Assembly (NCBI RefSeq): GCF_000717595.1
Contig: NZ_JNZO01000008.1
Location: forward strand, 1-64,000
Reading direction: 5' to 3'
From: Streptomyces flavochromogenes
GTDB lineage: Bacteria > Actinomycetota > Actinomycetes > Streptomycetales > Streptomycetaceae
Length of the DNA: 64,000 nt
Position numbers and translations under genes: made by a program. A model generated the notes under the pieces. The model was given only the letters and a program-made list of their open reading frames with translations. It was not told the DNA's origin and did no database searches. Below, one piece after another: positions 1 to 64,000 of the stretch; the first letter of the stretch is position 1, and the number at the start of each line of letters is the position of its first letter.

Positions 1-1
1 C

Positions 2-511
2 GCGTGGCTCATCGCCGGCGTCGCGACCGGCATGGGCGTCGTGTTTCTCGTCCTCGGGGTGGCGGTCGGGCTTCCGGTCACCGACTCCCTGACGTTCGCG
101 ATCCGCCCGGAGCCGGGGCCCTCGACAGGGAGGTCAAGTGCCGGGCCGGCGGCCTGGGACGCGTCTCCGGGACAGGGTCCGGGCTCGGCGGGGCCGGATG
201 TCCGCTCTCGGGCGCCGAGAGGCGGCTCCCCGGGTCCGGGCGTCGGTTCGCCCGGGTGGCGCCGGCCCGGCTCCCAGGGGCCCGGGGCCCACGAGGACGA
301 TGCCGCCCTCGTCGTCCCGCCGCCGCGGGTCGTCCCGTCCGTCTTCCTCACCCGTCCGGCCACCCACGCGTCGCTCAACTCGGCCTCCTCGTCGAGGTCG
401 TCCCGGCCCGTCGGGCTCATCGTGATGTGCGGGGGCGCCGTCGACAAGCGCCCGGGCGCCTCTCGCGCGCACCCTGTCCCGGAGCGGCCCCCGACCGCTC
501 ACGTACAGTAG
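2..511 (+). CDS. C-terminal part of a membrane protein (5' end outside window)
   Basis: The reading frame enters from the left edge and stops at 509-511. Its first 25 or so residues are strongly hydrophobic (LIAGVATGMGVVFLVLGVAV), which fits a final transmembrane helix. About 140 residues of Pro/Gly/Ser/Arg-rich low-complexity sequence follow, with high GC at third codon positions. No conserved domain is recognisable in the visible part. The stop lies directly before the riboswitch of folD. The opposite strand also has an open frame here, but it is arginine-rich and looks like a shadow. The membrane segment is fairly secure; whether the long tail is truly translated to this stop is less certain. 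Confidence 0.42.
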   Translation, partial: AWLIAGVATGMGVVFLVLGVAVGLPVTDSLTFAIRPEPGPSTGRSSAGPAAWDASPGQGPGSAGPDVRSRAPRGGSPGPGVGSPGWRRPGSQGPGAHEDDAALVVPPPRVVPSVFLTRPATHASLNSASSSRSSRPVGLIVMCGGAVDKRPGASRAHPVPERPPTAHVQ

Positions 512-616
512 GGCTCGGGCCGTGACTGGCGCTTGAGGTGGATCACCACCGGGGAGCGGCCCGGCGGAGGCGTGCTCGACCGGCGCGACCGTACCGATGC
601 CGTGCGCCTGGGCGAA
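512..616 (+). promoter_or_regulatory. ZTP (pfl-motif) riboswitch upstream of folD
   Basis: The leader carries the conserved blocks of the pfl RNA: GGGCCGTGACTGGCG at about 517-531, a small GGTGG/CCACC hairpin at about 537-550, the block CACCGGGGAGCGGCC at about 547-561, a linker, and a 3' domain ending in GCGCCTGGGC at about 604-613. This class binds ZMP/ZTP (AICAR nucleotides), which build up when 10-formyl-tetrahydrofolate is short, and switches on one-carbon and purine genes. It lies about 35 nt before the folD start, so its 3' domain could control access to the ribosome binding site. The assignment is by eye from the conserved core and the target gene. Confidence 0.85.
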
Positions 617-648
617 TCACCTGTCAGAGACGACGCCCAGGAGTTGCC

Positions 649-1503
649 ATGTCCACCAGCACCGCCACCCTCATGGACGGCACGGCCCTCGCCCGCCGCA
701 CGGTCGAGGAGACCGCCGCCCGCGCCGCCGAGATCACCCGTCGCACCGGTGTCACGCCGTGTCTCGCGACCGTCCTGGTCGGTGCGGACCCGGCCTCGGT
801 CACGTACGTGAAGATGAAGCAGAACCGCTGTGCGAAGGCCGGAATCCGCTCCAAGCACGTCGAACTGCCCGCCACCACGACGACCGAGGAACTCGTCGCC
901 GCGATCACGGCCCTCTCCGAGGACCCCGAGGTCCACGGCATTCTCCTCCAGCACCCCGTCGGCCCGCACATCGACGAGCGCGCCGCCTTCGAGGCCATCG
1001 CCCCGGAGAAGGACGTCGACGGCGTCACCATGGCCTCCTTCGCGGCCATGGGCTTCGGCCTCCCCGGCTTCGTCTCCTGCACGCCCGGCGGCATCATGCG
1101 TCTCCTCGACGCGTACGACGTGGAGATCCGCGGCAGGCGCGCCGTCGTCGTCGGCCGCAGCGCGATCCTCGGCAAGCCGGCCGGACTCCTCCTCCTCGGC
1201 CGCGACGCCACGGTCACCTACTGCCACTCCCGCACGGAGGACCTCTCCTCCGTCGTCCGCGAGGCAGACATCCTCGTGGCCGCCGTCGGCAAGCCGAACT
1301 TCATCAAGGGCGCGGACATCAAGCCGGGCGCCGTCGTCATCGACGCCGGCTACAACCCGGGCAACGTCGGCGACGTCGACTTCGCCTCCGCCGCCGAGCG
1401 CGCCTCCCTCATCACCCCCGTTCCGGGCGGCGTCGGCCCCATGACCATCGCTGTCCTCCTCGCCCAGACCGTCGAGGGCGCGGAGCACCAGCTCGGCCTG
1501 TAG
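649..1503 (+). CDS. folD: FolD: methylene-tetrahydrofolate dehydrogenase / cyclohydrolase
   Basis: 284-aa cytoplasmic bifunctional enzyme. It oxidises 5,10-methylene-THF with NADP and hydrolyses the product to 10-formyl-THF for purine and formyl-Met-tRNA synthesis. Family marks visible: YVKMKQNRCAKAGI near residue 48 with the catalytic lysine, the HGILLQHPVGPHID segment, EKDVDG, the Rossmann motif VVVGRSAILGKP, and the C-terminal signature PVPGGVGPMT. The length is normal. ATG 649 was chosen because AGGAG lies 6 nt upstream and homologous sequence begins here; the frame is open further upstream, but only through the riboswitch. It is a single gene, probably controlled by the ZTP riboswitch. 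Confidence 0.96.
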   Translation: MSTSTATLMDGTALARRTVEETAARAAEITRRTGVTPCLATVLVGADPASVTYVKMKQNRCAKAGIRSKHVELPATTTTEELVAAITALSEDPEVHGILLQHPVGPHIDERAAFEAIAPEKDVDGVTMASFAAMGFGLPGFVSCTPGGIMRLLDAYDVEIRGRRAVVVGRSAILGKPAGLLLLGRDATVTYCHSRTEDLSSVVREADILVAAVGKPNFIKGADIKPGAVVIDAGYNPGNVGDVDFASAAERASLITPVPGGVGPMTIAVLLAQTVEGAEHQLGL

Positions 1504-1638
1504 GACCGGTTCGTGACGGGGCGACGGACGGGGCGGCGGGCGCGATCGGGGCCGGCGATGGTCACGGTTCTGTACAGGCCGCTCTCCGCGCCCCTAAAAA
1601 GGTGGCCGGGAAGCCGCCGACCGGCGAACCTTGACCTT

Positions 1639-2613
1639 GTGCCCCACCCGTCCACCGCCACCCCGTCGCCGGACCGCCGACCGGGCGAACCCGACCCGCC
1701 CGGTGCGCCGGACTCGTCCGACACGCCCGACCGCTCGGGCCGCTCCGGCGGTGCCGACCGTACCGGCCGCTCCGACGGCGCCGACTCCGGCTGGTCGCCC
1801 CGCCTCGTCCGGCTCGGCGCGCCCCGGCCCGGACCGGCCGCCCGGGGCGCCCGCCGGTTCGGCGTGCCGCTCGTCCCGCTGCTCGTCGCCGGGCTCGTGG
1901 CGACCGCTTTCGTCGCCGGGCGGGGCGGAACCGAGCAGAGCCCGTCCACGGCCGGACGCCCCGGCGGCGACCAGGCCGGCGCGCTGTCACCCGTCATGTC
2001 CGGCGAGGGTCGCGCCGGGGTCACCCCGCCGGACGGCGGAGGACCGTCCGGCACCCGTACGGGCGACACCGGGGCGACCGGCGTCCGCACCGCCGACACG
2101 CCGTCAGCGGCCGTGACCTCGGACGCCACGCCGACCCGTACCGCCCCCTCGGACCGGGCCGCCGAGCCCAGGGAGACCGCTTCCGCGACGCCCTCCCGGA
2201 CCGGCGGCACCACCGCCACACCCCGGCCGACCCGCCCCGCGAAGGGTGGCGGTGGCTCGCACCGTCCCGTCTCCTTCGAGGCGTTGCGGGTCGGTGAATG
2301 CTTCGACATCGACCGCGGCGCGCCGGGCACCGCACTCCGGCGCTCCTGCGACACGCCGCACCACGCCGAACTCGTCGCCCGGCCCCGCCTCACCGGCCTC
2401 CACGCCACGGACACGGCGATCCGAGAGGCGGCCACCCTGCTCTGCCGCGAGCCGCTTCGCCGCAAGGCCGCACGGCAGCCGCTCGGCACGCGCTGGACCA
2501 CCTTCGTCCAGTACCCGTACCGGACGAGCTACCTGCTCGGCTCGGACGCCGTCGCCTGCAGCCTGGCCGCCCCCTCCAGCGGGGACGGCACCCTCAGCCG
2601 CCGGCTCCAGTAG
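1639..2613 (+). CDS. Septum-formation-domain membrane protein
   Basis: About 324 aa. A Pro/Asp/Arg-rich cytoplasmic N-terminus (1-70) is followed by one transmembrane helix (GVPLVPLLVAGLVATAFVAG, about 76-96), a long Thr/Pro/Gly linker, and a C-terminal domain of about 105 residues that begins LRVGECFDID and contains spaced cysteines (GECF, SCDTPHHAEL, LLCREPL, VACSL). That domain resembles the Septum_form family, extracellular domains defined in actinomycetes; the cysteines could form disulfides. The start is uncertain: GTG 1639 has no clear Shine-Dalgarno, and ATG 1558 in the same frame is an alternative. It runs convergently into the SWIM gene and overlaps it by 20 bp. The exact role is unknown. 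Confidence 0.78.
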   Translation: MPHPSTATPSPDRRPGEPDPPGAPDSSDTPDRSGRSGGADRTGRSDGADSGWSPRLVRLGAPRPGPAARGARRFGVPLVPLLVAGLVATAFVAGRGGTEQSPSTAGRPGGDQAGALSPVMSGEGRAGVTPPDGGGPSGTRTGDTGATGVRTADTPSAAVTSDATPTRTAPSDRAAEPRETASATPSRTGGTTATPRPTRPAKGGGGSHRPVSFEALRVGECFDIDRGAPGTALRRSCDTPHHAELVARPRLTGLHATDTAIREAATLLCREPLRRKAARQPLGTRWTTFVQYPYRTSYLLGSDAVACSLAAPSSGDGTLSRRLQ

Positions 2614-3967
2614 GACCGGCGGCGAAGGCCGTCGCCAGAGCCGTCGCCGGATCGCGGTCAGCCGGCCCGGCGGGTGACCAGCGGCCACCCGACTTCAGGT
2701 ACGGCCACCAGCGCCCGTCCTCTCCGAGCCGGAGCTGCGCTTCCGTGCCCACCACCGTCCACCGCGCGCCGCCGGACCGTCGCAGGGCCGGGGGCTCGTC
2801 GTCCTCCCAGGCCTCCGTGAGCCGGGTTCCCGCCCAGGCGAGCGCCTCGGTGTCCGGCGTCCACTCCTCTTCCAGTACGGCGAGGGCCGCGGCGCCTCCG
2901 AACCCCCACGCGCGCGTGGCGAGGTCCATCTCCGCCCGCGTCCGGCCCGAGCCGGAGGTGAGCCGCGCCGTGGTCCAGGGCATGGGGGAGCCCGAGGCGA
3001 GCCGCACCGCGTCCTGAGCGACCGTCAGCGGAGCTGTCGGAGCTGTCGCAGCCGCATGAGCCGGGGACCCGCCGTGGACCGACGCCCCGCCGGCCGATAC
3101 GCCGGCCGACTCGCCGACGGAGAGAGCCTCCACCAGCAGCCGGTGCGCGCGGCCCGCCGCGTCCGAGGCGAGGAACTCCAGCGCAGCCGGGTCGACCCCG
3201 GGCTCCGGTTCCGTCTCCGTGTCCAGGGACGGCGACCGGCCCGGCACGTCGTGGGCGACCGGAGGCGCGGGGAGCGGCGGCACGAGGAACCCCGCCGCGT
3301 AGGCCTCCTCGGCCGACACACCCGGCATCCCTCCGGCGCCCTCGGCGCCCGGTGTGTCGTCGCCTCCCCGCCCGCCGTGCCCGGCACGCGAGGCACTGCG
3401 CGCCTGCAACTGGTCCAGGAGGGTGCGCTCGCCGCGGCCCCGCATGAGGAGCAGGACGAAGGGATCCTCGTCGAGCAGCCGGGCCACCTGGTAGCAGAGC
3501 GCCGAGGTGTGCGGACAGTGGTCCCACGCCTCACAGCCGCACTGCGGGTCGAGATCCCCGATCCCCGGCAGCAGATCGAGCCCGGCAGCCGCCGCGTCCT
3601 CGACCAGATGCGGCGGCATCTCGCGGTCGAGGAGTGCGGCGATGTGCCCCGCGCTGTCGACGGCGAGGTCCAGCAGCCGCTCCCACTCCTCCTCCGAGAA
3701 CTCCCGCACCAGGACGTCGCTGCGGTACGCCGTGCCGTCGCGGTGCTTCACCACCGCCGTGATGCGGCCGGGCCGCACCGACACGGCCCCCACCGCTCCC
3801 GCGCGCGCGTGCCGCCGTCCCGCCTTGAGCTGCTGGCCGTCGAGCGCGGTGTCCTCCAGGGCCTTCAGCCATGCCAGGCCCCACCAGGTCCTCGCGAAGG
3901 CTCCGCCCTGCGCGGGCGGCAGCGCCGCGAACGTCCGCTCGTCGCCCTCGTGTCCGTACCCGCTCAT
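2594..3967 (-). CDS. SWIM zinc-finger protein
   Basis: 457 aa. The diagnostic stretch is CGCEAWDHCPHTSALCYQ near residue 143, a CxC...CxH SWIM finger expected to bind zinc and to act in DNA or protein contacts. The N-terminal region (FARTWWGLAWLKALED) is typical of the actinobacterial SWIM family. The rest is Ala/Gly/Pro-rich with a conserved-looking tail (RWTVVGTEAQLRLGEDGRWWPY). It starts inside the stop of the SNF2 helicase gene (ATGA, 4-bp overlap), so the two are translationally coupled and probably work together on DNA or nucleoprotein. The biological process served by this pair is not established. Confidence 0.86.
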   Translation of the reverse strand: MSGYGHEGDERTFAALPPAQGGAFARTWWGLAWLKALEDTALDGQQLKAGRRHARAGAVGAVSVRPGRITAVVKHRDGTAYRSDVLVREFSEEEWERLLDLAVDSAGHIAALLDREMPPHLVEDAAAAGLDLLPGIGDLDPQCGCEAWDHCPHTSALCYQVARLLDEDPFVLLLMRGRGERTLLDQLQARSASRAGHGGRGGDDTPGAEGAGGMPGVSAEEAYAAGFLVPPLPAPPVAHDVPGRSPSLDTETEPEPGVDPAALEFLASDAAGRAHRLLVEALSVGESAGVSAGGASVHGGSPAHAAATAPTAPLTVAQDAVRLASGSPMPWTTARLTSGSGRTRAEMDLATRAWGFGGAAALAVLEEEWTPDTEALAWAGTRLTEAWEDDEPPALRRSGGARWTVVGTEAQLRLGEDGRWWPYLKSGGRWSPAGPADRDPATALATAFAAGPTGAGG

Positions 3968-6900
3968 CGTGCGTCACCCCGCAGTCGTACGAGCTCCGCC
4001 AGCTCGGCATCGGTCAGTTCGGTCAGTTCCGGCGGGGTGTCCCCGCCGGTCCCGAGGACGGTGTCCGCCAGCTCCCGCTTGCGGTCGAGCATGGTCGCGA
4101 TCCGGTCCTCGATCGTTCCCTCGGCGATCAGCCGGTGCACCTGCACCGGGCGGTCCTGCCCGATCCGGTACGCGCGGTCGGTGGCCTGGGCCTCCACGGC
4201 CGGGTTCCACCAGCGGTCGTAGTGCACGACGTGTTCGGCTCGGGTGAGATTGAGCCCCGTCCCGGCGGCCTTGAGGGAGAGCAGGAAGACCGGGACCTCG
4301 CCGGTCTGGAAGCGGGCGACCATCGCCTCGCGCTCGGCGACCGGCGTCCCGCCGTGCAGGAACTGCGTCCGCACGCCCCGCGCCGCGAGGTGGGCCTCCA
4401 GGAGCCTGGCCATCCCCACGTACTGGGTGAAGACCAGGGTGCACGCGCCCTCGGCGAGGATCGTGTCGAGGAGCTCGTCGAGCAGTTCCAGCTTGCCCGA
4501 GCGGCCCTCGATCCTCGGCCGCTCCTCCTTGAGGTACTGGGCGGGGTGGTTGCAGATCTGTTTGAGCCCGGTGAGCAGCTTGACGACCAGGCCGCGCCGC
4601 GCCATGCCGTCGGCCTCGGCGATCGCGGCCAGGGTCTCCCGTACCACCGCCTCGTAGAGACCGGCCTGCTCCGGCGTCAGGGAGACGGCCCGGTCGGTCT
4701 CCGTCTTCGGCGGCAGCTCGGGTGCGATGCCGGGGTCCGACTTGCGGCGGCGCAGCAGGAACGGGCGGACCAGCGCCGCCAGTCGCGCTGCCGCGGCCGG
4801 GTCACGGCCGCCCTCCACGGCGGCCGCGAACCGGGTCCTGAAGGCGCCCAGGGTGCCGAGCAGCCCCGGCGTGGTCCAGTCGAGGATCGCCCACAGCTCG
4901 GAGAGGTTGTTCTCCACCGGCGTGCCGGACAGCGCCACGCGCGCGCGTGCCCCGATGGTCCGCAGCTGCCTGGCCGTCGCCGAGTACGGGTTCTTGACGT
5001 GCTGCGCCTCGTCCGCGACGACGAGTCCCCAGCTCCGCTCGGCGAGTCGCGCCGCGTCGAGCCGCATGGTGCCGTACGTGGTGAGGACGAACCCGCCGTC
5101 GGTGAGGTCCTCCAGGTCACGGGTCGCGCCGTGGAAGCGGCGCACCGGCGTGCCGGGCGCGAACTTCTCGATCTCGCGCTGCCAGTTGCCCATGAGGGAG
5201 GTCGGGCAGACGACGAGGGTGGGCCCGGCGGATGCCGGGTCGGACTGACGGTGCAGATGCAGCGCGATGACCGTGATGGTCTTGCCGAGACCCATGTCGT
5301 CGGCGAGGCATCCACCGAGGCCGAGGGAGGTCATCCGGTGCAGCCAGTCGAGCCCGCGCAGCTGGTAGTCGCGCAGGGTCGCGGTGAGCGCCGCGGGCTG
5401 GGAGACCTGCGGATGGCCGCCCTCGGGGTCGGCGAGCCGCTCCCGCAGCCGTTCCAGCCAGCCGGTCGCCGCCACCTCCACCGGCCGGCCGTCGACCTCC
5501 GTGGTGCCGGTGAGGACGGCGGAGAGGGCGTCCACCGGAGTCACCGTACGGTCCTGCTGCGACTGGGCCCGGCGCACCTCGGCCGGGTCGACCAGCACCC
5601 AGCGGTCACGCAGGCGGACCAGCGGCCGCCCGGCCTCGGCGAGCCGGTCGAGCTCGGCGCGGGTCAGCTCCTGATCGCCGACGGCGAAGCGCCAGTTGAA
5701 GCCGAGGAGGGCGTCGGCGGAGAGGAAGGAGGGGAGGGTGGAGGAGGAGCGTGCCTCCGCCTCCTTCTCGTCGGATCCGAACGCAGCGGTACCGGACGCG
5801 AGCCCGTCGGTACCGGACGCGAGCCCGTCGACACCGGACCCGGGCCGGCCGACCGTGTTCCGTCCCTCCGGCGGTTCGCCGCCCACCGGTCCGATCACAG
5901 CGCTCGCGGTCAGCCGGTCCGCGAGCTCGCGCGGCCAGTGCACCTGGACCCCTGTGGCCGCCAAGGCCTGGCCCACCGTGCCGAGGAGCTCCGCGACCTC
6001 CTCGTCGGCGAGTTCGACGGTGTCGGGCACCGCCGCCGTCAGGAGCGGGGCCAGCGGGGGCCAGACCCGTGCGGCGCGCCGGAGGGAGAGCAGGGCGTCC
6101 ATACGGGCCTGGGGGCCGAAGGCGGCCGCCGTCCGGCCGGAGCCCGCCCACACCTCCGCCGCGTCCGCGACGAGGGTCGGGTCGGCGACGCCGTGCAGCT
6201 GCAGGACCGCCCGGAAGTCGGGCGCCTTCTCCGACTCGGCGGTGAAGCCCGGAAGTTCGAGCCGGAGCGACAGGCGGACGCCGGCGTCGTGCACCGCCGC
6301 CAGATCGGCGGCCCATGCCCGCTGTTCGGGGATCGGCTGCGGCGTGTCGGCGGCGAAGGCGGGGCCACCGGCGGCGAGCGGAGCGGCCGGGGTACGGGGG
6401 AGGGTGTCCGCGACGGCGTCGGCGAACGCGCGCAGCAGTGCCTCGGGTTCGGGGAGGAGCAGGGGCTCGTCCGGCGAGAGGGGTACGGCGTGGGCCTCTG
6501 GAGGCATTGACGCGGCGAGCGTTCGCAGGGCGGCGAGCTCGTCGGGCCCGAGTGGACCGGCTCGCCACGCGTCGATGTCACCGGGGGTGAGACCGGGCAG
6601 CAGCAGGCCGCGTGAGACCAGGTCGAGGGCGAGGAGTGCGGCGGCACCCCAGAAGGCGCTCGCGGGTGACGCGGTGTCGGAGAAGCGGGCGTCGGCGAGC
6701 AGCGGCAGGGCGTCCCGTACGGAGAGGACACGCGCGGGGACGGTCACCGGCCGGAGGCTCTCCCCGTCGACGACCATGATCTCGGCGCCCGTGGTCTCGG
6801 CGCCCGTGGTCTCGGCGCCCGTGGTCTCGGCGACGGTGGTGTCGGTGTCACGGGCACGAGCAGCGTCGCCGTCGGCACCGGCTCCGGCGTCGGACCGGGC

Positions 6901-7113
6901 GCCGGGCGCGAGGGCATCGGGGCTCGGCAGTGCGTCGCCGTCCAGGGACCAGAAGGCGATCCGGCCCGCGCGGGGCGGATCGGCGGGGAGGAACACGGCG
7001 GAGTGGAGGGTGAGTTCGCGGGAGGCGTCCCGGAAGGGACGCCGGGTGGATACCGGCGGGGGTACAAGAGCGGGTTCGCGGGCGGAATCATCGGGTCCGT
7101 GCGACGGCGACAA
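3964..7113 (-). CDS. SNF2-family DEAD/DEAH-like helicase
   Basis: About 1049 aa. The N-terminal half is an actinobacterial accessory region (AVFLPADPPRAGRIAFW near the start, then repeats and an Asp/Glu-rich domain). The ATPase core begins near residue 580: LADDMGLGKT (motif I, about 605), VVADEAQHVKN (motif II, about 700), LSGTPVENNLSELW (motif III), and a helicase-C lobe with YDRWWNPAVEAQATDRAYRIGQ and VHRLIAEGTIEDRI. This is the SNF2/RapA type that translocates on double-stranded DNA and remodels DNA-protein complexes. TTG 7113 is preferred because GAGGA lies 5 nt upstream; TTG 7125 is also possible. Two in-frame tandem repeats occur at 6781-6840 and 5788-5829. It is co-translated with the SWIM protein downstream. 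Confidence 0.9.
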   Translation of the reverse strand: MSPSHGPDDSAREPALVPPPVSTRRPFRDASRELTLHSAVFLPADPPRAGRIAFWSLDGDALPSPDALAPGARSDAGAGADGDAARARDTDTTVAETTGAETTGAETTGAEIMVVDGESLRPVTVPARVLSVRDALPLLADARFSDTASPASAFWGAAALLALDLVSRGLLLPGLTPGDIDAWRAGPLGPDELAALRTLAASMPPEAHAVPLSPDEPLLLPEPEALLRAFADAVADTLPRTPAAPLAAGGPAFAADTPQPIPEQRAWAADLAAVHDAGVRLSLRLELPGFTAESEKAPDFRAVLQLHGVADPTLVADAAEVWAGSGRTAAAFGPQARMDALLSLRRAARVWPPLAPLLTAAVPDTVELADEEVAELLGTVGQALAATGVQVHWPRELADRLTASAVIGPVGGEPPEGRNTVGRPGSGVDGLASGTDGLASGTAAFGSDEKEAEARSSSTLPSFLSADALLGFNWRFAVGDQELTRAELDRLAEAGRPLVRLRDRWVLVDPAEVRRAQSQQDRTVTPVDALSAVLTGTTEVDGRPVEVAATGWLERLRERLADPEGGHPQVSQPAALTATLRDYQLRGLDWLHRMTSLGLGGCLADDMGLGKTITVIALHLHRQSDPASAGPTLVVCPTSLMGNWQREIEKFAPGTPVRRFHGATRDLEDLTDGGFVLTTYGTMRLDAARLAERSWGLVVADEAQHVKNPYSATARQLRTIGARARVALSGTPVENNLSELWAILDWTTPGLLGTLGAFRTRFAAAVEGGRDPAAAARLAALVRPFLLRRRKSDPGIAPELPPKTETDRAVSLTPEQAGLYEAVVRETLAAIAEADGMARRGLVVKLLTGLKQICNHPAQYLKEERPRIEGRSGKLELLDELLDTILAEGACTLVFTQYVGMARLLEAHLAARGVRTQFLHGGTPVAEREAMVARFQTGEVPVFLLSLKAAGTGLNLTRAEHVVHYDRWWNPAVEAQATDRAYRIGQDRPVQVHRLIAEGTIEDRIATMLDRKRELADTVLGTGGDTPPELTELTDAELAELVRLRGDAR
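5788..5829 (-). repeat. 21-bp tandem repeat inside the SNF2 gene
   Basis: Two adjacent 21-bp units, plus part of a third, encode repeated DGLASGT peptides in the linker before the helicase core. The unit length keeps the frame, so copy-number change would only lengthen the linker. Confidence 0.7.
6781..6840 (-). repeat. 15-bp tandem repeat (4 units) inside the SNF2 gene
   Basis: Four consecutive 15-bp units (CTCGGCGCCCGTGGT on the + strand; the last unit is slightly diverged) encode a TTGAE pentapeptide repeat in the N-terminal region of the helicase. Fifteen is divisible by three, so the reading frame is preserved. Confidence 0.8.
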
Positions 7114-7372
7114 CGCATTCCTCAAATTTGACTACCTGAAGTCCGAGCGGCCGAGGGTACCTCACCGCACCGCACCGGCCCGGCGAGGCACTCGCCTCGC
7201 GTGATCCACGCCACAGACGTCACGGGGGTAGGGCTCGCCCCACCCCCGGCCCCCGGCGCACCCCCGACCGGGCTCGGGTGGTGACGTCATGGCCCCGGAC
7301 GATCACGGATCCGTACGTTCTCGGTAGGCGCCCAACGACCGTCACCGATGCCGACAGAAACCGGAGCCCTCC

Positions 7373-8461
7373 ATGCCCCAGGCCACCGCCCCGCCCCCGG
7401 CCGCCGCACCCGCCGCGGCGCCCGCCCGTGCCAGGGTCGGCAGCGAGTTCACCCCGCTCCTGCGGACGGTCAGGTCACAGGGTCTCCTCGAACACTGCCC
7501 CGGCTGGTACGCCCGCGGAATCGCCGTGAACCTCCTCGGAATCGCCGCCGTCGTGGCCGGGCTCGCCCTGATCGGTCCCTCCTGGTGGGCGCTCCTCCTC
7601 GCCGTCCCCCTCGCGCTGCTCTCCGCCCGGGCCGCATTCGTCGGCCACGATGCGGGTCACGCCCAGATCACCCCGAACCGCAAGGTCAGCCGGATCCTCC
7701 AGCTCGTCCACGCCAACCTCCTCCTCGGCATGAGCCGGGAGTGGTGGAACGACAAGCACAACCGCCACCACGCCCACCCCAACCACCTCGACAAGGACCC
7801 GGACGTCGCGGCCGACATCCTCGTCTTCGCCGAGCACCAGACAGCCGGCCGCACGGGGCTGCGCGGTTTTCTCACCCGCCACCAGGCGTGGCTGTTCTTC
7901 CCGCTGACGACCCTGGAGGGCATCGCGCTCAAGGTGTACGGAGTCCAGGCCCTGCTCGCCGAGGACGGGCCCTGCCGATCCCGCCGCGAGCGGCTCGTCG
8001 AAGGCGCGCTGCTCCTCGCCCACTTCGCCGGCTACACGGCCCTGCTGCTCACCCTCCTCACCCCGGCCCAGGCGTTCGTCTTCGCCCTCGTCCACCAGAT
8101 GCTGCTCGGTGTGCACCTGGGCATGGCCTTCGCCCCCAACCACAAGGGCATGGAGCGGCCCGACGAACACGCGGACGGCGAGGGCTGGGGTCACCTGCGA
8201 CGCCAGGTGCTCACCTCGCGCAACATCCGGGGCGGCGCCCTGACCGACTGGTTCCTCGGAGGTCTCAACTACCAGGTCGAGCACCATCTCTTCCCGAGCA
8301 TGCCGCGCCCGAACCTGCGCCTCGCCCAGCCCGCCGTCCGGGCCCACTGCGCCGCCCTGGGCGTCCCGTACACGGAGACCGGTTTCGTGGACTCGTACCG
8401 CCAGGCCCTCGGTCACCTGCACGACGTGGGCGCGCCGCTGCGGTCCGAGTGGGCCGAGTAG
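7373..8461 (+). CDS. Membrane acyl-lipid / fatty acid desaturase
   Basis: 362-aa integral membrane di-iron desaturase. The three histidine boxes are present: HDAGH (about residue 92), HNRHH (about 129) and QVEHH (about 304), the last in the form usual for front-end/acyl-lipid desaturases. Hydrophobic stretches lie around 50-85, 170-190 and 220-255. It should introduce a double bond into membrane fatty acyl chains using O2 and electrons from ferredoxin or a similar donor, and so tune membrane fluidity. The position of the double bond cannot be told from the sequence. It is divergent from the SNF2 gene, with a 7-bp hairpin at 7183-7200 in the shared upstream region. Confidence 0.92.
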   Translation: MPQATAPPPAAAPAAAPARARVGSEFTPLLRTVRSQGLLEHCPGWYARGIAVNLLGIAAVVAGLALIGPSWWALLLAVPLALLSARAAFVGHDAGHAQITPNRKVSRILQLVHANLLLGMSREWWNDKHNRHHAHPNHLDKDPDVAADILVFAEHQTAGRTGLRGFLTRHQAWLFFPLTTLEGIALKVYGVQALLAEDGPCRSRRERLVEGALLLAHFAGYTALLLTLLTPAQAFVFALVHQMLLGVHLGMAFAPNHKGMERPDEHADGEGWGHLRRQVLTSRNIRGGALTDWFLGGLNYQVEHHLFPSMPRPNLRLAQPAVRAHCAALGVPYTETGFVDSYRQALGHLHDVGAPLRSEWAE

Positions 8462-8565
8462 GGTCGCAGACGGTCACTGCGATGGGAGCATCGATCCGGC
8501 GGTCGGTGATTCGCCCGTCGGACAGCGGAGACCCGTCGGACAGCAGAGAAGGGGAGCTCCTCGCC

Positions 8566-9111
8566 ATGAGCGACGGCACGGTCACCACGGTCAGCAGCAA
8601 CGGCACGTACACGTTCACCAAGCCCAACCGCGAGGGCATCACCCTCCTCGCCGGGCTCGGCGTGGAGGGCGACGTCCACGCGGGCGTGACGGTCAAGCAC
8701 CGCTCGCGCGTCGCCCAGGACCCGACCCGGCCGAACCTGCGTCAGGTCCATCTCATCCACGCGGAGCTCTTCGACGACGTCGCCGGCGCAGGCTTCGATG
8801 TCGCTCCCGGCGACCTCGGCGAGAACGTCACCACCCGGGGGATCGACCTCCTCGGCCTGCCCACCGGCACCCGCCTGCACCTCGGCACGGAGGCGGTCGT
8901 CGAGATCACCGGACTCCGCAACCCGTGCGCCCAGATCGACACCTTCCAGCACGGTCTGCTCAAGCAGGTGCTCGGCCGTGGCGAGAACGGCGACATCGTG
9001 CGCAAGGCCGGGGTCATGGGCATCGTCCTGGCCGGCGGCGAGGTGCGCCCCGGAGACCCGATCCGCGCCGAGCTTCCGGAGGGCCCGCACCGCCCGCTGG
9101 AGACGGTCTGA
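8566..9111 (+). CDS. MOSC-domain protein
   Basis: 181 aa, essentially one MOSC domain, as in the C-terminus of molybdenum-cofactor sulfurases and in YiiM-like molybdoenzymes. Visible marks: GVEGDVHAG, QVHLIHAELFDD, GDLGENVTTRGIDL, and the ligand cysteine in TGLRNPCAQID, where the cofactor sulfur is expected to coordinate. The ATG is preceded by AGGGGAG. It lies 104 bp after the desaturase on the same strand and could be co-transcribed, though no functional link is evident. The likely role is a small pterin-molybdenum oxidoreductase acting on N-hydroxylated or sulfur compounds; the substrate is unknown. Confidence 0.88.
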   Translation: MSDGTVTTVSSNGTYTFTKPNREGITLLAGLGVEGDVHAGVTVKHRSRVAQDPTRPNLRQVHLIHAELFDDVAGAGFDVAPGDLGENVTTRGIDLLGLPTGTRLHLGTEAVVEITGLRNPCAQIDTFQHGLLKQVLGRGENGDIVRKAGVMGIVLAGGEVRPGDPIRAELPEGPHRPLETV

Positions 9112-9159
9112 GTCACCGGGCCTCGCTCATGCCCCGGGCGCGTACCGGGCCCCCGCGGC

Positions 9160-10548
9160 TCACCCCTCCAGGGCGCAGGAGTTGACGACGTCACCGCTCG
9201 CGGGCCGGGCGATCACCCGGTCCGCCGGCGGAGCCGTACCGTCCTCGACCCACTTCGTCAGCGCGTCGAACGCGGAGCGGTAGCACGGCAGGATCGGACG
9301 CAGACGGTCCGGATACGTGTCGTACAGGCCGTCGGTGTGCGTCCCGTCCTGCACCGTGTAGAACCGGTGCACCCCGCCCCGGCCCCGCCCGTCGATCATC
9401 CGTGCGTACACGTCGGAGTCGGTGGCGAGGGGCAGCAGCGTGTCGAGCTCGCCGTGGAGGGTGATGAGCGGCTTGCCGATGCGGCCGGTCAGCGCGACCT
9501 TCGCCACCGCGCGGTGCACGGAGGCGGGCCGGGAGGCGTAGTCGTACGAGGCGTCCGACGCGCAGGGCGCGAAGATCTGCTCCACGGTCCCGCCTGCGGT
9601 GGAACCGGGGCAGGCGGGGTCGTACGAGGGGTCGAACTCGGCCCGGAAGATCTTCTGCGTCAGTCCCCAGTACGCCTTCTCGTGGTACGGCCACAGGAAG
9701 CGCGACCCGGGTGCGAAGCCGGCCCCGATCAGGTCCTCGTCGGAGGCCTGCCCCAGCGACCGGGCCACCGTCACCGGCAGGCTCGTCAGAAGGTTGGGGC
9801 CGCGCGACGTCCAGAGCACGCCCTCCCAGTCGACCCCGCAGTCGTACAGCTCGGGACGGTTCTCCAGCTGCCAGCGCGTCAGATAGCCGCCGTTGGAGAT
9901 GCCCGTCATGTACGTGCGCTCCGGGCCGCTGCCGTAGCGCTGCCGAACGGCCTTCTTCGCTGCCCGCGTCAGCTCGGTCACCCGGCGGTTCCACTCGGCG
10001 ACCGCGTCGCCGGGACCGCGTCCGTCGGTGAAGAAGTCCGGTCCCGTGTTGCCCTTGTCGGTGGCCGCGTAGGCGAAGCCCCGGGCGAGGACCTGGTCGG
10101 AGATGAGCGCGTCCGTGGAGTACTGGCGCCGGGTGCCGGGCGCGCCGGTCACGACGAGGCCGCCGTTCCAGCGGTCGGGCAGCCGGATGACGAACTGCGC
10201 GTCGTGCGCCCAGCCGTGGGTGGCGTTGAGCCGCGAGTCGTCGGGGAAGTAGCCGTCGATCTGGACGCCGGGCACGCCCGACGGGTTACGGGTCCCCAGG
10301 GCGGCGAGCCCGGCCTGGTCCGCCGTGTCGGTGTACGGCGTGCCCGCGAGGCCCGCGGTCGTCAGATCCGCCAGGCAGGCGGACTGCTGGTGCTCGGCTC
10401 CGGGAACGTGGAGCCGGTTCTGGCGCGCGCAGTGCGCGGTGGTGTCCGCCGCTGCCCGCTCCTCCGCCCCGGCGGGACCCGCGGGAGCCAGGACGGTGAC
10501 GGCGGTCAGGAGCGCGGCGAGCAGCGGGACGCCTGGGAACAGGCGCAT
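9160..10548 (-). CDS. Secreted alpha/beta-hydrolase (tannase/feruloyl-esterase or hydroxybutyrate-oligomer-hydrolase type)
   Basis: 462 aa with a classical signal peptide (MRLFPGVPLLAALLTAVTVL, cleavage likely after AGAEE, about residue 28). The nucleophile elbow is TGISNGGYL (G-x-S-x-G) near residue 220, and the acid and histidine candidates are GELDTLLP and QDGTHTDGLYD near the C-terminus. Several cysteine pairs (CARQ...SACLAD, ELYDCGVDW, PACPG, ILPCYRS, VVNSCALEG) fit a disulfide-bonded exported enzyme. The family hydrolyses ester bonds of phenolic or hydroxyacid compounds outside the cell; the exact substrate cannot be read. ATG 10548 is preceded by GGAGGCC. Confidence 0.82.
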   Translation of the reverse strand: MRLFPGVPLLAALLTAVTVLAPAGPAGAEERAAADTTAHCARQNRLHVPGAEHQQSACLADLTTAGLAGTPYTDTADQAGLAALGTRNPSGVPGVQIDGYFPDDSRLNATHGWAHDAQFVIRLPDRWNGGLVVTGAPGTRRQYSTDALISDQVLARGFAYAATDKGNTGPDFFTDGRGPGDAVAEWNRRVTELTRAAKKAVRQRYGSGPERTYMTGISNGGYLTRWQLENRPELYDCGVDWEGVLWTSRGPNLLTSLPVTVARSLGQASDEDLIGAGFAPGSRFLWPYHEKAYWGLTQKIFRAEFDPSYDPACPGSTAGGTVEQIFAPCASDASYDYASRPASVHRAVAKVALTGRIGKPLITLHGELDTLLPLATDSDVYARMIDGRGRGGVHRFYTVQDGTHTDGLYDTYPDRLRPILPCYRSAFDALTKWVEDGTAPPADRVIARPASGDVVNSCALEG

Positions 10549-10769
10549 GGAGGCCTCCGGGGGGCGAGGGAAAGGGATGCGGCGCCACATCGTGCGGCGC
10601 GCCCTCACCACCGGGCCATGGTCCCGGACCACACCTCGTGCTGTCGGGCCGTGTGGACCGGCATGACACCCTCGGCGGGCCTCCTGCCCGGCGGCCGGGA
10701 AGCGAGCAGGAAGCCGGCAGAAAAGGAATGGGGGTCGAGCGGGGGCGATCGGTCTCGGCAGGGAGCCGA

Positions 10770-11822
10770 TCAGGAGGGCCGGACGGCCATCGCGTCGAGT
10801 CCCTCGAGGAGCGCGGGCAGCCGTGGACCGCGGGCCACCGGCAGGACTTCGCCCGGCAGCTCGTCGAGCAGGACGAAGGCCATGTCGTCCGGACGTGCCA
10901 CCAGCGACCAGCCGGGGCCGTCCGCGCGCAACGTCCGCCCGCCCCCGTCGGTACCGGTGTCGGATGACCGTACCCGCCCGATCGGCGGCGGCTCCTCGAG
11001 GTAGCCGCGGAGTTCGTCGAGGGCCCGGCGGACTCCGGCGTACGGATCGGCGACGGAGCCCGCGGCCGCTGCCGCGTCGGTGGACGCCGCGGCCTCGCCC
11101 GAGGTCGCCGCGCCGGTGGACGGCGCCGCCTGCGTCGACGGCGCCGCGTTCGTGGGCGGCACTGCCTTCTTGGGGGAGGGCCTGTCGAACCACGTCGTGG
11201 GCCGGGGCGTGACCTCGGCCGGCGTCGGCGGGGCGGCGGGCCCGGACGACGATGCCGCGGTTTCGGGCGGGACCGGCGTCCCGGGCGGGAGCGGAGCCCC
11301 CGCGCCGGCCGGTGCGTCGTCCGTCACCTGGCTCCGCCAGGCGGACCACTGGAGTGCCACCTCGTCCGCGCCGAGGCGCCGCTGGGCAGGCCCCCACGCG
11401 TCGCCGGACGGCGGGACCAGCGGGGCCGGGTCGCCCTCCTCCGGCTCCGGGTCGTGCGGGGCCGGCACACCGGGCGCGCGGGTCGCCACCGCGAGCGGCC
11501 AGCCCGGCAGCCCGGCGACCACCGAATGTTCGTCGGGGGAGAGGTCGTAGGCCATGCCGCAGTCCCAGGAGGAGATGGCCACCGCGACCAGCGACACGTC
11601 GTCGACGACGACCGTCCACCGCGCGCCGAGCCCGTCCTGGCCGAACACGAGCCCGTACCCCTCGGCGTACGGCTGGAGCCCGAGCGCCGCGCACGCCGCC
11701 GGGTAATCGTCGCCGAGCACGCTCGGGAAACGGGCGGGCGTCAACAGTGCCGCGGTCAGCACGAACAGCGCGTCGGCAGCGCCGTCGGCCTCGGCCTCGG
11801 CGATCGGGTCCGTCCCAGCCAC
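10770..11822 (-). CDS. Hypothetical protein, Ala/Pro-rich centre
   Basis: 350 aa, not recognised. The first 130 residues look folded (YPAACAALGLQPYAEGYGLV, RWTVVVDDVSLVAVAISSWD). The middle, about 190-270, is an Ala/Thr/Pro-rich linker with repeated PSTxAA-type units. The C-terminal 80 residues (YAGVRRALDELRGYLEEPPP... MAFVLLDELPGEVLPVARG) look like a second small domain. GTG 11822 was chosen because GGGGAGG lies 5 nt upstream; the frame is also open to ATG 11882. There is no signal peptide or membrane helix, so it is probably cytoplasmic. It stands alone between other minus-strand genes. Confidence 0.72.
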   Translation of the reverse strand: MAGTDPIAEAEADGAADALFVLTAALLTPARFPSVLGDDYPAACAALGLQPYAEGYGLVFGQDGLGARWTVVVDDVSLVAVAISSWDCGMAYDLSPDEHSVVAGLPGWPLAVATRAPGVPAPHDPEPEEGDPAPLVPPSGDAWGPAQRRLGADEVALQWSAWRSQVTDDAPAGAGAPLPPGTPVPPETAASSSGPAAPPTPAEVTPRPTTWFDRPSPKKAVPPTNAAPSTQAAPSTGAATSGEAAASTDAAAAAGSVADPYAGVRRALDELRGYLEEPPPIGRVRSSDTGTDGGGRTLRADGPGWSLVARPDDMAFVLLDELPGEVLPVARGPRLPALLEGLDAMAVRPS

Positions 11823-12052
11823 GCATGCCTCCCCATCTGGTTGTCGGCGCACCTTAACCAGTGAGTAGGGAGCCCTGTCCATAGTCCGGCGCCGTGACCT
11901 GCATCGCCGTACGGGCCCGGGTCGGGTGGGCGGGCCACGGCGCCTCCGCGTCTCCGGCGCTCGGGCCCGCCCCTGTCTCGGGCGCGCGCTCTGTCTCCGG
12001 CGCTCGGGCCCGCCGCGTGCGCCGTGCTCGGACCCGCCGCGCGCCGCGAGTC

Positions 12053-12388
12053 CTACGCGTCGGCCGCCGGTCGCCGCGCCGGGTCCTCCCGCAGGCCCAG
12101 CAGCGAGCGGGCCACGGCCCTCGGCGACTCGTTCCGTTCCCGGGCGAGCGTGAGGAGGGCCCGGCAGGCCAGTTCGTTCACCCCGAACGACAGCATGCCG
12201 GGGGAGACCCGGCTGGCCGCCTCCTCCGCCCGCGCCGGATCGTCCTCGGCGCACGCGGCCACGTACTCGGCGGCCGCCTCGAAGAGGTTGTGCCCCTGCC
12301 GGGGGCGCGGTGGCGCCGACGCGGCGGCCTCGGATGCCCGCCGGGCGGACGGAAGGAGCCTGCGCAGTCTCTCGGGTACCCGTGCCAC
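12053..12388 (-). CDS. Small hypothetical protein
   Basis: 111 aa, not recognised. A basic N-terminus (ARVPERLRRLLPSARR) is followed by a predicted helical body with many Ala/Glu residues and two cysteines (EYVAACAEDD, VNELACRALLTLARE), then a basic tail. GTG 12388 is preceded by GGAAAGG at 8-9 nt. It has no membrane segment and lies just after the kinase gene region on the same strand, without overlap. Confidence 0.55.
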   Translation of the reverse strand: MARVPERLRRLLPSARRASEAAASAPPRPRQGHNLFEAAAEYVAACAEDDPARAEEAASRVSPGMLSFGVNELACRALLTLARERNESPRAVARSLLGLREDPARRPAADA

Positions 12389-12474
12389 GCCGCACCGCCT
12401 TTCCCGGGCACGACTGCCCGGCACATCCACGGTAGTCAGTGAAGTGCCGGGAAAGAAGGGTGCGTTGGAGTCGG

Positions 12475-14451
12475 CTAGGAAGCCCCGCCGCTGGTGGACC
12501 ACCGCTGGACCGGCGGCGAGACGTCCCCCAGGAGGGGGAGGTTCCTCTCGACGGCCTTCTTCCAGGAGCCGTCGTCGATCATCTTCTGGAGCGCCCGCTT
12601 GACGGTGCCGTTCGCATCGCCGCCCTCCGGCACGCCGATGCCGTAGGGCTCGTCGCTGACACGGAATCCGGCGAGCTTGAACCGGCCCTTGTACGCGTCG
12701 TGTGCCGCGTACCCGGCGAGCAGCGTGTTGTCGGTGGTGACGGCGTCGACGGCGCCCGAGGCGAGGTCGTCGATGCAGCGGGTGTAGCTGTCGTGTGTCA
12801 CGACCTGTGCCTGGGGGGCGAGCGTCGTGCGGATGAGGAGCGCGGTGCTGGAACCCGTGGCCGTGCAGACCTTCCGGCCGTTGAGATCCGTCGGACGCCT
12901 GATCGTGGTGTCGTTCGCGGGGAGCAGGACGTCCTGATGGGCCATGAAGTAGGGACCGACGAAGTCGACCTTCTTGTCCCGCAGGGAGTTGAACGTGTAG
13001 GTCGCCACGACGAGGTCGACATCACCGCTGGTGAGCAGCGACTCGCGCATGGAGCTCCGGGCCTCCTGCCACACGATGTCGGCGGGATCGTGCCCGAGCA
13101 CGCGGGCGACGTAGGTCGCCACGTCCACGTCGAGACCCGCGTACGTGCCGTCCGGGTTCTTGAAGCCGAGTCCGGGCTGATCGAACTTGATGCCGATGGT
13201 GATCTTGGGGCCGCCGCCGGTCGGGGCCGCCCCGGACGCTCCGATGGAGGGCGTGCTGGGCGTCGACGGCGAGGAGGATCCCTGGCCGCTCGGCTTGCCC
13301 TCGACGCGGTCGCCGTCTCCGCCGTCCTTCGCGCCGCCGAACGGGAGGAGGTTCCAGACGAGCACACCGCTGAGGACGACGGCCGCCGCTGCCACCGCCG
13401 CGTACGCCCCGCCGCGCCTCTTGCGCGCCGTCGGCGGCCCGGCCGGTACCGGGGATGCGAGGGGGAAGGCGGTGGCGGTGTCCGCGCCGACGTCGACGGT
13501 GGGGCGTCCGTCGTCCACGGCCGCATGAGGCACCCGATCCTGCGGTTGCGGCTCTGGCTGTGGTCGATGTCCGGACGGGGGCTGTGGCCGAGGCCGTGGT
13601 CGAGGCCCGGCGTGAGCGTCCGCCCCGACTTCCGCCTCCACCTCGGCGAGCATCCGGTCCAGTGCCTCGCCGTCGGGGCGCGCCGCCGGATCCCGCACCA
13701 GCACGCTCGTCAGAACCCGCGTCAGCGGCCCGGCCCGCCGGGACGGAGGCACGTCCTCGCCGAGGACGGCCGCGAGGGTGGCGAGCGTGTTCGCCCGGCG
13801 CAGCGGATGGTGGCCTTCCACCGCGACGTACAGCGTCATGGCCAGCGACCAGAGGTCGGCGGCCGGCCCGCCCTCCTCGCCACTGACGCGTTCGGGCGCC
13901 ATGTAGTCGGGCGTGCCGATGATGGACCCGGCGGCGGTGAGGCCCGTGGCCCCGTGGATCGCCGCGATGCCGAAGTCGGTCAGGACGGGCTGCCCGTCGG
14001 GCCGCAGCAGGACGTTCGGCGGCTTGACGTCCCGGTGCTGGATGCCTGCGGCGTGGGCCGCCCGTAGCCCCGCGAGGATCCCGCGCCCCAGCGTCGCCGC
14101 CTCGCCGACGGCGAGTTCACCGCGGTCGAGGCGGTCCTGGAGGGAACCGCCGGGGATCAGCTCCATGACGAGCCAGGGATACGTGCCCTCGCCGCCGTCC
14201 ACGATGTGATGGATGGTCACCACCTGGGGGTGCGCCACGCGCGCGAGTGCCCGGGCCTCACGCAGTACCCGGATGCGGAGCTCCCGGGCGGCCTCGGGGT
14301 CGTACTCGGCCAGCGCGGGGTCGGGCGGGCGGACCTCCTTGAGGGCCACCTCACGGTGGAGCGCCAGGTCCCGCGCGCGCCACACGGTGCCCATGCCGCC
14401 CCCGCCGAGCCGCGCCACCAGCTCGAACCGATCGTCGACCACCCGCGCCAC
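12475..14451 (-). CDS. Ser/Thr protein kinase fused to an extracellular solute-binding (family 3) domain
   Basis: 658 aa. The cytoplasmic kinase (about 10-270) has GGGGMGTVWRARD, VALKEV (ATP lysine), HRDVKPPN (catalytic Asp, about 140), DFGIAA and MAPERVSG. A Pro/Gln-rich linker leads to one transmembrane helix (AVVLSGVLVWNLLPFG, about 355-372). The outer part (about 415-645) is an SBP_bac_3 domain of the amino-acid ABC-transporter type: GIKFDQPGLGFKNPDGTYAG, LDVDVATYVA, VATYTFNSLRDKKVDFVGPY, YGIGVPEGGDAN. The layout implies a receptor kinase that senses a small polar ligand, possibly an amino acid, outside the membrane and phosphorylates proteins inside. All key kinase residues are intact. 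Confidence 0.93.
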   Translation of the reverse strand: MARVVDDRFELVARLGGGGMGTVWRARDLALHREVALKEVRPPDPALAEYDPEAARELRIRVLREARALARVAHPQVVTIHHIVDGGEGTYPWLVMELIPGGSLQDRLDRGELAVGEAATLGRGILAGLRAAHAAGIQHRDVKPPNVLLRPDGQPVLTDFGIAAIHGATGLTAAGSIIGTPDYMAPERVSGEEGGPAADLWSLAMTLYVAVEGHHPLRRANTLATLAAVLGEDVPPSRRAGPLTRVLTSVLVRDPAARPDGEALDRMLAEVEAEVGADAHAGPRPRPRPQPPSGHRPQPEPQPQDRVPHAAVDDGRPTVDVGADTATAFPLASPVPAGPPTARKRRGGAYAAVAAAAVVLSGVLVWNLLPFGGAKDGGDGDRVEGKPSGQGSSSPSTPSTPSIGASGAAPTGGGPKITIGIKFDQPGLGFKNPDGTYAGLDVDVATYVARVLGHDPADIVWQEARSSMRESLLTSGDVDLVVATYTFNSLRDKKVDFVGPYFMAHQDVLLPANDTTIRRPTDLNGRKVCTATGSSTALLIRTTLAPQAQVVTHDSYTRCIDDLASGAVDAVTTDNTLLAGYAAHDAYKGRFKLAGFRVSDEPYGIGVPEGGDANGTVKRALQKMIDDGSWKKAVERNLPLLGDVSPPVQRWSTSGGAS

Positions 14452-14548
14452 TCACAGCCCCCTCAGCCACACGCCGACCCCGCCACGACTCTGCCACATC
14501 CGGGTGAGTGATCCGCTCGGATCGAGGACGGGGCCACAGGGCGGGCGG

Positions 14549-14568
14549 ATGGACGCCCGGACGTCCAT
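14549..14568 (-). terminator. Hairpin after the methyltransferase gene
   Basis: A 7-bp perfect inverted repeat (ATGGACG / CGTCCAT, 6-nt loop) lies 29 bp after the methyltransferase stop and before the kinase start. There is no U-tract, which is usual in this genus. Confidence 0.4.
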
Positions 14569-14596
14569 GGCCGTGCGGAGCGCAACGATCCGCGCC

Positions 14597-15205
14597 TCAG
14601 TCCTCCCGTACGGCCATGGCCAGGTAGCGCGCGTCCTCGTCGACGTAATCGACGAGCCGCCAGCCCGCCTCGGCGAGCACGGGGCGCAGCCGGGGTCCGG
14701 CGCGCAGGTCGTCCGGGGTGATCTGGCGGCCGTGGCGGGCCGCGAGGGCCGCCCGACCGATCGGGTGGAAGAGTGCGAGCCGGCCGCCGGGCCGTACGAC
14801 GCGGGCGAGTTCACGCAGGTCGGCCACGGGTTCGGCGAGGTGCGAGACGAGCCCCGCCCCGAAGACCGCGTCGAGCACGCCGTCGCGCACCGGCAGGCGT
14901 CCGACGTCGGTGAGCAGCAGCGTCGCCGTCGCGGTCGTGCCGCCGCGCCCCGCGGCGACGGCCCGTTCGAGCATCTCCGGGGTGAGGTCGGCGCCGAGTA
15001 CGGTGCCGGACGGGCCGACGGCGGCGCGAAGCGGCGTGAGGGCGCGCCCGGTCCCGCAGCCGGCGTCGAGCACGGCGTTGCCCGGGCGCAGGCCGAGCTC
15101 CTTCACCGCGGCCGCGTACGCGGGGCCGTCGTCGGGGAACCGGCTGTCCCAGTCGGCCGCGCGGGCGCCGAAGAACTCTCGGACGTGTGTGGGGTCATCG
15201 CTCAT
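14597..15205 (-). CDS. SAM-dependent class I methyltransferase
   Basis: 202 aa, a single Rossmann methyltransferase of the Methyltransf_11 type. Motif I is VLDAGCGTGRAL (about 47-58), the acidic residue after strand 2 is in LGADLTPEML, and the post-motif is LPVRDGVLDAVFGAGLVSHLAEP followed by RVVRPGGRLALFHP. The substrate is not evident. The start is at ATG 15205; a second in-frame start upstream has no better ribosome site. The gene is transcribed away from the MHYT gene. Confidence 0.85.
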   Translation of the reverse strand: MSDDPTHVREFFGARAADWDSRFPDDGPAYAAAVKELGLRPGNAVLDAGCGTGRALTPLRAAVGPSGTVLGADLTPEMLERAVAAGRGGTTATATLLLTDVGRLPVRDGVLDAVFGAGLVSHLAEPVADLRELARVVRPGGRLALFHPIGRAALAARHGRQITPDDLRAGPRLRPVLAEAGWRLVDYVDEDARYLAMAVRED

Positions 15206-15335
15206 GCGCTCATGATTCCGTACCCGGAGGAGTGACCGTCGTGTGTGAACATTTTGTGTGCACCGTGTGTGTGCACGTTCGAGCCCGGTGCGATCGTTCG
15301 GGATCATCTCTCTGTCATATTCCATCAGCTTTCGA

Positions 15336-15367
15336 AATGCGCCCCTGATGCGCCCCCTGATGCGCAC
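15336..15367 (+). repeat. Short direct repeats upstream of the MHYT gene
   Basis: Three close copies of TGATGCGCCCC-like sequence lie between about 15 and 47 bp upstream of the MHYT start. They could be regulator half-sites or part of the promoter; no known site is recognised. Confidence 0.35.
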
Positions 15368-15382
15368 TAGCGTCCGTGAGCC

Positions 15383-16210
15383 ATGGGACACCTGGACCAC
15401 GCCACCTTCGGCTGGCTGACACCTGCACTGTCGTACGCGATGGCCTGCGTCGGCGCCGCCCTCGGGCTGCGCTGCACCGTGCGCGCCCTCGACGCGACCG
15501 GCCGTTCGCGGCGCAACTGGCTGCTCACGGCGGCCTCCGCGATCGGCACCGGCATCTGGACGATGCACTTCGTGGCGATGCTGGGCTTCGGCGTGACCGG
15601 CACCGACATCCGCTACGACGTTCCGCTCACCATTCTCAGCCTCGTCATCGCGATGGCCGTCGTCGGCGTCGGGGTGTTCGCCGTCGGCTACGGACGCGAC
15701 CGGATCCGGTCGCTCCTGATCGGCGGACTCACCACGGGTGTCGGCGTGGCGAGCATGCACTACATGGGCATGGCCGCCCTCCGGCTCCACGGCGAGGTCC
15801 GCTTCGACCCCCTGCTCGTCGGCCTCTCCGTGCTCATCGCCGTCGTCGCGGCCACCGCGGCCCTGTGGGCCGCCCTCAACATCCACTCACCCGCCGCCGT
15901 GGCCGTGGCCTCGCTCGTGATGGGCGCGGCGGTCAGCAGCATGCACTACACCGGCATGTTCGCGGTGCGGGTGGACGTGGTCCCCTCGACCGCCACCCTC
16001 CCCGGAGCCACGGTCATGCAGTTCATCTTCCCGCTCGCCGTCGGCCTCGGCTCGTACCTCTTCATCACCTCCGCCTTCGTCGCCCTCTCGCCGACGGCCA
16101 AGGAACGCGCGGCGTACGCCTCCGCCGGCCGCCTCACCGACGAGCGCGCGGTGGACGTCGCACCCGCCGGCTTCCGGACCGCGGAAGCCGCCCGTACACC
16201 CACGACCTGA
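15383..16210 (+). CDS. MHYT-domain integral membrane sensor
   Basis: 275 aa with about seven hydrophobic helices. The MHYT signature occurs three times: MHFVAM (about 64), MHYMGM (about 126) and MHYTGM (about 190). These Met/His pairs are thought to bind copper and to sense O2, CO or NO at the outer membrane face. There is no attached output domain (no GGDEF/EAL), so the protein is a stand-alone membrane module with a short cytoplasmic tail. It is 54 bp upstream of the conservon kinase on the same strand, and co-transcription would make it a candidate sensory partner of that system. Confidence 0.9.
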   Translation: MGHLDHATFGWLTPALSYAMACVGAALGLRCTVRALDATGRSRRNWLLTAASAIGTGIWTMHFVAMLGFGVTGTDIRYDVPLTILSLVIAMAVVGVGVFAVGYGRDRIRSLLIGGLTTGVGVASMHYMGMAALRLHGEVRFDPLLVGLSVLIAVVAATAALWAALNIHSPAAVAVASLVMGAAVSSMHYTGMFAVRVDVVPSTATLPGATVMQFIFPLAVGLGSYLFITSAFVALSPTAKERAAYASAGRLTDERAVDVAPAGFRTAEAARTPTT

Positions 16211-16264
16211 ACCGAACCCCGTACGCCACGCACCAGAGACCGTCGCAGCCGGAACGAGGAGGCC

Positions 16265-19200
16265 ATGCGAACTCCCCGCAGGACCAACGACGCCAAGGCG
16301 TCGGCGCCGCCGTCGGCGGCCGCGCGCGGGCGGCGCGCACACGCCGGGCCGCCCGCCGACGAGCCGGGCGAGCCCACTCCCGAGGCCTTCCCCGCCGGCG
16401 GACATCCGGCCGCCGCCGGACACATGGCGGGCGCGGGACGCGCGGCAGGCACCGGTCACAGGGCCACCACCGGAGTCCACCCCACCGCCCACGGTCCGTC
16501 CGTGCCTCACGCCGCCGGGTCGCAGGGACCCCTCGCCCCGCGCCGCGGCCTGCGCCCCCGTACCGTCCGCGCCAAGATCGTCTCGCTCCTCATGGTCCCG
16601 GTCGTGTCGCTCCTCGCGCTGTGGGGCTTCGCCACCGTCACCACGGCCCAGGACGTCGCCCGGCTCCGCCAGCTGCAGCGCGTCGACGCCGAGATCCGCG
16701 AGCCGGTGACGGCCGCTCTCGCCGCCCTCCAGGACGAACGGCGCGCCGCCGTACGGCAGATCGCGGCCCCCGGAGCCGCCCGTGCCGCCGAGCTCAAGGA
16801 CCGGATCCGCCGCACGGACGAAGCCGTCGACCGCCTCCGCCTGAACGACACGCACACCATCGGCGACACCGGGGACCTCCCCGGAGACGTGGGGGAGCGC
16901 GTCAGCGCCTTCGTCGCCAAGGTCGCCGGCCTCGCCCGGCTCCGGACCGCCGCCACCGACGGGCGCGCCGACGGGAACCAGGTGTACGAGGAGTACACAG
17001 CGGCGGTCTCCGCCGCCTTCGCCGTCGGCGGCGCGCTCACCGGCATCCAGGACACCCAGCAGGGCTCCGACGCGCGCGTACTCCTGGAATTCGGCCGGGC
17101 CGGCGAGATGCTGTCCCGCGAGGACGCGCTCCTCACCGCGGCCCATCTCACCGGCCGGTTCTCGGAGGAGGGGCTCCGCGCCTTCTCCGGAGCCGTCGAG
17201 ACCCGGCGCACCCTCACCTCCTCCGCCACCGCCGACCTGCCCGCCGCCGAACGCGCGGCGTGGGACCGGCTCGCCGCCGGCGGAGACCACACCCGGCTCA
17301 CCCGGGCCGAGGACCGCATCCGCGCCGAGAGCCCCGGCCGCCCCGCCGCCCAGGCGGTCCCCAGCGCCGACTGGGACGACACCCTCGCGGCCGTACGGAG
17401 CGCACTCGCCGCGATCGAGACGGACGCCCGTACCGCCGCGACAGACCGCTCCGACCCCTTCGCCGGCGGTGTCCTCACCGCGAGCGGTGCGGCGGTGCTC
17501 CTCGGCCTCGCCGCCGTCGCCGCCTCCCTCGTCATCTCCGTCCGGATCGGCCGCGGCCTGGTCGTCGAACTCGTCAGCCTCCGCAACTCCGCCCTCGGCA
17601 TCGCGCGCGGCAAACTCCCCGCCGCCATGCGTCGGCTGCGCGCCGGCGAGGAGATCGACGTCCAGGCCGAAGCCCCGCCCGGCCCCGTCTCCCAGGACGA
17701 GATCGGCCAGGTCGGCGAGGCCCTCACCACCGTCCACCGCGCGGCCCTCTCCGCCGCCGTCGAACGCGCCGAACTCGCCAGCGGCATCTCCGGGGTCTTC
17801 GTCAACCTCGCACGGCGCAGCCAGGTCCTCGTCCACCGCCAGCTCAACCTCCTGGACAGCATGGAGCGGCGCGCCGACGACCCCAACGAACTCGGCGACC
17901 TCTTCCGGCTCGACCACCTCACCACCCGGATGCGCCGTCACGCCGAGAGCCTCATCATCCTCTCCGGCGCCGCCCCCGGCCGGGCCTGGCGGATGCCCGT
18001 CCCCCTCACCAACGTCGTCCGCGCCGCCGTGTCCGAAATCGAGGACTACGCGCGCGTGGAGGTGCGCCGACTCCCCGAAACGGCCGTCGTCGGTGGCGCC
18101 GTCGCCGACCTCACCCACCTTCTGGCCGAACTCATCGAGAACGCGGCGCAGTTCTCCCCGCCCCACACCAAGGTCCGGGTCAGCGGCGAGCCCGTCGGCA
18201 ACGGGTACGCCCTGGAGATCGAGGACCGGGGACTCGGCATGGGCAAGGAGACCCTCGCCGAGGCGAACGCCCGCATCGCCCAGTCCGAGGCCCTCGACCT
18301 CTTCGACAGCGACCGGCTCGGCCTCTTCGTGGTCAGCAGGCTCTCCTCCCGCCACGACATCAAGGTGCAGCTGCGGACCTCCCCGTACGGCGGCACCACG
18401 GCCGTCGTGCTGCTCCCGACCGATCTCCTCCAGGGCGCCCTGCCCCCCGGCCGCGGCGCGGGCGCGACGGGAACCGACACACCCCATGCCGGAACCCCGC
18501 AGGCGCGCGATCCCCGCACGCCCGCCCCCGACCGGGGAGAGCCGGGCGCGGACCACAGGCAGAGCAGCGACGACCGGACGGCGGGCGACCGGTTCCGCAC
18601 CGACGGTCCCGGCTCCCACCGCCTCGGCTCCGACCCGCGCACGGACGACGCGCGCGCCGCACGCGAACGCGAGGAGGCACAGCGCGCCGAGGCCCGCCGC
18701 TTCGGCCGTCCGCAGATGTCCCGTCCGCCGGCGCAGACCGGTCCGCCCTCTCCCACCCTCGGAGGAGGCGCCCCCGCCGGGCCTGTTCCGGCGCCCCGCA
18801 GGACCACGCCGCAGCCGACGGGGGGCACACGGCCCGGGATCCTGCCCAGGGAGACCAGCGGCTCCCGGCCTCCGGTCCCGCCGCAGGCCCCCGCGTCCCC
18901 GCGCCCGCAGTCCTTGCCGCGCCCGACCGCCGTGCCCGCGCTCGCGGCGCCCGCGGAACCCGGCCCGCCGCCCGCCGGGGTCACCGAACTGCGACGCCGC
19001 GGGCCCTCCGTACCGGCGCCGACGCGGCAACAGCAGCCGGGCACGCCCGCGCGTGCCGCAGGTCCCGGTACGCCCGCGGGTGGGGCGGGTGCGGCGCGTC
19101 ACGCCGGACACGGCGACGACGCGGAGGGCGAGCTGCCGCGCCGGGTGCGGCAGGCGAGCCTGGTCCCGCAGCTACGGGAAGCGCCCGCCTCGGCGCCGGT

Positions 19201-19402
19201 GTTCGTACCGGCCGAGCCGGGCACGGACGCCCGCACTCCGGAAGTCGTACGGGACCGCATGGCGGCCTACCGGGACGGCTGGCAGCGGGGCGGCGGCGCG
19301 GCCCCGGGCAGCAGGCGCCCCCTCGGCACCGGCACCGGTCACGAACCCGGCCACGGCACGACCCCCCTCGACGACCCCCTCCCCGAAGGAGACCAGTCAT
19401 GA
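16265..19402 (+). CDS. cvnA: Conservon histidine-kinase-like protein (CvnA type)
   Basis: 1045-aa membrane sensor kinase. A low-complexity N-terminus precedes transmembrane helix 1 (VSLLMVPVVSLLALWGF, about 105-122). An extracellular domain (about 125-395) of the nitrate/nitrite-sensing or related all-helical kind follows, then helix 2 (ASGAAVLLGLAAVAASLVIS, about 405-425). The dimerisation segment has LVHRQLNLLDSMERR and LDHLTTRMRRHAESL. The ATPase (about 610-720) has LLAELIENAAQFSPP (N box), DRGLGMG (G1) and LGLFVVSRLSSRH. The last 320 residues are Pro/Arg-rich and disordered. The ATG is preceded by GAGGAGG. The gene heads a four-gene conservon and its stop overlaps cvnB. The symbol denotes the family; the paralogue number is unknown. 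Confidence 0.93.
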   Translation: MRTPRRTNDAKASAPPSAAARGRRAHAGPPADEPGEPTPEAFPAGGHPAAAGHMAGAGRAAGTGHRATTGVHPTAHGPSVPHAAGSQGPLAPRRGLRPRTVRAKIVSLLMVPVVSLLALWGFATVTTAQDVARLRQLQRVDAEIREPVTAALAALQDERRAAVRQIAAPGAARAAELKDRIRRTDEAVDRLRLNDTHTIGDTGDLPGDVGERVSAFVAKVAGLARLRTAATDGRADGNQVYEEYTAAVSAAFAVGGALTGIQDTQQGSDARVLLEFGRAGEMLSREDALLTAAHLTGRFSEEGLRAFSGAVETRRTLTSSATADLPAAERAAWDRLAAGGDHTRLTRAEDRIRAESPGRPAAQAVPSADWDDTLAAVRSALAAIETDARTAATDRSDPFAGGVLTASGAAVLLGLAAVAASLVISVRIGRGLVVELVSLRNSALGIARGKLPAAMRRLRAGEEIDVQAEAPPGPVSQDEIGQVGEALTTVHRAALSAAVERAELASGISGVFVNLARRSQVLVHRQLNLLDSMERRADDPNELGDLFRLDHLTTRMRRHAESLIILSGAAPGRAWRMPVPLTNVVRAAVSEIEDYARVEVRRLPETAVVGGAVADLTHLLAELIENAAQFSPPHTKVRVSGEPVGNGYALEIEDRGLGMGKETLAEANARIAQSEALDLFDSDRLGLFVVSRLSSRHDIKVQLRTSPYGGTTAVVLLPTDLLQGALPPGRGAGATGTDTPHAGTPQARDPRTPAPDRGEPGADHRQSSDDRTAGDRFRTDGPGSHRLGSDPRTDDARAAREREEAQRAEARRFGRPQMSRPPAQTGPPSPTLGGGAPAGPVPAPRRTTPQPTGGTRPGILPRETSGSRPPVPPQAPASPRPQSLPRPTAVPALAAPAEPGPPPAGVTELRRRGPSVPAPTRQQQPGTPARAAGPGTPAGGAGAARHAGHGDDAEGELPRRVRQASLVPQLREAPASAPVFVPAEPGTDARTPEVVRDRMAAYRDGWQRGGGAAPGSRRPLGTGTGHEPGHGTTPLDDPLPEGDQS

Positions 19403-19833
19403 TCGACCACGAGAGGATCTCCCACCACCGGTCCGGCGAGCTCGACTGGCTCCTCGACGACCTCGTCATGCGGGTCCGGGAGGTCCGCCACACGGTGGTG
19501 CTCTCCAATGACGGACTCGCCGTCGGTGCCTCCAACGGGCTCAGCCGCGAGGACGCGGAACACCTGGCCGCCATCGCCTCCGGCTTCAACAGCCTCGCCA
19601 AGGGGGCGGGCCGCCAGTTCCACACGGGCGGCGTCCGCCAGACCATGGTCGAGATGGACGACGGCTTCCTCTTCGTCGCCGCGGCCGGGGACGGTTCCTG
19701 CCTCGCCGTCCTCAGCTCCGTGAGCGCCGACATCGGCCTCATCGCGTACGAGATGGCCCGCCTCGTCAAGCGCGTCGGCGAGCACCTGCACACCCCGCCG
19801 CGGCTCACGGTGACCCCGCCGGCCGCCGGCTGA
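19399..19833 (+). CDS. cvnB: Roadblock/LC7-domain conservon protein (CvnB type)
   Basis: 144 aa, one roadblock/LC7 domain (ELDWLLDDLVMRVREVRHTVVLSNDGL, DAEHLAAIASGFNSLAKG, MVEMDDGFLFVAAAGDGSCLAVL). Such proteins dimerise and act as partners or GAP-like regulators of the small GTPase encoded two genes downstream. The start codon overlaps the cvnA stop (ATGA), indicating coupled translation. The protein is closely similar in sequence to the separate gene at 21478-21891. Confidence 0.95.
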   Translation: MIDHERISHHRSGELDWLLDDLVMRVREVRHTVVLSNDGLAVGASNGLSREDAEHLAAIASGFNSLAKGAGRQFHTGGVRQTMVEMDDGFLFVAAAGDGSCLAVLSSVSADIGLIAYEMARLVKRVGEHLHTPPRLTVTPPAAG

Positions 19834-19847
19834 CCCGGAGAAGGCCC

Positions 19848-20264
19848 ATGAACGAGGACAGCACCGGCGGCGGCCCGTCCGTGCCGGGCAGTCAGTGGTA
19901 CGACGCCGACGCCGGACCGCTCGTGCGCCCGTACGCGATGACCGGTGGCCGGACCAAGCCCGGGCCCAGCAACGTACGGTTCGACCTCATCGCCCTCGTC
20001 GTCGTCGACGACGATCCGCCCGGACCGGCCGAGGAGTCCCTCCTCGGCCCCGAGCACCGGTCCCTGCTCGCCCTGTGCCGGGCCGAGACCCAGTCGGTCG
20101 CGGAGCTCTCCGCCGACGCCGACCTGCCCGTCGGCGTCGTCAGGGTCCTCCTCGGCGACCTCCTCGAATCGGGCTTCGTACGTGTCAGCCGGCCCGTACC
20201 GCCCGCACAGCTCCCCGACGAAAGAATCCTGAGGGAAGTAATCGATGGCCTACGAGCGCTCTGA
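19848..20264 (+). CDS. cvnC: DUF742 conservon protein (CvnC type)
   Basis: 138 aa, DUF742. It shows the usual LVRPYAMTGGRT motif at about 25 and a winged-helix-like C-terminal part (EHRSLLALCRAETQSVAELSA, LPVGVVRVLLGDLLESGFVRV), which suggests a DNA- or protein-binding fold. It starts 14 bp after cvnB with AGAAGG upstream and overlaps cvnD by 20 bp. The four-gene order is that of Streptomyces conservons. Confidence 0.95.
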   Translation: MNEDSTGGGPSVPGSQWYDADAGPLVRPYAMTGGRTKPGPSNVRFDLIALVVVDDDPPGPAEESLLGPEHRSLLALCRAETQSVAELSADADLPVGVVRVLLGDLLESGFVRVSRPVPPAQLPDERILREVIDGLRAL

Positions 20265-20874
20265 GAGCACCGGCGCGGACGATGGCGGGGACGACAGCGC
20301 GGACACCACCGCCCTCGCCCTGAAGATCCTGGTCGCCGGTGGGTTCGGCGTGGGCAAGACCACCCTCGTCGGCGCGGTCAGCGAGATCCGCCCGCTCCGC
20401 ACCGAGGAACAGCTCAGCCGTGCGGGGGAGTCCGTCGACGACACCGGGGGAGTCGACCAGAAGACGACCACGACCGTCGCCATGGACTTCGGCCGCATCA
20501 CCATCCGGTCCGGGCTCTCCCTGTACCTCTTCGGGACGCCCGGCCAGGACCGGTTCTGGTTCCTGTGGGACGAGTTGTCACAGGGCGCCCTCGGGGCCGT
20601 CGTCCTCGCCGACACCCGGCGGCTCGAGGACTGTTTCCCGGCGGTCGACTACTTCGAGCACCGGAAGATCCCGTTCGTCGTCGCCGTCAACTGCTTCACG
20701 GGCGCGCGCACGTACGGCGCGGCCGACGTCTCCCGCGCACTCGACCTGGACCGGGGCACGCCCGTCGTGCTGTGCGACGCGCGCGACCGCGACTCCGGGA
20801 AGGAGGTGCTCATCCGGCTCGTCGAGTACGCGGGGCGGATGCACACCGCCCGGCTCCTCGACACGGTCGGCTGA
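20245..20874 (+). CDS. cvnD: Small Ras-like GTPase of the conservon (CvnD type)
   Basis: 209 aa. P-loop GGFGVGKTTLVGAVSEI (about 31), a switch region with TTTVAMDFGRI, G3-like LFGTPGQDRFWFLWDEL (about 90), and VAVNCF in place of NKxD. It is the nucleotide-switch member of the conservon, expected to cycle at the membrane with the roadblock protein and the kinase in a eukaryote-like GPCR/G-protein arrangement. It ends the operon, and a convergent oxidoreductase gene begins 26 bp further on. Confidence 0.95.
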   Translation: MAYERSESTGADDGGDDSADTTALALKILVAGGFGVGKTTLVGAVSEIRPLRTEEQLSRAGESVDDTGGVDQKTTTTVAMDFGRITIRSGLSLYLFGTPGQDRFWFLWDELSQGALGAVVLADTRRLEDCFPAVDYFEHRKIPFVVAVNCFTGARTYGAADVSRALDLDRGTPVVLCDARDRDSGKEVLIRLVEYAGRMHTARLLDTVG

Positions 20875-20899
20875 GCCGCCGCACCGCGACCCGGGCCGG

Positions 20900-21325
20900 T
20901 CAGTCGGCCACGCCGGCCTGGGCGATCACCTTCTCGATGCGTACCCGGACGAGGAGTTCGCCCGGGACCGCGTTGCGCTCCCCGAACTCGTCCGCCCGGT
21001 CCTCGCCCATGTAGCGGGCACCGATCCGGCCGGCCCAGTGGCGCAACTCCGCCGGGTCCTCGCTGAGTTCGGCGCGACCGCTGAGTGAGACGAAGGCGAA
21101 GGGCGGAGTGTCGTCGTCGACGCACAGGGAGACCCGTCCGTCGCGCGCGAGGTTGCGGCCCTTGACCGTGTCCTTGCCCGTGTTGAACACGAACTCGTCC
21201 CCGTCCAGGAGGAACCAGACCGGTGCGACGTGCGGACTGCCGTCGTCGCGCACGGTCGCCAGCTTGCCGGTCCGGGTTCCCTCGGACACGAAGGTCCGCC
21301 ACTGATCATCGGTCATCCTCGTCAT
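20900..21325 (-). CDS. PPOX-class, probably F420-dependent, oxidoreductase
   Basis: 141 aa, the split-barrel pyridoxamine-oxidase-like fold: TGKLATVRDDGSPHVAPVWFLLDGDEFVFNT, then KGRNLARDGRVSLCVDDDTPPFAFVSLSGRAEL. This pattern is common among actinobacterial enzymes that bind F420 or FMN and reduce small molecules. The cofactor and substrate are inferred from family only. The start is taken at ATG 21325; ATG 21316, in frame, is an equal candidate. It is transcribed towards the conservon end. Confidence 0.87.
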   Translation of the reverse strand: MTRMTDDQWRTFVSEGTRTGKLATVRDDGSPHVAPVWFLLDGDEFVFNTGKDTVKGRNLARDGRVSLCVDDDTPPFAFVSLSGRAELSEDPAELRHWAGRIGARYMGEDRADEFGERNAVPGELLVRVRIEKVIAQAGVAD

Positions 21326-21477
21326 GCCCCCATCCTGCGGCACGCGCGGGCGTGGTGCAGTGCTTGCCCTGTTCACGACAGTGCGTAAGGCTTGCGGCGA
21401 TACGGCGGACCACTGCGGCACGGGGACCACGGGACAACCGGGGCGTCGGGACGCACCACCCAGGGGGAGGACCACTG

Positions 21478-21891
21478 ATGGCGTTGGACAAGGAACTGGA
21501 CTGGCTGCTCGACGACCTGACCCAGCGAGTCGGCTTCATACGGCACGCGCTCGTGCTGTCGAACGACGGCCTGGTGACGGGCGCGAGCAGCGGACTCGCA
21601 CGCGAGGACGCCGAACACCTCGCGGCCGTCTCCTCGGGCCTGCACAGCCTGGCCCGAGGCTCGGGCCGGCACTTCAGGGCGGGCCGGGCGCGCCAGACGA
21701 TGGTGGAGTTCGACGAGGCGCTGCTCTTCGTGACGGCGGCGGGCGAGGGCAGCTGCCTCTGCGTCCTGAGCGCGGCGGAAGCGGATGTCGGCCAGGTGGC
21801 GTACGAGATGACGCTGCTGGTCAACCGCGTCGGCGAGCACCTCGGCGTGGCCGCCCGGCTGCCGGGGCGCCCGGAGGGCGGCTTGATCTGA
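21478..21891 (+). CDS. Orphan roadblock/LC7-domain protein
   Basis: 137 aa, again almost only a roadblock/LC7 domain (ELDWLLDDLTQRVGFIRHALVLSNDGL, DAEHLAAVSSGLHSLARG, QTMVEFDEALLFVTAAGEGSCLCVL). It shares most of its residues with CvnB at 19399-19833, 1.6 kb upstream, so the two are probably duplicates. GGGGAGG lies 8 nt before the ATG. It has no kinase, DUF742 or GTPase gene attached, so it may plug into the nearby conservon or a distant one. It carries an extra cysteine (SCLCVL). Confidence 0.93.
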   Translation: MALDKELDWLLDDLTQRVGFIRHALVLSNDGLVTGASSGLAREDAEHLAAVSSGLHSLARGSGRHFRAGRARQTMVEFDEALLFVTAAGEGSCLCVLSAAEADVGQVAYEMTLLVNRVGEHLGVAARLPGRPEGGLI

Positions 21892-21915
21892 CGCCACGGC
21901 CGCCGTCCTGAGGGG

Positions 21916-21938
21916 TTGTCCACAGGCGGTTGTCCACA
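21916..21938 (+). promoter_or_regulatory. Twin DnaA-box-like sites
   Basis: Two identical copies of TTGTCCACA lie in the same orientation at 21916-21924 and 21930-21938, 14 bp apart. TTGTCCACA matches the preferred Streptomyces DnaA box. They sit in the short gap between the orphan roadblock gene and the next gene. There is no dnaA or dnaN here and only two boxes, so this is not an origin; a regulatory or DnaA-titrating site is more likely. Confidence 0.6.
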
Positions 21939-21975
21939 GGTCGTGCACGGGCCGTCACTCTGCGTTACGTTCTCG

Positions 21976-22611
21976 GTGGTGGGTCGGAGGGCCCGGCGGC
22001 TCGGCGTGCTCCTCCGCGCCACGGACGACCCCTGGGCACAGGCCGCCGCCATCGCCTCGATGCTCGACCCGGTCCAGGTGTCCGAGGTCGTCGACGACCC
22101 GTACGAGCGCGCCCATCTCGATCGGCTGCGCCCGCCGGCGCCGCCCGGAATGCCGGTGCACGCGGCGGGCCGCGACATCGCCGAGCGGCTCACACGGGCC
22201 GACGGCCCCGACGAGATCCTCTGGCACCGGCTGAGCCTGGCGCTGGCGCTCGACGAGGCCCGGACGGAGCAGCCCGCGCCGTATCCAGGTGGTGCGGGCA
22301 GTTCGGGTGCGGCCGGAGAACGGCCGGGCGCCGGGACGCCCGTGCCGGTGCTCCGGCAGCCGGCTCCTACCGTGGCGCCCGCACTGCCCCAGCCGCCCGT
22401 CCTGGCCGTACCAAGCCGGCCGCCGGCCGTACCGATGGCTCTCGGTCCTCGTCCGGCTCAGGCTCCCGCACCGGCGGGGTGGCCGACTGCGATCGACCGC
22501 CCGCCGAGCCGTCCGGCCGCCCGCCTCAGGCTCCTCGACCGGCTGCGGCGCAGGAGGGCTGCCGACGGCGGGCGGGCCGGCGGACGGAAACGCCCGGTGT
22601 CCTGGCCCTGA
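21976..22611 (+). CDS. Hypothetical protein with Pro-rich C-terminal half
   Basis: About 211 aa, not recognised. The first 90 residues look folded (RLGVLLRATDDPWAQAAAIA, SEVVDDPYERAHLDRLRPP, DEILWHRLSLALALDEA). The rest is Pro/Ala-rich and ends in a basic tail (RRRRAADGGRAGGRKR). The start is uncertain: GTG 21976 or 21979 are likely, because an upstream TTG at 21916 would place the DnaA-like boxes inside the coding sequence. There is no signal peptide or membrane helix. It precedes the DNA ligase by 49 bp and may be co-transcribed with it. Confidence 0.6.
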   Translation: MVGRRARRLGVLLRATDDPWAQAAAIASMLDPVQVSEVVDDPYERAHLDRLRPPAPPGMPVHAAGRDIAERLTRADGPDEILWHRLSLALALDEARTEQPAPYPGGAGSSGAAGERPGAGTPVPVLRQPAPTVAPALPQPPVLAVPSRPPAVPMALGPRPAQAPAPAGWPTAIDRPPSRPAARLRLLDRLRRRRAADGGRAGGRKRPVSWP

Positions 22612-22660
22612 CGGCGACGCGTGGCGTGCGGCGAGGGCGCGGTGTGGGGAGGATGGGCTC

Positions 22661-24208
22661 ATGCTGCTCGCCCGTGTTGCGGAGGTGTCCCGTGAGGTCG
22701 CCGCCGTGTCAGCGCGCTCGCGCAAGATCCGCCTCCTGGCCGAGCTGTTCGCGGAGGCCGAGCCAGAGGAGAGCCCTCTCGTCATCGCGTACCTCTCCGG
22801 TCGGCTTCCCCAGGGGCGGATCGGGGTCGGCTGGAGCGTTCTCAAGGAGGTGGTGCCCCCCGCGGTCCCGCCCGCCGAACGGCCGGGTCTCACGCTCGGG
22901 CGCGTGAACGAGACGATGACAGAACTCGCGGCGGTCTCCGGAGCCGGCTCCCGTGCCGAGCGGACCCGGCTCGTCCACGCCCTGTTCGCGGCGGCCACCG
23001 ACGACGAACAACAGCTCCTGCTGCGGCTGCTCACCGGGGAGGTGCGCCAGGGAGCTCTCGATGCCGTAGCGCTGGAAGGCGTCGCCCAGGCCGCCACCGT
23101 GCCCGCCGCCGAGCTGCGGCGTGCCGTGATGCTCGAAGGCTCGCTTCCCCCGGTCGCGCAGGCGGTGCTCGCCGAAGGCGCCACCGCGCTCGACCGGTTC
23201 ACCCTCCGGGTCGGCAATCCCGTGCAGCCGATGCTCGCGCACACCGCGGCCTCCGTCACCGAGGCCATCGGTGCTCTCGGGCCCTGTGTCGTCGAGGAGA
23301 AGCTGGACGGCATCCGTGTCCAGGTCCACCGGCGCGGTGACGACGTCCGGGTCCACACTCGCTCGCTCGACGACATCACCGACCGGCTTCCCGAAGTGGT
23401 CGCGACCGCACGTGCCGTACCGGCCGACGGCTTCATCCTGGACGGGGAGGTGATCGCGCTCGACCCCGCCACCGGACGCCCCGTGTCGTTCCAGTCCATC
23501 GCGTCCCGGGTCGGATCCCGCACCGACGTCGCCGGTGCGCACGCCACCCTTCCCCTGACCGCGGTCTTCTTCGACGTCCTCGCGGCCGACGGCGAGGGAC
23601 TGATCGACCGGCCGGGCCAGGAGCGGCACGAGGTCCTCGCCGGACTGCTCCCCGCGTCCCAGCGGGTCCGCCGTCTCGTCGTGGCCGATCCCGCCGATCC
23701 CGCCCAGGTGGAGGCAGCCGAGAGGTTCTTCACCGACACCCTGGCCAGGGGACACGAAGGCGCCCTGGTCAAGGCGCTGGACGCGCCGTACGTGGCCGGG
23801 CGCAGGGGGCGCACCTGGCTGAAGGTGAAGCCCGTCCACACCGTCGACCTCGTCGTCCTCGCCGTCGAGCGGGGCCACGGGCGCAGAACCGGGCTGCTCT
23901 CCAACCTGCATCTCGGCGCGCGCGCGGCGGACGGCGGCTTCGTCATGCTCGGAAAGACCTTCAAAGGACTCTCCGACGACATGCTGCGCTGGCAGACCGA
24001 GCGGCTCGGTGAACTCGCCGTCGAGGACGACGGATTCACCGTGCGGGTACGGCCCGAGCTCGTCGTCGAGATCGCCTACGACGGACTCCAGGCCTCGACG
24101 CGCTACCCGGGCGGTGTCACCCTCCGCTTCGCCCGCGTCCTGCGCCACCGCCCGGACAAGCGGGCCTCCGAGGCCGACACCGTCGAGGACATCATCGGCC
24201 GCTCCTGA
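22661..24208 (+). CDS. ATP-dependent DNA ligase
   Basis: 515 aa. The N-terminal DNA-binding domain (1-200; SGRLPQGRIGVGW) is followed by the nucleotidyltransferase domain with motif I EKLDGIRVQVH (adenylated Lys about 214), FILDGEVIALDP (motif III), AVFFDVLAADG (IIIa), HEGALVKALDAPYVAGRRG (IV) and TWLKVKP (V). An OB-fold follows (LHLGARAADGGFVMLGKTFKGL ... ARVLRHRPDKRASEADTV). This is the archaeal-like ligase size class of actinobacteria, acting in repair beside the essential NAD-dependent LigA, which is not in this window. GGGGAGG lies upstream of ATG 22661. A strong hairpin follows the stop. Confidence 0.94.
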   Translation: MLLARVAEVSREVAAVSARSRKIRLLAELFAEAEPEESPLVIAYLSGRLPQGRIGVGWSVLKEVVPPAVPPAERPGLTLGRVNETMTELAAVSGAGSRAERTRLVHALFAAATDDEQQLLLRLLTGEVRQGALDAVALEGVAQAATVPAAELRRAVMLEGSLPPVAQAVLAEGATALDRFTLRVGNPVQPMLAHTAASVTEAIGALGPCVVEEKLDGIRVQVHRRGDDVRVHTRSLDDITDRLPEVVATARAVPADGFILDGEVIALDPATGRPVSFQSIASRVGSRTDVAGAHATLPLTAVFFDVLAADGEGLIDRPGQERHEVLAGLLPASQRVRRLVVADPADPAQVEAAERFFTDTLARGHEGALVKALDAPYVAGRRGRTWLKVKPVHTVDLVVLAVERGHGRRTGLLSNLHLGARAADGGFVMLGKTFKGLSDDMLRWQTERLGELAVEDDGFTVRVRPELVVEIAYDGLQASTRYPGGVTLRFARVLRHRPDKRASEADTVEDIIGRS

Positions 24209-24223
24209 GCGCAGGGCGGTGGA

Positions 24224-24248
24224 CCTCGCGGGACGACGTCCCGCGAGG
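24224..24248 (+). terminator. Hairpin terminator after the DNA ligase
   Basis: A perfect 11-bp inverted repeat (CCTCGCGGGAC / GTCCCGCGAGG) with a 3-nt loop lies 16 bp past the ligase stop. There is no U-run. Confidence 0.7.
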
Positions 24249-24324
24249 GATGCTGGAGACGTGGCACGAGGAGTGCCGGCACGACGAGCGCGGGGCGCCA
24301 CGAGCGACCGGCGGCCGCGAGGAG

Positions 24325-24702
24325 ATGAGCGACGTGTACGACTTGCACATCGACACCGACGTGACCGTGCAGCTCAGTGGCTGCAGCCGGGAGGACGCGC
24401 AGGCCGTCTTCGGCGTCCTCGACGGTGTCTACGAGCTGGAGGACATGACGGCCCCGGGTCCCCAGGCGGCCACCACGTTTTCCCCCACCGTCTGGACGGC
24501 CACCTTCGACACGGCCGGCGGACGCCACCAGGAGGTGCGTCCCACCCGACTGACCTCCCCGGTCGGCGCCACGCTCAGCGGTGGCTACCACGCCGTGAAC
24601 GAGGTTGAGAAGGTGCTTGCCGCAGGCTTCGACATCCAGTCCCAGCAGTCCGTCTCCGGCGATCAGGAGACCGAGGCCCGACTGCTGCTCGCCTCCCGCT
24701 GA
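24325..24702 (+). CDS. Small hypothetical protein
   Basis: 125 aa, not recognised. It has mixed alpha/beta character (YDLHIDTDVTVQLSGCS, DAQAVFGVLDGVYELED, TTFSPTVWTATFDTAG, NEVEKVLAAGFDIQSQQS) with no membrane segment or signal. GAGGAG overlaps ATG 24325 almost directly, whereas GTG 24334 sits at a normal 9-nt spacing from it, so GTG may be the true start (122 aa). The stop codon lies inside a 14-bp tandem repeat. Confidence 0.6.
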   Translation: MSDVYDLHIDTDVTVQLSGCSREDAQAVFGVLDGVYELEDMTAPGPQAATTFSPTVWTATFDTAGGRHQEVRPTRLTSPVGATLSGGYHAVNEVEKVLAAGFDIQSQQSVSGDQETEARLLLASR

Positions 24703-24732
24703 GCCCGAGGCGCTGAGCCCGAGGCGCTGAGG
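24697..24732 (+). repeat. 14-bp tandem repeat spanning the stop of the preceding gene
   Basis: The unit CGCTGAGCCCGAGG is present about 2.6 times in a row, and the first copy contains the TGA stop codon of the small gene. A change in unit number would not alter the protein. Confidence 0.7.
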
Positions 24733-24740
24733 CGCGAACT

Positions 24741-24772
24741 CCCCGGACGGAGTGGACGGGCGCCGTCCGGGG
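24741..24772 (+). terminator. Hairpin terminator
   Basis: A 10-bp perfect stem CCCCGGACGG / CCGTCCGGGG with a 12-nt loop follows the small gene. It separates that gene from the deacetylase transcription unit. Confidence 0.65.
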
Positions 24773-24821
24773 TTCACGTGTGCCCGCGCGCGTGAAGGAC
24801 CCCCCTGCCTTCCCCGGTATA

Positions 24822-24834
24822 CACCGTGTGTAGA
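24822..24834 (+). promoter_or_regulatory. Palindrome upstream of the deacetylase (possible operator)
   Basis: TACAC-CGT-GTGTA, a 5-bp inverted repeat with a 3-bp centre, lies about 85-95 bp before the start. It falls in one of the few AT-richer stretches here, so it may overlap the promoter. No regulator is assigned. Confidence 0.35.
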
Positions 24835-24917
24835 GTTTTCCGTCTGCCGTGAGTGCCGCCCTGACCAGGCGGTTTCCGGCCGTGCCGAAGACATCACCGG
24901 GGAAAGCGGGTTCCACC

Positions 24918-25703
24918 ATGTTCCGATCCAGGCTGGGCCGACGCAGGGGGACGGCCACTGCCCTGATCGCCGCGGCGTCATTGATGCTGACGCTGGGCGG
25001 TTGCGGAGTCGACCCCGTCACTCCGCAGGACGCCCGGGAGGAGGGCGGAACGGACGACAAGGCGGGGGCCGCCGCCCGTCGCGTCGACTGCGCCAAGGTG
25101 AAGTGCATCGCGCTGACCTTCGACGCCGGGCCGGGCAAGGACACCCCCCGGCTCCTCGACATCCTCAAGGAGAAGAAGGTCCCCGCGACGTTCTTCCTGC
25201 TCGGCAGCAAGCACGTCGACCGTTACCCCCAGGTGGTCAAGCGAATAGCCGACGAGGGCCACGAGGTCGCCAACCACACCTGGACCCATCGGATCCTCAC
25301 CGATCTCGACGAGTCGGAGGTCCGCGACGAACTGTCCCGCACCCAGGACGCCGTCGAGAAGATCACCGGCCGGAGGCCCACCCTCATGCGGCCGCCGCAG
25401 GGCCGTACCGACGGAGCCGTGTCCGACGTCAGCCGGGAGCTCGGGCTCGCCCAGATCCTGTGGAGCATCACCGCCAAGGACTACTCCACCACCGACTCCG
25501 CCCTCATACGGCAGCGCGTGCTCGAGCAGGCGCACGGCGACGGGATCATCCTGCTCCACGACATCTACGACGGCACGGTCCCGGCCGTTCCCTCCATCAT
25601 CGACGAGCTCAAGCGGCAGGGCTTCACCTTCGTGACCGTGCCCGAACTGCTGGCCCCGGGGAAGGCCGAACCGGGCGCCGTGTACCGCCCTGAGAAGGAC
25701 TGA
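24918..25703 (+). CDS. Lipoprotein polysaccharide deacetylase (NodB family)
   Basis: 261 aa. A type II signal peptide (RRRGTATALIAAASLMLTLGGC, lipidated Cys about 31) is followed by a NodB domain: ALTFDAGPGKDT (motif 1), NHTWTHRILT (motif 2, metal histidines), RPPQGRTD (motif 3), and ILLHDIYDGT (motif 5). It would remove acetyl groups from peptidoglycan or another extracellular polysaccharide while tethered to the membrane. The usual TFDDGP is TFDAGP here, so the second Asp, often a metal ligand, is Ala. Some active relatives also vary at this place, so activity is uncertain. ATG 24918 was chosen because it gives the complete lipobox signal. Confidence 0.92.
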   Translation: MFRSRLGRRRGTATALIAAASLMLTLGGCGVDPVTPQDAREEGGTDDKAGAAARRVDCAKVKCIALTFDAGPGKDTPRLLDILKEKKVPATFFLLGSKHVDRYPQVVKRIADEGHEVANHTWTHRILTDLDESEVRDELSRTQDAVEKITGRRPTLMRPPQGRTDGAVSDVSRELGLAQILWSITAKDYSTTDSALIRQRVLEQAHGDGIILLHDIYDGTVPAVPSIIDELKRQGFTFVTVPELLAPGKAEPGAVYRPEKD

Positions 25704-25758
25704 TCAGACCCCCCGAAAACCGGGTGAGCTGACTCACACCGCCCACACGGGCAGGCTC

Positions 25759-25784
25759 GGAACATTCGGGAAACGTCTACCGTT
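25759..25784 (+). promoter_or_regulatory. ECF-sigma-type promoter for the small-RNA candidate
   Basis: GGAAC (25759-25763), a 17-bp spacer and CGTT (25781-25784) fit the -35/-10 pattern of extracytoplasmic-function sigma factors in actinomycetes. Transcription would start near 25790, just before the structured region. Confidence 0.45.
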
Positions 25785-25789
25785 CATAC

Positions 25790-25900
25790 GTATGTGACAC
25801 CGAAGGGGCCCGGTCCCCAAGGTCCCCCCCATGTGGTGACCGCCCTTCGCGTCACGGCAGATCGGCCCCGGTTGGAATCCCCCGTCCAACCGGGGCACTG
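25790..25900 (+). ncRNA. Candidate structured small RNA with C-rich loops and terminator
   Basis: About 110 nt with no plausible reading frame. An outer stem joins GTGAC (25794-25798) to GTCAC, and CGAAGGG (25801-25807) to CCCTTCG. Inside it, GGTC/GACC flanks a run of seven C, with further CCC/CCCC tracts nearby. A second hairpin (GCCCCGGTTGGA 25865-25876 / TCCAACCGGGGC 25885-25896) has a perfect 12-bp stem and a loop containing five C, and looks like a terminator. An ECF-type promoter lies directly upstream. Oligo-C loops recall the actinomycete 6C RNA class, but membership is not proven. An unrelated structured sRNA, or a leader of the downstream lipoprotein gene, is also possible. Confidence 0.6.
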
Positions 25901-26096
25901 TCGTTCCCGGCCACTTTTCCGCGCGGCGCGGACGGCAGAGCACGAAAGCGGCGTGTGAGCGGCGCACACCCCGGCGCGTTCGACCCGTTCGAGTGAGCCC
26001 TGGCATGGTGCCTCCGACCTCGGGCAGTGATCATCCCGAGCGTCGAGTCGATCACTCGCCGGCCGCTCCGACCAGGGACGATCGAAGGGGGACCTC

Positions 26097-26819
26097 ATGT
26101 TCCGCACCACCTCGCGCACCCGTCGCACCCGCCGTGCGCTCGTGACCGCGGCCGCCGCGCTCCTGCTGTCCGGCTGCACCGCGGTCGGGCCCGACGCCCC
26201 CGCGGCCCCCGGCGTTCCCTCCGGCAAGGCGGCCCAGGACGCGCTCCTCAAGGCCGCCGAGCATCGACTCGTCGTGGACTGCCTGAGCGGCCGGGGGCTC
26301 TCGCTGACGTCCAGGCCCCGCGCCCCGGACGAGGAGCGGAAGCTCCGGGCGGCGCTGTTCGGCGCCGGTCCCCGAGAGCTCTCCGTCACCCTCGCCACGG
26401 GCGCCACCGTCACGGCCCACGAGGACGGCTGCGTCGCCGGTGCCCGGCAGCGGCTCTACGGCGACCAGCGACGCTGGTTCCGGGCGCAGGTCGTCGTCGA
26501 CAACCTCCGCGCCGAGGCCCAGGCCCGGATGCGCGCCGACCCCGCTCACCGAGCGGCACTCGCCCGGTGGACCCGCTGCGTGACACCTCCGGACAGCCCC
26601 CGCCCCGACCGTCCCGATCCGGCCGTCGCCACCCGCTGCTCCCGCGAGAGCGGACTCGACGAGGTCCGCGAGCGGCTGGAGGCCGCCGAGCTGGCCACCG
26701 TGCGCGCGCTGCGCCGGGACGAGCTCACCACATACCGGCAGCTGCGCGACCGCGCGCTGCGGCAGGCAGTCGAACTGCCCGCGCCCACCCACCCGCAGAA
26801 AGGCACCACCCTCTCGTGA
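26097..26819 (+). CDS. Secreted lipoprotein, unknown function
   Basis: 240 aa. The signal sequence (RRALVTAAAALLLSGC) ends in a lipobox, with lipidated Cys near residue 26. The mature part is helical and charged, with cysteines at VVDCLSGRG, HEDGCVAG, WTRCVTPP and VATRCSRES that could pair. No known domain. ATG 26097 has GAAGGGGGA upstream. Its stop overlaps the start of the protease-inhibitor gene (GTGA), so the two are co-translated and may act together outside the cell. Confidence 0.82.
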   Translation: MFRTTSRTRRTRRALVTAAAALLLSGCTAVGPDAPAAPGVPSGKAAQDALLKAAEHRLVVDCLSGRGLSLTSRPRAPDEERKLRAALFGAGPRELSVTLATGATVTAHEDGCVAGARQRLYGDQRRWFRAQVVVDNLRAEAQARMRADPAHRAALARWTRCVTPPDSPRPDRPDPAVATRCSRESGLDEVRERLEAAELATVRALRRDELTTYRQLRDRALRQAVELPAPTHPQKGTTLS

Positions 26820-27187
26820 AGCGACTTCTCGTCACCACCGCCGCGGCCCTGTTCGCCGCCACCGCCGGTCTCGCCCTCGCGACCTCCGCCGGCGCGGCCG
26901 AATGCCCCAGCGGTGAGTTCTGCGTCTGGCAGGACTCCGACTTCGGTGGCCAGCGCGCCAACTGGAGCGGGGACGACGGCTGGTGGGAGAGCTGGATCTC
27001 CGACACCGACTCCTCCTGGGCCAACCACGGCATCTCCGGACCCGGCATCAAGGACCACGTCAAGGTCTACGAGAGCGCCTGGCAGGGCGGCGGCATGACC
27101 ATCTGTCTCGCCCCGGGCCAGGAGGTCGGCTACAACGGCGCGGCCAACGACCGGGGTGACTCCCACATCTGGTCGATGGGCTGCTGA
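26816..27187 (+). CDS. Secreted peptidase inhibitor family I36-like protein
   Basis: 123 aa with a signal peptide (about 1-27, ending TSAGAAE). The mature domain is a small beta-gamma-crystallin-like inhibitor: CPSGEFCVWQDSDFGGQRANW, DRGDSHIWSMGC, with four cysteines. The family includes the Streptomyces metalloproteinase inhibitor SMPI. It could protect the cell from its own or foreign proteases. The GTG start overlaps the lipoprotein stop by 4 bp. A very strong bidirectional hairpin follows. Confidence 0.88.
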   Translation: MKRLLVTTAAALFAATAGLALATSAGAAECPSGEFCVWQDSDFGGQRANWSGDDGWWESWISDTDSSWANHGISGPGIKDHVKVYESAWQGGGMTICLAPGQEVGYNGAANDRGDSHIWSMGC

Positions 27188-27225
27188 CCCGGTCCACGTG
27201 CCCTCCCCGCGTCGTGGCACGGCCG

Positions 27226-27269
27226 CCCGTGCCCCTTTCCCGCCGTCGACCGGGCGGGAGGGGCACGGG
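27226..27269. terminator. Bidirectional terminator between inhibitor gene and hmp
   Basis: CCCGTGCCCC-TTT-CCCGCC (27226-27244) pairs with GGCGGG-A-GGGGCACGGG (27253-27269), 16 bp of stem with a small internal bulge. It lies between the convergent ends of the two genes. Confidence 0.75.
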
Positions 27270-27277
27270 GTGGTCCG

Positions 27278-28465
27278 TCAGCTCTCGTCGCCCAGCCACA
27301 GGTCGGGTCCGAAGACCTCGTAGTGGATGTCGGCCGCCGCGACACCCCGGCCGACGAGGTCGCCGCGGACCGCGCGAAGGAAGGGCAGCGGCCCGCAGAG
27401 GTACGCCGTGACGTCGGCCGGCAGGTCGAGGGTCGTGACGTCGGCGCGGCCCGTCAGGGCGCCGGAGTCGCGCGGCTCCTCGTACCAGAGGTGCAGCGTT
27501 CCGTGCGGCAGCGCGTCCACGAGCCGCCGCAGTTCGGCGGCGTGGGCGTGGGACGCGGGCGTGCGGTCGGCGTGGACGACGACGACCGGCCGGGTCGAAC
27601 CCGTGGCCGCCAGGTGGTCGAGCATGGCCAGCATCGGGGTGCTGCCGATCCCCGCGGAGGCGAGCAGCAGCGGGCTCTCGCCCTCGGGCAGGACGAGGTC
27701 GCCGAACGGGGCGGAGACCTCCACCGTGTCGCCCGCGCGCGCGTGGTCGTGCAACCAGGACGAGACCTCACCGGCCGGGTCGCCGGCGACCCGCTTGACG
27801 GTGATCCGCCACTGCGGGTGACCGGGCGCGGCGGACAGGCTGTACTGGCGGATCTGCCGGGCACCGTCGGGCAGGGTGACCTGGACGCTCACGTACTGGC
27901 CCGGCCGGAACGCTGCCGTGGGCGTCCCGTCGGTGTGCCGCAGGACGAAGGAGACGGTGTCGGGCGTCTCCTCCCGCCGCTCGGCGATCTCCATCGTCCG
28001 CCAGACCTGGCCCTCGGCGACCCCGGTCTGCTGGTAGAGCCGAGTCTCGACCGCGATCAAGGCGTTGGCCATCAGCCAGTACACCTCGTCCCAGGCCCGT
28101 GCGACCTCGGGCGTGACCGCGTCGCCGAGGACCTCGACGATGGCGGCGAAGAGGTGCTCGTGCACCGTCTTGTACTGCGCGGAGGTGACGCCGAGCGAGG
28201 CGTGCTTGTGGGCAATCCGCGACAGCATCACGTCGGGACGCTCGTCCGGCCGCTCGACGAGGGCGACGGCGAAGGCCGCTATGGAGCCGGCGAGTGCCTG
28301 CCGCTGCTCGCCGCTCGCCTGGTTGCCCCGGTTGAACAGGTCGCGCAGGAGCTCGGGGTGGGCGGCGAAGAGGCGCCCGTAGAACCGCTCGGTGATCCTG
28401 TCGAGCGCGCCTCCGACGGCGGGCAGGGTGGCGCGGACGACGGGGACGGCCTGCTCGGACAGCAT
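27278..28465 (-). CDS. hmp: Flavohaemoprotein: nitric oxide dioxygenase
   Basis: 395 aa. The globin domain (1-140) has FNRGNQASGEQRQALA with the proximal-type region KTVHEHLFAAI, and the distal residues precede it. The FAD domain has the RQYSLSAAPG binding motif (about 205). The NAD domain has ASAGIGSTPMLAMLDHL and YLCGPLPFLRAV, ending YEVFGPDLW. It converts NO and O2 to nitrate with NAD(P)H, protecting against nitrosative stress. ATG 28465 has GAGAG upstream. It lies 70 bp downstream of nsrR on the same strand and has its own NsrR-like box. Confidence 0.95.
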   Translation of the reverse strand: MLSEQAVPVVRATLPAVGGALDRITERFYGRLFAAHPELLRDLFNRGNQASGEQRQALAGSIAAFAVALVERPDERPDVMLSRIAHKHASLGVTSAQYKTVHEHLFAAIVEVLGDAVTPEVARAWDEVYWLMANALIAVETRLYQQTGVAEGQVWRTMEIAERREETPDTVSFVLRHTDGTPTAAFRPGQYVSVQVTLPDGARQIRQYSLSAAPGHPQWRITVKRVAGDPAGEVSSWLHDHARAGDTVEVSAPFGDLVLPEGESPLLLASAGIGSTPMLAMLDHLAATGSTRPVVVVHADRTPASHAHAAELRRLVDALPHGTLHLWYEEPRDSGALTGRADVTTLDLPADVTAYLCGPLPFLRAVRGDLVGRGVAAADIHYEVFGPDLWLGDES

Positions 28466-28475
28466 GGCAACTCTC

Positions 28476-28499
28476 AATCTGGTAGATGATCTGCGTATT
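28476..28499 (-). promoter_or_regulatory. Probable NsrR box upstream of hmp
   Basis: Read on the minus strand, AATACGCAGATCATCTACCAG is close, as far as I recall it, to the NsrR-protected site upstream of hmpA1 in S. coelicolor. A related sequence lies in front of nsrR. It sits 11-34 bp before the ATG, where binding would block transcription or ribosome access. Confidence 0.55.
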
Positions 28500-28535
28500 T
28501 AAAAGCGTGCCCGCGCGCCGTCGGGCGCGTACGGC

Positions 28536-28979
28536 TCAGAGGGTGGGTCGCGGGGTGAGGGAGAGCAGCAGGGGGCCGGTCGGGGATTCGACCAGCTCCG
28601 CCACGGTCAGCGGGTCGAGTGCGCGGTAGAACGCCTCCTGCGCCTCGCGCAGCGCCCCCCGCAGTCGGCAGGCGGTCCGCAGGGGGCACGGCGGGTCGCC
28701 TTCGCAGGCGACGACCTCCTCCTCGCCCTCCAGGGTGCGGGCCAGCCAGCCCACCGAGGAGCGGCGACCCCGTTCCGTGAGGGCCAGACCGCCGCCACGG
28801 CCGCGCCGCGCCTCGACCACGCCCAGGTGCTGGAGCCGGGTGACCACCTTCGCCATGTGGGCGTAGGGCACGTCCATCGAGTCCGCCACCTCGCGGGTGG
28901 TGACGGATTCCTCCGGTGCGGTGACCGCCAGGCGCATCACGGCGCGGAGTGCCAGGTCGGTGAACTTCGTCAGCCTCAC
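28536..28979 (-). CDS. nsrR: NsrR: Rrf2-family nitric-oxide-sensing repressor
   Basis: 147 aa. Rrf2 winged helix (MRLTKFTDLALRAVMRLAV, VTTREVADSMDVPYAHMAKVV) and three cysteines in ACEGDPPCPLRTAC with spacing 6 and 6, the same as the [4Fe-4S] ligands of S. coelicolor NsrR. NO damages the cluster and releases repression of hmp. It is upstream of hmp on the same strand, the classic arrangement. Confidence 0.93.
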   Translation of the reverse strand: MRLTKFTDLALRAVMRLAVTAPEESVTTREVADSMDVPYAHMAKVVTRLQHLGVVEARRGRGGGLALTERGRRSSVGWLARTLEGEEEVVACEGDPPCPLRTACRLRGALREAQEAFYRALDPLTVAELVESPTGPLLLSLTPRPTL

Positions 28980-28996
28980 GCCGTGACCGTATCAAA

Positions 28997-29020
28997 GCGG
29001 TATCCGGCATACGTATTAAG
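28997..29020 (-). promoter_or_regulatory. Probable NsrR box upstream of nsrR
   Basis: The minus-strand sequence TTAATACGTATGCCGGATAC aligns with the hmp box (shared AATACG and a distal AC/ACC), 18-41 bp before the nsrR start. It suggests autoregulation. Confidence 0.45.
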
Positions 29021-29027
29021 GGTCCCG

Positions 29028-29963
29028 CTATGCGCGGGAGGAACGTTGCCGGTGGTGCAGCCACACCCACCAGCCGCCCGAGGCCAGGCAACTGGTGGTG
29101 AGGACGATCCCCACGACCGGCCACCGCCCGTCCGCGATGCGGATGTCCGTGACGATCACCAGGAACAGGGCGACCGTCGGCAGCAGAACGGAACCGAAGG
29201 CCTTCAGCCCCGCACGAGCCATGACGGGGTCGAGCTGCCGGCTCCGCCGGGAGCGCGGGTCCGGGGAGCCGGCGTAGAAGACGGTGGCACGATCGGTCAT
29301 GTTCGTGGTGCCCCGGTAGTAGCCGTGGGCCATGTACGGGAGCCAGACCAGGGGCGCCACCAGGCCGACCAGGAACACGGCGCCGAGGAGCGCCCACCTG
29401 CCGACGCGGACCCATCGTCCGGATCCGTCGTCCGGCGTGACGAGGCCGAGGAGCTTCGCCATCCGGATGATCAGGTCCCGGAACCCCGCCACGCGCCCCC
29501 GGTCGCCGTCGCCTCCTGGCCGCGTGGCGGTCCGGTCGAGCGCGGTCCTGGCGGTATCGGTGTCCTCGTACACCCCTTGCAGGACGAGCAGTTCGGCACC
29601 GCGCTGGGGGTCCGTGGTGTCCCGCCCGTCGACGGCGGCGATCTCGAGCACCGTGCGCACCTGCGTGAGGAGCGCTCCGCAGAAGGCCACGGGGATCAGC
29701 AGCAGGAAGGGGCCGCCGACGAACGCGCCCTCCGCCGTCACCGCCCGTCGTCCACGCGACACGACCAGGGCCCGCAGCGCGGCCGCGTCGGCCTCCGGAT
29801 GGGCTTCACGGAGTCGGGCGACGCGCGGACCGACCCCCGGTCCCAGATGGCGCAGAGAGAAGGACGCGAGCGACTCCGGGAGCCTGCCGGGCTCCGCCAG
29901 GATCTCCTTGAGCAGGGATCCGGCGAGCCCGGCGGCCGGTGCCGCCCGCGTCCTCTTCCGCAC
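29028..29963 (-). CDS. Membrane protein, EcsC-like region, unknown function
   Basis: 311 aa, GTG start. About four hydrophobic segments: GGPFLLLIPVAFCGALL (about 82-100), WALLGAVFLVGLVAPLVWL (about 190-208), VLLPTVALFLVIVTDI and VVGIVLTTSCLASGGWWVW near the end. The segment VRTVLEIAAVDGRDTTDPQRGAELLVLQGVY resembles EcsC-family proteins. No catalytic motif is visible. It starts 35 bp after the SHOCT-tail membrane gene on the same strand, so they may form an operon. Confidence 0.68.
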   Translation of the reverse strand: MRKRTRAAPAAGLAGSLLKEILAEPGRLPESLASFSLRHLGPGVGPRVARLREAHPEADAAALRALVVSRGRRAVTAEGAFVGGPFLLLIPVAFCGALLTQVRTVLEIAAVDGRDTTDPQRGAELLVLQGVYEDTDTARTALDRTATRPGGDGDRGRVAGFRDLIIRMAKLLGLVTPDDGSGRWVRVGRWALLGAVFLVGLVAPLVWLPYMAHGYYRGTTNMTDRATVFYAGSPDPRSRRSRQLDPVMARAGLKAFGSVLLPTVALFLVIVTDIRIADGRWPVVGIVLTTSCLASGGWWVWLHHRQRSSRA

Positions 29964-29998
29964 GTCCGGGTGCGCCTTCCTCTGTGCGCTCCTGGGGC

Positions 29999-30400
29999 TC
30001 AGGCCAGGACCTTGGCCTTCGCCTTCTCGAACTCCTCCGGGGTGATCGCGCCCTTGTCCTTCAGCTCCGCGAGCCGCGCCAGCTCGTGGGCGGCACCGCC
30101 GCCACCGCCCTCCTGGGGGCCGGCGGTCTTGCGGATGTAGTCCTGGAACGCGGCCTCGCTCTCCTTGGCCCGCTTGACGTCACGCTCGCCCATGCCCTTG
30201 CCCCGGGCGATGACGTAGATCAGCACGCCGAGGTACGGGAGCACGATGCAGAAGATCAGCCAGCCCGCCTTGGCCCAGCCGTTCAGAGAGTGGTCCCTGA
30301 AGATGTCGCCGATCACCTTGAAGAGCAGGAACAGCCACATGATCCAGAGGAAGAACCACAGCATGGTCCAGAAGAGGTTGAGGAGAGGGTAGTCGTCCAT
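29999..30400 (-). CDS. Two-helix membrane protein with SHOCT tail
   Basis: 133 aa. The N-terminal PLDc_N-like membrane region has two helices (FWTMLWFFLWIMWLFLLFKV and GWLIFCIVLPYLGVLIYVIA). The C-terminal SHOCT motif is LARLAELKDKGAITPEEFEKAKAKVL. Such proteins are common in actinobacteria; SHOCT tails are thought to mediate oligomerisation. No enzymatic role is evident. It is divergent from the DUF6325-like gene, whose downstream neighbour also ends in SHOCT. Confidence 0.85.
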   Translation of the reverse strand: MDDYPLLNLFWTMLWFFLWIMWLFLLFKVIGDIFRDHSLNGWAKAGWLIFCIVLPYLGVLIYVIARGKGMGERDVKRAKESEAAFQDYIRKTAGPQEGGGGGAAHELARLAELKDKGAITPEEFEKAKAKVLA

Positions 30401-30556
30401 TCCGGCGCACTCCGTTCCCGCACCGGCCGGGGAGGCCGGGCATGCAGCGAGTTTCACCCAGCCGGGCCGCCTCCGCATGTCGTGGCCACTCCACGTGCGG
30501 GCCGCCGGCCGCCGTGGTCGGATGGAGGCCGCGTACCGCACGAGGAACGGAGTGCC

Positions 30557-30997
30557 ATGGGGCCGGTGGAATGTGTCGTGCTCGCCTTCCCCGGAGAGCG
30601 GCTGAAGGTGGCGGCGGTGACGGCCCTGGCGGACCTGCGCAGAGCGGGCCAGGTGCGGCTCATCGACTCGCTCGTCGTGGTCAAGTCGGTCGGCGGGGAA
30701 GTCTCCACCTCCGAACTCGTCGAGTACGAGGAGTACGACGAGGCCACCGCCGAGATCGGCCCCGAGGTGAACCTGCTCGGCCCCGAGGACGCCGAGGAGG
30801 CGGCCGAGACACTCGAACCCGGCTCGTGCGCCCTGATGCTGCTGGTCGAACACGTCTGGGCCGCCCGCGCGGCCGACGTGGTCCGCGAGGCCGGTGGCCG
30901 TATCGCGGGGAACGTGCGGGTGCCGCCCGAGTACGTCCGGCAGGCGCAGGAAGCCCAGCGCGAGGCCACGGCCGCCGCCATGACCGGAAGGAGCTGA
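30557..30997 (+). CDS. DUF6325-like protein
   Basis: 146 aa. The N-terminal fold VECVVLAFPGERLKVAAVTALADLRRAGQVRLIDSLVVVKSVGG and the central SCALMLLVEHVWAARAADVVREAGGRI resemble the small DUF6325/DUF1269-type proteins found beside SHOCT proteins in actinobacteria. It is cytoplasmic, without catalytic motifs, and acidic in the middle. It lies 2 bp upstream of the SHOCT gene, so one operon is likely. Confidence 0.75.
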   Translation: MGPVECVVLAFPGERLKVAAVTALADLRRAGQVRLIDSLVVVKSVGGEVSTSELVEYEEYDEATAEIGPEVNLLGPEDAEEAAETLEPGSCALMLLVEHVWAARAADVVREAGGRIAGNVRVPPEYVRQAQEAQREATAAAMTGRS

Positions 30998-30999
30998 CG

Positions 31000-31407
31000 A
31001 TGTTTCTGCGACGCCGTCCGCTCGGACGCCCCGTCATCCGGCCCGCCGGAGCTCCGCTCCTCCGCGGCGCGCTCGTCGGGGGCGTGGCCTACGCGGCCGG
31101 CCGGAGCTCCGCCCGGGCCGCTCGCCGCGAACAGGACCAGGAGGAGGCCATCGCCGATCTCCAGGCCCAGCAGCCGTCCACGGCCGCCGCTCCGCCGGCA
31201 CCGAGCGCGCCACAGGCCGCCGCACGCGTCCCGGTCGCGCCGGCCCCCGTCGCGCCGGCCCCCGTCGCGCCGGCCCCCGTCGCGCCGGCATCCGGCGGAG
31301 CGTCCTCGGTGACCGATCAGCTTGTCCGGCTCGGCGAACTCGCCCAGCAAGGGCTGCTCACCCCGGAGGAGTTCACGGCTGCCAAGGCCACACTCCTCGG
31401 CGTCTGA
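31000..31407 (+). CDS. SHOCT-domain protein with VAPAP repeats
   Basis: 135 aa. The N-terminus (RPLGRPVIRPAGAPLLRGALVGGVAYAAGRSSA) has a short hydrophobic patch. The middle has four VAPAP units encoded by a 15-bp repeat. The C-terminus is a SHOCT motif (LVRLGELAQQGLLTPEEFTAAKATLLG). The arrangement is a repeat-length linker carrying a SHOCT module. It is probably co-expressed with the preceding gene (2-bp gap). Confidence 0.82.
   Translation: MFLRRRPLGRPVIRPAGAPLLRGALVGGVAYAAGRSSARAARREQDQEEAIADLQAQQPSTAAAPPAPSAPQAAARVPVAPAPVAPAPVAPAPVAPASGGASSVTDQLVRLGELAQQGLLTPEEFTAAKATLLGV
31234..31290 (+). repeat. 15-bp coding tandem repeat (VAPAP)
   Basis: The unit GTCGCGCCGGCCCCC is repeated nearly four times without interruption. 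It is in frame, so unit gain or loss changes only linker length. Confidence 0.85.
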
Positions 31408-31455
31408 GGAACTCGGCGCGCCGGCGCGCAGAGGAGCGTCCGCCAGTCATCGCCC

Positions 31456-31485
31456 CGCCAGGCACGGCCCCGCCAGGCACGGCCC
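31456..31485 (+). repeat. 15-bp tandem repeat in intergenic DNA
   Basis: Two exact copies of CGCCAGGCACGGCCC lie between the convergent SHOCT and peroxiredoxin genes. A GC-rich hairpin (GGCGCGCCGGCGCGC) lies about 40 bp to the left, so this region may also serve as terminator. Confidence 0.6.
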
Positions 31486-31544
31486 CGTGGGTCGCCGTGC
31501 CTCACTCGCCGCGCTGCAGACTCCGTGCTCCGGGCGCCGCCCGT

Positions 31545-31994
31545 TCAGGCGCCGCGCAGGGCCGCGAGCGCGCGGTCGGCGTGGGCGCTCATGCGCAGCT
31601 CGCTGCGGACGACCTCCCGCACCCGACGGTCCTGGCCGATCACGAACGTCACCCGCTTCGTCGGCGCGAGCGAGAACCCGCGCTTCACGCCGAACCGGTC
31701 GCGCACGGCACCGTCCGGGTCCGACAGCAGGGGATAGCCGAGGGAGTGCCGCTCGGCGAACTCCTGCTGCCGCTCCACCGGATCCGTGCTGATGCCGACG
31801 GGCAGGGCACCGACGGCGCGGAACTCGGCCGCGAGGTCCCGGAAGTGGCAGGCCTCGGCGGTGCAGCCGGGGGTGAGGGCCGCCGGGTAGAAGAAGAGGA
31901 CGACCGGCCCTTCGGCCAGCAGGCCGCTCAGGGAACGTGCGGCCCCCGTCTCGTCCGGAAGGCTGAAGTCCTCGACGAGGTCACCGACGTTCAT
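31545..31994 (-). CDS. Peroxiredoxin, BCP/PrxQ type
   Basis: 149 aa thioredoxin-fold peroxidase. The active site is YPAALTPGCTAEACHFRD: the peroxidatic Cys in TPGC and a resolving Cys five residues later, the atypical two-cysteine layout of bacterioferritin-comigratory proteins. The PxxxTxxC motif is conserved. It reduces H2O2 and organic peroxides with thioredoxin. It runs convergently with the SHOCT gene. Confidence 0.93.
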   Translation of the reverse strand: MNVGDLVEDFSLPDETGAARSLSGLLAEGPVVLFFYPAALTPGCTAEACHFRDLAAEFRAVGALPVGISTDPVERQQEFAERHSLGYPLLSDPDGAVRDRFGVKRGFSLAPTKRVTFVIGQDRRVREVVRSELRMSAHADRALAALRGA

Positions 31995-32120
31995 AGAGGC
32001 CCGTCCCCGATCCGTACGTGCTCCGCCACCGGCGCCTCCGGTGGCCGGCCGGTGACGTTACCGCACGGTAGGACCCGCCGTCACCCTGTCGGGCGCCGGG
32101 TCACGCCCTGTCGAGTCCGG

Positions 32121-32750
32121 TCAGGCCTGGTGCGCCGCCGCCGTCCCCGTCGCCGCCGTCCCTGTCGGCACTGTCGCCGTCGCCGCCCCGCTCCGGGCCG
32201 CGGTGCGCCGGTCGAGCACGGTGAGGGCGCGCTCGCCCCAGCGCAGGTTCTCCTCCTCGAAGAACCGGCCGCGCATCAGCGTCAGGTACGGGCCGACCCG
32301 CTCCGCCTCGTCGAGGTACGTCTCCTCGTCCCGTCCGGCGAGCATCCACTCCCGCAGCCGGTCGTAGCGGGCCAGCTTGGCCCGCGACGTCTCCATCCGC
32401 TGCGCCACGAACCCCCGGACGGCCGCCGTGTCGCCCCCGTCGCAGGCCTGGACCTGCACCAGCAGTTCGTCGCGTACGGCGCTGGGGCGCGGCGGTGTGG
32501 CCGTGTAGGCGGCCAGATCCCGCATCCCCGGCTCGGTGAGGCTGAACATCCGCTTGTTGGGGCGCCGTTCCTGCTCCACCACACGTGCCGTGATCAGACC
32601 GGCCTCGGCGAGCTTGTCCAGCTCGCGGTAGAGCTGTTGCGGGGTGGCGGCCCAGAAGTTGGCGACGGACACGTCGAAGATCTTCGCAAGGTCGTATCCG
32701 GATGCCTCGCCCTCCAGGAGAGCTGCGAGGACGGCGTGCTTGAGGGACAT
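32121..32750 (-). CDS. PadR-family transcriptional regulator
   Basis: 209 aa. A PadR winged helix at the N-terminus (LKHAVLAALLEGEASGYDLAKIF, PQQLYRELDKLAEAGLITARVVEQERRPNKRMFSLTEPG) and a C-terminal helical Vir-type dimerisation domain (WMLAGRDEETYLDEAERVG). The last 30 residues are a Thr/Ala-rich tail. It probably represses itself and perhaps the divergent SRPBCC gene through the palindrome at 32770-32799. Confidence 0.92.
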   Translation of the reverse strand: MSLKHAVLAALLEGEASGYDLAKIFDVSVANFWAATPQQLYRELDKLAEAGLITARVVEQERRPNKRMFSLTEPGMRDLAAYTATPPRPSAVRDELLVQVQACDGGDTAAVRGFVAQRMETSRAKLARYDRLREWMLAGRDEETYLDEAERVGPYLTLMRGRFFEEENLRWGERALTVLDRRTAARSGAATATVPTGTAATGTAAAHQA

Positions 32751-32769
32751 CCCGACACGCTAGCAGCAC

Positions 32770-32799
32770 GTTGAATAGTTTCCTCCGCACCTATTCAAC
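32770..32799. promoter_or_regulatory. PadR operator candidate
   Basis: GTTGAATAG and CTATTCAAC form a perfect 9-bp inverted repeat with a 12-bp spacer, 20 bp upstream of the padR-like start, in AT-rich sequence unusual for this region. The half-sites are of the ATG/AAC-bearing type seen for PadR regulators. Confidence 0.65.
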
Positions 32800-32897
32800 C
32801 GGCGATCCCCAGGCCGGACGGGGGTCCTACGCTGGCACGTCCGTCCGGCGCCTGCCTAGGCTGGAGGGAGGGGACGGCAGATCCGAGGGGCAGCGCG

Positions 32898-33383
32898 ATG
32901 GACAGCCACACGTTTGTCTATACCACCTATATCCGGACCACCCCCGACGAGCTCTGGACGGCGCTCACGGACCCGGCGTTCACGCGGCGGTACTGGGGTG
33001 TGGCCTTCGAGAGCGAGTGGACCCCCGGAGCCCCCATGGTCTGGGACGAGACCGGACGCCGGACCGCCGACCCCGAGCAGGTCGTCCTGGAGGCCGAGCC
33101 GGGCCGCCTCCTCTCGTACACCTGGCACACCTTCACGCCGGCCTGGGCGGAGGCCGTACGGCTCGGCCAGGACGTGTACGAACGGCTCGCCCGGGAACCC
33201 CGGTCCAAGGTGACCTTCCGGATCGAGCCCTCGGGCGACACGGTCAAGCTCACGGTCACCCACGGCGACCTGGACCCCGACGGCCTGATGAAGGGGATGA
33301 TCGGCGAGGGCTGGCCCGCGCTGATCTCCAGCCTCAAGTCCCTTCTGGAGACCGGCGAGGAGCTCCCCGAGCCGCCCCGCTGA
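32898..33383 (+). CDS. SRPBCC / AHSA1-like protein
   Basis: 161 aa, START-like fold: TTYIRTTPDELWTALTDPAFTRRYWG, then LLSYTWHTF, RSKVTFRIEP and LTVTHGDLDPDGLMKGMIGEGWPALISSLKSLLETG. These proteins bind hydrophobic ligands or act as co-chaperone-like factors; in actinobacteria they are often paired with a repressor. Here the partner is the divergent PadR gene. The function is not defined. Confidence 0.9.
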   Translation: MDSHTFVYTTYIRTTPDELWTALTDPAFTRRYWGVAFESEWTPGAPMVWDETGRRTADPEQVVLEAEPGRLLSYTWHTFTPAWAEAVRLGQDVYERLAREPRSKVTFRIEPSGDTVKLTVTHGDLDPDGLMKGMIGEGWPALISSLKSLLETGEELPEPPR

Positions 33384-33518
33384 CCCATTCGAGTCGTCTC
33401 GGCCGCCACTCGGCCGCCACGCCCGGTCCCTTGATCATCCGTTTCTCCTTTCATCGGATTTGATGCTGTGGTCGGCATCGCCCGCCGACGCCCTGGTCGT
33501 CGTCGGAAAGGGGAGGGT

Positions 33519-34877
33519 GTGTCGGACCCGTCGTCACGCAGACACGTACGGGGGTGGGGAGCGCTCTCCCTGGCCGTCGGAGCCGTTCTCGTCAGTACGG
33601 CGGCCCAGTCGCCCGCCGATCCCGAGCCGCGTTCCTTCGCGGTCCCGGAACCCGCCGCCCTCGTCAGGGTGGACGGCTGCTCCACCGGAGGCGTTCTCTG
33701 CTCCGCGCCCCGCCGCACCGTCGCGCTCCGCGGCGGGCCCGTTCTGACGGGGAAGGCGTTCACCCTCGCGGGCCGGGTCTCCGGGCCTGTGGAACTCGCG
33801 CTGCGCACCCCCGGGGTCCTCGCCGACGTCACCGTCACCGATCAGCGCGGCCGCCGCGTCGCAGGGACGCCGAGCGTCGACGGCACCCGATGGACCAGCG
33901 TCGCGCCGCTCCCCGCGGGCGCCCGGTACGCGGCCCGCCTCGTCGTCGAGCGGGCCGGCGCCCGGGGCCCGGACCGCCACCTCGCCCGTCTGGACTTCCG
34001 TACGGTGGCGGCTCCCGCCGGGGAACGGTTCACGGTCACCTTCGGACCCGGCGACGGCGGCACGTACGGCGTGGGCCAGCCGGTCACCGCCGAACTCAGC
34101 CACCCCGTACCGGCGGACGAACCCGAGGCCCGGCGAGTCGTCGAACGCGCCCTCCTCGTACGGACCGAGCCCCATGTCGAGGGGGCCTGGTACTGGGTCG
34201 ACTCCGACACCCTCCACTACCGGCCCCGCGCGTACTGGCCCGCCCGCACCACGGTCCGGGTGCGCAGCGGCCTCGACGGGGCCATGGTCATCGGCGGTCT
34301 GTACGGCGGCCGCTCACGGCCCGTCACCTTCACCACCGGGGTCCGGCTCGAAGCGGTCACGGACGTCGCCGCCCTCAGGACGACCGTGTTCCGGGACGGC
34401 GAACCGCTCCGCACCTTCCCGGTCACCACCGGCAAGGCCGGCTACCGCACCCGGGGCGGCACCAAGGTCGTCCTCGGCAAGGAGCCGCTCGTCCGGATGC
34501 GCGGCGACTCCATCGGCATCGCCCGCGGCAGCGGCGACTACTTCGATCTGAAGGTCCGCTGGGCCACCCGGGTGACCTGGAGCGGTGAGTACCTGCACGC
34601 CGCCCCCTGGTCGCTCGACGCACAGGGCAGCGAGAACGTCAGCCACGGTTGCATCGGCATGAGCACGGAGGACGCCGCCTGGCTGTTCTCCACCGTGCGC
34701 GAGGGCGATCTCGTCCGCGTGGTCAACGGGTACGGCGCACTCATGACCCCCTTCGACAACGGCTTCGGCGACTGGAACCTCAGCTGGCCCGAGTGGCGCC
34801 GGGGCAGCGCCTTCGCCCCGGGCGCCGCGGCGCCCCGCTCCGGAAGCGCCGCGGCCGCCCTCCGCCCGGCACTGTGA
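33519..34877 (+). CDS. L,D-transpeptidase (YkuD) with Ig-like domains, secreted
   Basis: About 452 aa. The hydrophobic signal GWGALSLAVGAVLVSTAA lies near the N-terminus. The middle contains two Ig-like segments (about 70-240). The catalytic YkuD domain is C-terminal: LHAAPWSLDAQGSENVSHG with the nucleophile in SHGCIGM, and LFSTVREGDLVRVV. It should form 3-3 peptidoglycan crosslinks or attach proteins to the wall. GTG 33519 is chosen for GGGGAGG two to three nt upstream. The first Ig-like segment has CSTGGVLCSAP, a probable disulfide. Confidence 0.92.
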   Translation: MSDPSSRRHVRGWGALSLAVGAVLVSTAAQSPADPEPRSFAVPEPAALVRVDGCSTGGVLCSAPRRTVALRGGPVLTGKAFTLAGRVSGPVELALRTPGVLADVTVTDQRGRRVAGTPSVDGTRWTSVAPLPAGARYAARLVVERAGARGPDRHLARLDFRTVAAPAGERFTVTFGPGDGGTYGVGQPVTAELSHPVPADEPEARRVVERALLVRTEPHVEGAWYWVDSDTLHYRPRAYWPARTTVRVRSGLDGAMVIGGLYGGRSRPVTFTTGVRLEAVTDVAALRTTVFRDGEPLRTFPVTTGKAGYRTRGGTKVVLGKEPLVRMRGDSIGIARGSGDYFDLKVRWATRVTWSGEYLHAAPWSLDAQGSENVSHGCIGMSTEDAAWLFSTVREGDLVRVVNGYGALMTPFDNGFGDWNLSWPEWRRGSAFAPGAAAPRSGSAAAALRPAL

Positions 34878-35127
34878 CCGCTCGGGGGTCCGGCATCGGT
34901 TCAGCGCTCCGGTGTCGGGCCGTCCGCCTCGGTCGGCATCTCCGGTGCCGTGGGAACCCCCGCCGGAGAGGGCGCACCGATGCTCCGCCTCGGGTGCCGC
35001 CGCGACTCCGCGCCGACCAGGACGCCCGGGGGCGATCGCGGCCACGGTGACCCGGGCGAAGTCCGGCTCGGCGTCCGACCACGCCGCCGTGGCCGCGGGG
35101 CGGTCGCCCTGCGGCCGAGGGCGTGTC

Positions 35128-36738
35128 CTACCGGTACTCGACCGTCAGTGTCACCGGCGTCGCCTGGTTCACGAAGAGGTACGCGGTCCCGGTCGGCGCC
35201 GACGAGAACCCGAGCCGGAACTGCGTGACCCCGCTCCGGTTCAGCGCCGCGAGCGCTTCCGCCGACAGGTCCGTCGACACCGCGCTCCCCGACGTGAACG
35301 CGTCGACGCGCGCCGCGCCCGCCACCGTCGCCGCCGCCGACCAGTCCGCCGGCTCGACCGCGCAGCCGCCGAAGCAACCCGTGCGCAGGTCCACCTGCAG
35401 CCGGTTGCCCGAGGGCGACGCCCACGGATCGCCCGAGCCGCTCGACCTGGTGACGGTCAGCCAGGCCCGGGTGACCTCCTTGCCGGCCGGGATCCGGGAG
35501 GTGTCGAAGGAGACCACCGACCGGTTCACCTTGCCGTCCGTCCCCCGCCCCAGCGCGAGCCCGTACGCGTCCTCCAGGGTGCCGACCGCCGCGCCCGAAC
35601 CGTCCGCCGCCGCCTTCACGTACCCGTCCTCGGCGTCCGTGCTCGACAGGATCGTCCGGTCGCCCGCGGGCGGGGGCGTGCCGGTGCCGCGCAGCGCCCG
35701 CACCATGCCCATGACCGCCTCGATCTGCTTCCCGCCGTGCCGGGCGTAGGCCGTGTCACCGAGGTAGCCCCACCAGTTCCAGCAGCCGTTCGGGTTCTCC
35801 AGGGTCGTGGTCGGTGCCGCCTGCGGATACAGCACGATCATGTCGTTGGTGTCCGCGTACTCGTTCAGGTACGCGTTCTCGACGAACCGGGTCCCGAAGC
35901 CCTGGTACGCGTATCCCTGCTTGCAGCCGTGCAGGGCCACGAGCAGCTTGCAGCGCGCTCCCTGCGCGCACGAGGCCGGGACGTACGCGAAGCCCTCCGC
36001 GCCCATCGACAGGGCGGCCGCCGAGCCGCCCGGCGCGTACGCGTTCTGGTCGAAGCGGATCAGGGAGCCGCCGGTTCCGGACCCGGGCGCCGTGACCGCG
36101 CCGAAGAGATGCCCGAGCAGCGCCCCCTCCGCGTCGATCCCGCAGTTGTTGAGGAACGGAGTCTGCGTCACCGTGCAGGAGTTGGGGCCGAGCGGAGTGA
36201 TCCAGGCGTGTCCCGCCGCCGTCGACCGGTTGTACTGGACCCGCGCGCCGAAGCGGCCGTAGTAGTCGGCGAGCGCGTCCGCCACCGGCCGCTTCACCGT
36301 GGTGTCGCCCGAGCCGCTGAACACGTACACCGGGTCACCGGCCAGATTCGCCACCGGATCGACCTGGCCCTGCGCGGACCGGTCGCGCGTGGCCTGTTCG
36401 AGGGCGGCGAGCTGAAGGTTCTGCGTGGTGTCCATACAGGCGTTGAGCGCCGTGGCGAGCTGGCCGCGCGCGCAGTCGTACGGCCCCGACGCGAACGCAG
36501 CCGAGCCCTGGAACGTACCCGAGTACGCGACGTGCAGCTGGGTGGCCATGTACCCGCCGGACGACACCCCGGCACTGAACACGGAGCCGATGTCGTAGCC
36601 CTGGAGCGTGCCGGGCACGGGCGGGGGAGCGGCGGCCCCGGCGGGGGACGCGGTGGGACACAGGGTCGCGGCGACGCACAGCAGCAGCGCCGCGAAGCGG
36701 CGTGGCCCGCGGCGACGGAGGGGACGGGGTGAACGCAT
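35128..36738 (-). CDS. Secreted PHB-depolymerase-family esterase with C-terminal beta domain
   Basis: 536 aa with a signal peptide (RRFAALLLCVAATLCPTASP). The catalytic domain has the lipase box GVSSGGYMA (about 58), an Asp site in VYVFSGSGDTTVKRP and a His site in AAGHAWITP, plus many cysteines (CDxx, CMDTTQ, NSCTVTQ, NNCGID, ASCAQGARCKLLVALHGCKQG). A later domain (about 375-536; TILSSTDAEDGYVKA ... VDLRTGCFGGCAVEPADW) looks like a DNRLRE/carbohydrate-binding-like beta module for surface attachment. It would hydrolyse poly(3-hydroxybutyrate) or a related polyester outside the cell. About 250 bp separates it from the transpeptidase gene, with nothing recognisable in it. Confidence 0.9.
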   Translation of the reverse strand: MRSPRPLRRRGPRRFAALLLCVAATLCPTASPAGAAAPPPVPGTLQGYDIGSVFSAGVSSGGYMATQLHVAYSGTFQGSAAFASGPYDCARGQLATALNACMDTTQNLQLAALEQATRDRSAQGQVDPVANLAGDPVYVFSGSGDTTVKRPVADALADYYGRFGARVQYNRSTAAGHAWITPLGPNSCTVTQTPFLNNCGIDAEGALLGHLFGAVTAPGSGTGGSLIRFDQNAYAPGGSAAALSMGAEGFAYVPASCAQGARCKLLVALHGCKQGYAYQGFGTRFVENAYLNEYADTNDMIVLYPQAAPTTTLENPNGCWNWWGYLGDTAYARHGGKQIEAVMGMVRALRGTGTPPPAGDRTILSSTDAEDGYVKAAADGSGAAVGTLEDAYGLALGRGTDGKVNRSVVSFDTSRIPAGKEVTRAWLTVTRSSGSGDPWASPSGNRLQVDLRTGCFGGCAVEPADWSAAATVAGAARVDAFTSGSAVSTDLSAEALAALNRSGVTQFRLGFSSAPTGTAYLFVNQATPVTLTVEYR

Positions 36739-36907
36739 GGGATCTCCCGGGCGGCTCGTTCCTGACGGAGGGTCGGCCGGGAGGTTATGGCCGGTCCGGA
36801 GCCCTCCTCCATGGGCGAGGACGCCACAATCCGGCCACTCCGGTATGGCGGCCCGTCACCTGGCAGCCGCCGTGGGCCCGCCCGACGCGAGCTGCGAGGA
36901 TGCGGTC

Positions 36908-37426
36908 ATGGAACACCACGAGGACAGGGACGGGCTGCTGGCCGAGGCGGTCACGCTGCGGGGAGAGGGCCACCGGGAAGAGGCCCGCGAGCGGCTCGTC
37001 GCCCTCGCCGCCCGGCACCCGGAGGACGCGGAGATCGCGTACCAGACGGCCTGGGCGCACGACGTCCTCGGGCTGGAGAAGGAGGCCGTGCCGTACTACG
37101 AGCGCGCCCTCGCGGGCGGCGGGGCCACGGGCACCGGGCTCACCCCCGAGGACCGGCGCGGCGCGCTCCTCGGCCTCGGCAGCACCTATCGCGTCCTCGG
37201 CCGCCACGACGATTCCGTCGCCCTCCTGACGGGCGCCGTCGAGGAGTTCCCGGAGGACGGGTCCCTGCGGACCTTCCTCGCGATGGCCCTCTACAACACC
37301 GGGCGGCACCACGAGTCGACCCGGCTGCTGCTCCGCCTGCTCGCCGCCACCAGCGAGGACCCGTCCGTACGGCAGTACCGCCGGGCCATCGAGCACTACG
37401 CCGAGGACCTCGACGCGATCGAGTGA
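36908..37426 (+). CDS. Tetratricopeptide-repeat protein
   Basis: 172 aa, all helical, with about three TPR units: AVTLRGEGHREEARERLVALAARHPEDAEIAYQTAWAHDVLGLEKEAVPYYERAL, GALLGLGSTYRVLGRHDDSVALLTGAVEEFPEDG, FLAMALYNTGRHHESTRLLLRLL. It is a small protein-protein interaction module of a type often annotated in Streptomyces as a tetratricopeptide protein. It is cytoplasmic and single-standing. Confidence 0.9.
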   Translation: MEHHEDRDGLLAEAVTLRGEGHREEARERLVALAARHPEDAEIAYQTAWAHDVLGLEKEAVPYYERALAGGGATGTGLTPEDRRGALLGLGSTYRVLGRHDDSVALLTGAVEEFPEDGSLRTFLAMALYNTGRHHESTRLLLRLLAATSEDPSVRQYRRAIEHYAEDLDAIE

Positions 37427-37520
37427 GCCGTGGACGGGCCGCTTACCGTCGCCCGTTCACCGACGGCGCCGGGTCACCCGCGTCGTCGGTCCACCGCCGC
37501 GGTCCGGTCCGAGGCGGCCG

Positions 37521-37838
37521 TCAGTCGTTCACCGCCGTCAGGAGCACCACCGCGTCGTCCAGGGCGGTGATCCCGTGCCGTTCCCTGAGCACCCGCAGCG
37601 TGCCCGTCGACAGCTCCTCCGCCCGGCCCGCCATCGTCAGGTTCACCCGGCCCCGCAGCACCTGGAGGCTCGCCGCCGGCGGCGCGTTGTGCTCGTCGAG
37701 GGACGTGCCCGCCGTCAGGGCGATGACGGACTGCCGGAGCACCCCGTCGTGCATGATCAGATGGGCGCTGCGCCCGTGCGGTGCGGTGCGGGCCGCGGCC
37801 ATGTGCTCGTCGGCGAGGGCGGTGAGGTCCAGCTTCAT
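37521..37838 (-). CDS. Small cupin protein
   Basis: 105 aa, a single cupin barrel: LIMHDGVLRQSVIALTAGTSLDEHNAPPAASLQVLRGRVNLTMAGRAEELSTGTL. It has only some of the histidines of metal-binding cupins, so metal-dependent catalysis is doubtful. The start overlaps the stop of the MFS gene upstream (ATGA), so it is the second gene of that operon. Confidence 0.88.
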   Translation of the reverse strand: MKLDLTALADEHMAAARTAPHGRSAHLIMHDGVLRQSVIALTAGTSLDEHNAPPAASLQVLRGRVNLTMAGRAEELSTGTLRVLRERHGITALDDAVVLLTAVND

Positions 37839-39109
37839 GACTCTCCCTGCGGGATGCGCGGGCGGATACCCCCAGCCTCCCGTGTGACGTCCGGGACGCA
37901 ACTCGGGGCCGCCTGTCCGGAACGCACCACCACGATCGCGCCCGCGGCGACGAACACCCCGGCGGCGAGCAGCGCCGCGGACCAGCCGTGCTCCGCGTAC
38001 AGCCAGGACCCGGCGAGGGAGCCGAGCGCCCCGCCGCAGAAGGTGGCCAGCATGAAGACGGTGTTGACCCGCGCGGCCACCTCCCGGCCGATCCCGAAGA
38101 TCCTCGCCTGGTTGGCCACCTGGCAGGAGCTGACCCCGGCCACCAGCAGATTCGCCGCCGCGACCAGGCCCACGGCGGAGTGCGGGACCAGGCCGGCGAC
38201 ACCGAGCCCGAGCCCCGCGAGCCCCAGGCCTCCGGCGCTCACCCGAGGTGCCCCGTACCGGTCGGTGAGCGGTCCCGCCGTCGCCGAGAGCAGCGCGGCG
38301 GGCAGGGTCAGAACCCCGAAGAGCCCGGCCATCCCCGGCCCGTACCCCAGCGGCGGCGCCGCCAGGTGGAAGGCGAGTACCGCCCAGAAGACACTGAACG
38401 CGGCGAAGACACAGGCCCCGAGCAGCGCCGAGACCCGCAGCGCGCGATGGGCCGCCAGGAGCTTGGGCAGCCCGGCGAGCAGCCTGGCGTACGAGGTGCG
38501 ACCGCGCGCCCCCAGCCGCTCGGGCAGTCGGCGGGGCAGGACGCACAGCAGGGCCGCCGTCGCCACGGCGGCCACGACGTAGGCCGCCCGCCAGCTGCCG
38601 CCGGCGTCCGTGACGGCACCCGAGACCGTACGCGAGAGGGTCGAGCCCAGTGTGAGCCCGAGGCCCACGAGCCCCACGGCCCGGGCCTGCCGCCCGGGGC
38701 CCGCGAGCACGGCCGCCACCGGGGTGAGGATCTGCGGAAGCACCGTCGTGGTGGACAGCGCGAGCGTCGCCAGCGTCAGCGTGACCACACCGGGTGCCGC
38801 CGCCGCGACGAGCAGAGCGGTGGTGGTGAGGGCGAGTAGCACCGAGGTCAGGCGTCGGAGCCGCGCCGTGTCGGCCAGCGGTACGAGCAGCAGGATGCCG
38901 AGCGCGTACCCGATCTGCGCGGCCGAGGCGACGAGTCCCGCCGTCCGCTCCGACACGTCGAGGCCCCGGGCGACAGCGGCGAGGAGCGGCTGCGGGAAGT
39001 AGATGTTGGCGACGGTGACGGCGCCGGCGACCGCGAAGAGCGGGACGTTCACCCGCAGGGGCCGCTCGGACGCGGTGGCGGGGGTCGGGGCGGTGGTGCG
39101 AGGGTCCAC
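37835..39109 (-). CDS. MFS transporter
   Basis: 424 aa with about 12 membrane helices (VPLFAVAGAVTVANIYFPQPLL, AQIGYALGILLLVPLAD, ...). The loop LADTARLRRLT after helix 2-3 is the MFS signature region. Start ATG 39109. It is divergent from the LysR regulator and co-translated with the cupin gene. Streptomyces relatives are exporters of small organic molecules; the substrate is unknown. Confidence 0.92.
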   Translation of the reverse strand: MDPRTTAPTPATASERPLRVNVPLFAVAGAVTVANIYFPQPLLAAVARGLDVSERTAGLVASAAQIGYALGILLLVPLADTARLRRLTSVLLALTTTALLVAAAAPGVVTLTLATLALSTTTVLPQILTPVAAVLAGPGRQARAVGLVGLGLTLGSTLSRTVSGAVTDAGGSWRAAYVVAAVATAALLCVLPRRLPERLGARGRTSYARLLAGLPKLLAAHRALRVSALLGACVFAAFSVFWAVLAFHLAAPPLGYGPGMAGLFGVLTLPAALLSATAGPLTDRYGAPRVSAGGLGLAGLGLGVAGLVPHSAVGLVAAANLLVAGVSSCQVANQARIFGIGREVAARVNTVFMLATFCGGALGSLAGSWLYAEHGWSAALLAAGVFVAAGAIVVVRSGQAAPSCVPDVTREAGGIRPRIPQGES

Positions 39110-39194
39110 GAAGTCTCTTCCGTACGGGGGAGGGGAACACCTCCAGGCTCCCGGCGCCCGGCCGTGCGGAACAAGCTGTCATCATGAAACCGGC

Positions 39195-39211
39195 GTTGAG
39201 TCACACTCAAC
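39195..39211. promoter_or_regulatory. LysR-type binding palindrome
   Basis: GTTGAGT-CAC-ACTCAAC is a perfect 7-bp inverted repeat and fits the T-N11-A core of LysR sites. It lies 28 bp before the lysR-like start and between the divergent genes. Confidence 0.62.
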
Positions 39212-39238
39212 GATCACAGGGGTCGTGCAGGAGGTCCG

Positions 39239-40129
39239 GTGCTCGAACGGTACGAGATGGAAACGTTCCTCACGCTCGCCGAGGAGCTCCACTTCGGACG
39301 CACCGGCGAGCGTCTCGGCGTCTCCACCGGCCGCGTCAGCCAGACGGTGAAGAAGCTGGAGCGCCGCGTGGGCATCCCGCTCTTCGCCCGCACCAGCCGC
39401 AGCGTCGTCCTCACCCCGGTCGGTCTGCGCCTGTACGAGGACCTCCTTCCCGCCTACGAGCAGATCCGTACGGCCCTGGAGCGGGCCACCGGGGCCGGAC
39501 GCGGCGTCCATGGGCGACTGCGGGCCGGCTTCGGCACCCCCTGGGACGCCGAACTGCTCACGGCCGCCGCCGACGCCCTCGTCGACCGCCATCCCGGCTG
39601 CGAGATCACCGTCCGCGAGGTCCCCCTCGACGGCGGAGTCCGGCCCCTCCAGGACGGCGAGCTCGACATCCTGCTCGCCGCCTTCCCCGTGCGCGAGCCG
39701 GAGCTGACCACCGGCCCCGTCGTCGTCCGCGACGACCGGGTGCTGCTGCTGCCCGCCGCCCACCCGCTGGCCGGACGACCCTCCCTCGGCCTGGAGGACC
39801 TCGCCGAGCTGCCCCTGATCACCACCGCGGGCGCCCACCCGCGCCATTGGCTCGACCACCACTACCCCCGGCGGACCCCGTCCGGGGCCGCCATCCCGCG
39901 GGGCCCGGTCGCGGCCACCTGGCAGGAGGTCCTCTCCCATGTGACGGCGGGCCGGGGCGTCACCCCGGGCGCGGCCCTGGGCGCTCGTTACCATCCCCGG
40001 CCCGGCATCGCCTACGTCGCCCTGCGGGACGCCCCGCCCCTGGAGTACGGCCTCGTCTGGCCCACCGCCGCCGACTCCGCCCTGATCAGGGCGTTCGTGG
40101 CGGCGGTCGGGGCCGTACGAGAGGCCTGA
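39239..40129 (+). CDS. LysR-family transcriptional regulator
   Basis: 296 aa, GTG start with GGAGG upstream. The N-terminal helix-turn-helix is METFLTLAEELHFGRTGERLGVSTGRVSQTVKKLERRVGIPLFAR, followed by a substrate-binding domain (about 90-296). It is divergent from the MFS/cupin operon and probably activates or represses it through the palindrome at 39195-39211. The inducer is unknown. Confidence 0.93.
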   Translation: MLERYEMETFLTLAEELHFGRTGERLGVSTGRVSQTVKKLERRVGIPLFARTSRSVVLTPVGLRLYEDLLPAYEQIRTALERATGAGRGVHGRLRAGFGTPWDAELLTAAADALVDRHPGCEITVREVPLDGGVRPLQDGELDILLAAFPVREPELTTGPVVVRDDRVLLLPAAHPLAGRPSLGLEDLAELPLITTAGAHPRHWLDHHYPRRTPSGAAIPRGPVAATWQEVLSHVTAGRGVTPGAALGARYHPRPGIAYVALRDAPPLEYGLVWPTAADSALIRAFVAAVGAVREA

Positions 40130-40139
40130 CCCCGCCCGT

Positions 40140-41480
40140 TCAGTCTCCCTCGCGGGGAACGAGGGCACCCGTGAGATGGTCGTACGCCACGTGCGCGTGC
40201 AGCCGGACGCCGGTGACGAGGGTGCCGTCGTCCGCGTAGAAGTGCGGGTTGTGATTGGTCACCAGACCGCGTCCACCGGGCATGGGCACCGGTCGCCCGG
40301 ACTCGTCCAGGGTGGCGTCCTGGACGCCGAGCATCACGTACAGGCCGCCGAAGCGGCTCACGAACTCGGACACGTCGTCGTACCCGAGTGTCGCCCCCGT
40401 CTCCAGCACCCGTTCCCCGCCCGCCACACGGCGGAGGGTCGGGAGCCCCGCCTCCACCCACGGCCTGCTGTTGTGCACGGGGGGCACGGGCTGCAGGTAC
40501 TCCACCGTGGCCGTCGCCCCGAACGCCGCCGCCGAATGCTCCGCGAGCACCGTGAGACGCTGCTCGACCTGTGCCATGTCGGACTCCACGGCACACCGGA
40601 CCGTGCCCCACAGCGTCACCGTCTGCCCGACGATGTTGAAGCGGCCGACGTCCTCGACGTGGCCGATGGACACCGTGACCGGGGCGAACGCCGACACCTG
40701 CCGGTACAGCTGGCCGATGCCCGTCAGGACCGCCCCCACCGCGGGCATCGGATCGATCCCCTCCCAGGGCGTGGAGCCGTGGGTCTGCTTCCCGGTGACG
40801 ACGATGCGGACGAGGGCCGAGGCGCCGTACTGATTGCCGATGCGGTAGCCCACGTACCCCTTCGGGTACGGCGTCACGTGGAGCCCGAACGCCATCGTCG
40901 GCACCGGGTCGGCGAACGCGCCCGCCTCGATCATCGCCCGCGCCCCGCCCTCCTCGGTCACCGGCGGGCCCTCCTCTGCGGGCTGGAAGACGAAGAGCAC
41001 GGTGCCCGGCAGCCGGTCGCGCACCCCCGCGAGCACCGTCGCCGCGCCGAGCAGCGCCGCCGTGTGGCAGTCGTGTCCACAGGCGTGCGAGACGGGGAAC
41101 GGGCCGCCCGGATAGTCGGCGTCGACCACATCGGAGGCGAAGTCCGCCCCGCACAGGTCCTGGACCGGCAGCGCGTCCATGTCCGCCCGCAGCGCCACCA
41201 CCCGCTCGCCCGCGGCCCCGCCGCGCAGCACACCCACGACCCCGTGCCCGGCGATGCCGGTACGGACCTCGTCCAGGCCGAGGGAACGCAGGTGGTCCGC
41301 CACCAGGCGGGCCGTGTTCACCTCACGGTTGGACAGCTCCGGACTCCGGTGCAGACGGTGCCGCCAGGCCACCACCCGATCCGCCACCTCGGCCGCCCGC
41401 TCGTCCAGTTCGTCGTGGATCGCCTCGCCGCCCAACGTGACTCCCTGTCGTTTCGTCCGATGCCGATCGGCCGTGGTCAT
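40140..41480 (-). CDS. M20-family amidohydrolase (hippurate/carboxylate type)
   Basis: 446 aa from ATG 41480; TTG 41435, with AGGGAG upstream, is a credible later start (431 aa). Metal-binding motifs: SHACGHDCHTAALLG (Cys/His cluster), FQPAEEGPP (catalytic Glu), HVTPYPKGYVG, and the lid domain QTHGSTPWEGIDP. It hydrolyses N-acyl amino acids or similar amides in the cytoplasm. Its end lies 10 bp from the convergent lysR gene. Confidence 0.92.
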   Translation of the reverse strand: MTTADRHRTKRQGVTLGGEAIHDELDERAAEVADRVVAWRHRLHRSPELSNREVNTARLVADHLRSLGLDEVRTGIAGHGVVGVLRGGAAGERVVALRADMDALPVQDLCGADFASDVVDADYPGGPFPVSHACGHDCHTAALLGAATVLAGVRDRLPGTVLFVFQPAEEGPPVTEEGGARAMIEAGAFADPVPTMAFGLHVTPYPKGYVGYRIGNQYGASALVRIVVTGKQTHGSTPWEGIDPMPAVGAVLTGIGQLYRQVSAFAPVTVSIGHVEDVGRFNIVGQTVTLWGTVRCAVESDMAQVEQRLTVLAEHSAAAFGATATVEYLQPVPPVHNSRPWVEAGLPTLRRVAGGERVLETGATLGYDDVSEFVSRFGGLYVMLGVQDATLDESGRPVPMPGGRGLVTNHNPHFYADDGTLVTGVRLHAHVAYDHLTGALVPREGD

Positions 41481-41574
41481 GGGGTACGTGCTCCACCAGG
41501 CTGCCACCCCCGGCGGCACCCGGCACCGTCCCGGCGCGGATCCGCCGCACCCTCACGACCGTCGAACCGGCCGT

Positions 41575-42897
41575 CTAGCCGATCGTCACCACGCGCGCCC
41601 AGTCGGGCGGGGTGTCCGGCTCGTAGTCGGGATCGTTCTCGATCCACGAACCGCCCGGCGACCCGTCGCGGGGGAACAGCCCCACCACCGTCCGGCAGGG
41701 CGGCCGCTCGGCCGGCCATGGGGTCTGGCCGTCCGTCAGGACCACGACGACGTCGGGCCGGGCTGCCGTCCGCAGCGCCCGTGAGAAGCCCGTACGGAGA
41801 TCCGTACCGCCGCCGCCCACCAACGGGATGCCCTCGGCACGGCACAACGGATGCACGGTACGGGCCGCCGCGTCGCACGACATCACGGTCACCAGGTCGC
41901 GACGCCCGCCCACGGCCCGGGAGATCGCGGCCACCTCCAGGAGCGCGCCGCCCAGCTCCGCGTCGCTCACCGACCCGGACGTGTCCACGATCACCGTGAC
42001 CCGGGGCGGTCTGCGCCGGAGACTCGGCAGCACGGCACCCGGCAACCCCGCCGAGCGCCGCGACGGCCGGCCGTACGAGTAGTCCTCGCCCGCGCCGGAG
42101 GCGGATGCCGCCGAACGGACCGCGGCCCCCAACAGGTCCCGCCACGGCTGCGGCGGGTGGAAGACCTCCTCCGCCCACCGCTTCCATCCCTTCGGCGCGC
42201 TCCCCGGGCGGCCCTTGACGGCCTGCGCCACCCGGAACCGGACGCCGTCCTGCTGCTGCTCGCTGAGGCCTTCCGCGCCGTCGGGCCCCAGATCCCACTC
42301 CCGTTCCAGCCCGTCGGCACCGCTGCCGCAGTCCAGCCAGGCGAGGTGCTGCATCCCGGATCCGAGGCCGATGCGGCGCAGGTAATCCTCCATCAACTCG
42401 CCGGAGGAGAGCCCGAGGGACTCCGGAGTGACCGCGTCCTCGGGCATGACCAGTCCGTCCCCGAACACGTCGTCGTTGATCTCGCAGTCCGCCGCGATGT
42501 TCATCAGCAGCCTGGCGCCCGGCCCGGTCAGACCGCGCTCCCGGGCGACACGGTCACCGCGCCCGTGGTGGTCGCGCAGGAGATGCGACACCTCGTGGAC
42601 CCACACGCCGGCCAGTTCCTCGACCGGTGTCCGGTTCACGAAGACCGGCGAGACGTAGCAGCGCCAGTGCCGGTCGACCGCCATCGTCGGCACACGGCGT
42701 GACTCGACGACGTGGAGGGCGAACAACGCGGTCGCCAGATAGGGCCGGGCCCGGACGGCGAACAGCCGGGCGGCGAAGAGCTTGTCGAGGTCGAGCGCCT
42801 TCCCCGCGGCGGTGTCCACCCCGGAATCGGTGTCCGCACCCGTGCCCAGGTCCGCGTCCGTACCCGTCTCCGCACGCGCGCGCGTGGCCGTGCTCAT
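41575..42897 (-). CDS. VWA-like / DUF2201 metallopeptidase-type protein
   Basis: 440 aa. The N-terminal half has WVHEVSHLLRDHH, a zincin HExxH motif of the DUF2201 (putative metallopeptidase) family, and NIAADCEINDDVFGDGL. The C-terminal part has a MIDAS-like sequence, VTVIVDTSGSVSD (DxSxS), with VVVVLTDGQTPWP as in VWA domains. It is translated from a start overlapping the MoxR ATPase stop by 4 bp. MoxR/VWA pairs are assembly or metal-insertion chaperones. It is the last gene of the triad that begins with the 463-aa unknown. Confidence 0.9.
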   Translation of the reverse strand: MSTATRARAETGTDADLGTGADTDSGVDTAAGKALDLDKLFAARLFAVRARPYLATALFALHVVESRRVPTMAVDRHWRCYVSPVFVNRTPVEELAGVWVHEVSHLLRDHHGRGDRVARERGLTGPGARLLMNIAADCEINDDVFGDGLVMPEDAVTPESLGLSSGELMEDYLRRIGLGSGMQHLAWLDCGSGADGLEREWDLGPDGAEGLSEQQQDGVRFRVAQAVKGRPGSAPKGWKRWAEEVFHPPQPWRDLLGAAVRSAASASGAGEDYSYGRPSRRSAGLPGAVLPSLRRRPPRVTVIVDTSGSVSDAELGGALLEVAAISRAVGGRRDLVTVMSCDAAARTVHPLCRAEGIPLVGGGGTDLRTGFSRALRTAARPDVVVVLTDGQTPWPAERPPCRTVVGLFPRDGSPGGSWIENDPDYEPDTPPDWARVVTIG

Positions 42898-44150
42898 CGC
42901 GCGCCCGCGGCGGAGGCCGCGCCGCTCACGCGCCGCGCGCCGCTCGCGACCAGGGTCGCCGCCTCGTCCGCACGCCGGGACATGGAGACCGCCCCCGCGA
43001 GCCGTTCGATGGTGGGTGGCACGTCCCACTCCGTACGGCGGAGCGCGGCGAGCGTGGTCGCCGGGACGACGACGAGATCGGGCGCACCGGTCTCCGCGGC
43101 CCTGGCGAGCAGGGCCCAGGCGGCCTCCCACCGGGCCTTCTCGGGGCGCGCCCCGACCGCGGCCACGACACCCTCCAGCGCGGCCTGACGCAGATCCCCC
43201 CGTTGCGGCAGCTCGGCGCCGGACGGGTCGGCGAGCAGTGTCTCGGGGTCGGGGAGGTCCAGCCGGTCCAGACTCGCGAGGAGTTCGAGTCCCGGACCGT
43301 CCCCGACGGTGCCCCTGACCAGGAGCGAGATCACCTCGCGGGAGGACCCGGCGGCGGTGGCGAAGGCGATGAGGCGCAGGCTCATCTCCCAGCTGCGGGG
43401 CGAAGGCCAGGCGCCACCCCGCCGGGTCTCCCCGCCGGGCAGCCGGTGGACGAGCGTGGGGCGGGTGGCGAGGAGTCCGCACACCGCGCGCCGGGCGTGG
43501 TCCACGGCGTGCGGCAGCAGCTCGGGGTCGAGCCGGGGCAGAGTCGCCCGCGGCCAGGTGCCGCCGAGTCCCCGGACGACGACGTCGTGGTCGTGGGTCC
43601 ACTGGAGGTGCACGAAACGGTTGGCCAGCGGTGGACTCAGCTCCCAGCCGTCGGCGGCCGAGGCCCGCGGGTTGGCGGCGGCCACGATCCGTACCCCGGA
43701 CGGAAGCCGCAGGGCGCCGACCCGCCGCTCCAGGACGAGCCGGAGCAGCGCCGCCTGCACTGCCGGTGGGGCGGTGGAGAGTTCGTCGAGGAAGAGCAGA
43801 CCGCGGCCGGCCTTCACGAGCCGTACCGCCCAGTCCGGCGGGGCCATCGGAACGCCCTGCTCGGCGGGATCGTCCCCGATCACGGGCAGTCCCGAGAAGT
43901 CGGACGGCTCGTGCACGCTGGCGATCACCGTCGTGAGCGGGAGGTCCAGGGACTCGGCGAGCTGGGTCAGCGCGGCCGTCTTGCCGATCCCCGGCTCGCC
44001 CCAGAGGAGTACGGGCAGGTCGGCGGCGACCGCGAGGGTCAGGGCCTCCAGCTGGTCGTCGGGGCGTGGCTCGGTCGTGGAGTCGCGGAGCAGCGCGAGC
44101 AGTGCGTCGGCGACGTCGAGCTGAGCGGCGGAAGGCGTGTTCAAGGGCAT
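42894..44150 (-). CDS. MoxR-type AAA ATPase
   Basis: 418 aa. Walker A GEPGIGKTAALTQLAE (about 51), Walker B LLFLDELSTAPPAVQAALLR, sensor 1 VAAANPRASA, and NRFVHLQW. This is the MoxR/RavA-like clade whose members remodel partner proteins together with a VWA protein. The neighbouring gene downstream is its VWA partner, while the gene upstream (44257-45648) is a separate unknown. Confidence 0.93.
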   Translation of the reverse strand: MPLNTPSAAQLDVADALLALLRDSTTEPRPDDQLEALTLAVAADLPVLLWGEPGIGKTAALTQLAESLDLPLTTVIASVHEPSDFSGLPVIGDDPAEQGVPMAPPDWAVRLVKAGRGLLFLDELSTAPPAVQAALLRLVLERRVGALRLPSGVRIVAAANPRASAADGWELSPPLANRFVHLQWTHDHDVVVRGLGGTWPRATLPRLDPELLPHAVDHARRAVCGLLATRPTLVHRLPGGETRRGGAWPSPRSWEMSLRLIAFATAAGSSREVISLLVRGTVGDGPGLELLASLDRLDLPDPETLLADPSGAELPQRGDLRQAALEGVVAAVGARPEKARWEAAWALLARAAETGAPDLVVVPATTLAALRRTEWDVPPTIERLAGAVSMSRRADEAATLVASGARRVSGAASAAGAR

Positions 44151-44256
44151 GGGTGATCACCTGTGGGTTCGTCGTCGGTGGGCCGGTACATGTGGGACCG
44201 CCGGTACCGGCGACAGGGCGCCGGTGGGACCGGTGGGCGGTCCGGTACCGCTTCGA

Positions 44257-45648
44257 TCAGAGGTCGTGGCTGTGGCGAGGGCGGGCGCGATGGCCCCGAG
44301 GGCGGTCCTTCCCGGGCAGCACACGTCCCGGTCCCGGGCCGTAGAGGTCCGCCCGGTAGAGCCCGTACGCGATCCGCCGCCGGGCTGCCGACTCCAGCGC
44401 GTCCCGCAGCGCGCCGTTGCGCAGCGCGGCGCCGGGACCGAGCAGACCCTCGACGACGGCCAGCGCGCCGGCGGTGTCGCCGTGGTCCAGACGTTCGCGG
44501 ACACCGGCGAGGCAGTCGGGACGTCGGTGGGCGTCGTCGATGGCCTGGAGGCAGGGGAGGGGAGGTCCGCCCAGCGCGACCAGGAGCTCCTCCCGCAGGA
44601 TCTCGGCGGGGGAGTGGTCGAGCGGAGCGAGGACCCCGTCGGACAGGCCGATCCGGTGCCGGACTCCCCGGCAGTCCACCGGACGTGGCTGTCCGGGCGG
44701 ATCGGCGGCCGGGGCCGGCCCGGCGGGCCGGTGGTCGGGCACCAGCGCCGATGCGACCAGCGGATGCAGCCGCCCGGCCTCGATCAGACCGGAGCGCAGC
44801 AATTCCAGATCGGGCAGCACCCAGGTCGCGGCGTCCGGCAGGGTGGGCAGCGCCCGCACCGCCGGGGGAGGCGTCCCAGGGGCGGCCCAGGCCACGGCGC
44901 CGGCCCGCACGTCGAGCACTACCTGCCGGCGGGCCCCGAGTCGGACACGGACGTGCCCGGAGTCCCGCCCTTCGGCCCGGAGCAGGATCCCGGCCTCCGC
45001 CGCCCAGCGGTCGACGGCGCGCCCGGGTGCCTCCTCGTACGGCAGGGGCGGATCAGCGGTCCGCCCCGCGTCCGCCCCGGAACGGACCCGCAGCTCGTCG
45101 CTGCGCCGCGCGTCCCAGAGATGCCGGTGGAGATCCAGTCGGTACCGCTGACTCGGGCGCGGATGCGGATGGCGGCGCTCACCGACCGCGGAACGGGATC
45201 CGTCCCACAGTGCGAGGCTCATCCGCTGTCCGGCGTCCGCCCACGCGGGCGCGGTCCGCACCACGAGGTACACCGAGTGGGAGGCGATGTCCCCCACGTC
45301 GTCGTCCCCCGCGTCCTTCCCGGAGACCTCGTAGCGGGCCAGCGGGACGGTGAGCCCCGGGCGCAGGACTCCGTCGGGAGCGATCCGCGGCATGTGCCAG
45401 CGCAGCAGGTCGGGAGCGAGTCGCCGGAGATCCGCCCTGACCAGGGCGGCGAGTTCCCGCCCGTACGCATGGGCGGCGGACCGGAGGTCGAGATCCACGT
45501 CGACGCCCGCGGCGGCACAGGCCCCCGCCCAGTCACCGGCGGTGCGCCGGAGTCCGGCGGTCTCGATCATGGAGGGCGGCACGGCGAACTCACGCACGCG
45601 CAGCCAGAGGGAGAGGCGGGAATCACCGTTCGCGGTATGAGTGAGCAT
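44257..45648 (-). CDS. Hypothetical protein of the MoxR triad
   Basis: 463 aa, not recognised. Soluble, rich in Arg/Asp/Leu; the N-terminus (SRLSLWLRVREFAVPPSMIETA) and HSVYLVVRTAPAWADAGQR, SQRYRLDLHRHLWDAR look like folded beta-rich segments, and the tail is basic (DRPRGHRARPRHSH). The ATG (45648) is preceded by AGGTGAG. It lies 106 bp before the MoxR gene on the same strand. It may be a substrate or adaptor of the MoxR/VWA pair, but nothing in the sequence proves it. Confidence 0.75.
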   Translation of the reverse strand: MLTHTANGDSRLSLWLRVREFAVPPSMIETAGLRRTAGDWAGACAAAGVDVDLDLRSAAHAYGRELAALVRADLRRLAPDLLRWHMPRIAPDGVLRPGLTVPLARYEVSGKDAGDDDVGDIASHSVYLVVRTAPAWADAGQRMSLALWDGSRSAVGERRHPHPRPSQRYRLDLHRHLWDARRSDELRVRSGADAGRTADPPLPYEEAPGRAVDRWAAEAGILLRAEGRDSGHVRVRLGARRQVVLDVRAGAVAWAAPGTPPPAVRALPTLPDAATWVLPDLELLRSGLIEAGRLHPLVASALVPDHRPAGPAPAADPPGQPRPVDCRGVRHRIGLSDGVLAPLDHSPAEILREELLVALGGPPLPCLQAIDDAHRRPDCLAGVRERLDHGDTAGALAVVEGLLGPGAALRNGALRDALESAARRRIAYGLYRADLYGPGPGRVLPGKDRPRGHRARPRHSHDL

Positions 45649-45844
45649 CAGCACTCACCTTGCGCGGACGGGACCCCCGATCTGATAGCAGAGTAGGTCG
45701 TCATCACGATGATCGTATCGAGGGGCGCGCGACGGGACCAGAGGTTTTTCTCCGGACGGAGCCGGCACCGAGCCGCCCACCGCACGAAGGCTCCGCCGGC
45801 CGGCCCGGGAGGCCGGGCCGACGAAACCCTGCACGGTGCTCCCC

Positions 45845-45908
45845 AGGGCCTGTCGTCACCTTCCCGTCTGCCGCGCGGGCGACGACAGGAAGGTGACGAC
45901 AAGGCCCT
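45845..45908. repeat. Large inverted repeat / hairpin
   Basis: Arms of about 20 bp (45845-45864 and 45888-45908, one single-base bulge) enclose 23 bp. The right arm runs into the stop of the AidB-like gene. It can serve as a terminator. The arms resemble terminal repeats of some small Streptomyces insertion elements, so a solo transposon end is possible. The remaining 258-bp gap holds nothing else recognisable. Confidence 0.55.
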
Positions 45909-47562
45909 AGGCCGCGCTCACCGCGTCCGGACCGCTCCGCGCGATGATCGCCGCCGTGTCCACCCCCGAGGGCAGCGTGCCGAACGCGAGGCCGCGGTCG
46001 CCGTCCAGCCGCGACGCGCAGAACGCGTCCGCCACCGCCGGATTCCCGTGCCGTACGAGCAGCGAACCCTGCAGCACCAGGGCCAGGCGCTCGACCAGCC
46101 GCCGCGCCCCGTACGCCGCCGCGTCCGGGTCCACGAGCCCCGCGAGGTCCTTGCGGAGGCCCGCGACGGCCGCGTCCAGGCGCCGGTCGGCACCCGCGCC
46201 CAGGTCGACCTCCGCGAAGAACGCCTCCACCGCCTGCGGCTGACGGGCCATCGCCCGCAGCACGTCGAGCGCGGCGACGTTCCCCGAGCCCTCCCAGATC
46301 GACGGCAGCGGCGACTCCCGGTAGAGCCTGGGGAGGCCCGAGTCCTCCACGTAGCCGTTGCCGCCGAGGCATTCGAGGGCCTCGGCCGCGTGGGCGGGGG
46401 CCCGCTTGCACACCCAGTACTTGGTGACCGCGAGCCCGAGACGCCGCAGCTGCTCCTCCTCCGCGTCGCCGCGTGCGGCCCGGTCGACCGCGCCGGCCAG
46501 GCGCAGCGCCGCGAGCGTGGCCGCCTCGGCCTCCACCGCGAGGTCCGCCAGGACGTTCCGCATCAGCGGCTGGTCGACGAGCCGCGCTCCGAACGCCTCG
46601 CGGTGCGTGGCGTGGTGCACCGCCTGGACGAGCCCGAGGCGCATCCCGGACGCCGAGCTGATGGCGCAGTCGAGCCGCGTCATGTTCACCATCCGGATGA
46701 TGGTGGCCACCCCTCGCCCCTCCTCGCCGACGAGCCGGCCGAGGGCATCCTCGTACTCGATCTCGGAGGAGGCGTTGGAGCGGTTGCCCAGTTTGTCCTT
46801 GAGTCGCTGGAGGCGGATCGCGTTGCGGCTGCCGTCCGGCAGGACACGCGGTACCAGGAAGCAGGAGAGTCCGCCCGGCGCCTGCGCGAGCGTGAGGAAG
46901 ACGTCGGACATCGGTGCCGAGGTGAACCACTTGTGGCCGGTCAGCGCGTACAGGCCGGGCTCACCCGTCGGCACGGCCCGGGTCGTGTTCGCCCGGACGT
47001 CCGAGCCGCCCTGCTTCTCGGTCATCGACATTCCGGCGATGATCCCGCGCTTCTCCGTCGGTACCCGGAGGCCGAAGTCGTACGACGAGGAGGTCAGCAG
47101 CGGCTCGTACACCTCGGCCAGCTCCGGCTGCGTGCGCAGCGCCGGCACCGCCGCGTACGTCATGGAGATCGGGCACAGGTGCCCGGCGTCGGCCTGCCCC
47201 CACACGAACACCTTCGCCGCGCGGGCGACGTGCGCGCCCGGCCGCTCGTCGCGCCAGGGCGCGCCGTGCAGCCCGTGCCGGACGGCCACGTCCATCAGGT
47301 CGTGCCAGTGCGGGTGGAACTCGACCTCGTCGATCCGGTGGCCGTGCCGGTCGTGGGTGTGCAGCACGGGGGAGTGGCGCTCGGCGAGGCGGCCCCACTC
47401 CTGGGCCTGTGCGCCGCCGGCTCGTGCGCCGAGCTCGCGGACCTCCGCCTCGGCCCACCCCGCGCCCTCCCGGCGTAGCGCCTCCAGGAGTGCGGGGTCG
47501 GCGGAGACGTCGTAGCCGGTCAGGGGCGGTACCTGGTTGGTGACCTCATGCGTGGTCGGCAT
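45907..47562 (-). CDS. AidB-family acyl-CoA dehydrogenase-like protein
   Basis: 551 aa, the long acyl-CoA dehydrogenase form typical of AidB (about 540 aa in E. coli). Visible: MSMTEKQGGSDVRANTT (FAD/acyl site), ALTGHKWFTSAPMSD, EGRGVATIIRMVNMTRLDCA, and ALECLGGNGYVED. AidB binds DNA and FAD and protects against alkylation damage, though its real substrate is not settled. It overlaps the upstream TetR gene by 17 bp, so the two form one operon with its own repressor. Confidence 0.9.
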   Translation of the reverse strand: MPTTHEVTNQVPPLTGYDVSADPALLEALRREGAGWAEAEVRELGARAGGAQAQEWGRLAERHSPVLHTHDRHGHRIDEVEFHPHWHDLMDVAVRHGLHGAPWRDERPGAHVARAAKVFVWGQADAGHLCPISMTYAAVPALRTQPELAEVYEPLLTSSSYDFGLRVPTEKRGIIAGMSMTEKQGGSDVRANTTRAVPTGEPGLYALTGHKWFTSAPMSDVFLTLAQAPGGLSCFLVPRVLPDGSRNAIRLQRLKDKLGNRSNASSEIEYEDALGRLVGEEGRGVATIIRMVNMTRLDCAISSASGMRLGLVQAVHHATHREAFGARLVDQPLMRNVLADLAVEAEAATLAALRLAGAVDRAARGDAEEEQLRRLGLAVTKYWVCKRAPAHAAEALECLGGNGYVEDSGLPRLYRESPLPSIWEGSGNVAALDVLRAMARQPQAVEAFFAEVDLGAGADRRLDAAVAGLRKDLAGLVDPDAAAYGARRLVERLALVLQGSLLVRHGNPAVADAFCASRLDGDRGLAFGTLPSGVDTAAIIARSGPDAVSAA

Positions 47563-48163
47563 CGGGAGCTCCCAGTGCTCGCAGGGTGAAGGTGACGAGT
47601 GCGGGTACGGTGCCGGGCCCGACGGACCCCTCCGCCAGCGGGCCGACGAGCGCCTCCGCGCCCGCCCCGACCAGTGCCGAGGCCGTCAGGACGGGGTCCT
47701 GGGGCGGCAGTTCGCCCGAGCGCACGCCCTCCTCGACGCGCGCGGCGAACACGTCCCGGAACGCGCGTCGGAAGACGAGCCGTTCGGCGTCCACGGCCGG
47801 GTCGACCGGCTCGGCGAGCAGCGCGTACGCGAGGCGTGGCGACTTGAGGGCACGCAGGGCGAAGGTCTCGATGACGGCGACCACCCGCTCGGCGGCCGAA
47901 CGGTGTCCGGGGTGTCCGGCCGCCTCGGAGACGGCCGCGACCTCACGGCTCACCACGGTCCGGAAGAGCTCCACGGAGAGCTCCGTCTTGCCGGGGAAAT
48001 GGCGGTACACGCTGCCTGTGGCGATTCCGGCGCGGGCGGCGACGGCCGCCACCGTGCATCCCGCGTATCCCTGCTCGGAGAGCAGTGCCCGGGCCGCGTC
48101 GACGACGGAGGCGCGCTGGGCGTCGAGTCGGGCCTGGACGGCGGGGGTGCGTCGGTAGGGCAT
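47546..48163 (-). CDS. TetR-family regulator
   Basis: 205 aa. HTH: RASVVDAARALLSEQGYAGCTVAAVAARAGIATGSVYRHFPGKTEL. The C-terminus is a ligand domain. It precedes the AidB-like gene with a 17-bp overlap and probably controls the operon through the palindrome at 48171-48194. Confidence 0.92.
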   Translation of the reverse strand: MPYRRTPAVQARLDAQRASVVDAARALLSEQGYAGCTVAAVAARAGIATGSVYRHFPGKTELSVELFRTVVSREVAAVSEAAGHPGHRSAAERVVAVIETFALRALKSPRLAYALLAEPVDPAVDAERLVFRRAFRDVFAARVEEGVRSGELPPQDPVLTASALVGAGAEALVGPLAEGSVGPGTVPALVTFTLRALGAPDADHA

Positions 48164-48170
48164 GGAAGAA

Positions 48171-48194
48171 GTGAAGCAGTGATTCACGGCTTCA
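48171..48194. promoter_or_regulatory. TetR operator candidate
   Basis: Nested inverted repeats lie just upstream of the tetR-like start (48163): GTGAA (48171) with TTCAC (48183), and TGAAGC (48172) with GCTTCA (48189). Their position over the likely promoter fits autorepression. Confidence 0.45.
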
Positions 48195-48233
48195 TCAAGA
48201 GCCGCGGGAACGCGCCGGCCGCGGGCACGAGAA

Positions 48234-48274
48234 CGGCGAACGCCCCCACCCTGCGGGGGTGGGGGCGTTCGCCG
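48234..48274. terminator. Strong hairpin terminator, 18-bp stem
   Basis: The arms 48234-48251 and 48257-48274 pair perfectly over 18 bp (CGGCGAACGCCCCCACCC on the left) with a 5-nt loop. It lies 20 bp after the GDT1 stop on the minus strand and keeps that transcript out of tetR/aidB. Confidence 0.8.
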
Positions 48275-48293
48275 AGCGATCACATGACCGGTC

Positions 48294-48878
48294 TCAGCCG
48301 GTGAAGACCTCGGTCAGGGACCAGATCGCGAGGCCCGCCATGCAGATGCCGCCGATGCGCTGCACGGTCTTGAGCGGAACGCGCTTCGCGATGAAGCGGC
48401 CCGCGACCAGGGCGAGCGCGGACACGCTCATCAGTGCGGCGAGGGAGCCGATCGCCGTCGACCAGGTGCCGTTCGTGGCGGCCAGGTTGGCGGTGGTGAT
48501 CTGGGTGAGGTCGCCCCACTCGCTGATGAACACGGCCATGAAGGCCGTCGAGAAGACGGGCAGGAAGCCGGTGACGGTCCTGCCGCCCTCGTCGGCCTCG
48601 TCGTCCTCGCCCCCGCCGCGCAGCAGCATGAAGGCTCCGAAACCGAACAACAGGGCGGAGACGAGCTTCACCGACCAGCCCGGGAGCAGCCCGAGCAGGC
48701 TGCCGGCGCCGACCGCGATGGCGACATGCGCGAGGAAGGCGGTCGAGGTACCGATCCATACGTACAGCGGACGCATCCGCGTGCCCATGGCGAGGGACGC
48801 GAACATCGTCTTGTCGGGAAGCTCGGCGAGGAAGATCAGCCCGAAGGCGGTGAGGATCGCCAAGGGGTCGAGGTGCAT
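48294..48878 (-). CDS. TMEM165/GDT1 (UPF0016) family manganese/calcium transporter
   Basis: 194 aa with six hydrophobic helices. The two family motifs are LAELPDKTMFA (about 18) and SEWGDLTQITTANLAA (about 118). Members transport Mn2+ (or Ca2+) out of the cytosol. An acidic loop (GGGEDDEADEGG) lies between the halves. The yybP-ykoY manganese riboswitch upstream supports a Mn export role. Confidence 0.92.
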   Translation of the reverse strand: MHLDPLAILTAFGLIFLAELPDKTMFASLAMGTRMRPLYVWIGTSTAFLAHVAIAVGAGSLLGLLPGWSVKLVSALLFGFGAFMLLRGGGEDDEADEGGRTVTGFLPVFSTAFMAVFISEWGDLTQITTANLAATNGTWSTAIGSLAALMSVSALALVAGRFIAKRVPLKTVQRIGGICMAGLAIWSLTEVFTG

Positions 48879-48989
48879 ACCGGGGCTCTCTGCTCGGTCC
48901 GGGCCTGTGGACTCGGCACGGCACCTCGGTGGGCGACGGGAGGACCACTCGGCCCGGCATGACGGACCACGCCCACGGAGCGCGGACGC

Positions 48990-49112
48990 GGTTGATGCCT
49001 GGCCGAAGGTCTCGCCCGTCCGCGTCGAACGCGGACCCGGTCACCGGGAACCCGGGGGTTCCAGTATGTCGACGACCGATTTGCAGGGCTACTCCCCTTC
49101 GCTGCCCCGAGT
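48990..49112 (-). promoter_or_regulatory. yybP-ykoY (manganese) riboswitch
   Basis: Read on the minus strand, the leader holds AAGGGGAGTAGCC (about 49100-49088), GGTCGTCGACATACTGG (about 49077-49061), and GGGCGAGACCTTCGGCC (about 49018-49002). These are the conserved core blocks of the yybP-ykoY aptamer, which binds Mn2+. A GC-rich stem joins them. It lies about 110 nt upstream of the GDT1 start, whose product is a Mn transporter family. Assigned by eye from the core motifs and the target. Confidence 0.85.
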
Positions 49113-49137
49113 GTAGCGGACCAGGGCGCGAGATCGG

Positions 49138-49176
49138 GTAGACAGTGTCTACTCGACCTTGGTAGACAGTGTCTAT
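49138..49176 (+). promoter_or_regulatory. Two palindromic operators of the TetR gene
   Basis: GTAGACAGTGTCTAC (49138-49152) is a perfect 7-bp palindrome around one central base. Its near-copy at 49162-49176 (last base T) overlaps the ATG of the TetR gene. They are 24 bp apart. The two TAGACA stretches, 18 bp apart, may double as -35 and -10, giving a leaderless mRNA. Confidence 0.72.
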
Positions 49177-49819
49177 GCATGAGGCATCCGAAGATCACCA
49201 GACCGAAGATCACCAGGTGTCCGGGAGCGAGGGCGGCGACCGGAGCGACGGCGGGCTGCGGGAACGGCTCGTCCGCGTCGGCGTGGAGCTCGTGAACGCC
49301 GAGGGCGCCCAGGCCCTCTCGCTGCGCGAGATCGCCCGCCGCGCCGGCGTCTCCCACGGCGCCCCCCGCCGCTACTTCCCGACCCATCTCGAACTCCTGT
49401 CGGCCATCGCCCGCCAGGGCTTCACCGAACTGGCCGCCCGCGTCGACGCCGAGGACCGGGAGACCACCGCGCCACGCGAACGGATCGCGGCCCTCGCCCA
49501 CGTCTACCTCGACTACGCGGGCACCCGACGCGGCATGTACGAGCTGATGTTCCGGCACGACCTGCTGGAGAGCGGCAGACTCGGGCTGCGGGAGACGAGC
49601 CTGCCGCTCTTCGCCCGGCTCACCGGACTCGTCGCCCGTGTCCGCCCCGGCGCCGCCGACCCCGCCGTCCTCGCAGGCGCGCTCTGGGCCAATCTCCACG
49701 GCATCGCCCAGCTCTGGCACTGGGGCAGCCTCCGGCTCGCGACCGGCGGCGACGACCCCGCTCCGCTCCTCGCGGCCGTCCTCGACGCGCACCTCGGTCC
49801 CGCGGGGCAGCCCTCATGA
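49175..49819 (+). CDS. TetR-family regulator of the adjacent MFS exporter
   Basis: 214 aa. HTH: LRERLVRVGVELVNAEGAQALSLREIARRAGVSHGAPRRYFPTHLELL, then a TetR C-terminal domain. ATG 49175 lies inside an operator-like palindrome with no Shine-Dalgarno, which suggests a leaderless start. The stop overlaps the MFS gene (ATGA). It is likely a repressor relieved by a substrate of the exporter. Confidence 0.92.
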   Translation: MHEASEDHQTEDHQVSGSEGGDRSDGGLRERLVRVGVELVNAEGAQALSLREIARRAGVSHGAPRRYFPTHLELLSAIARQGFTELAARVDAEDRETTAPRERIAALAHVYLDYAGTRRGMYELMFRHDLLESGRLGLRETSLPLFARLTGLVARVRPGAADPAVLAGALWANLHGIAQLWHWGSLRLATGGDDPAPLLAAVLDAHLGPAGQPS

Positions 49820-51303
49820 GCCAGCGCCGCGCACCCGTCCTGGCGTGCAGCGTCGTCGGCGCGGCGGTCGTCGCCCTCGACGGCACCGTCCTCACCGTCG
49901 CCCAGCCCGCCCTCCAACGCGATCTGCACGCGGACGTCGGCCAGGTCCAGTGGACCAGCACCGGATACCTCATCGCCGTCGCGAGCCTCCTCGTCTTCGC
50001 CGGACGGCTCGGCGACCGCTACGGCCACCGCCGGGTCTTCGCCGTCGGCGCCCTCGGCTTCGCCGCCGCCTCCGCCGGAATCGCCCTGGCCCCCGGCATC
50101 GGCACCGTGATCGTGCTCCGGGTGCTCCAGGGGGTGTGCGGTGCGCTCCTCCAGCCCGCCACACTGGGCATGCTCCGGACCGCCTATCCGCCGGAGCGGC
50201 TCAGCACCCCGATCGCCGTGCGCACCGCCGCCATCGGCCTCGCCGCCGCGGCGGGACCGCTCGTCGGCGGCGCGCTGGTCTCCGCGTACGGCTGGCGCTC
50301 GGTCTTCCTCCTCGGCGTACCCCCGACCCTCGCCATCGGCCTGCTCGCGCTCGCCACCCGAGAACGCCCGCACGAACCGAGCCGGTCGCGCGGGGCGAAC
50401 CCGTCACACGAACCGAGCCCGAAGGACGCGAGAGCTCCCGCCGCTCCGCCATCCGCGACCGGCCTCTCCGCGCTCGACCCCGCCGGCGCCCTGCTGCTCG
50501 CCGTCTCGCTGGGGCTGCTCGTCCACGGGCTCGTCGAGGCCGCCCGTCCCGGCGGTGCCCCCACCGGCCTGCTCGCCGTCGCCGGGGCCGTCGTCGCCGG
50601 GATCGTCCTCGCCCGGCACGAGCGTCGTGCCGCGCGCCCTCTGCTGCCCCCGGAGCTGCTCCGGAGCGCCCCCGTCGTCGCCGGCCTCGCCGCCCTGCTC
50701 GCCGCCTCGGCCGCCCTCTTCGGCTCGCTCTTCGTGGCGACGTACTTCCTCCAGGACGTCCAGGACCTCGACCCCCTCGACTGCGCGCTGCGCGTCCTCC
50801 CGCTCGCCGTCCTCATGGTGTTCGGCGCGCTCCTCTGCCCGAAGCTCCAGCGCCGCTTCGGCCCCCGGCGTACGGCGACCGCAGGCGCCGCCCTGCTCAC
50901 CCTCGGGGTACTGCTCCTCTCCCGGCTCGACACGACGGCCGGCGCCGCCGCCGTCGGCGTGAGCGCCGCACTGCTGGGCGCGGGGTTCGTCACCCTGATG
51001 GTCACCGCGACCTCCGTCGTCGTGCACCGCGCCCCCGAGGCCCACGCCGGAGTCGCCGGCGGTCTCCAGCAGACCGCGATGAACATCGGACCCGCGCTCG
51101 GCGTCGCCCTCGCCACCCTGCTGCTCGCCCTCGTCCCGGAAGGAGGCTTCGTACCGTCCCGGGGCGCCGCCCTCCCGGCCCTCGTCCTGATCGCCGCACT
51201 CGCACTCCCCGCGGCGTTCGCCCTGCCCCGAGGCGCCGACCGGCGGACACGCCCGGAGCCGCCGACACCCCGGGCCGGCAGCCGACCATGCGTACGATCA
51301 TGA
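49816..51303 (+). CDS. MFS multidrug exporter, DHA2 (14-helix) type
   Basis: 495 aa. Signature motif A is in GRLGDRYGHRRVF after helix 2, LDGTVLTVAQPALQRDL gives motif D1, and RVLQGVCGALLQPATLGML fits motif B/C regions. About 14 helices with a polar Pro/Ser loop in the middle. Translationally coupled to the TetR gene. It probably exports cationic or lipophilic drugs. Confidence 0.92.
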   Translation: MSQRRAPVLACSVVGAAVVALDGTVLTVAQPALQRDLHADVGQVQWTSTGYLIAVASLLVFAGRLGDRYGHRRVFAVGALGFAAASAGIALAPGIGTVIVLRVLQGVCGALLQPATLGMLRTAYPPERLSTPIAVRTAAIGLAAAAGPLVGGALVSAYGWRSVFLLGVPPTLAIGLLALATRERPHEPSRSRGANPSHEPSPKDARAPAAPPSATGLSALDPAGALLLAVSLGLLVHGLVEAARPGGAPTGLLAVAGAVVAGIVLARHERRAARPLLPPELLRSAPVVAGLAALLAASAALFGSLFVATYFLQDVQDLDPLDCALRVLPLAVLMVFGALLCPKLQRRFGPRRTATAGAALLTLGVLLLSRLDTTAGAAAVGVSAALLGAGFVTLMVTATSVVVHRAPEAHAGVAGGLQQTAMNIGPALGVALATLLLALVPEGGFVPSRGAALPALVLIAALALPAAFALPRGADRRTRPEPPTPRAGSRPCVRS

Positions 51304-51304
51304 A

Positions 51305-52417
51305 ATGCCAGCAGGTCTGCGGGCTCGCCCCGACGCCCCGACGCGCACCCAGTTCAACCTCGGTCGCGCGCTGCCCTTCCTGGTCCTGGCGGTGGCGTTC
51401 GTCGCCGACCTGCTGACGCCCGACCGGGACCGCTTCGACCGGCTCCTCGTCGCCGCGCCCGCGCTCGCCGCCGTCACCTGGAGCGTGCCCTGGACGATCG
51501 CCATCGGTGTGCTCGCCGTCGTGGCCCGGCTGGTCCTCAGCCTCATCAGGGGCGAGTTCGCCGCGGCGCCCGAACTCGTCACGAACCTGACCGTGATCGC
51601 CGGCGTCACCGCCGCCGCTGCCTGGGTCAGCCGGGTCCGCACCCGCTACGAGCGGGACATGCGCGAACTCACCGCCGTCGCCGAGGTCGTCCAGCGGGTC
51701 GTGCTGCGCCCGCTCCCCGCCCACCTCGGCCGCTTCGACCTGCATCTGCTGTACGTGGCGGCCGCGGCCAAGGCCAGGATCGGCGGCGACTTCTACGAGG
51801 CCGTACGGATCCCCGGCGCGGTGCGGATCATGCTCGGCGACGTCCAGGGCAAGGGCCTCGGCGCCGTCGAGACGGCCTCCGTGCTCCTCGGCTCCTTCCG
51901 CGCCGCGGTCGACGACGCCGCCGACCTGGCCGCGCTGGCCGACCGGCTCGACGAGGGCCTCGCCCGCTACGGCGCCTGGGATCCGGACTCCGACGCCGCC
52001 GAACGCTTCGCCACCGTCGTCCTCGTGGAACTCCCCGACGGCGAGGACATCGCACGGCTCCTCAGCTGCGGCCACCCCGCCCCGCTGCTCCAGCGAGGCG
52101 GCGAGGTCGAGCTCGTGCACTTCGCCGACCCCTCGCTGCCCGTGAACCTCGCGGGCCTCGCTGACTCCCACCACCGCATCGAGGAGGTGCCGTTCGGGCC
52201 GGGGGACCGGATGCTGCTCTACACCGACGGCGTCAGCGAGACCCGCGACCGGACCGGCACCTTCTACCCGCTGGAACTGCGCCTGCGCGGCTGGGTGCGG
52301 GAACCGGCCGAGGAGGTGCCGGACCTCCTCCACAAGGACCTCACCGACTACGGCGCCGGCGGCCTCGACGACGACGTCGCCGCCCTGCTCGTGGCGCTTC
52401 CGCGCGCATCCCGCTGA
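51305..52417 (+). CDS. Membrane PP2C/SpoIIE-type serine phosphatase
   Basis: 370 aa. Three N-terminal hydrophobic segments (LPFLVLAVAFVADLL, RLLVAAPALAAVTWSVPWTIAIG, LVTNLTVIAGVTAAAAWV) are followed by a phosphatase domain (about 140-365): AKARIGGDFYEAV (metal Asp), MLGDVQGKGLGAVETA, LLLYTDGVSETRD, and GLDDDVAALLVAL. The ATG is 1 bp after the MFS stop, so it may be read through. Such enzymes commonly target anti-sigma-factor antagonists. Confidence 0.93.
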   Translation: MPAGLRARPDAPTRTQFNLGRALPFLVLAVAFVADLLTPDRDRFDRLLVAAPALAAVTWSVPWTIAIGVLAVVARLVLSLIRGEFAAAPELVTNLTVIAGVTAAAAWVSRVRTRYERDMRELTAVAEVVQRVVLRPLPAHLGRFDLHLLYVAAAAKARIGGDFYEAVRIPGAVRIMLGDVQGKGLGAVETASVLLGSFRAAVDDAADLAALADRLDEGLARYGAWDPDSDAAERFATVVLVELPDGEDIARLLSCGHPAPLLQRGGEVELVHFADPSLPVNLAGLADSHHRIEEVPFGPGDRMLLYTDGVSETRDRTGTFYPLELRLRGWVREPAEEVPDLLHKDLTDYGAGGLDDDVAALLVALPRASR

Positions 52418-52590
52418 GCCCGACCCGCCCCCCGTCGTCACCAAACATCGAGTTCGGGGCGGCTTGTGTCGTTCCCTGCCGGTTGCGTGACTCGTGCGCT
52501 GTTCGTGCGCTCTGGCCGCTCCGACCCGCATACGTGAGGCTTGCGACCGTCCGCATCGCGGACAGTCACCAGTCCAGTCGAGAGGAACGG

Positions 52591-54522
52591 GTGCACGTGC
52601 CCCAGGAGAACCCCTTCACCACCGGCTCGTCCGAACACTTTCCCGGCTTCCGGGACGTCACGGCGGCCCTGACCGCGGCCGAGACCTCCCGGATCACCGC
52701 ACGCGGCCTCTGGGCCGCCGACGGAACGGTGGACCCCGGCGCCGTCCGGCTCGGCCAGACCCTCGCCAACGCGCTCCTGAGCGACACGACCGACGGCACC
52801 GACGCCGCCACGGCACTGCTCCCCGCCGAACTCGCCGCGATCGTCGAGGAGGTGCGCGGCCTGGCGCTGCCCGCGTACCACCGCATCGAAGGGGCAGCCG
52901 AGAGCGAGGGAGCCGCGGAGAACGTCCGACTCTCCGCGTTCAGCCTCCGACAGCTCGGCCCGGGCCCGCACCCGCTCGTCGTCGTGCCCGCCGGGTGGAC
53001 CCCCTTCGGCTGGCCGCTGTTCCTCTGGTCGTACCTCGTCCTCGCGCGCAAGGGCTATCACGTCCTCGCCTACACCCCGCGCGGCCTCGGCATCCCCGGA
53101 CTGCCCTCCACCTCCAGCGGCTTCGTCGACGTCGCCGGACCCCACGACTGGGCCGACGGCTCCGCGGTCATCGACTTCGCCGTCGACCGCTTCGCCCCGA
53201 GCGTCATCGGCTTCATGGGCGAGTCGTACGGTTCCGGCATCAGCCAGCTCGTGGCCGCCCACGACGACCGGGTCGCCGCCGTCGTCGCCCTCAGCACCTG
53301 GGGCAACCTCGCGACCAGTCTCTACGACCACAACACCCGCCATCTCGCGGCCGTGAAGGCCCTCCTCGCCCTGACCGGCGGACCGGTCGAGAGCAAGTTC
53401 GACGAGGCCAACCGGGAGATCCTCGCCGACTTCCAGGCCGACCGGAACCTGGACGCCGTCGTCGACTGGGGCCTCAAGCGCGCCCCCGAGTCGTACCTCA
53501 CCCTGACCAACGAGAAGGGCACACCGACCTTCTTCTCCCACACCTGGCACGAGAGCCTCTTCGCGGTCAACCAGACCCTGGAGACCTTCAACGGCCTGGA
53601 CGTGCCCAAGCGGCTCAACATGTGGATCGGCGACCATGCCGCGCCCGAGGGCCCCGCGCTCATCGGCCCGCCCGCCGTCCGGGGCGAGGTCAACCTCCCC
53701 ATGGCGGAGGCGTACGCCTGGCTCGACCATCACCTCACGGGTGAGCGCAACGGCGTGGAGGAGTGGCCCCAGGTCTGCAACCAGGTGATGTTCTCGTACG
53801 TGACGGAACCCGTCCTGGACCCGGAGACCGGCGAACCGACCGGCGAGAACCGGATCGTGGTGCCCGCCCGCCGCGAGACGAGCCCCGGCTGGAGCGAGGT
53901 CACCGGCAGCACCGAGGTGTTCGGCCTCACCGGCGACGGCGCGGGCGGCACCGACGGCCGGCTCGTCCCCACGGGCGGGCCCGGGGCGGAGGAGACGGGC
54001 TGGCGGCGTGCGTTCCTCGCGGGCGTGGACACCGAGGCCACCGCCATGGACGCGATCATGAAGACCGGTCAGGCGGAGTGGAGGGGCAACCCCAAGATCT
54101 ACGACACCCACAAGATCGACCGCCGCCACGCGGTCGCGTGGACGACCGAACCGCTCGTCTCGCCCGACGGGGCGGAGGCCGTCGGCCGCCGCGTCCGGGG
54201 CATCCCCCGGCTGCGCCTCACCGTCCGCTCCACGGCCACCTCGGCGAGCCTCTACGCCCACCTTCTGGACGTCGCCGAGGACGGCACGGCCCGGATCATC
54301 ACCCACGAGCCGCTCAACGTGTACGGCCTGACGCCCGAACAGGACACCACCGTCACCTGGAGCCTCCAGGCGGCCGCGTACGACATCCCCTCGGGGAACC
54401 GGCTGATGCTGGTCGTCGACAGCAAGGACCCGCTGTACGGCGACGCCTCCGTCACCTGGACGCAGACCGTCATCGGCTCCCCGGAGGACGAACCGTCCCG
54501 CCTGGAACTGCCGCTCGGCTGA
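52591..54522 (+). CDS. S15/CocE-type alpha/beta hydrolase
   Basis: 643 aa, GTG start preceded by GAGAGGAA. The fold has the nucleophile elbow GESYGSGIS (about 212), YTPRGLGIPG in the oxyanion-loop region, and a late jelly-roll-like C-terminal domain (RLRLTVRSTATSASLYAHLLDVAEDG) as in Xaa-Pro peptidase S15 and cocaine esterase. No signal peptide, so it is probably cytoplasmic. The substrate is unknown. Confidence 0.87.
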   Translation: MHVPQENPFTTGSSEHFPGFRDVTAALTAAETSRITARGLWAADGTVDPGAVRLGQTLANALLSDTTDGTDAATALLPAELAAIVEEVRGLALPAYHRIEGAAESEGAAENVRLSAFSLRQLGPGPHPLVVVPAGWTPFGWPLFLWSYLVLARKGYHVLAYTPRGLGIPGLPSTSSGFVDVAGPHDWADGSAVIDFAVDRFAPSVIGFMGESYGSGISQLVAAHDDRVAAVVALSTWGNLATSLYDHNTRHLAAVKALLALTGGPVESKFDEANREILADFQADRNLDAVVDWGLKRAPESYLTLTNEKGTPTFFSHTWHESLFAVNQTLETFNGLDVPKRLNMWIGDHAAPEGPALIGPPAVRGEVNLPMAEAYAWLDHHLTGERNGVEEWPQVCNQVMFSYVTEPVLDPETGEPTGENRIVVPARRETSPGWSEVTGSTEVFGLTGDGAGGTDGRLVPTGGPGAEETGWRRAFLAGVDTEATAMDAIMKTGQAEWRGNPKIYDTHKIDRRHAVAWTTEPLVSPDGAEAVGRRVRGIPRLRLTVRSTATSASLYAHLLDVAEDGTARIITHEPLNVYGLTPEQDTTVTWSLQAAAYDIPSGNRLMLVVDSKDPLYGDASVTWTQTVIGSPEDEPSRLELPLG

Positions 54523-54556
54523 CGCGGGCGGCCCCCGCCCGCATCGCACGACGGAC

Positions 54557-54584
54557 GGGCCCGCGGCTTCACGCGCGCGGGCCC
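54557..54584. terminator. Bidirectional hairpin
   Basis: GGGCCCGCG (54557) and CGCGGGCCC (54576) form a 9-bp perfect stem, 34 bp after the hydrolase stop and 40 bp from the convergent monooxygenase end. Confidence 0.6.
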
Positions 54585-54624
54585 GGCCGTCACGGGTGCC
54601 ACCCCGCAGGGGCAGGCCCGGACG

Positions 54625-55989
54625 TCACACCACCGGGGCGAGCCCCAGATGCTCCCGGAGCGTCGTGCCCGTGTACGCGGACCGGTACACGCCCCGTTCC
54701 TGGAGTTCGGGGACGAGCAGCTCCACGATGTCGTCGAGACCGTCCGGCACCAGGTACGGCGAGATGTTGAAGCCGTCGAGGGCCCCGTGCCGGACGAACC
54801 GGGCGAACCTCTCGGCGAGTCCGGCCGGGGTTCCCACATGGCCGCGCTGCGGGCCGAGCTCGATGACCGTCTCGCGCAGCGACCAGCCGTTGGCCTCGGC
54901 CTTCGCACGCCACTCGGCCACCGTGTCGAGGGTCTCGCCCAGCTGACGGGTGCCGAACCTCCCGTCGTACGCGGCGACCACCGGCTCCTCGGCGGGCAGC
55001 GGCCCGTCGGCGTCCCGCCCCGACAGGTCGAAGCCCCACAGCCGGCTCGCGATGCCGAGGGCCACCGCGGGAGTGACCTGTCCGAGGCGGACCCAGCGCG
55101 CCTTCTCCTCCGCCTCCTTCTCGGTGGCCCCGATGACGATCTCCGTACCCGGCAGGATCCTCAGCGCGTCCTCGGCCCGGCCCGCAGCCCGCAGCCGGCG
55201 CCGGATGTCCTCCGCGAAGGCGAGCGCGTCGTCGAAGTCCGTACCGTGCGCCGAGAACACCACATCCGCCTGACGGGCGGCGAAGTCCCGTCCCTCGCCG
55301 GAATCGCCCGCCTGGAAGATCACCGGATGCCCCTGCGCACTGCGCGGCAGCGTCGGAACCAGGTCGACGTCGAAGTGCGCGCCCGTCGACCGTACGCGTC
55401 CCACCGCCTCCGGAACCGACCAGGACCGGGCGTCGACGGACCCGGCCACCGCACCCTCCGCCCAGGAGTTCCACACGGCCCGGGCCACCGAAAGGAACTC
55501 CTCGGCGCGCCGGTAGCGGTCGGCGTGGTCGAGGAACCCGCCACGCCGGAAGTTCTCCCCGGTCCAGGCGTTGTGCGTGGTCACCACGTTCCAGCCGGCC
55601 CGGCCGCCCGACAACAGGTCGAGACCGGCGAGGCGCCGGGCGAGATCGCCCGGCTCGTTGAACGTCGTGTTGGACGTGGAGACGAGACCGATCCGCTCGG
55701 TCGCGGCGGCGAGCGCCGACAACTGGGTGATCGAGTCCGGGCGGCCGGCGACGTCCAGCTCGTGGATACCGCCCTCCGACTCGCGCAGCCGCAGGCCGTC
55801 CCCGAGGAAGAAGGCGTCGAAGAGCCCACGCTCGGCGGTCCGCGCGACCCGGAGGAAGGAGGCCGGATCGATCTGGGAGCCGCTTGAAGGGTCCGACCAG
55901 ATCGTCCAGTGGTTGACGCCCTGGAAGAACACCCCGAAATGCAGCTGCGCGCCCGGACGGGGGACGTCGGCGGGATCGGTGCGGGTCAT
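54625..55989 (-). CDS. NtaA/SnaA/DszA-type FMNH2-dependent monooxygenase
   Basis: 454 aa of the luciferase-like monooxygenase fold: HFGVFFQGVNHWTIWSDP, SFLRVARTAERGLFDAFFLGDGL, TTFNEPGDLARRLAGLDLLSGGRAGWNVVTTHN, and GHPVIFQAGDSGEGRDFAARQAD. The subfamily acts on sulfur or nitrogen compounds (e.g. DszA, NtaA) using FMNH2 supplied by a separate reductase not seen here. Its start overlaps the stop of the next upstream gene (ATGA). The upstream cysteine leader suggests a sulfur-scavenging role. Confidence 0.92.
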   Translation of the reverse strand: MTRTDPADVPRPGAQLHFGVFFQGVNHWTIWSDPSSGSQIDPASFLRVARTAERGLFDAFFLGDGLRLRESEGGIHELDVAGRPDSITQLSALAAATERIGLVSTSNTTFNEPGDLARRLAGLDLLSGGRAGWNVVTTHNAWTGENFRRGGFLDHADRYRRAEEFLSVARAVWNSWAEGAVAGSVDARSWSVPEAVGRVRSTGAHFDVDLVPTLPRSAQGHPVIFQAGDSGEGRDFAARQADVVFSAHGTDFDDALAFAEDIRRRLRAAGRAEDALRILPGTEIVIGATEKEAEEKARWVRLGQVTPAVALGIASRLWGFDLSGRDADGPLPAEEPVVAAYDGRFGTRQLGETLDTVAEWRAKAEANGWSLRETVIELGPQRGHVGTPAGLAERFARFVRHGALDGFNISPYLVPDGLDDIVELLVPELQERGVYRSAYTGTTLREHLGLAPVV

Positions 55990-57110
55990 CGGATCTCCTC
56001 CCGTACGGGCGTGGCGGCGGCACTGTCGGTCGTCGTGAAGCGGCTGAGGGGACGGGGAAGGCCCAGGGAGGCGCGCAGGGTGGTGCCGGGCAGCGGCGGG
56101 GCCGCGATCCGCCGGACGACCAGCTCGGGCAGCACGAGCCGGGAGAGCACGGCGAGGTCCTCGTCGAGCACGAGCGGATGCAGCCGCACCCCGTCCACGT
56201 GCCCGTGCAACTCCGTGAGCAGGGACACCAGACCGGCGGCGGGTCCGGTGTACCGCAGCCGGTCCGGCCGGGCGGTCCACGGGGCGTACCGCTCCAGGTC
56301 GGTGATCCGTTCCCGCGCGGTCTCGTGCGGGGTGTCCAGGGCCACCTCGATCTCGGCGAAGGCGCGCGGTGTCGCGGTGTCGCCCGCGGCCGCCGCGGCC
56401 ACGTCGGCGACGCTGCCGCCGCCGATCAGCGCCACATCGGTCAGTTCGGCCGGAACGATTCCCGGGCGGGCGAGGACCACGGGCCGCCCCTGCGGCGGGC
56501 GCGGCACGATCGACGGCCCCTTCACGGCGTACGTCTCACCGGCGAAGTCGATGGGATGGAGCCGCGACCGGTCGAGATAGCGGCTGGTGGCCACCGACCG
56601 GATCACCGCGTCGTCCTCCCACGAGTCCCACAGATCCCGTACGACCCGGAGTCCGTCGCGGGCCTCGCGTGCCGTCGCGTCGGGCCCCTCGACCGGTGGC
56701 CGTCCCCAGGCACGGGCGGCGGCGGGGTCCGTCTCGACCCCCACCACCCATCCGGCCCGACCGGCCGAGACATGGTCGAGGGAGGCGAGCTGCGAGGACA
56801 CGTGGAACGGCTCGGCGTAGGTGGTCGCGAGGACCGGGGCCACCCCGAGGACGCTGGTCGACGCGGCGACGAACGCGGCCCGCTCGACCGCGCCGATCCG
56901 GCCCGCGGGACCGGCGCCGGAACCCGGCGGCAGAATCGAGTCGTCCAGGGTGACCAGGGTGAACCCGGCGTTCTCGGCGACGGACGCGACCCGGGAGAGC
57001 CGACGCGGGGTCAGCAGCTCGCCGGGGGAGTGCGCGGCACGGCGCCACGCGGCCGGATGGGCACCGTCACCGTCTATCTCGACGGCCAGGCGCAGGGCGG
57101 GGCGAGGCAT
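55986..57110 (-). CDS. LLM-class flavin-dependent oxidoreductase
   Basis: 374 aa, luciferase-like fold but shorter and more divergent than its partner: LSRVASVAENAGFTLVTLDDS, VERAAFVAASTSVLGVAPVL, FHVSSQLASLDHVSAGRAGWVVG, RDGLRVVRDLWDSWEDDAV. It is the first gene of the operon after the leader peptide and overlaps the following monooxygenase by 4 bp, so the two probably act in one pathway of sulfur or nitrogen compound breakdown. Confidence 0.9.
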   Translation of the reverse strand: MPRPALRLAVEIDGDGAHPAAWRRAAHSPGELLTPRRLSRVASVAENAGFTLVTLDDSILPPGSGAGPAGRIGAVERAAFVAASTSVLGVAPVLATTYAEPFHVSSQLASLDHVSAGRAGWVVGVETDPAAARAWGRPPVEGPDATAREARDGLRVVRDLWDSWEDDAVIRSVATSRYLDRSRLHPIDFAGETYAVKGPSIVPRPPQGRPVVLARPGIVPAELTDVALIGGGSVADVAAAAAGDTATPRAFAEIEVALDTPHETARERITDLERYAPWTARPDRLRYTGPAAGLVSLLTELHGHVDGVRLHPLVLDEDLAVLSRLVLPELVVRRIAAPPLPGTTLRASLGLPRPLSRFTTTDSAAATPVREEIR

Positions 57111-57226
57111 GGGAAGTCCTTCCGGAAGACAGGGGCGCGCCGACAGGACCCACGGGCGCGCGGAGGGCGCGACGGCGCGGGGCCGGGCGGCGGGATGTCA
57201 GCGGACGCGCGGAACCACGGGGTGGG

Positions 57227-57307
57227 TCAGACGCGGGGGGAAGGACAGATGGCCGAGGAGGTACGGCAGAAGTCGACGTGCCGTCGGCAGACGAGCCGCG
57301 CGCTCAC
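57227..57307 (-). CDS. Cysteine-containing leader peptide
   Basis: 26-aa ORF, GTG start, beginning SARLVCRRHVDFCRTSSAIC and with cysteines at 7, 14 and 21. It matches the short Streptomyces leader-peptide pattern (R-L-x-x-R-R-H-V-D-x-x-R-x-x-S-A-x-C) found upstream of sulfur-metabolism genes. Translation rate through the cysteine codons would sense cysteinyl-tRNA and attenuate the downstream genes. It lies 117 bp upstream of the flavin monooxygenase operon on the same strand. The remaining 518-bp gap holds no other gene that I can support. Confidence 0.75.
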   Translation of the reverse strand: MSARLVCRRHVDFCRTSSAICPSPRV

Positions 57308-57628
57308 CCGGACGCCGGGACGGAGGCCGTGCGGCTTCGCGCTCGCCTCGCGCACATCCGCCTCCCCGCAGGTCCGGGCCGAGATCCCGTCCGGGTTCAG
57401 GAAGGGAGCGCTTCAGCTTAGGCAGGCCGCCTTCCGCACTGTCAAGGCCGTACCGGGAGACGGGCGGGCGGACGGACGCCGACGGAAGGGGAGTCGGCCC
57501 TGCGCCCCGGCAAGTGGGCCGGTCCCGAAGCCACTTCATCCGGACCGCGGCGCGTACACCCCTGGTCTGACGGCACATGGGCCCGCAGCAGGACGCGCTG
57601 CGGCGGCGGGGCCTTCTAGCGTGTCCTC

Positions 57629-58798
57629 ATGATCCGATTCACCAGGGCGGCCGTCGCCGCTCTCCTCGTCTGCTCCGTCGCCTTACCCGCCGGTGTGGCA
57701 ACCGCGGCCGGTCCCGGTGCCCCGCCGCAGTCGGCCGCACAGCCGGCGAAGGCGGCCACGCTGCCCGCACCCACCGGGCCGCACTCCGTCGGAAGCACCG
57801 TCCTCCCGCTCGTCGACCGCTCCCGCACCGACCCGTGGGTTCCCACCGCCGACGGACGCGCGCTGATGGTCACCCTGCACTACCCGGCCGCGGCCACCGG
57901 CGGTGGCCGCCCCGCCCCGTACGCCACCGGGGAGGAGGCGCGACTGCTCGCCGAGCAGCTCGGGCCCGGTGTCTCCGGCGACGTCCTCGCCCGTACGCGC
58001 ACGCACAGCAGGACCGGCGCGCGGCCCGCCCCGGGGCGTCGCCCCCTGGTACTGCTCTCACCGGGCTTCAGCGTCTCCCGCTGGACCCTCACCCATCTCG
58101 CCGAGGACCTCGCCTCGCGCGGCTACGTCGTCGCCTCCGTCGACCACGCCTACGAGTCCTACGGGATCAGCCTTCCCGGCGGCCGCACCCTCACCTGCGT
58201 CGCCTGCACGGCCCTCGACGAGGGAGGGGTCCACGGCAGCGTGGTCACCTCGACCCGCGCCGCCGACATGCGCTACGTCCTGGACCGGCTCACCGGACCC
58301 AGGCCCGCCTGGAAGCACGCCGGCCTGATCGACGCGCGTCGGATCGGCATGGCGGGCCACTCCATCGGCGGGGCGAGCGCGGCCTCGGCGATGGTGGCCG
58401 ATCCGCGCATCGACGCCGGGATCAACATGGACGGGTCCTTCTGGGAGGACCTGCCGGCGGACGGCCTGCGGGGCCGCCCGTTCATGATGCTCGGGACCCA
58501 CGACGCCATGCATCTGCCCGGGGGGACGGACACCACCTGGGACCGGACGTGGAACGGCCTCGACGGATGGAAGCGCTGGGTCACCGTGGCAGGCTCCGAG
58601 CACTTCACCTTCTCCGACGGGCCCGTGATCTCGCGCCACTTCGGCCTGCCGCAGCCCGAGCTGCCCACCGACCGCGCCGTCGCCGTCACCCGTACGTACG
58701 TCGCCGCCTTCTTCGACCGGCACCTGCGCGGACTCCCGCGCCCGCTGCTCGACGGCCCGTCCCCGGCGAACCCGGAGGTCCACTTCCAGCACCGCTGA
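57629..58798 (+). CDS. Secreted PAF-acetylhydrolase-like alpha/beta hydrolase
   Basis: 389 aa with a signal peptide (RAAVAALLVCSVALPAGVATAAG). The lipase elbow is MAGHSIGGASA (about 248), SPGFSVSRWTLTHLAEDLASRGYVVASVDH shows the oxyanion strand region, and GSEHFTFSD supplies the likely histidine. It resembles plasma-type PAF-acetylhydrolases and polyester hydrolases. It releases acyl chains from phospholipids or esters outside the cell. CxxC (CVACTAL) could form a disulfide. Confidence 0.9.
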   Translation: MIRFTRAAVAALLVCSVALPAGVATAAGPGAPPQSAAQPAKAATLPAPTGPHSVGSTVLPLVDRSRTDPWVPTADGRALMVTLHYPAAATGGGRPAPYATGEEARLLAEQLGPGVSGDVLARTRTHSRTGARPAPGRRPLVLLSPGFSVSRWTLTHLAEDLASRGYVVASVDHAYESYGISLPGGRTLTCVACTALDEGGVHGSVVTSTRAADMRYVLDRLTGPRPAWKHAGLIDARRIGMAGHSIGGASAASAMVADPRIDAGINMDGSFWEDLPADGLRGRPFMMLGTHDAMHLPGGTDTTWDRTWNGLDGWKRWVTVAGSEHFTFSDGPVISRHFGLPQPELPTDRAVAVTRTYVAAFFDRHLRGLPRPLLDGPSPANPEVHFQHR

Positions 58799-58809
58799 CC
58801 GGCACGGAG

Positions 58810-58841
58810 CCCGGGCGGCCGTCACGCGGCGGCCGCCGGGG
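58810..58841. terminator. Bidirectional hairpin
   Basis: GGGCGGCCG pairs with CGGCCGCC after the hydrolase stop and just before the convergent nucleosidase end. Confidence 0.5.
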
Positions 58842-58849
58842 TCGTCCCC

Positions 58850-59434
58850 TCAGACGCGGTACGGGGTGTTCGCCGCCGCCCAGTCGGCGAGAATCCGCGC
58901 GCAGTCGGCGACCGACTCGCGCCAGGTGCGGGCCGCGCCCTCCCCGGCCTCGTCGCTGACGTGCTTCACGATCCGCAGCGGCACTCCGGCGGTCGCGGCG
59001 ACGTGCGCCAGGGCGTACCCCTCCATGTCGACGAGAGCGGCCTGCTCCGCGAGCCGGGCGCGGGCGGCCTCGTCCGAGATGAACGTGTCCCCGGTCGCCA
59101 GGACCGTGTCACCGCCGTCCGGGAGCGCCAGCGGCGCGCCGTACGACTCGCCCGTCAGCGTGGCGAGCAGCCTGCCGTCGAAGTCGTGCTGCACCACGGT
59201 GCCGATCACATGCGTTCCCGTCATGCCGGGACGCAGCGCCCCCGCCGTACCCAGGTTCACGATTCCGGAGGGCCGCGGGCCGCGGCCCAGGGCGAGCGCG
59301 AGCCCGGTCGCCGCGTTCACCTTGCCCATGCCGGTCAGCAGCACCGGCAGGTCCGTGTCCAGGAACTGCGCCTCCTCCTTGACGGCGAGGACGAGCAGCG
59401 GACGGTCGGCGGCGATCTCTCCCAAGAGTTCCAT
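58850..59434 (-). CDS. Nucleosidase / purine-nucleoside-phosphorylase-like protein
   Basis: 194 aa. The PNP_UDP-type fold is seen in VLLTGMGKVNAATGLALALG, IVNLGTAGALRPGMTGTHVIG, ATGDTFISDEAARARLAEQAALVDMEGYALAHVAATAGVPLRIVKHVSDEA. The DMEGYA segment gives the ribose-contact Glu and the C-terminal HVSDEA carries the purine-contact Asp. Short but complete. It would cleave MTA/SAH or other nucleosides in the cytoplasm. The start is ATG 59434, with GTG 59443 as an alternative. Confidence 0.88.
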   Translation of the reverse strand: MELLGEIAADRPLLVLAVKEEAQFLDTDLPVLLTGMGKVNAATGLALALGRGPRPSGIVNLGTAGALRPGMTGTHVIGTVVQHDFDGRLLATLTGESYGAPLALPDGGDTVLATGDTFISDEAARARLAEQAALVDMEGYALAHVAATAGVPLRIVKHVSDEAGEGAARTWRESVADCARILADWAAANTPYRV

Positions 59435-59500
59435 GGGGGCCACGCTAGTTCGCGGCCCCTTCCGCCGTACAGCCGAGGTCCCGGTGGGCGCGACGGGCGC

Positions 59501-59710
59501 TCACCGCAGCGACAGGCCGCGCTCCGCGAGCTCCTCGCCGAGCACGCGCAGCGCCTTCGGGCCCACACCGTGCAGGGCCGCGAGTTCGGCTGCGGCAACA
59601 CCGTCGAGCTGATCGAACCGGGTGTACCCGGCCGCGGCGAGCGCGCGGGTGGCGGGCGCGCCGATGGCGCGGGGGAATTCCGTCTCGGGACGGTCGGATC
59701 CGGTGGCCAT
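59501..59710 (-). CDS. Small helix-hairpin-helix protein
   Basis: 69 aa. Residues FPRAIGAPATRALAAAGYTRFDQLDGVAAAELAALHGVGPKALRVLGEEL form two HhH-like units similar to the RNA polymerase alpha C-terminal domain and to other small DNA-binding HhH proteins. It is probably a DNA- or RNA-binding module. It lies downstream of the VWA gene. Confidence 0.85.
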   Translation of the reverse strand: MATGSDRPETEFPRAIGAPATRALAAAGYTRFDQLDGVAAAELAALHGVGPKALRVLGEELAERGLSLR

Positions 59711-59772
59711 GGCCCGATGGTGCCACGTGGGGGAGGATTCCGGCCCGCTCACCGCCGAGGCGCCGCACGCGT

Positions 59773-61188
59773 TCACACGGGCAGCAGTCGACCGATCAGA
59801 GCCCCCAGCTGGCGGGCGTTCCGGCACGGGCGCATCTCGACGAGACCGGCGTAGGCCGGGGCCACCGAGTCGCCCGTTCCCCACAGCGAGGGCTGCTCGG
59901 GATTCAGCCAGTGGACCCGGCGCGCCCGGTCCGCGATCTGTTGCAGGGCGGCGAGGTTCGGGTCGGAGCCGTTGGTGCGGGCGTCGCCGAGGACGAAGAC
60001 CACGGTGCGCGGGCCGACGGCCTCGGCATACCGGTCGGCGAACTCGCCCAGGGCCGTCCCGTAGTCGCTCTGCCCGTGCCACCCGGTCAGCTCCGCCTCC
60101 GCGAGGATGCGGTCCCCGAGCCCGGCCGGATCCGCGGAACCCCGGGCGATCAGCCCCGTCACCTCGTCGACCCGGTTGACGAAGGCGAAGACACGGACCC
60201 GGCTGAACCGGTCGTGCAGGGCCTGCACCAGCAACATCGTGAACTGCGCGAATCCGGCCACCGATCCGGACACGTCGCACAACAGGACCAGCTCCGGCCG
60301 CCGGGGAGGGCGCCGGCGCAGTACCGGCCGCACCGGCACGCCGCCGGTCGACAGCGACCGCCGCAGCGTCCGCCGCAGATCGATCTCCCCGCGCGACGCC
60401 CGGCGCCGACGGGCGGCGAGCCGGGTGGCAAGCTTCCGTGCCAGCGGCCGTACGGTCCGGCGCAGCTCGTCCAGCTGTGCCCGCCCGGCGAGCAGGAAGT
60501 CGACGGTGTCCGCCGTGCCCGCGACCGCCCGGCGCGCGACCCGGTCGCGGCCCTGGCGCTCGGCGACGCGCCGCCGGGCCTCGGTACGCACCCGCTCGCG
60601 GAAGGCCTCGATGCGCCGCCGGATCTCGTCGTCGAGCAGCCGCTCGGTGAACTCGGGCTCCTCCGTCCCGGGCGCGGCCCGGAGGCGCTCCCGCACCCGG
60701 GCGAGCAGCGTCTCGGGGCGCAGCCGGGACAGCGTCTGGTACGAGGACCAGCCGTCCGACCCGGGGCCGGAGCCGTAGCCGCCGAAACCGCCCACCGCCT
60801 CGGCGGCGAGCCGGTCGAGGGCGGCGCCGTCGGCGGAGCTGAGGGCCTCGGCGAGCCGGTCGCGCAGGGCCGCGAGATCGGCCGGACCGGCCGGGGTGTC
60901 CTCGTGCGCCTCCGCGGCCCTGGTGTGGCCGAGGGGGAAGTAGAGGTCGAAGACGCGGTCGAACACGGGGCGCTGCGCCTCGCCGTGGAGCAGGGTCGCG
61001 GCGAGGGCCTCGCGTACCCGCTCCCGGTCGGTGAAGCCGACGGCTTCGAGGGCGTGCCCGGCGTCCACCGTCTCGCCGGTCCCGATCCCGAATCCATGGG
61101 CACGGAGCGCCCCGACGAGACCGGTGAGGCGGGTGGCGGCCGTCGTCGGCGCGGTGGTGGCGTCCACGCCGTCGACGGGCCGGCTCAC
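59773..61188 (-). CDS. VWA-domain (CoxE-like) protein
   Basis: 471 aa. An N-terminal CoxE-type helical region is followed by a VWA domain with the MIDAS motif LLCDVSGSVAGF (DxSxS), TFVNRVDEVTG and VFVLGDARTNGSDP. The GTG start (61188) overlaps the MoxR ATPase stop by 4 bp. It pairs with that ATPase as an assembly chaperone in the manner of CoxD/CoxE and RavA/ViaA. Confidence 0.92.
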   Translation of the reverse strand: MSRPVDGVDATTAPTTAATRLTGLVGALRAHGFGIGTGETVDAGHALEAVGFTDRERVREALAATLLHGEAQRPVFDRVFDLYFPLGHTRAAEAHEDTPAGPADLAALRDRLAEALSSADGAALDRLAAEAVGGFGGYGSGPGSDGWSSYQTLSRLRPETLLARVRERLRAAPGTEEPEFTERLLDDEIRRRIEAFRERVRTEARRRVAERQGRDRVARRAVAGTADTVDFLLAGRAQLDELRRTVRPLARKLATRLAARRRRASRGEIDLRRTLRRSLSTGGVPVRPVLRRRPPRRPELVLLCDVSGSVAGFAQFTMLLVQALHDRFSRVRVFAFVNRVDEVTGLIARGSADPAGLGDRILAEAELTGWHGQSDYGTALGEFADRYAEAVGPRTVVFVLGDARTNGSDPNLAALQQIADRARRVHWLNPEQPSLWGTGDSVAPAYAGLVEMRPCRNARQLGALIGRLLPV

Positions 61189-62054
61189 ACCGCGTCCAGG
61201 TCGAGCTTGGCGGCGGCCCTCACGATGTCGTCCTGGTGCTTGAGCAGGACGCCCAGGGTCTCGCGTACGACGCGCTCGTCCAGCCGGTCGGCGCCGAGCG
61301 CGAGCAGCGTACGGGCCCAGTCGATGGTCTCCGAGACGGACGGCACCTTCCGCAGGTCCATCGCCCGCAGCGCCCCGACGACCCGCACCACCGACGCGGC
61401 GAGGGCGTCGTCGAGGCCGGGGACCTTGAGGGTGACGATCCTGCGCTCCAGCTCCTCCTCGGGGAACCCGATGTGCAGGAAGAGGCAGCGGCGGCGCAGG
61501 GCCTCGGAGAGCTCGCGGCTCGCGTTGGAGGTGAGCACGGTGAAGGGGCGCCGGGTCGCCTTGATCGTCCCGAGTTCGGGAACGGTGATCTGGAAGTCGC
61601 TGAGGACCTCCAGGAGCAGGCCCTCCACCTCGACGTCGGCCTTGTCCGTCTCGTCGATGAGGAGCACGGTCGGCCGCTCGGAGCGGATCGCGGTGAGCAG
61701 CGGGCGGGGGAGCAGGAACTCCTCGCCGAAGATGTCCGTCCGCGTCTCGTCCCAGGACTCGCCCCGCCCGGCCGTGATCCGCAGGAGCTGTTTGGCGTGG
61801 TTCCACTCGTACAGCGCGCGGGACTCGTCGACGCCCTCGTAGCACTGGAGCCGGACCAGGTGCGCGCCGGTGACCTCGGTGACCGCCTTGGCGAGCTCCG
61901 TCTTGCCGACGCCGGCCGGGCCCTCGACGAGGAGCGGCTTGCCGAGGCGGTCGGCGAGGAAGACGGTCGTGGCGACGGCGGGCGAGGCGAGATAGCCGGT
62001 CGCGGCGAGCCGAGCGGCGACGTCGTCGACGGAGCTGAAGAAACCGGTCGTCAT
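61185..62054 (-). CDS. MoxR-family AAA ATPase
   Basis: 289 aa. Walker A VEGPAGVGKTELAKAV, YEGVDESRALYEWNHAKQLL, Walker B VLLIDETDKADVEVEGLLLE, and VLTSNASRELSEALRRRCLFLHIGFP. This is the second MoxR of the window, paired with the VWA gene downstream. The ATG is preceded by GGGGGGA. It is divergent from the broken phosphatase gene. Confidence 0.93.
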   Translation of the reverse strand: MTTGFFSSVDDVAARLAATGYLASPAVATTVFLADRLGKPLLVEGPAGVGKTELAKAVTEVTGAHLVRLQCYEGVDESRALYEWNHAKQLLRITAGRGESWDETRTDIFGEEFLLPRPLLTAIRSERPTVLLIDETDKADVEVEGLLLEVLSDFQITVPELGTIKATRRPFTVLTSNASRELSEALRRRCLFLHIGFPEEELERRIVTLKVPGLDDALAASVVRVVGALRAMDLRKVPSVSETIDWARTLLALGADRLDERVVRETLGVLLKHQDDIVRAAAKLDLDAV

Positions 62055-62236
62055 GGGCTGTCCCCCCGGGGAGCGAAAACTCGTACTGGCCAGTAGCCTC
62101 CGCTGTACTTGATCAGATGAGGCACCGCCGCACAACCGTCCCGCGCAAGGTCCCTCCCGCGCGCGGGGCGCCACCCGCTGGTGCAATGGGGGGACCGGGT
62201 ATCGCCACCCGGGGACCGCGCCGCGGTGGAGATGTC

Positions 62237-62900
62237 GTGGCGGAACGGGAAGCGGAGCGGGAAGAGGCCCTCCTGACCAGGGTGCGGGCCATGGAGCAGG
62301 CGGTCGGCGAGATCGGTACGACCCTCGACGAGACGAGCACCTGCCGCGAACTCTCCGCCTTCGCGTCCCGGTACCTGCACGCCGCCACAACGGCGACCTC
62401 CTGACGGAACCGGGCGCCCCACCGAGGCGCGCGGCCCACACGGGACCGCCGGTCACCGCCCCGGGCGGCCCGGCGGCCCTCGGGGTGTCCACCGCCCCGG
62501 CCGGTCCGACGGCACCCGGCGGCGCCGAGCGGGGCGCCGCAGGCCTCGCCGAGGGACCGGCTCGCCCGCGGACCGAGCGGACCGTGCGGACGGTGCGGAC
62601 GGTGCGGACGGTGCGGACCGTGAGGACGGTGCGGACCATCCAGACCACGCGGACGATCCGGACCGAGCGGACCACGCGGACGATCCAGAACGAGCGGACC
62701 CCGAGCCGGGCGGGCCGGCCGCGCACGATGCCGTCCCGCCGGGCGACTCCGCCGCCCCCGCCGCCCCCGCCGCCCCCGGCGGACCCGGCGGACCCGCATT
62801 CCACCGGTTCTCCCTCCCCCCCCCCGCCGTCCACGACGAAGAGCCGCTCGGGACGGTCACCCTGACCCGCACCGGCGGCAGGCCCTTCTCCGGCGACGAG
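62237..62900 (+). pseudogene. Frame-broken N-terminal part of a GAF/SpoIIE phosphatase gene
   Basis: From GTG 62237 (GGAG upstream) the frame reads EEALLTRVRAMEQAVGEIGT and TLDETSTCRELSAFASRYLH, the typical start of a GAF/SpoIIE phosphatase, but stops at 62404. The expected continuation (GDLLTEPGAPP...) is in another frame from about 62392. In the repeat-rich part at 62580-62760 the coding frame changes again; FHRFSLPPPAVHDEEPLGTVTLTRTGG (GAF-like end) is in the frame of the phosphatase domain. At least two frame changes are needed to make one protein. This could be decay, assembly error in repeats, or true variation. Confidence 0.55.
62579..62700 (+). repeat. 9-bp-based tandem repeat in the broken gene
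   Basis: GACGGTGCG-type 9-bp units, four or five exact followed by degenerate ones (GACCATCCA, GACCACGCG, GACGATCCG), run for about 120 bp. In one frame they code Thr-Val-Arg, in another Asp-Gly-Ala. A run of ten C follows at 62816-62825. Confidence 0.75.
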
Positions 62901-63686
62901 GTGGCGCCGGCCCGTCACGCCGCCCGCCTCGCGGCCCGGCATCTCGGGCATGCCCGCCGACTCGCTGCCGCCGAGGACGCCGCGCTCCACCTCCAGCGCG
63001 CCCTCGTCGCCGAGCCCGGACGGCCGCACCCCGATCTGGAGATCGCCGGCGGCTACCTGCCCGCCGGGCCCCGCGCCCTCGTCGGCGGGGACTGGTTCGA
63101 GACCGTACGGCTCCCCTTCGGTCGCAGTCTGCTCGTCGTCGGCGACGTCATGGGACACGGCCTCGACGCGGCCGTCGACATGAACGCCTATCGCACCGCG
63201 CTCCGTGAGGTCGCCGCGACCGACCTTCCCCCGCACCGGGTGCTGCGGCACCTCGACTCCGCGGTCGCCGAGGACGGCGCGCGCCGCCCCGTCACCGTTC
63301 TGCTCGTCCGGGTCGACCCGGCCCGCGGCACCGCGACCTTCGCGAGCGCCGGACACCTGCCGCCCGTGGTGTTCGGAGCCGACGGCTCGGCCGAACTCGT
63401 GGACCTCCCCGTCGGCCCGCCCCTCGGTACCGGCGTCGGAGGCTACGAACCGACCACGCGTCCGCTCCGCCCCGAAGACACCCTGCTGCTCTTCACCGAC
63501 GGACTCGTCGAACGCCGCGGCGAGGACACCGACGATTCCCTCGCCCGGCTCGCCGCCCTCCGGCTTCCCCGGGACTCCGGCCCCGACCGGGTCGTCGACG
63601 AGGTGCTCCGCCGCCACGGCGCGCACGGAGCGGAGGACGACGTGGCCGTCCTCGCGGCCCGGATCCGCGCGCGTGCACACCAGTGA
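62901..63686 (+). CDS. SpoIIE-type PP2C phosphatase domain
   Basis: 261 aa from GTG 62901. The frame is open far upstream and joins the GAF-like tail. The catalytic domain is complete: LHLQRALVAEPGRPHPDLEIAG, RALVGGDWFETVRL (metal Asp), LLVVGDVMGHGLDAAVDM, LLLFTDGLVERRGEDTDD, and AEDDVAVLAARI. In this genus these proteins control anti-sigma/anti-anti-sigma switches. Because the N-terminal GAF part is out of frame, translation of this domain alone, or of a full protein after frame correction, is unclear. Confidence 0.8.
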   Translation: MAPARHAARLAARHLGHARRLAAAEDAALHLQRALVAEPGRPHPDLEIAGGYLPAGPRALVGGDWFETVRLPFGRSLLVVGDVMGHGLDAAVDMNAYRTALREVAATDLPPHRVLRHLDSAVAEDGARRPVTVLLVRVDPARGTATFASAGHLPPVVFGADGSAELVDLPVGPPLGTGVGGYEPTTRPLRPEDTLLLFTDGLVERRGEDTDDSLARLAALRLPRDSGPDRVVDEVLRRHGAHGAEDDVAVLAARIRARAHQ

Positions 63687-63823
63687 CGCAGGGTCACATC
63701 CGCCCCACGGAACGCCGTGACGCACGGTCACACCACCCCTGCGTCCAGCATGTTTCGGCCCTCAGCGGGATTCTTCCGGCCGGACGCTTGTGCGCGGGCC
63801 CCCGGGCCCGGCACGCTCCTCGT

Positions 63824-64000
63824 ATGAACACGGCCAGGCATGCCAGTGAACGTCTGATGAGCTGGCCCTCGCTGTCCCCCGGCCGCGCCCATTGCGGCGC
63901 CGCGCTCGGACTGGGCACGGCGACGCAGGAGATCGTGCATTTCCACGGTGAACACGAGGCCGACGTCCACCTCACCCGCGCCATGGTCGCGAAACTGCGC
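63824..64000 (+). CDS. Luciferase-fold (DUF5519-like) protein, 5' part only
   Basis: The first 59 residues of a gene cut by the window end. MSWPSLSPGRAHCGAALGLG and QEIVHFHGEHEADVHLTRAM resemble the start of the actinobacterial luciferase-domain family, where GREIVHFH-type motifs are conserved. ATG 63824 has no Shine-Dalgarno. The 137 bp upstream, after the phosphatase, hold repeated GTGACGCA/GGTCACA motifs (63686-63735) but no gene. Confidence 0.6.
   Translation, partial: MNTARHASERLMSWPSLSPGRAHCGAALGLGTATQEIVHFHGEHEADVHLTRAMVAKLR

Follow-up and report, generated by a model that had tools for sequence, protein, structure and literature searches.

A conserved structured RNA element of Streptomyces with C-rich loops, an ECF-type promoter and a Crp/Fnr-type operator: a candidate small RNA

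Overview

An intergenic gap in a 64,000-nt stretch of DNA from Streptomyces flavochromogenes (the window) contains an RNA element that is conserved and covaries among its relatives, and that is preceded by an ECF-type core promoter and a Crp/Fnr-type operator. The element is probably a small, independently transcribed, structured sRNA under ECF and Crp-type control, with C-rich loops acting on G-rich ribosome-binding sites. More tentatively, it may represent a Streptomycetaceae sRNA family not described before, with two inputs at its promoter (an ECF core plus a Crp/Fnr operator at -61 to -65). In this reading the small chromosomal form would be associated with a cyclic-nucleotide-binding protein and the long form would have spread by plasmids, so that plasmids would carry a host-signal-driven regulator of host translation. 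The initial annotation of this DNA had proposed a structured RNA with an ECF-type promoter that could belong to the 6C family or another known one, or be undescribed; the conserved, covarying RNA and the ECF-type core have held up, while membership in 6C or any other Rfam family has not. The Crp/Fnr-type operator, the size classes, the paralogues, the cyclic-nucleotide-binding neighbour and the plasmid-borne long class go beyond that annotation.

To our knowledge, the control circuit or the target is known for only a handful of Streptomyces sRNAs; the family described here may link gene control to cAMP-type and stress signals. Its operator occupies one fixed position on chromosomes and plasmids, which makes it testable whether Crp or a relative acts via Streptomyces sRNAs. 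Published work portrays Crp as regulating antibiotic production globally, with its network as a starting point for strain improvement (PMC10033298).

Locus and fold of the RNA

The gap spans positions 25704-26096, which agrees with the 393 bp noted initially. The deacetylase gene before it, the RNA element and the putative lipoprotein gene after it are all on the + strand. The features are:

24849..25703, + strand: polysaccharide deacetylase gene, upstream neighbour (Pfam PF01522, 9.4e-43)
25724..25737, + strand: Crp/Fnr-type operator GTGAGCTGACTCAC (GTG-N8-CAC), assigned from its recurrence among members and from published Crp/GlxR motifs
25759..25763, + strand: -35 element GGAAC of the ECF-type promoter, read from the sequence and from class counts
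25781..25784, + strand: -10 element CGTT, read in the same way
25794..25898, + strand: predicted small RNA of about 105 nt (match of covariance model R1 at 25791-25899, 123.2 bits)
25794..25855, + strand: stem 1, from pair counts in alignments A3 (sequence-only) and A5 (model-fitted)
25794-25798 with 25851-25855, + strand: outer part of stem 1, GTGAC/GTCAC
25801-25807 with 25843-25849, + strand: CGAAGGG/CCCTTCG of stem 1
25811-25814 with 25839-25842, + strand: inner part of stem 1, CGGT/ACCG
25824..25830, + strand: run of seven C, with AGGU just before it
25865..25896, + strand: 3' hairpin, 12 bp here and 11 bp conserved (arms 25865-25876 and 25885-25896)
26087..26094, + strand: candidate target site GGGGGACC, just before the ATG of the gene at 26097 and complementary to GGUCCCCC of the RNA (25821-25828)
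26097..26819, + strand: putative lipoprotein gene of 240 aa, downstream neighbour (LLSGC motif, named by eye)

The motifs on which the initial annotation was based are all present, namely the two promoter elements with 17 bases between them, the GTGAC/GTCAC and CGAAGGG/CCCTTCG helices, the seven C in an inner loop and the perfect 12-bp hairpin, the 8-nt loop of which (ATCCCCCG) contains CCCCC. Searches of Pfam and NCBIfam gave no match for the downstream open reading frame at 26097-26819. Further along the window, on the - strand at 27278-28979, a flavohaemoprotein-like gene with globin, FAD and NAD domains adjoins an Rrf2-type regulator, which is the arrangement of nitric-oxide detoxification genes.

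The RNA gene would span 25794-25898, with a transcript of about 105 nt beginning with the base of stem 1 and ending in the GC-rich hairpin; the 5' end is our inference and is uncertain by about 3 nt. The hairpin presumably serves both as terminator and as pairing loop, and a second C run of the window copy lies inside stem 1. The predicted transcript folds at -58.0 kcal/mol, compared to a mean of -42.1 (sd 3.41) for shuffled sequences, giving a z of -4.66 with none of 200 shuffles equally good. The longer span considered initially, 25759-25900, includes the promoter and has a weaker fold (z -2.30, 4 of 200 shuffles). Within 25650-26120 a simple consensus scan, blind to ECF promoters, detected neither a sigma-70-type promoter nor a terminator having a T run; the hairpin of the window copy has no T run. 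Open reading frames on the minus strand, at 25734-26006 and 25784-26413, overlap the region. Across the 28 members of the short class the C run in stem 1 has between 4 and 10 C and the total length lies between 107 and 113 nt, which argues against a coding frame.

Structure and covariation

Conservation and covariation provide stronger evidence for the structure than fold energy does. Covariance model R1 was built from A3, a MAFFT alignment of the 28 short-class sequences made without structure, in which 98.4% of cells are paired in the named structure. Five pairs are changed on both sides, with 11 such cells; none of 500 shuffles attains any of the five measures, and sliding the partners by 1-3 columns lowers the pairing to 29-52%. 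In a sequence-only alignment of 54 small members (A6), RNAalifold recovers the outer stem, an inner stem and the 3' hairpin, with both-side changes in 6 of 22 pairs, and in a sequence-only alignment of 44 long members (A7) 14 of 45 pairs have both-side changes. The alignment of 88 members (A5) was fitted to the covariance model and is hence biased towards the model structure; there, 18 of 27 pairs have both-side changes, in 163 cells compared to 40.3 in shuffles.

Helix 4, the 3' hairpin, is paired in 100% of cells in both the 28 and the 88 sequences. The inner part of stem 1 is weaker, at 87-91% paired in A5, and together with the inner C-run region it varies between size classes; an early alifold run of a mixed set placed part of stem 1 in a different register. 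The proposal of a structured RNA is thus borne out by a conserved, intergenic element with stems that covary in A3, A5, A6 and A7, and the comparison across Streptomyces that had been suggested as a check, with missing compensating mutations as the outcome that would count against it, does reveal compensating changes.

Another explanation is that the element is merely the transcription terminator of the deacetylase gene, accompanied by chance motifs. It does come after that gene with the same orientation, and a strong GC hairpin closes it. On the other hand, promoter, operator and stem 1 show both conservation and covariation, and there are family members without a deacetylase, making this explanation very improbable.

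Promoter and operator

Promoter positions were measured from the first base of the stem, the G at 25794. All 28 short members have GGAAC-N17-CGTT, as do 29 of the 37 long ones and 4 of the 53 minis; none of the 10 mids has it. The promoter in the window conforms to GGAAC-N17-18-cGTT, the published sigma-H/sigma-E consensus of C. glutamicum (PMC10012870), so that the ECF call made initially stands for the short class, all members of which keep the core.

The centre of the window operator is 63.5 bases before G 25794 and 61.5 bases before A 25792. Among the 128 members compared, 109 have GTG-N8-CAC centred between -65 and -61, while dinucleotide shuffles lead one to expect 0.4; by class, these are 47 of 53 mini, 9 of 10 mid, 27 of 28 short and 26 of 37 long members. 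In 92 of the 128 (41 mini, 9 mid, 23 short, 19 long) the centre is at exactly -63, and 19 have no GTG-N8-CAC in the -65 to -61 interval. The published Crp motif of S. coelicolor is GTG(N)6GNCAC and that of GlxR is GTG(N)8CAC (PMC10033298). The strict motif GTG(N)6GNCAC is found at -65 to -61 in 43 of 53 mini and 9 of 10 mid members, but in a single short member out of 28 and in 5 of the 37 long ones. The window site, GTGAGCTGACTCAC, does not match the strict S. coelicolor motif, which has G at the tenth position, and it does match the wider Crp/GlxR type, GTG(N)8CAC at a fixed distance from the promoter.

If A 25792 is taken as the start, the window operator is centred at -61.5, the classical class I distance for E. 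coli CRP. A Crp site at an ECF promoter is unusual. An ECF core combined with an operator at class I distance (about -61 to -65) implies that the RNA should be produced when signals from an ECF sigma factor and a Crp-type regulator coincide. GGAAC is missing from most minis, but these have kept the operator best; their promoter sequences suggest that the smaller members moved from sigma to activator dependence. A pattern search of the genome to which the window belongs for the operator plus CGTTC gave six places, and only the window locus also has GGAAC; operator plus CGTTC alone is therefore not specific. The best of the Crp/Fnr-like genes in this genome scores 103.6 bits, under the cut-off of 266 for E. 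coli CRP.

Distribution and size classes

With the gap as blastn query, matches were found in 46 of 199 Streptomyces genomes. The element lies behind the relative of the deacetylase gene in 38 of the 80 loci examined, the best of 303; these are L002-L038 and L076, including L034, for which the match covers the hairpin only. At E <= 0.01, model R1 picks out 227 of 392 Streptomyces genomes, or 219 of the 380 good ones, and model R2, made from 88 members, reaches E <= 0.01 in 121 of 297 genomes of the bacterial family (4 of 17 genera) and E <= 0.001 in 24 of the 394 genomes searched from the class, a single genus out of 137 accounting for every one; all these genome counts are lower bounds, searches of more than 40 genomes applying stricter filters. 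Among the genomes searched, the RNA family was found only in Streptomycetaceae, and in addition on plasmids.

The set of 128 examined comprises the window copy and 127 relatives, taken from 150 places listed among the R1 matches. It falls into 53 mini members of 74-86 nt, 10 mid members of 94-97 nt, 28 short members of 107-113 nt, to which the window copy belongs, and 37 long members of 158-162 nt. The members share descent, and the counts of conservation given here are counts of non-independent events. Up to four copies occur in one genome (G193; also G177 and G291), and the genome from which the window comes has one (R2, E <= 1). On one contig of 10,266,650 bases (G091:C1), two copies, at 101036-101119 and 10165532-10165615, are mirror-symmetric, 101,036 bases from each contig end; this symmetry places them in terminal inverted repeats.

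Neighbouring genes and plasmid copies

A gene with a product starting MTKAI or MTKPI lies 108-194 bases downstream of at least 42 of the 63 mini and mid members; the count rests on a fixed pattern, and the remaining 21 members may have the gene too. One protein of this type (L144:4288-4740) has a cyclic-nucleotide-binding domain (PF00027, 1.2e-12). It is 151 aa long and has no match to a DNA-binding domain in Pfam. The ribosome-binding site of the cyclic-nucleotide-binding gene is GGCGAGGAG or alike and not GGGGGA, so this gene is no obvious target. At L142, a SigB/SigF/SigG-type sigma factor gene (TIGR02980, 276.5 bits) lies upstream. A search of viral contigs for the cyclic-nucleotide-binding protein found none.

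Such neighbours would fit a cis-acting leader, with transcription starting at the same promoter, mostly stopping at the hairpin and reading through into the next gene, which is the lipoprotein gene here and the cyclic-nucleotide-binding gene for small members. Downstream of the mini and mid members counted above, the same gene follows within a few hundred bases at most, and the deacetylase, RNA and lipoprotein units are on one strand; transcripts of S. avermitilis starting at most 500 bp from a gene were filed as cis-regulatory in one study (PMC8780764). Against it, the long class is flanked by differing genes, in the loci with gene calls and on plasmids, some of which point towards the RNA. 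In addition, a block, CGGCGCGTTCGACCCGTTCGAGTGAGC, is conserved between the hairpin and the lipoprotein gene in 17 aligned loci, and by its sequence it looks like the lipoprotein gene's own promoter region. We regard the leader as unlikely and favour the independently transcribed sRNA.

The block CGGCGCGTTCGACCCGTTCGAGTGAGC, at about 25973-26000, contains CGTTCGA twice, nine bases apart, and it is followed in nearer relatives by an inverted repeat, AGTGATC/GATCACT. The region is possibly a promoter or an operator of the lipoprotein gene.

The surroundings of long members vary among the loci having gene calls. A long-member query found 61 places in 49 plasmid records, 46 from Streptomyces, two from [Kitasatospora] papulosa and one from Nonomuraea. 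All eight plasmid records retrieved contain the RNA according to R2, and in seven of the eight copies the operator lies between -62 and -65 and GGAAC between -35 and -37. In the seven annotated records, no annotated feature overlaps the RNA, and in three of them (L282, L286 and L289) genes for ParA and/or ParB are at most 6 kb away from it. On two plasmids, L282 and L285, a sigma factor gene lies within 2.5 kb of the long member. Provided that the plasmid copies are active, host translation would have a plasmid-borne regulator. Searching plasmids for the short class gave no match and for a mini member partial matches only, in 7 records; searching phages for the long class gave none. A small protein encoded in the long class, with an ATG frame in the central hairpin, was considered and rejected, as L155, L188 and L231 lose the ATG; in all three, the central stem is kept through compensating changes.

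C-rich loops and candidate targets

The loop region of the 3' hairpin contains CCCCC in 127 of 128 members, a C-rich motif in a presumed terminator loop, of the kind found in LhrC and RepG. The C-rich loops, that of the 3' hairpin above all, probably pair with G-rich ribosome-binding regions of the GGGGGA type, and such pairing would block translation.

The near-invariance of this loop in differing contexts would also be expected of a fixed ligand, and the RNA might be a decoy, with C-rich loops that bind a protein, in the manner of 6S or CsrB, and not mRNA. However, the neighbourhood suggests no protein partner, and C-rich loops with proven mRNA targets are known (PMC4132741, PMC8295292). A decoy appears improbable to us, and pairing with mRNA remains the preferred mode of action.

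The nearest candidate for such pairing is the putative lipoprotein gene, the start region of which reads GAAGGGGGACCTCATG. In the 39 syntenic rows (the window, L002-L038 and L076), GGGGGA precedes a possible start in 23 and GGGGA in two more; in the other 14 neither was found before a start within about 300 bases, in some cases because the contig stops short or the hairpin pattern had no match. Preceded by A, GGGGGACCNNATG is present at two places in the genome of the window, as is the control, and is thus neither rarer nor commoner than chance. G-rich starts are common: GGGGGA was seen in 28 of the 503 start regions taken from the loci used, where starts were picked by Shine-Dalgarno strength. 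Duplex energies calculated for the 30 genes accepted by the gene caller in the window, among which the gene at 26097 is not included, show that several start regions pair strongly, and none is singled out. The RNA base beside the C run changes in L013, L017, L020 and L025, with no matching change before the start codon, and extended pairing between the RNA and the next gene shows no covariation outside the core. On this sequence evidence, the gene at 26097 is a candidate target only.

Comparison with known RNAs

Searching the whole window against Rfam 15 gave a single match at gathering score, a ZMP/ZTP riboswitch at 512-620 (51.9 bits, gathering score 39), and 20 family loci of all size classes gave no family at gathering score; the suggestion that the element might belong to another known family thus finds no counterpart in Rfam. 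Neither the window nor the 20 loci matched scr5239 or the other Streptomyces sRNA families in Rfam. The open-licence PubMed Central literature searched contained no mention of the family. By these tests the family is absent from Rfam 15, and single members may already be recorded as unnamed transcripts in RNA-seq papers and their supplementary tables.

Identity with the 6C RNA (RF01066), the family named initially, was rejected, the score at the element being 18.3 bits (E 5.2) and the gathering score 47. Like the element, 6C RNA is actinobacterial and has two C-rich loops, which is what speaks for a diverged 6C RNA; the element has a different stem 1 and its own promoter with operator. Elsewhere in the genome of the window (L001, G000:C27:49940-50015) there is another 6C match, which at 46.2 bits is also slightly under the cut-off. 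With this and the low score at the element, we consider a diverged 6C RNA extremely improbable. The 6C-like RNA at L001 is about 17 kb from the best Crp-like gene of this genome (L296, G000:C27:66816-67358, 103.6 bits).

Another RNA considered was scr5239 of S. coelicolor, a Streptomyces sRNA that was suspected for its 159 nt, near the length of the long class. As published, it has five consecutive stem-loops and a DasR-controlled promoter, unlike the family (PMC4365011, PMC7025569), and it is listed as Rfam family RF02605 (PMC8079986); it was rejected by published structure, promoter and Rfam. Two further sets of expressed Streptomyces sRNAs, scr1434/sar6912/svr1031 and scr5583/sar2652/svr5279, have C-rich loops and were compared by their published description (PMC3765725).

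Two RNAs from outside the actinobacteria are alike in anatomy. RepG of Helicobacter pylori differs from the family in being a single gene, of another phylum and with another structure, its kinship having been compared only through Rfam; like the family, it has a C-rich loop in a terminator hairpin, presumed in the case of the family, and in RepG this C/U-rich loop pairs with G-rich mRNA leaders (PMC8295292). LhrC of Listeria differs in being under LisRK two-component control, in its UCCC motif flanked by U-rich sequence and in having no Crp-type site (PMC4132741). It shares with the family the presence of several paralogous copies and of C-rich motifs both within a stem-loop and in the loop of the terminator, and its control by cell-envelope stress may be listed as a further likeness; its C-rich loops, that of the terminator included, pair with mRNA (PMC4132741). 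LhrC and RepG show that terminator loops can act by pairing with mRNA, and the RNA resembles the two by anatomy, a likeness that need not imply kinship.
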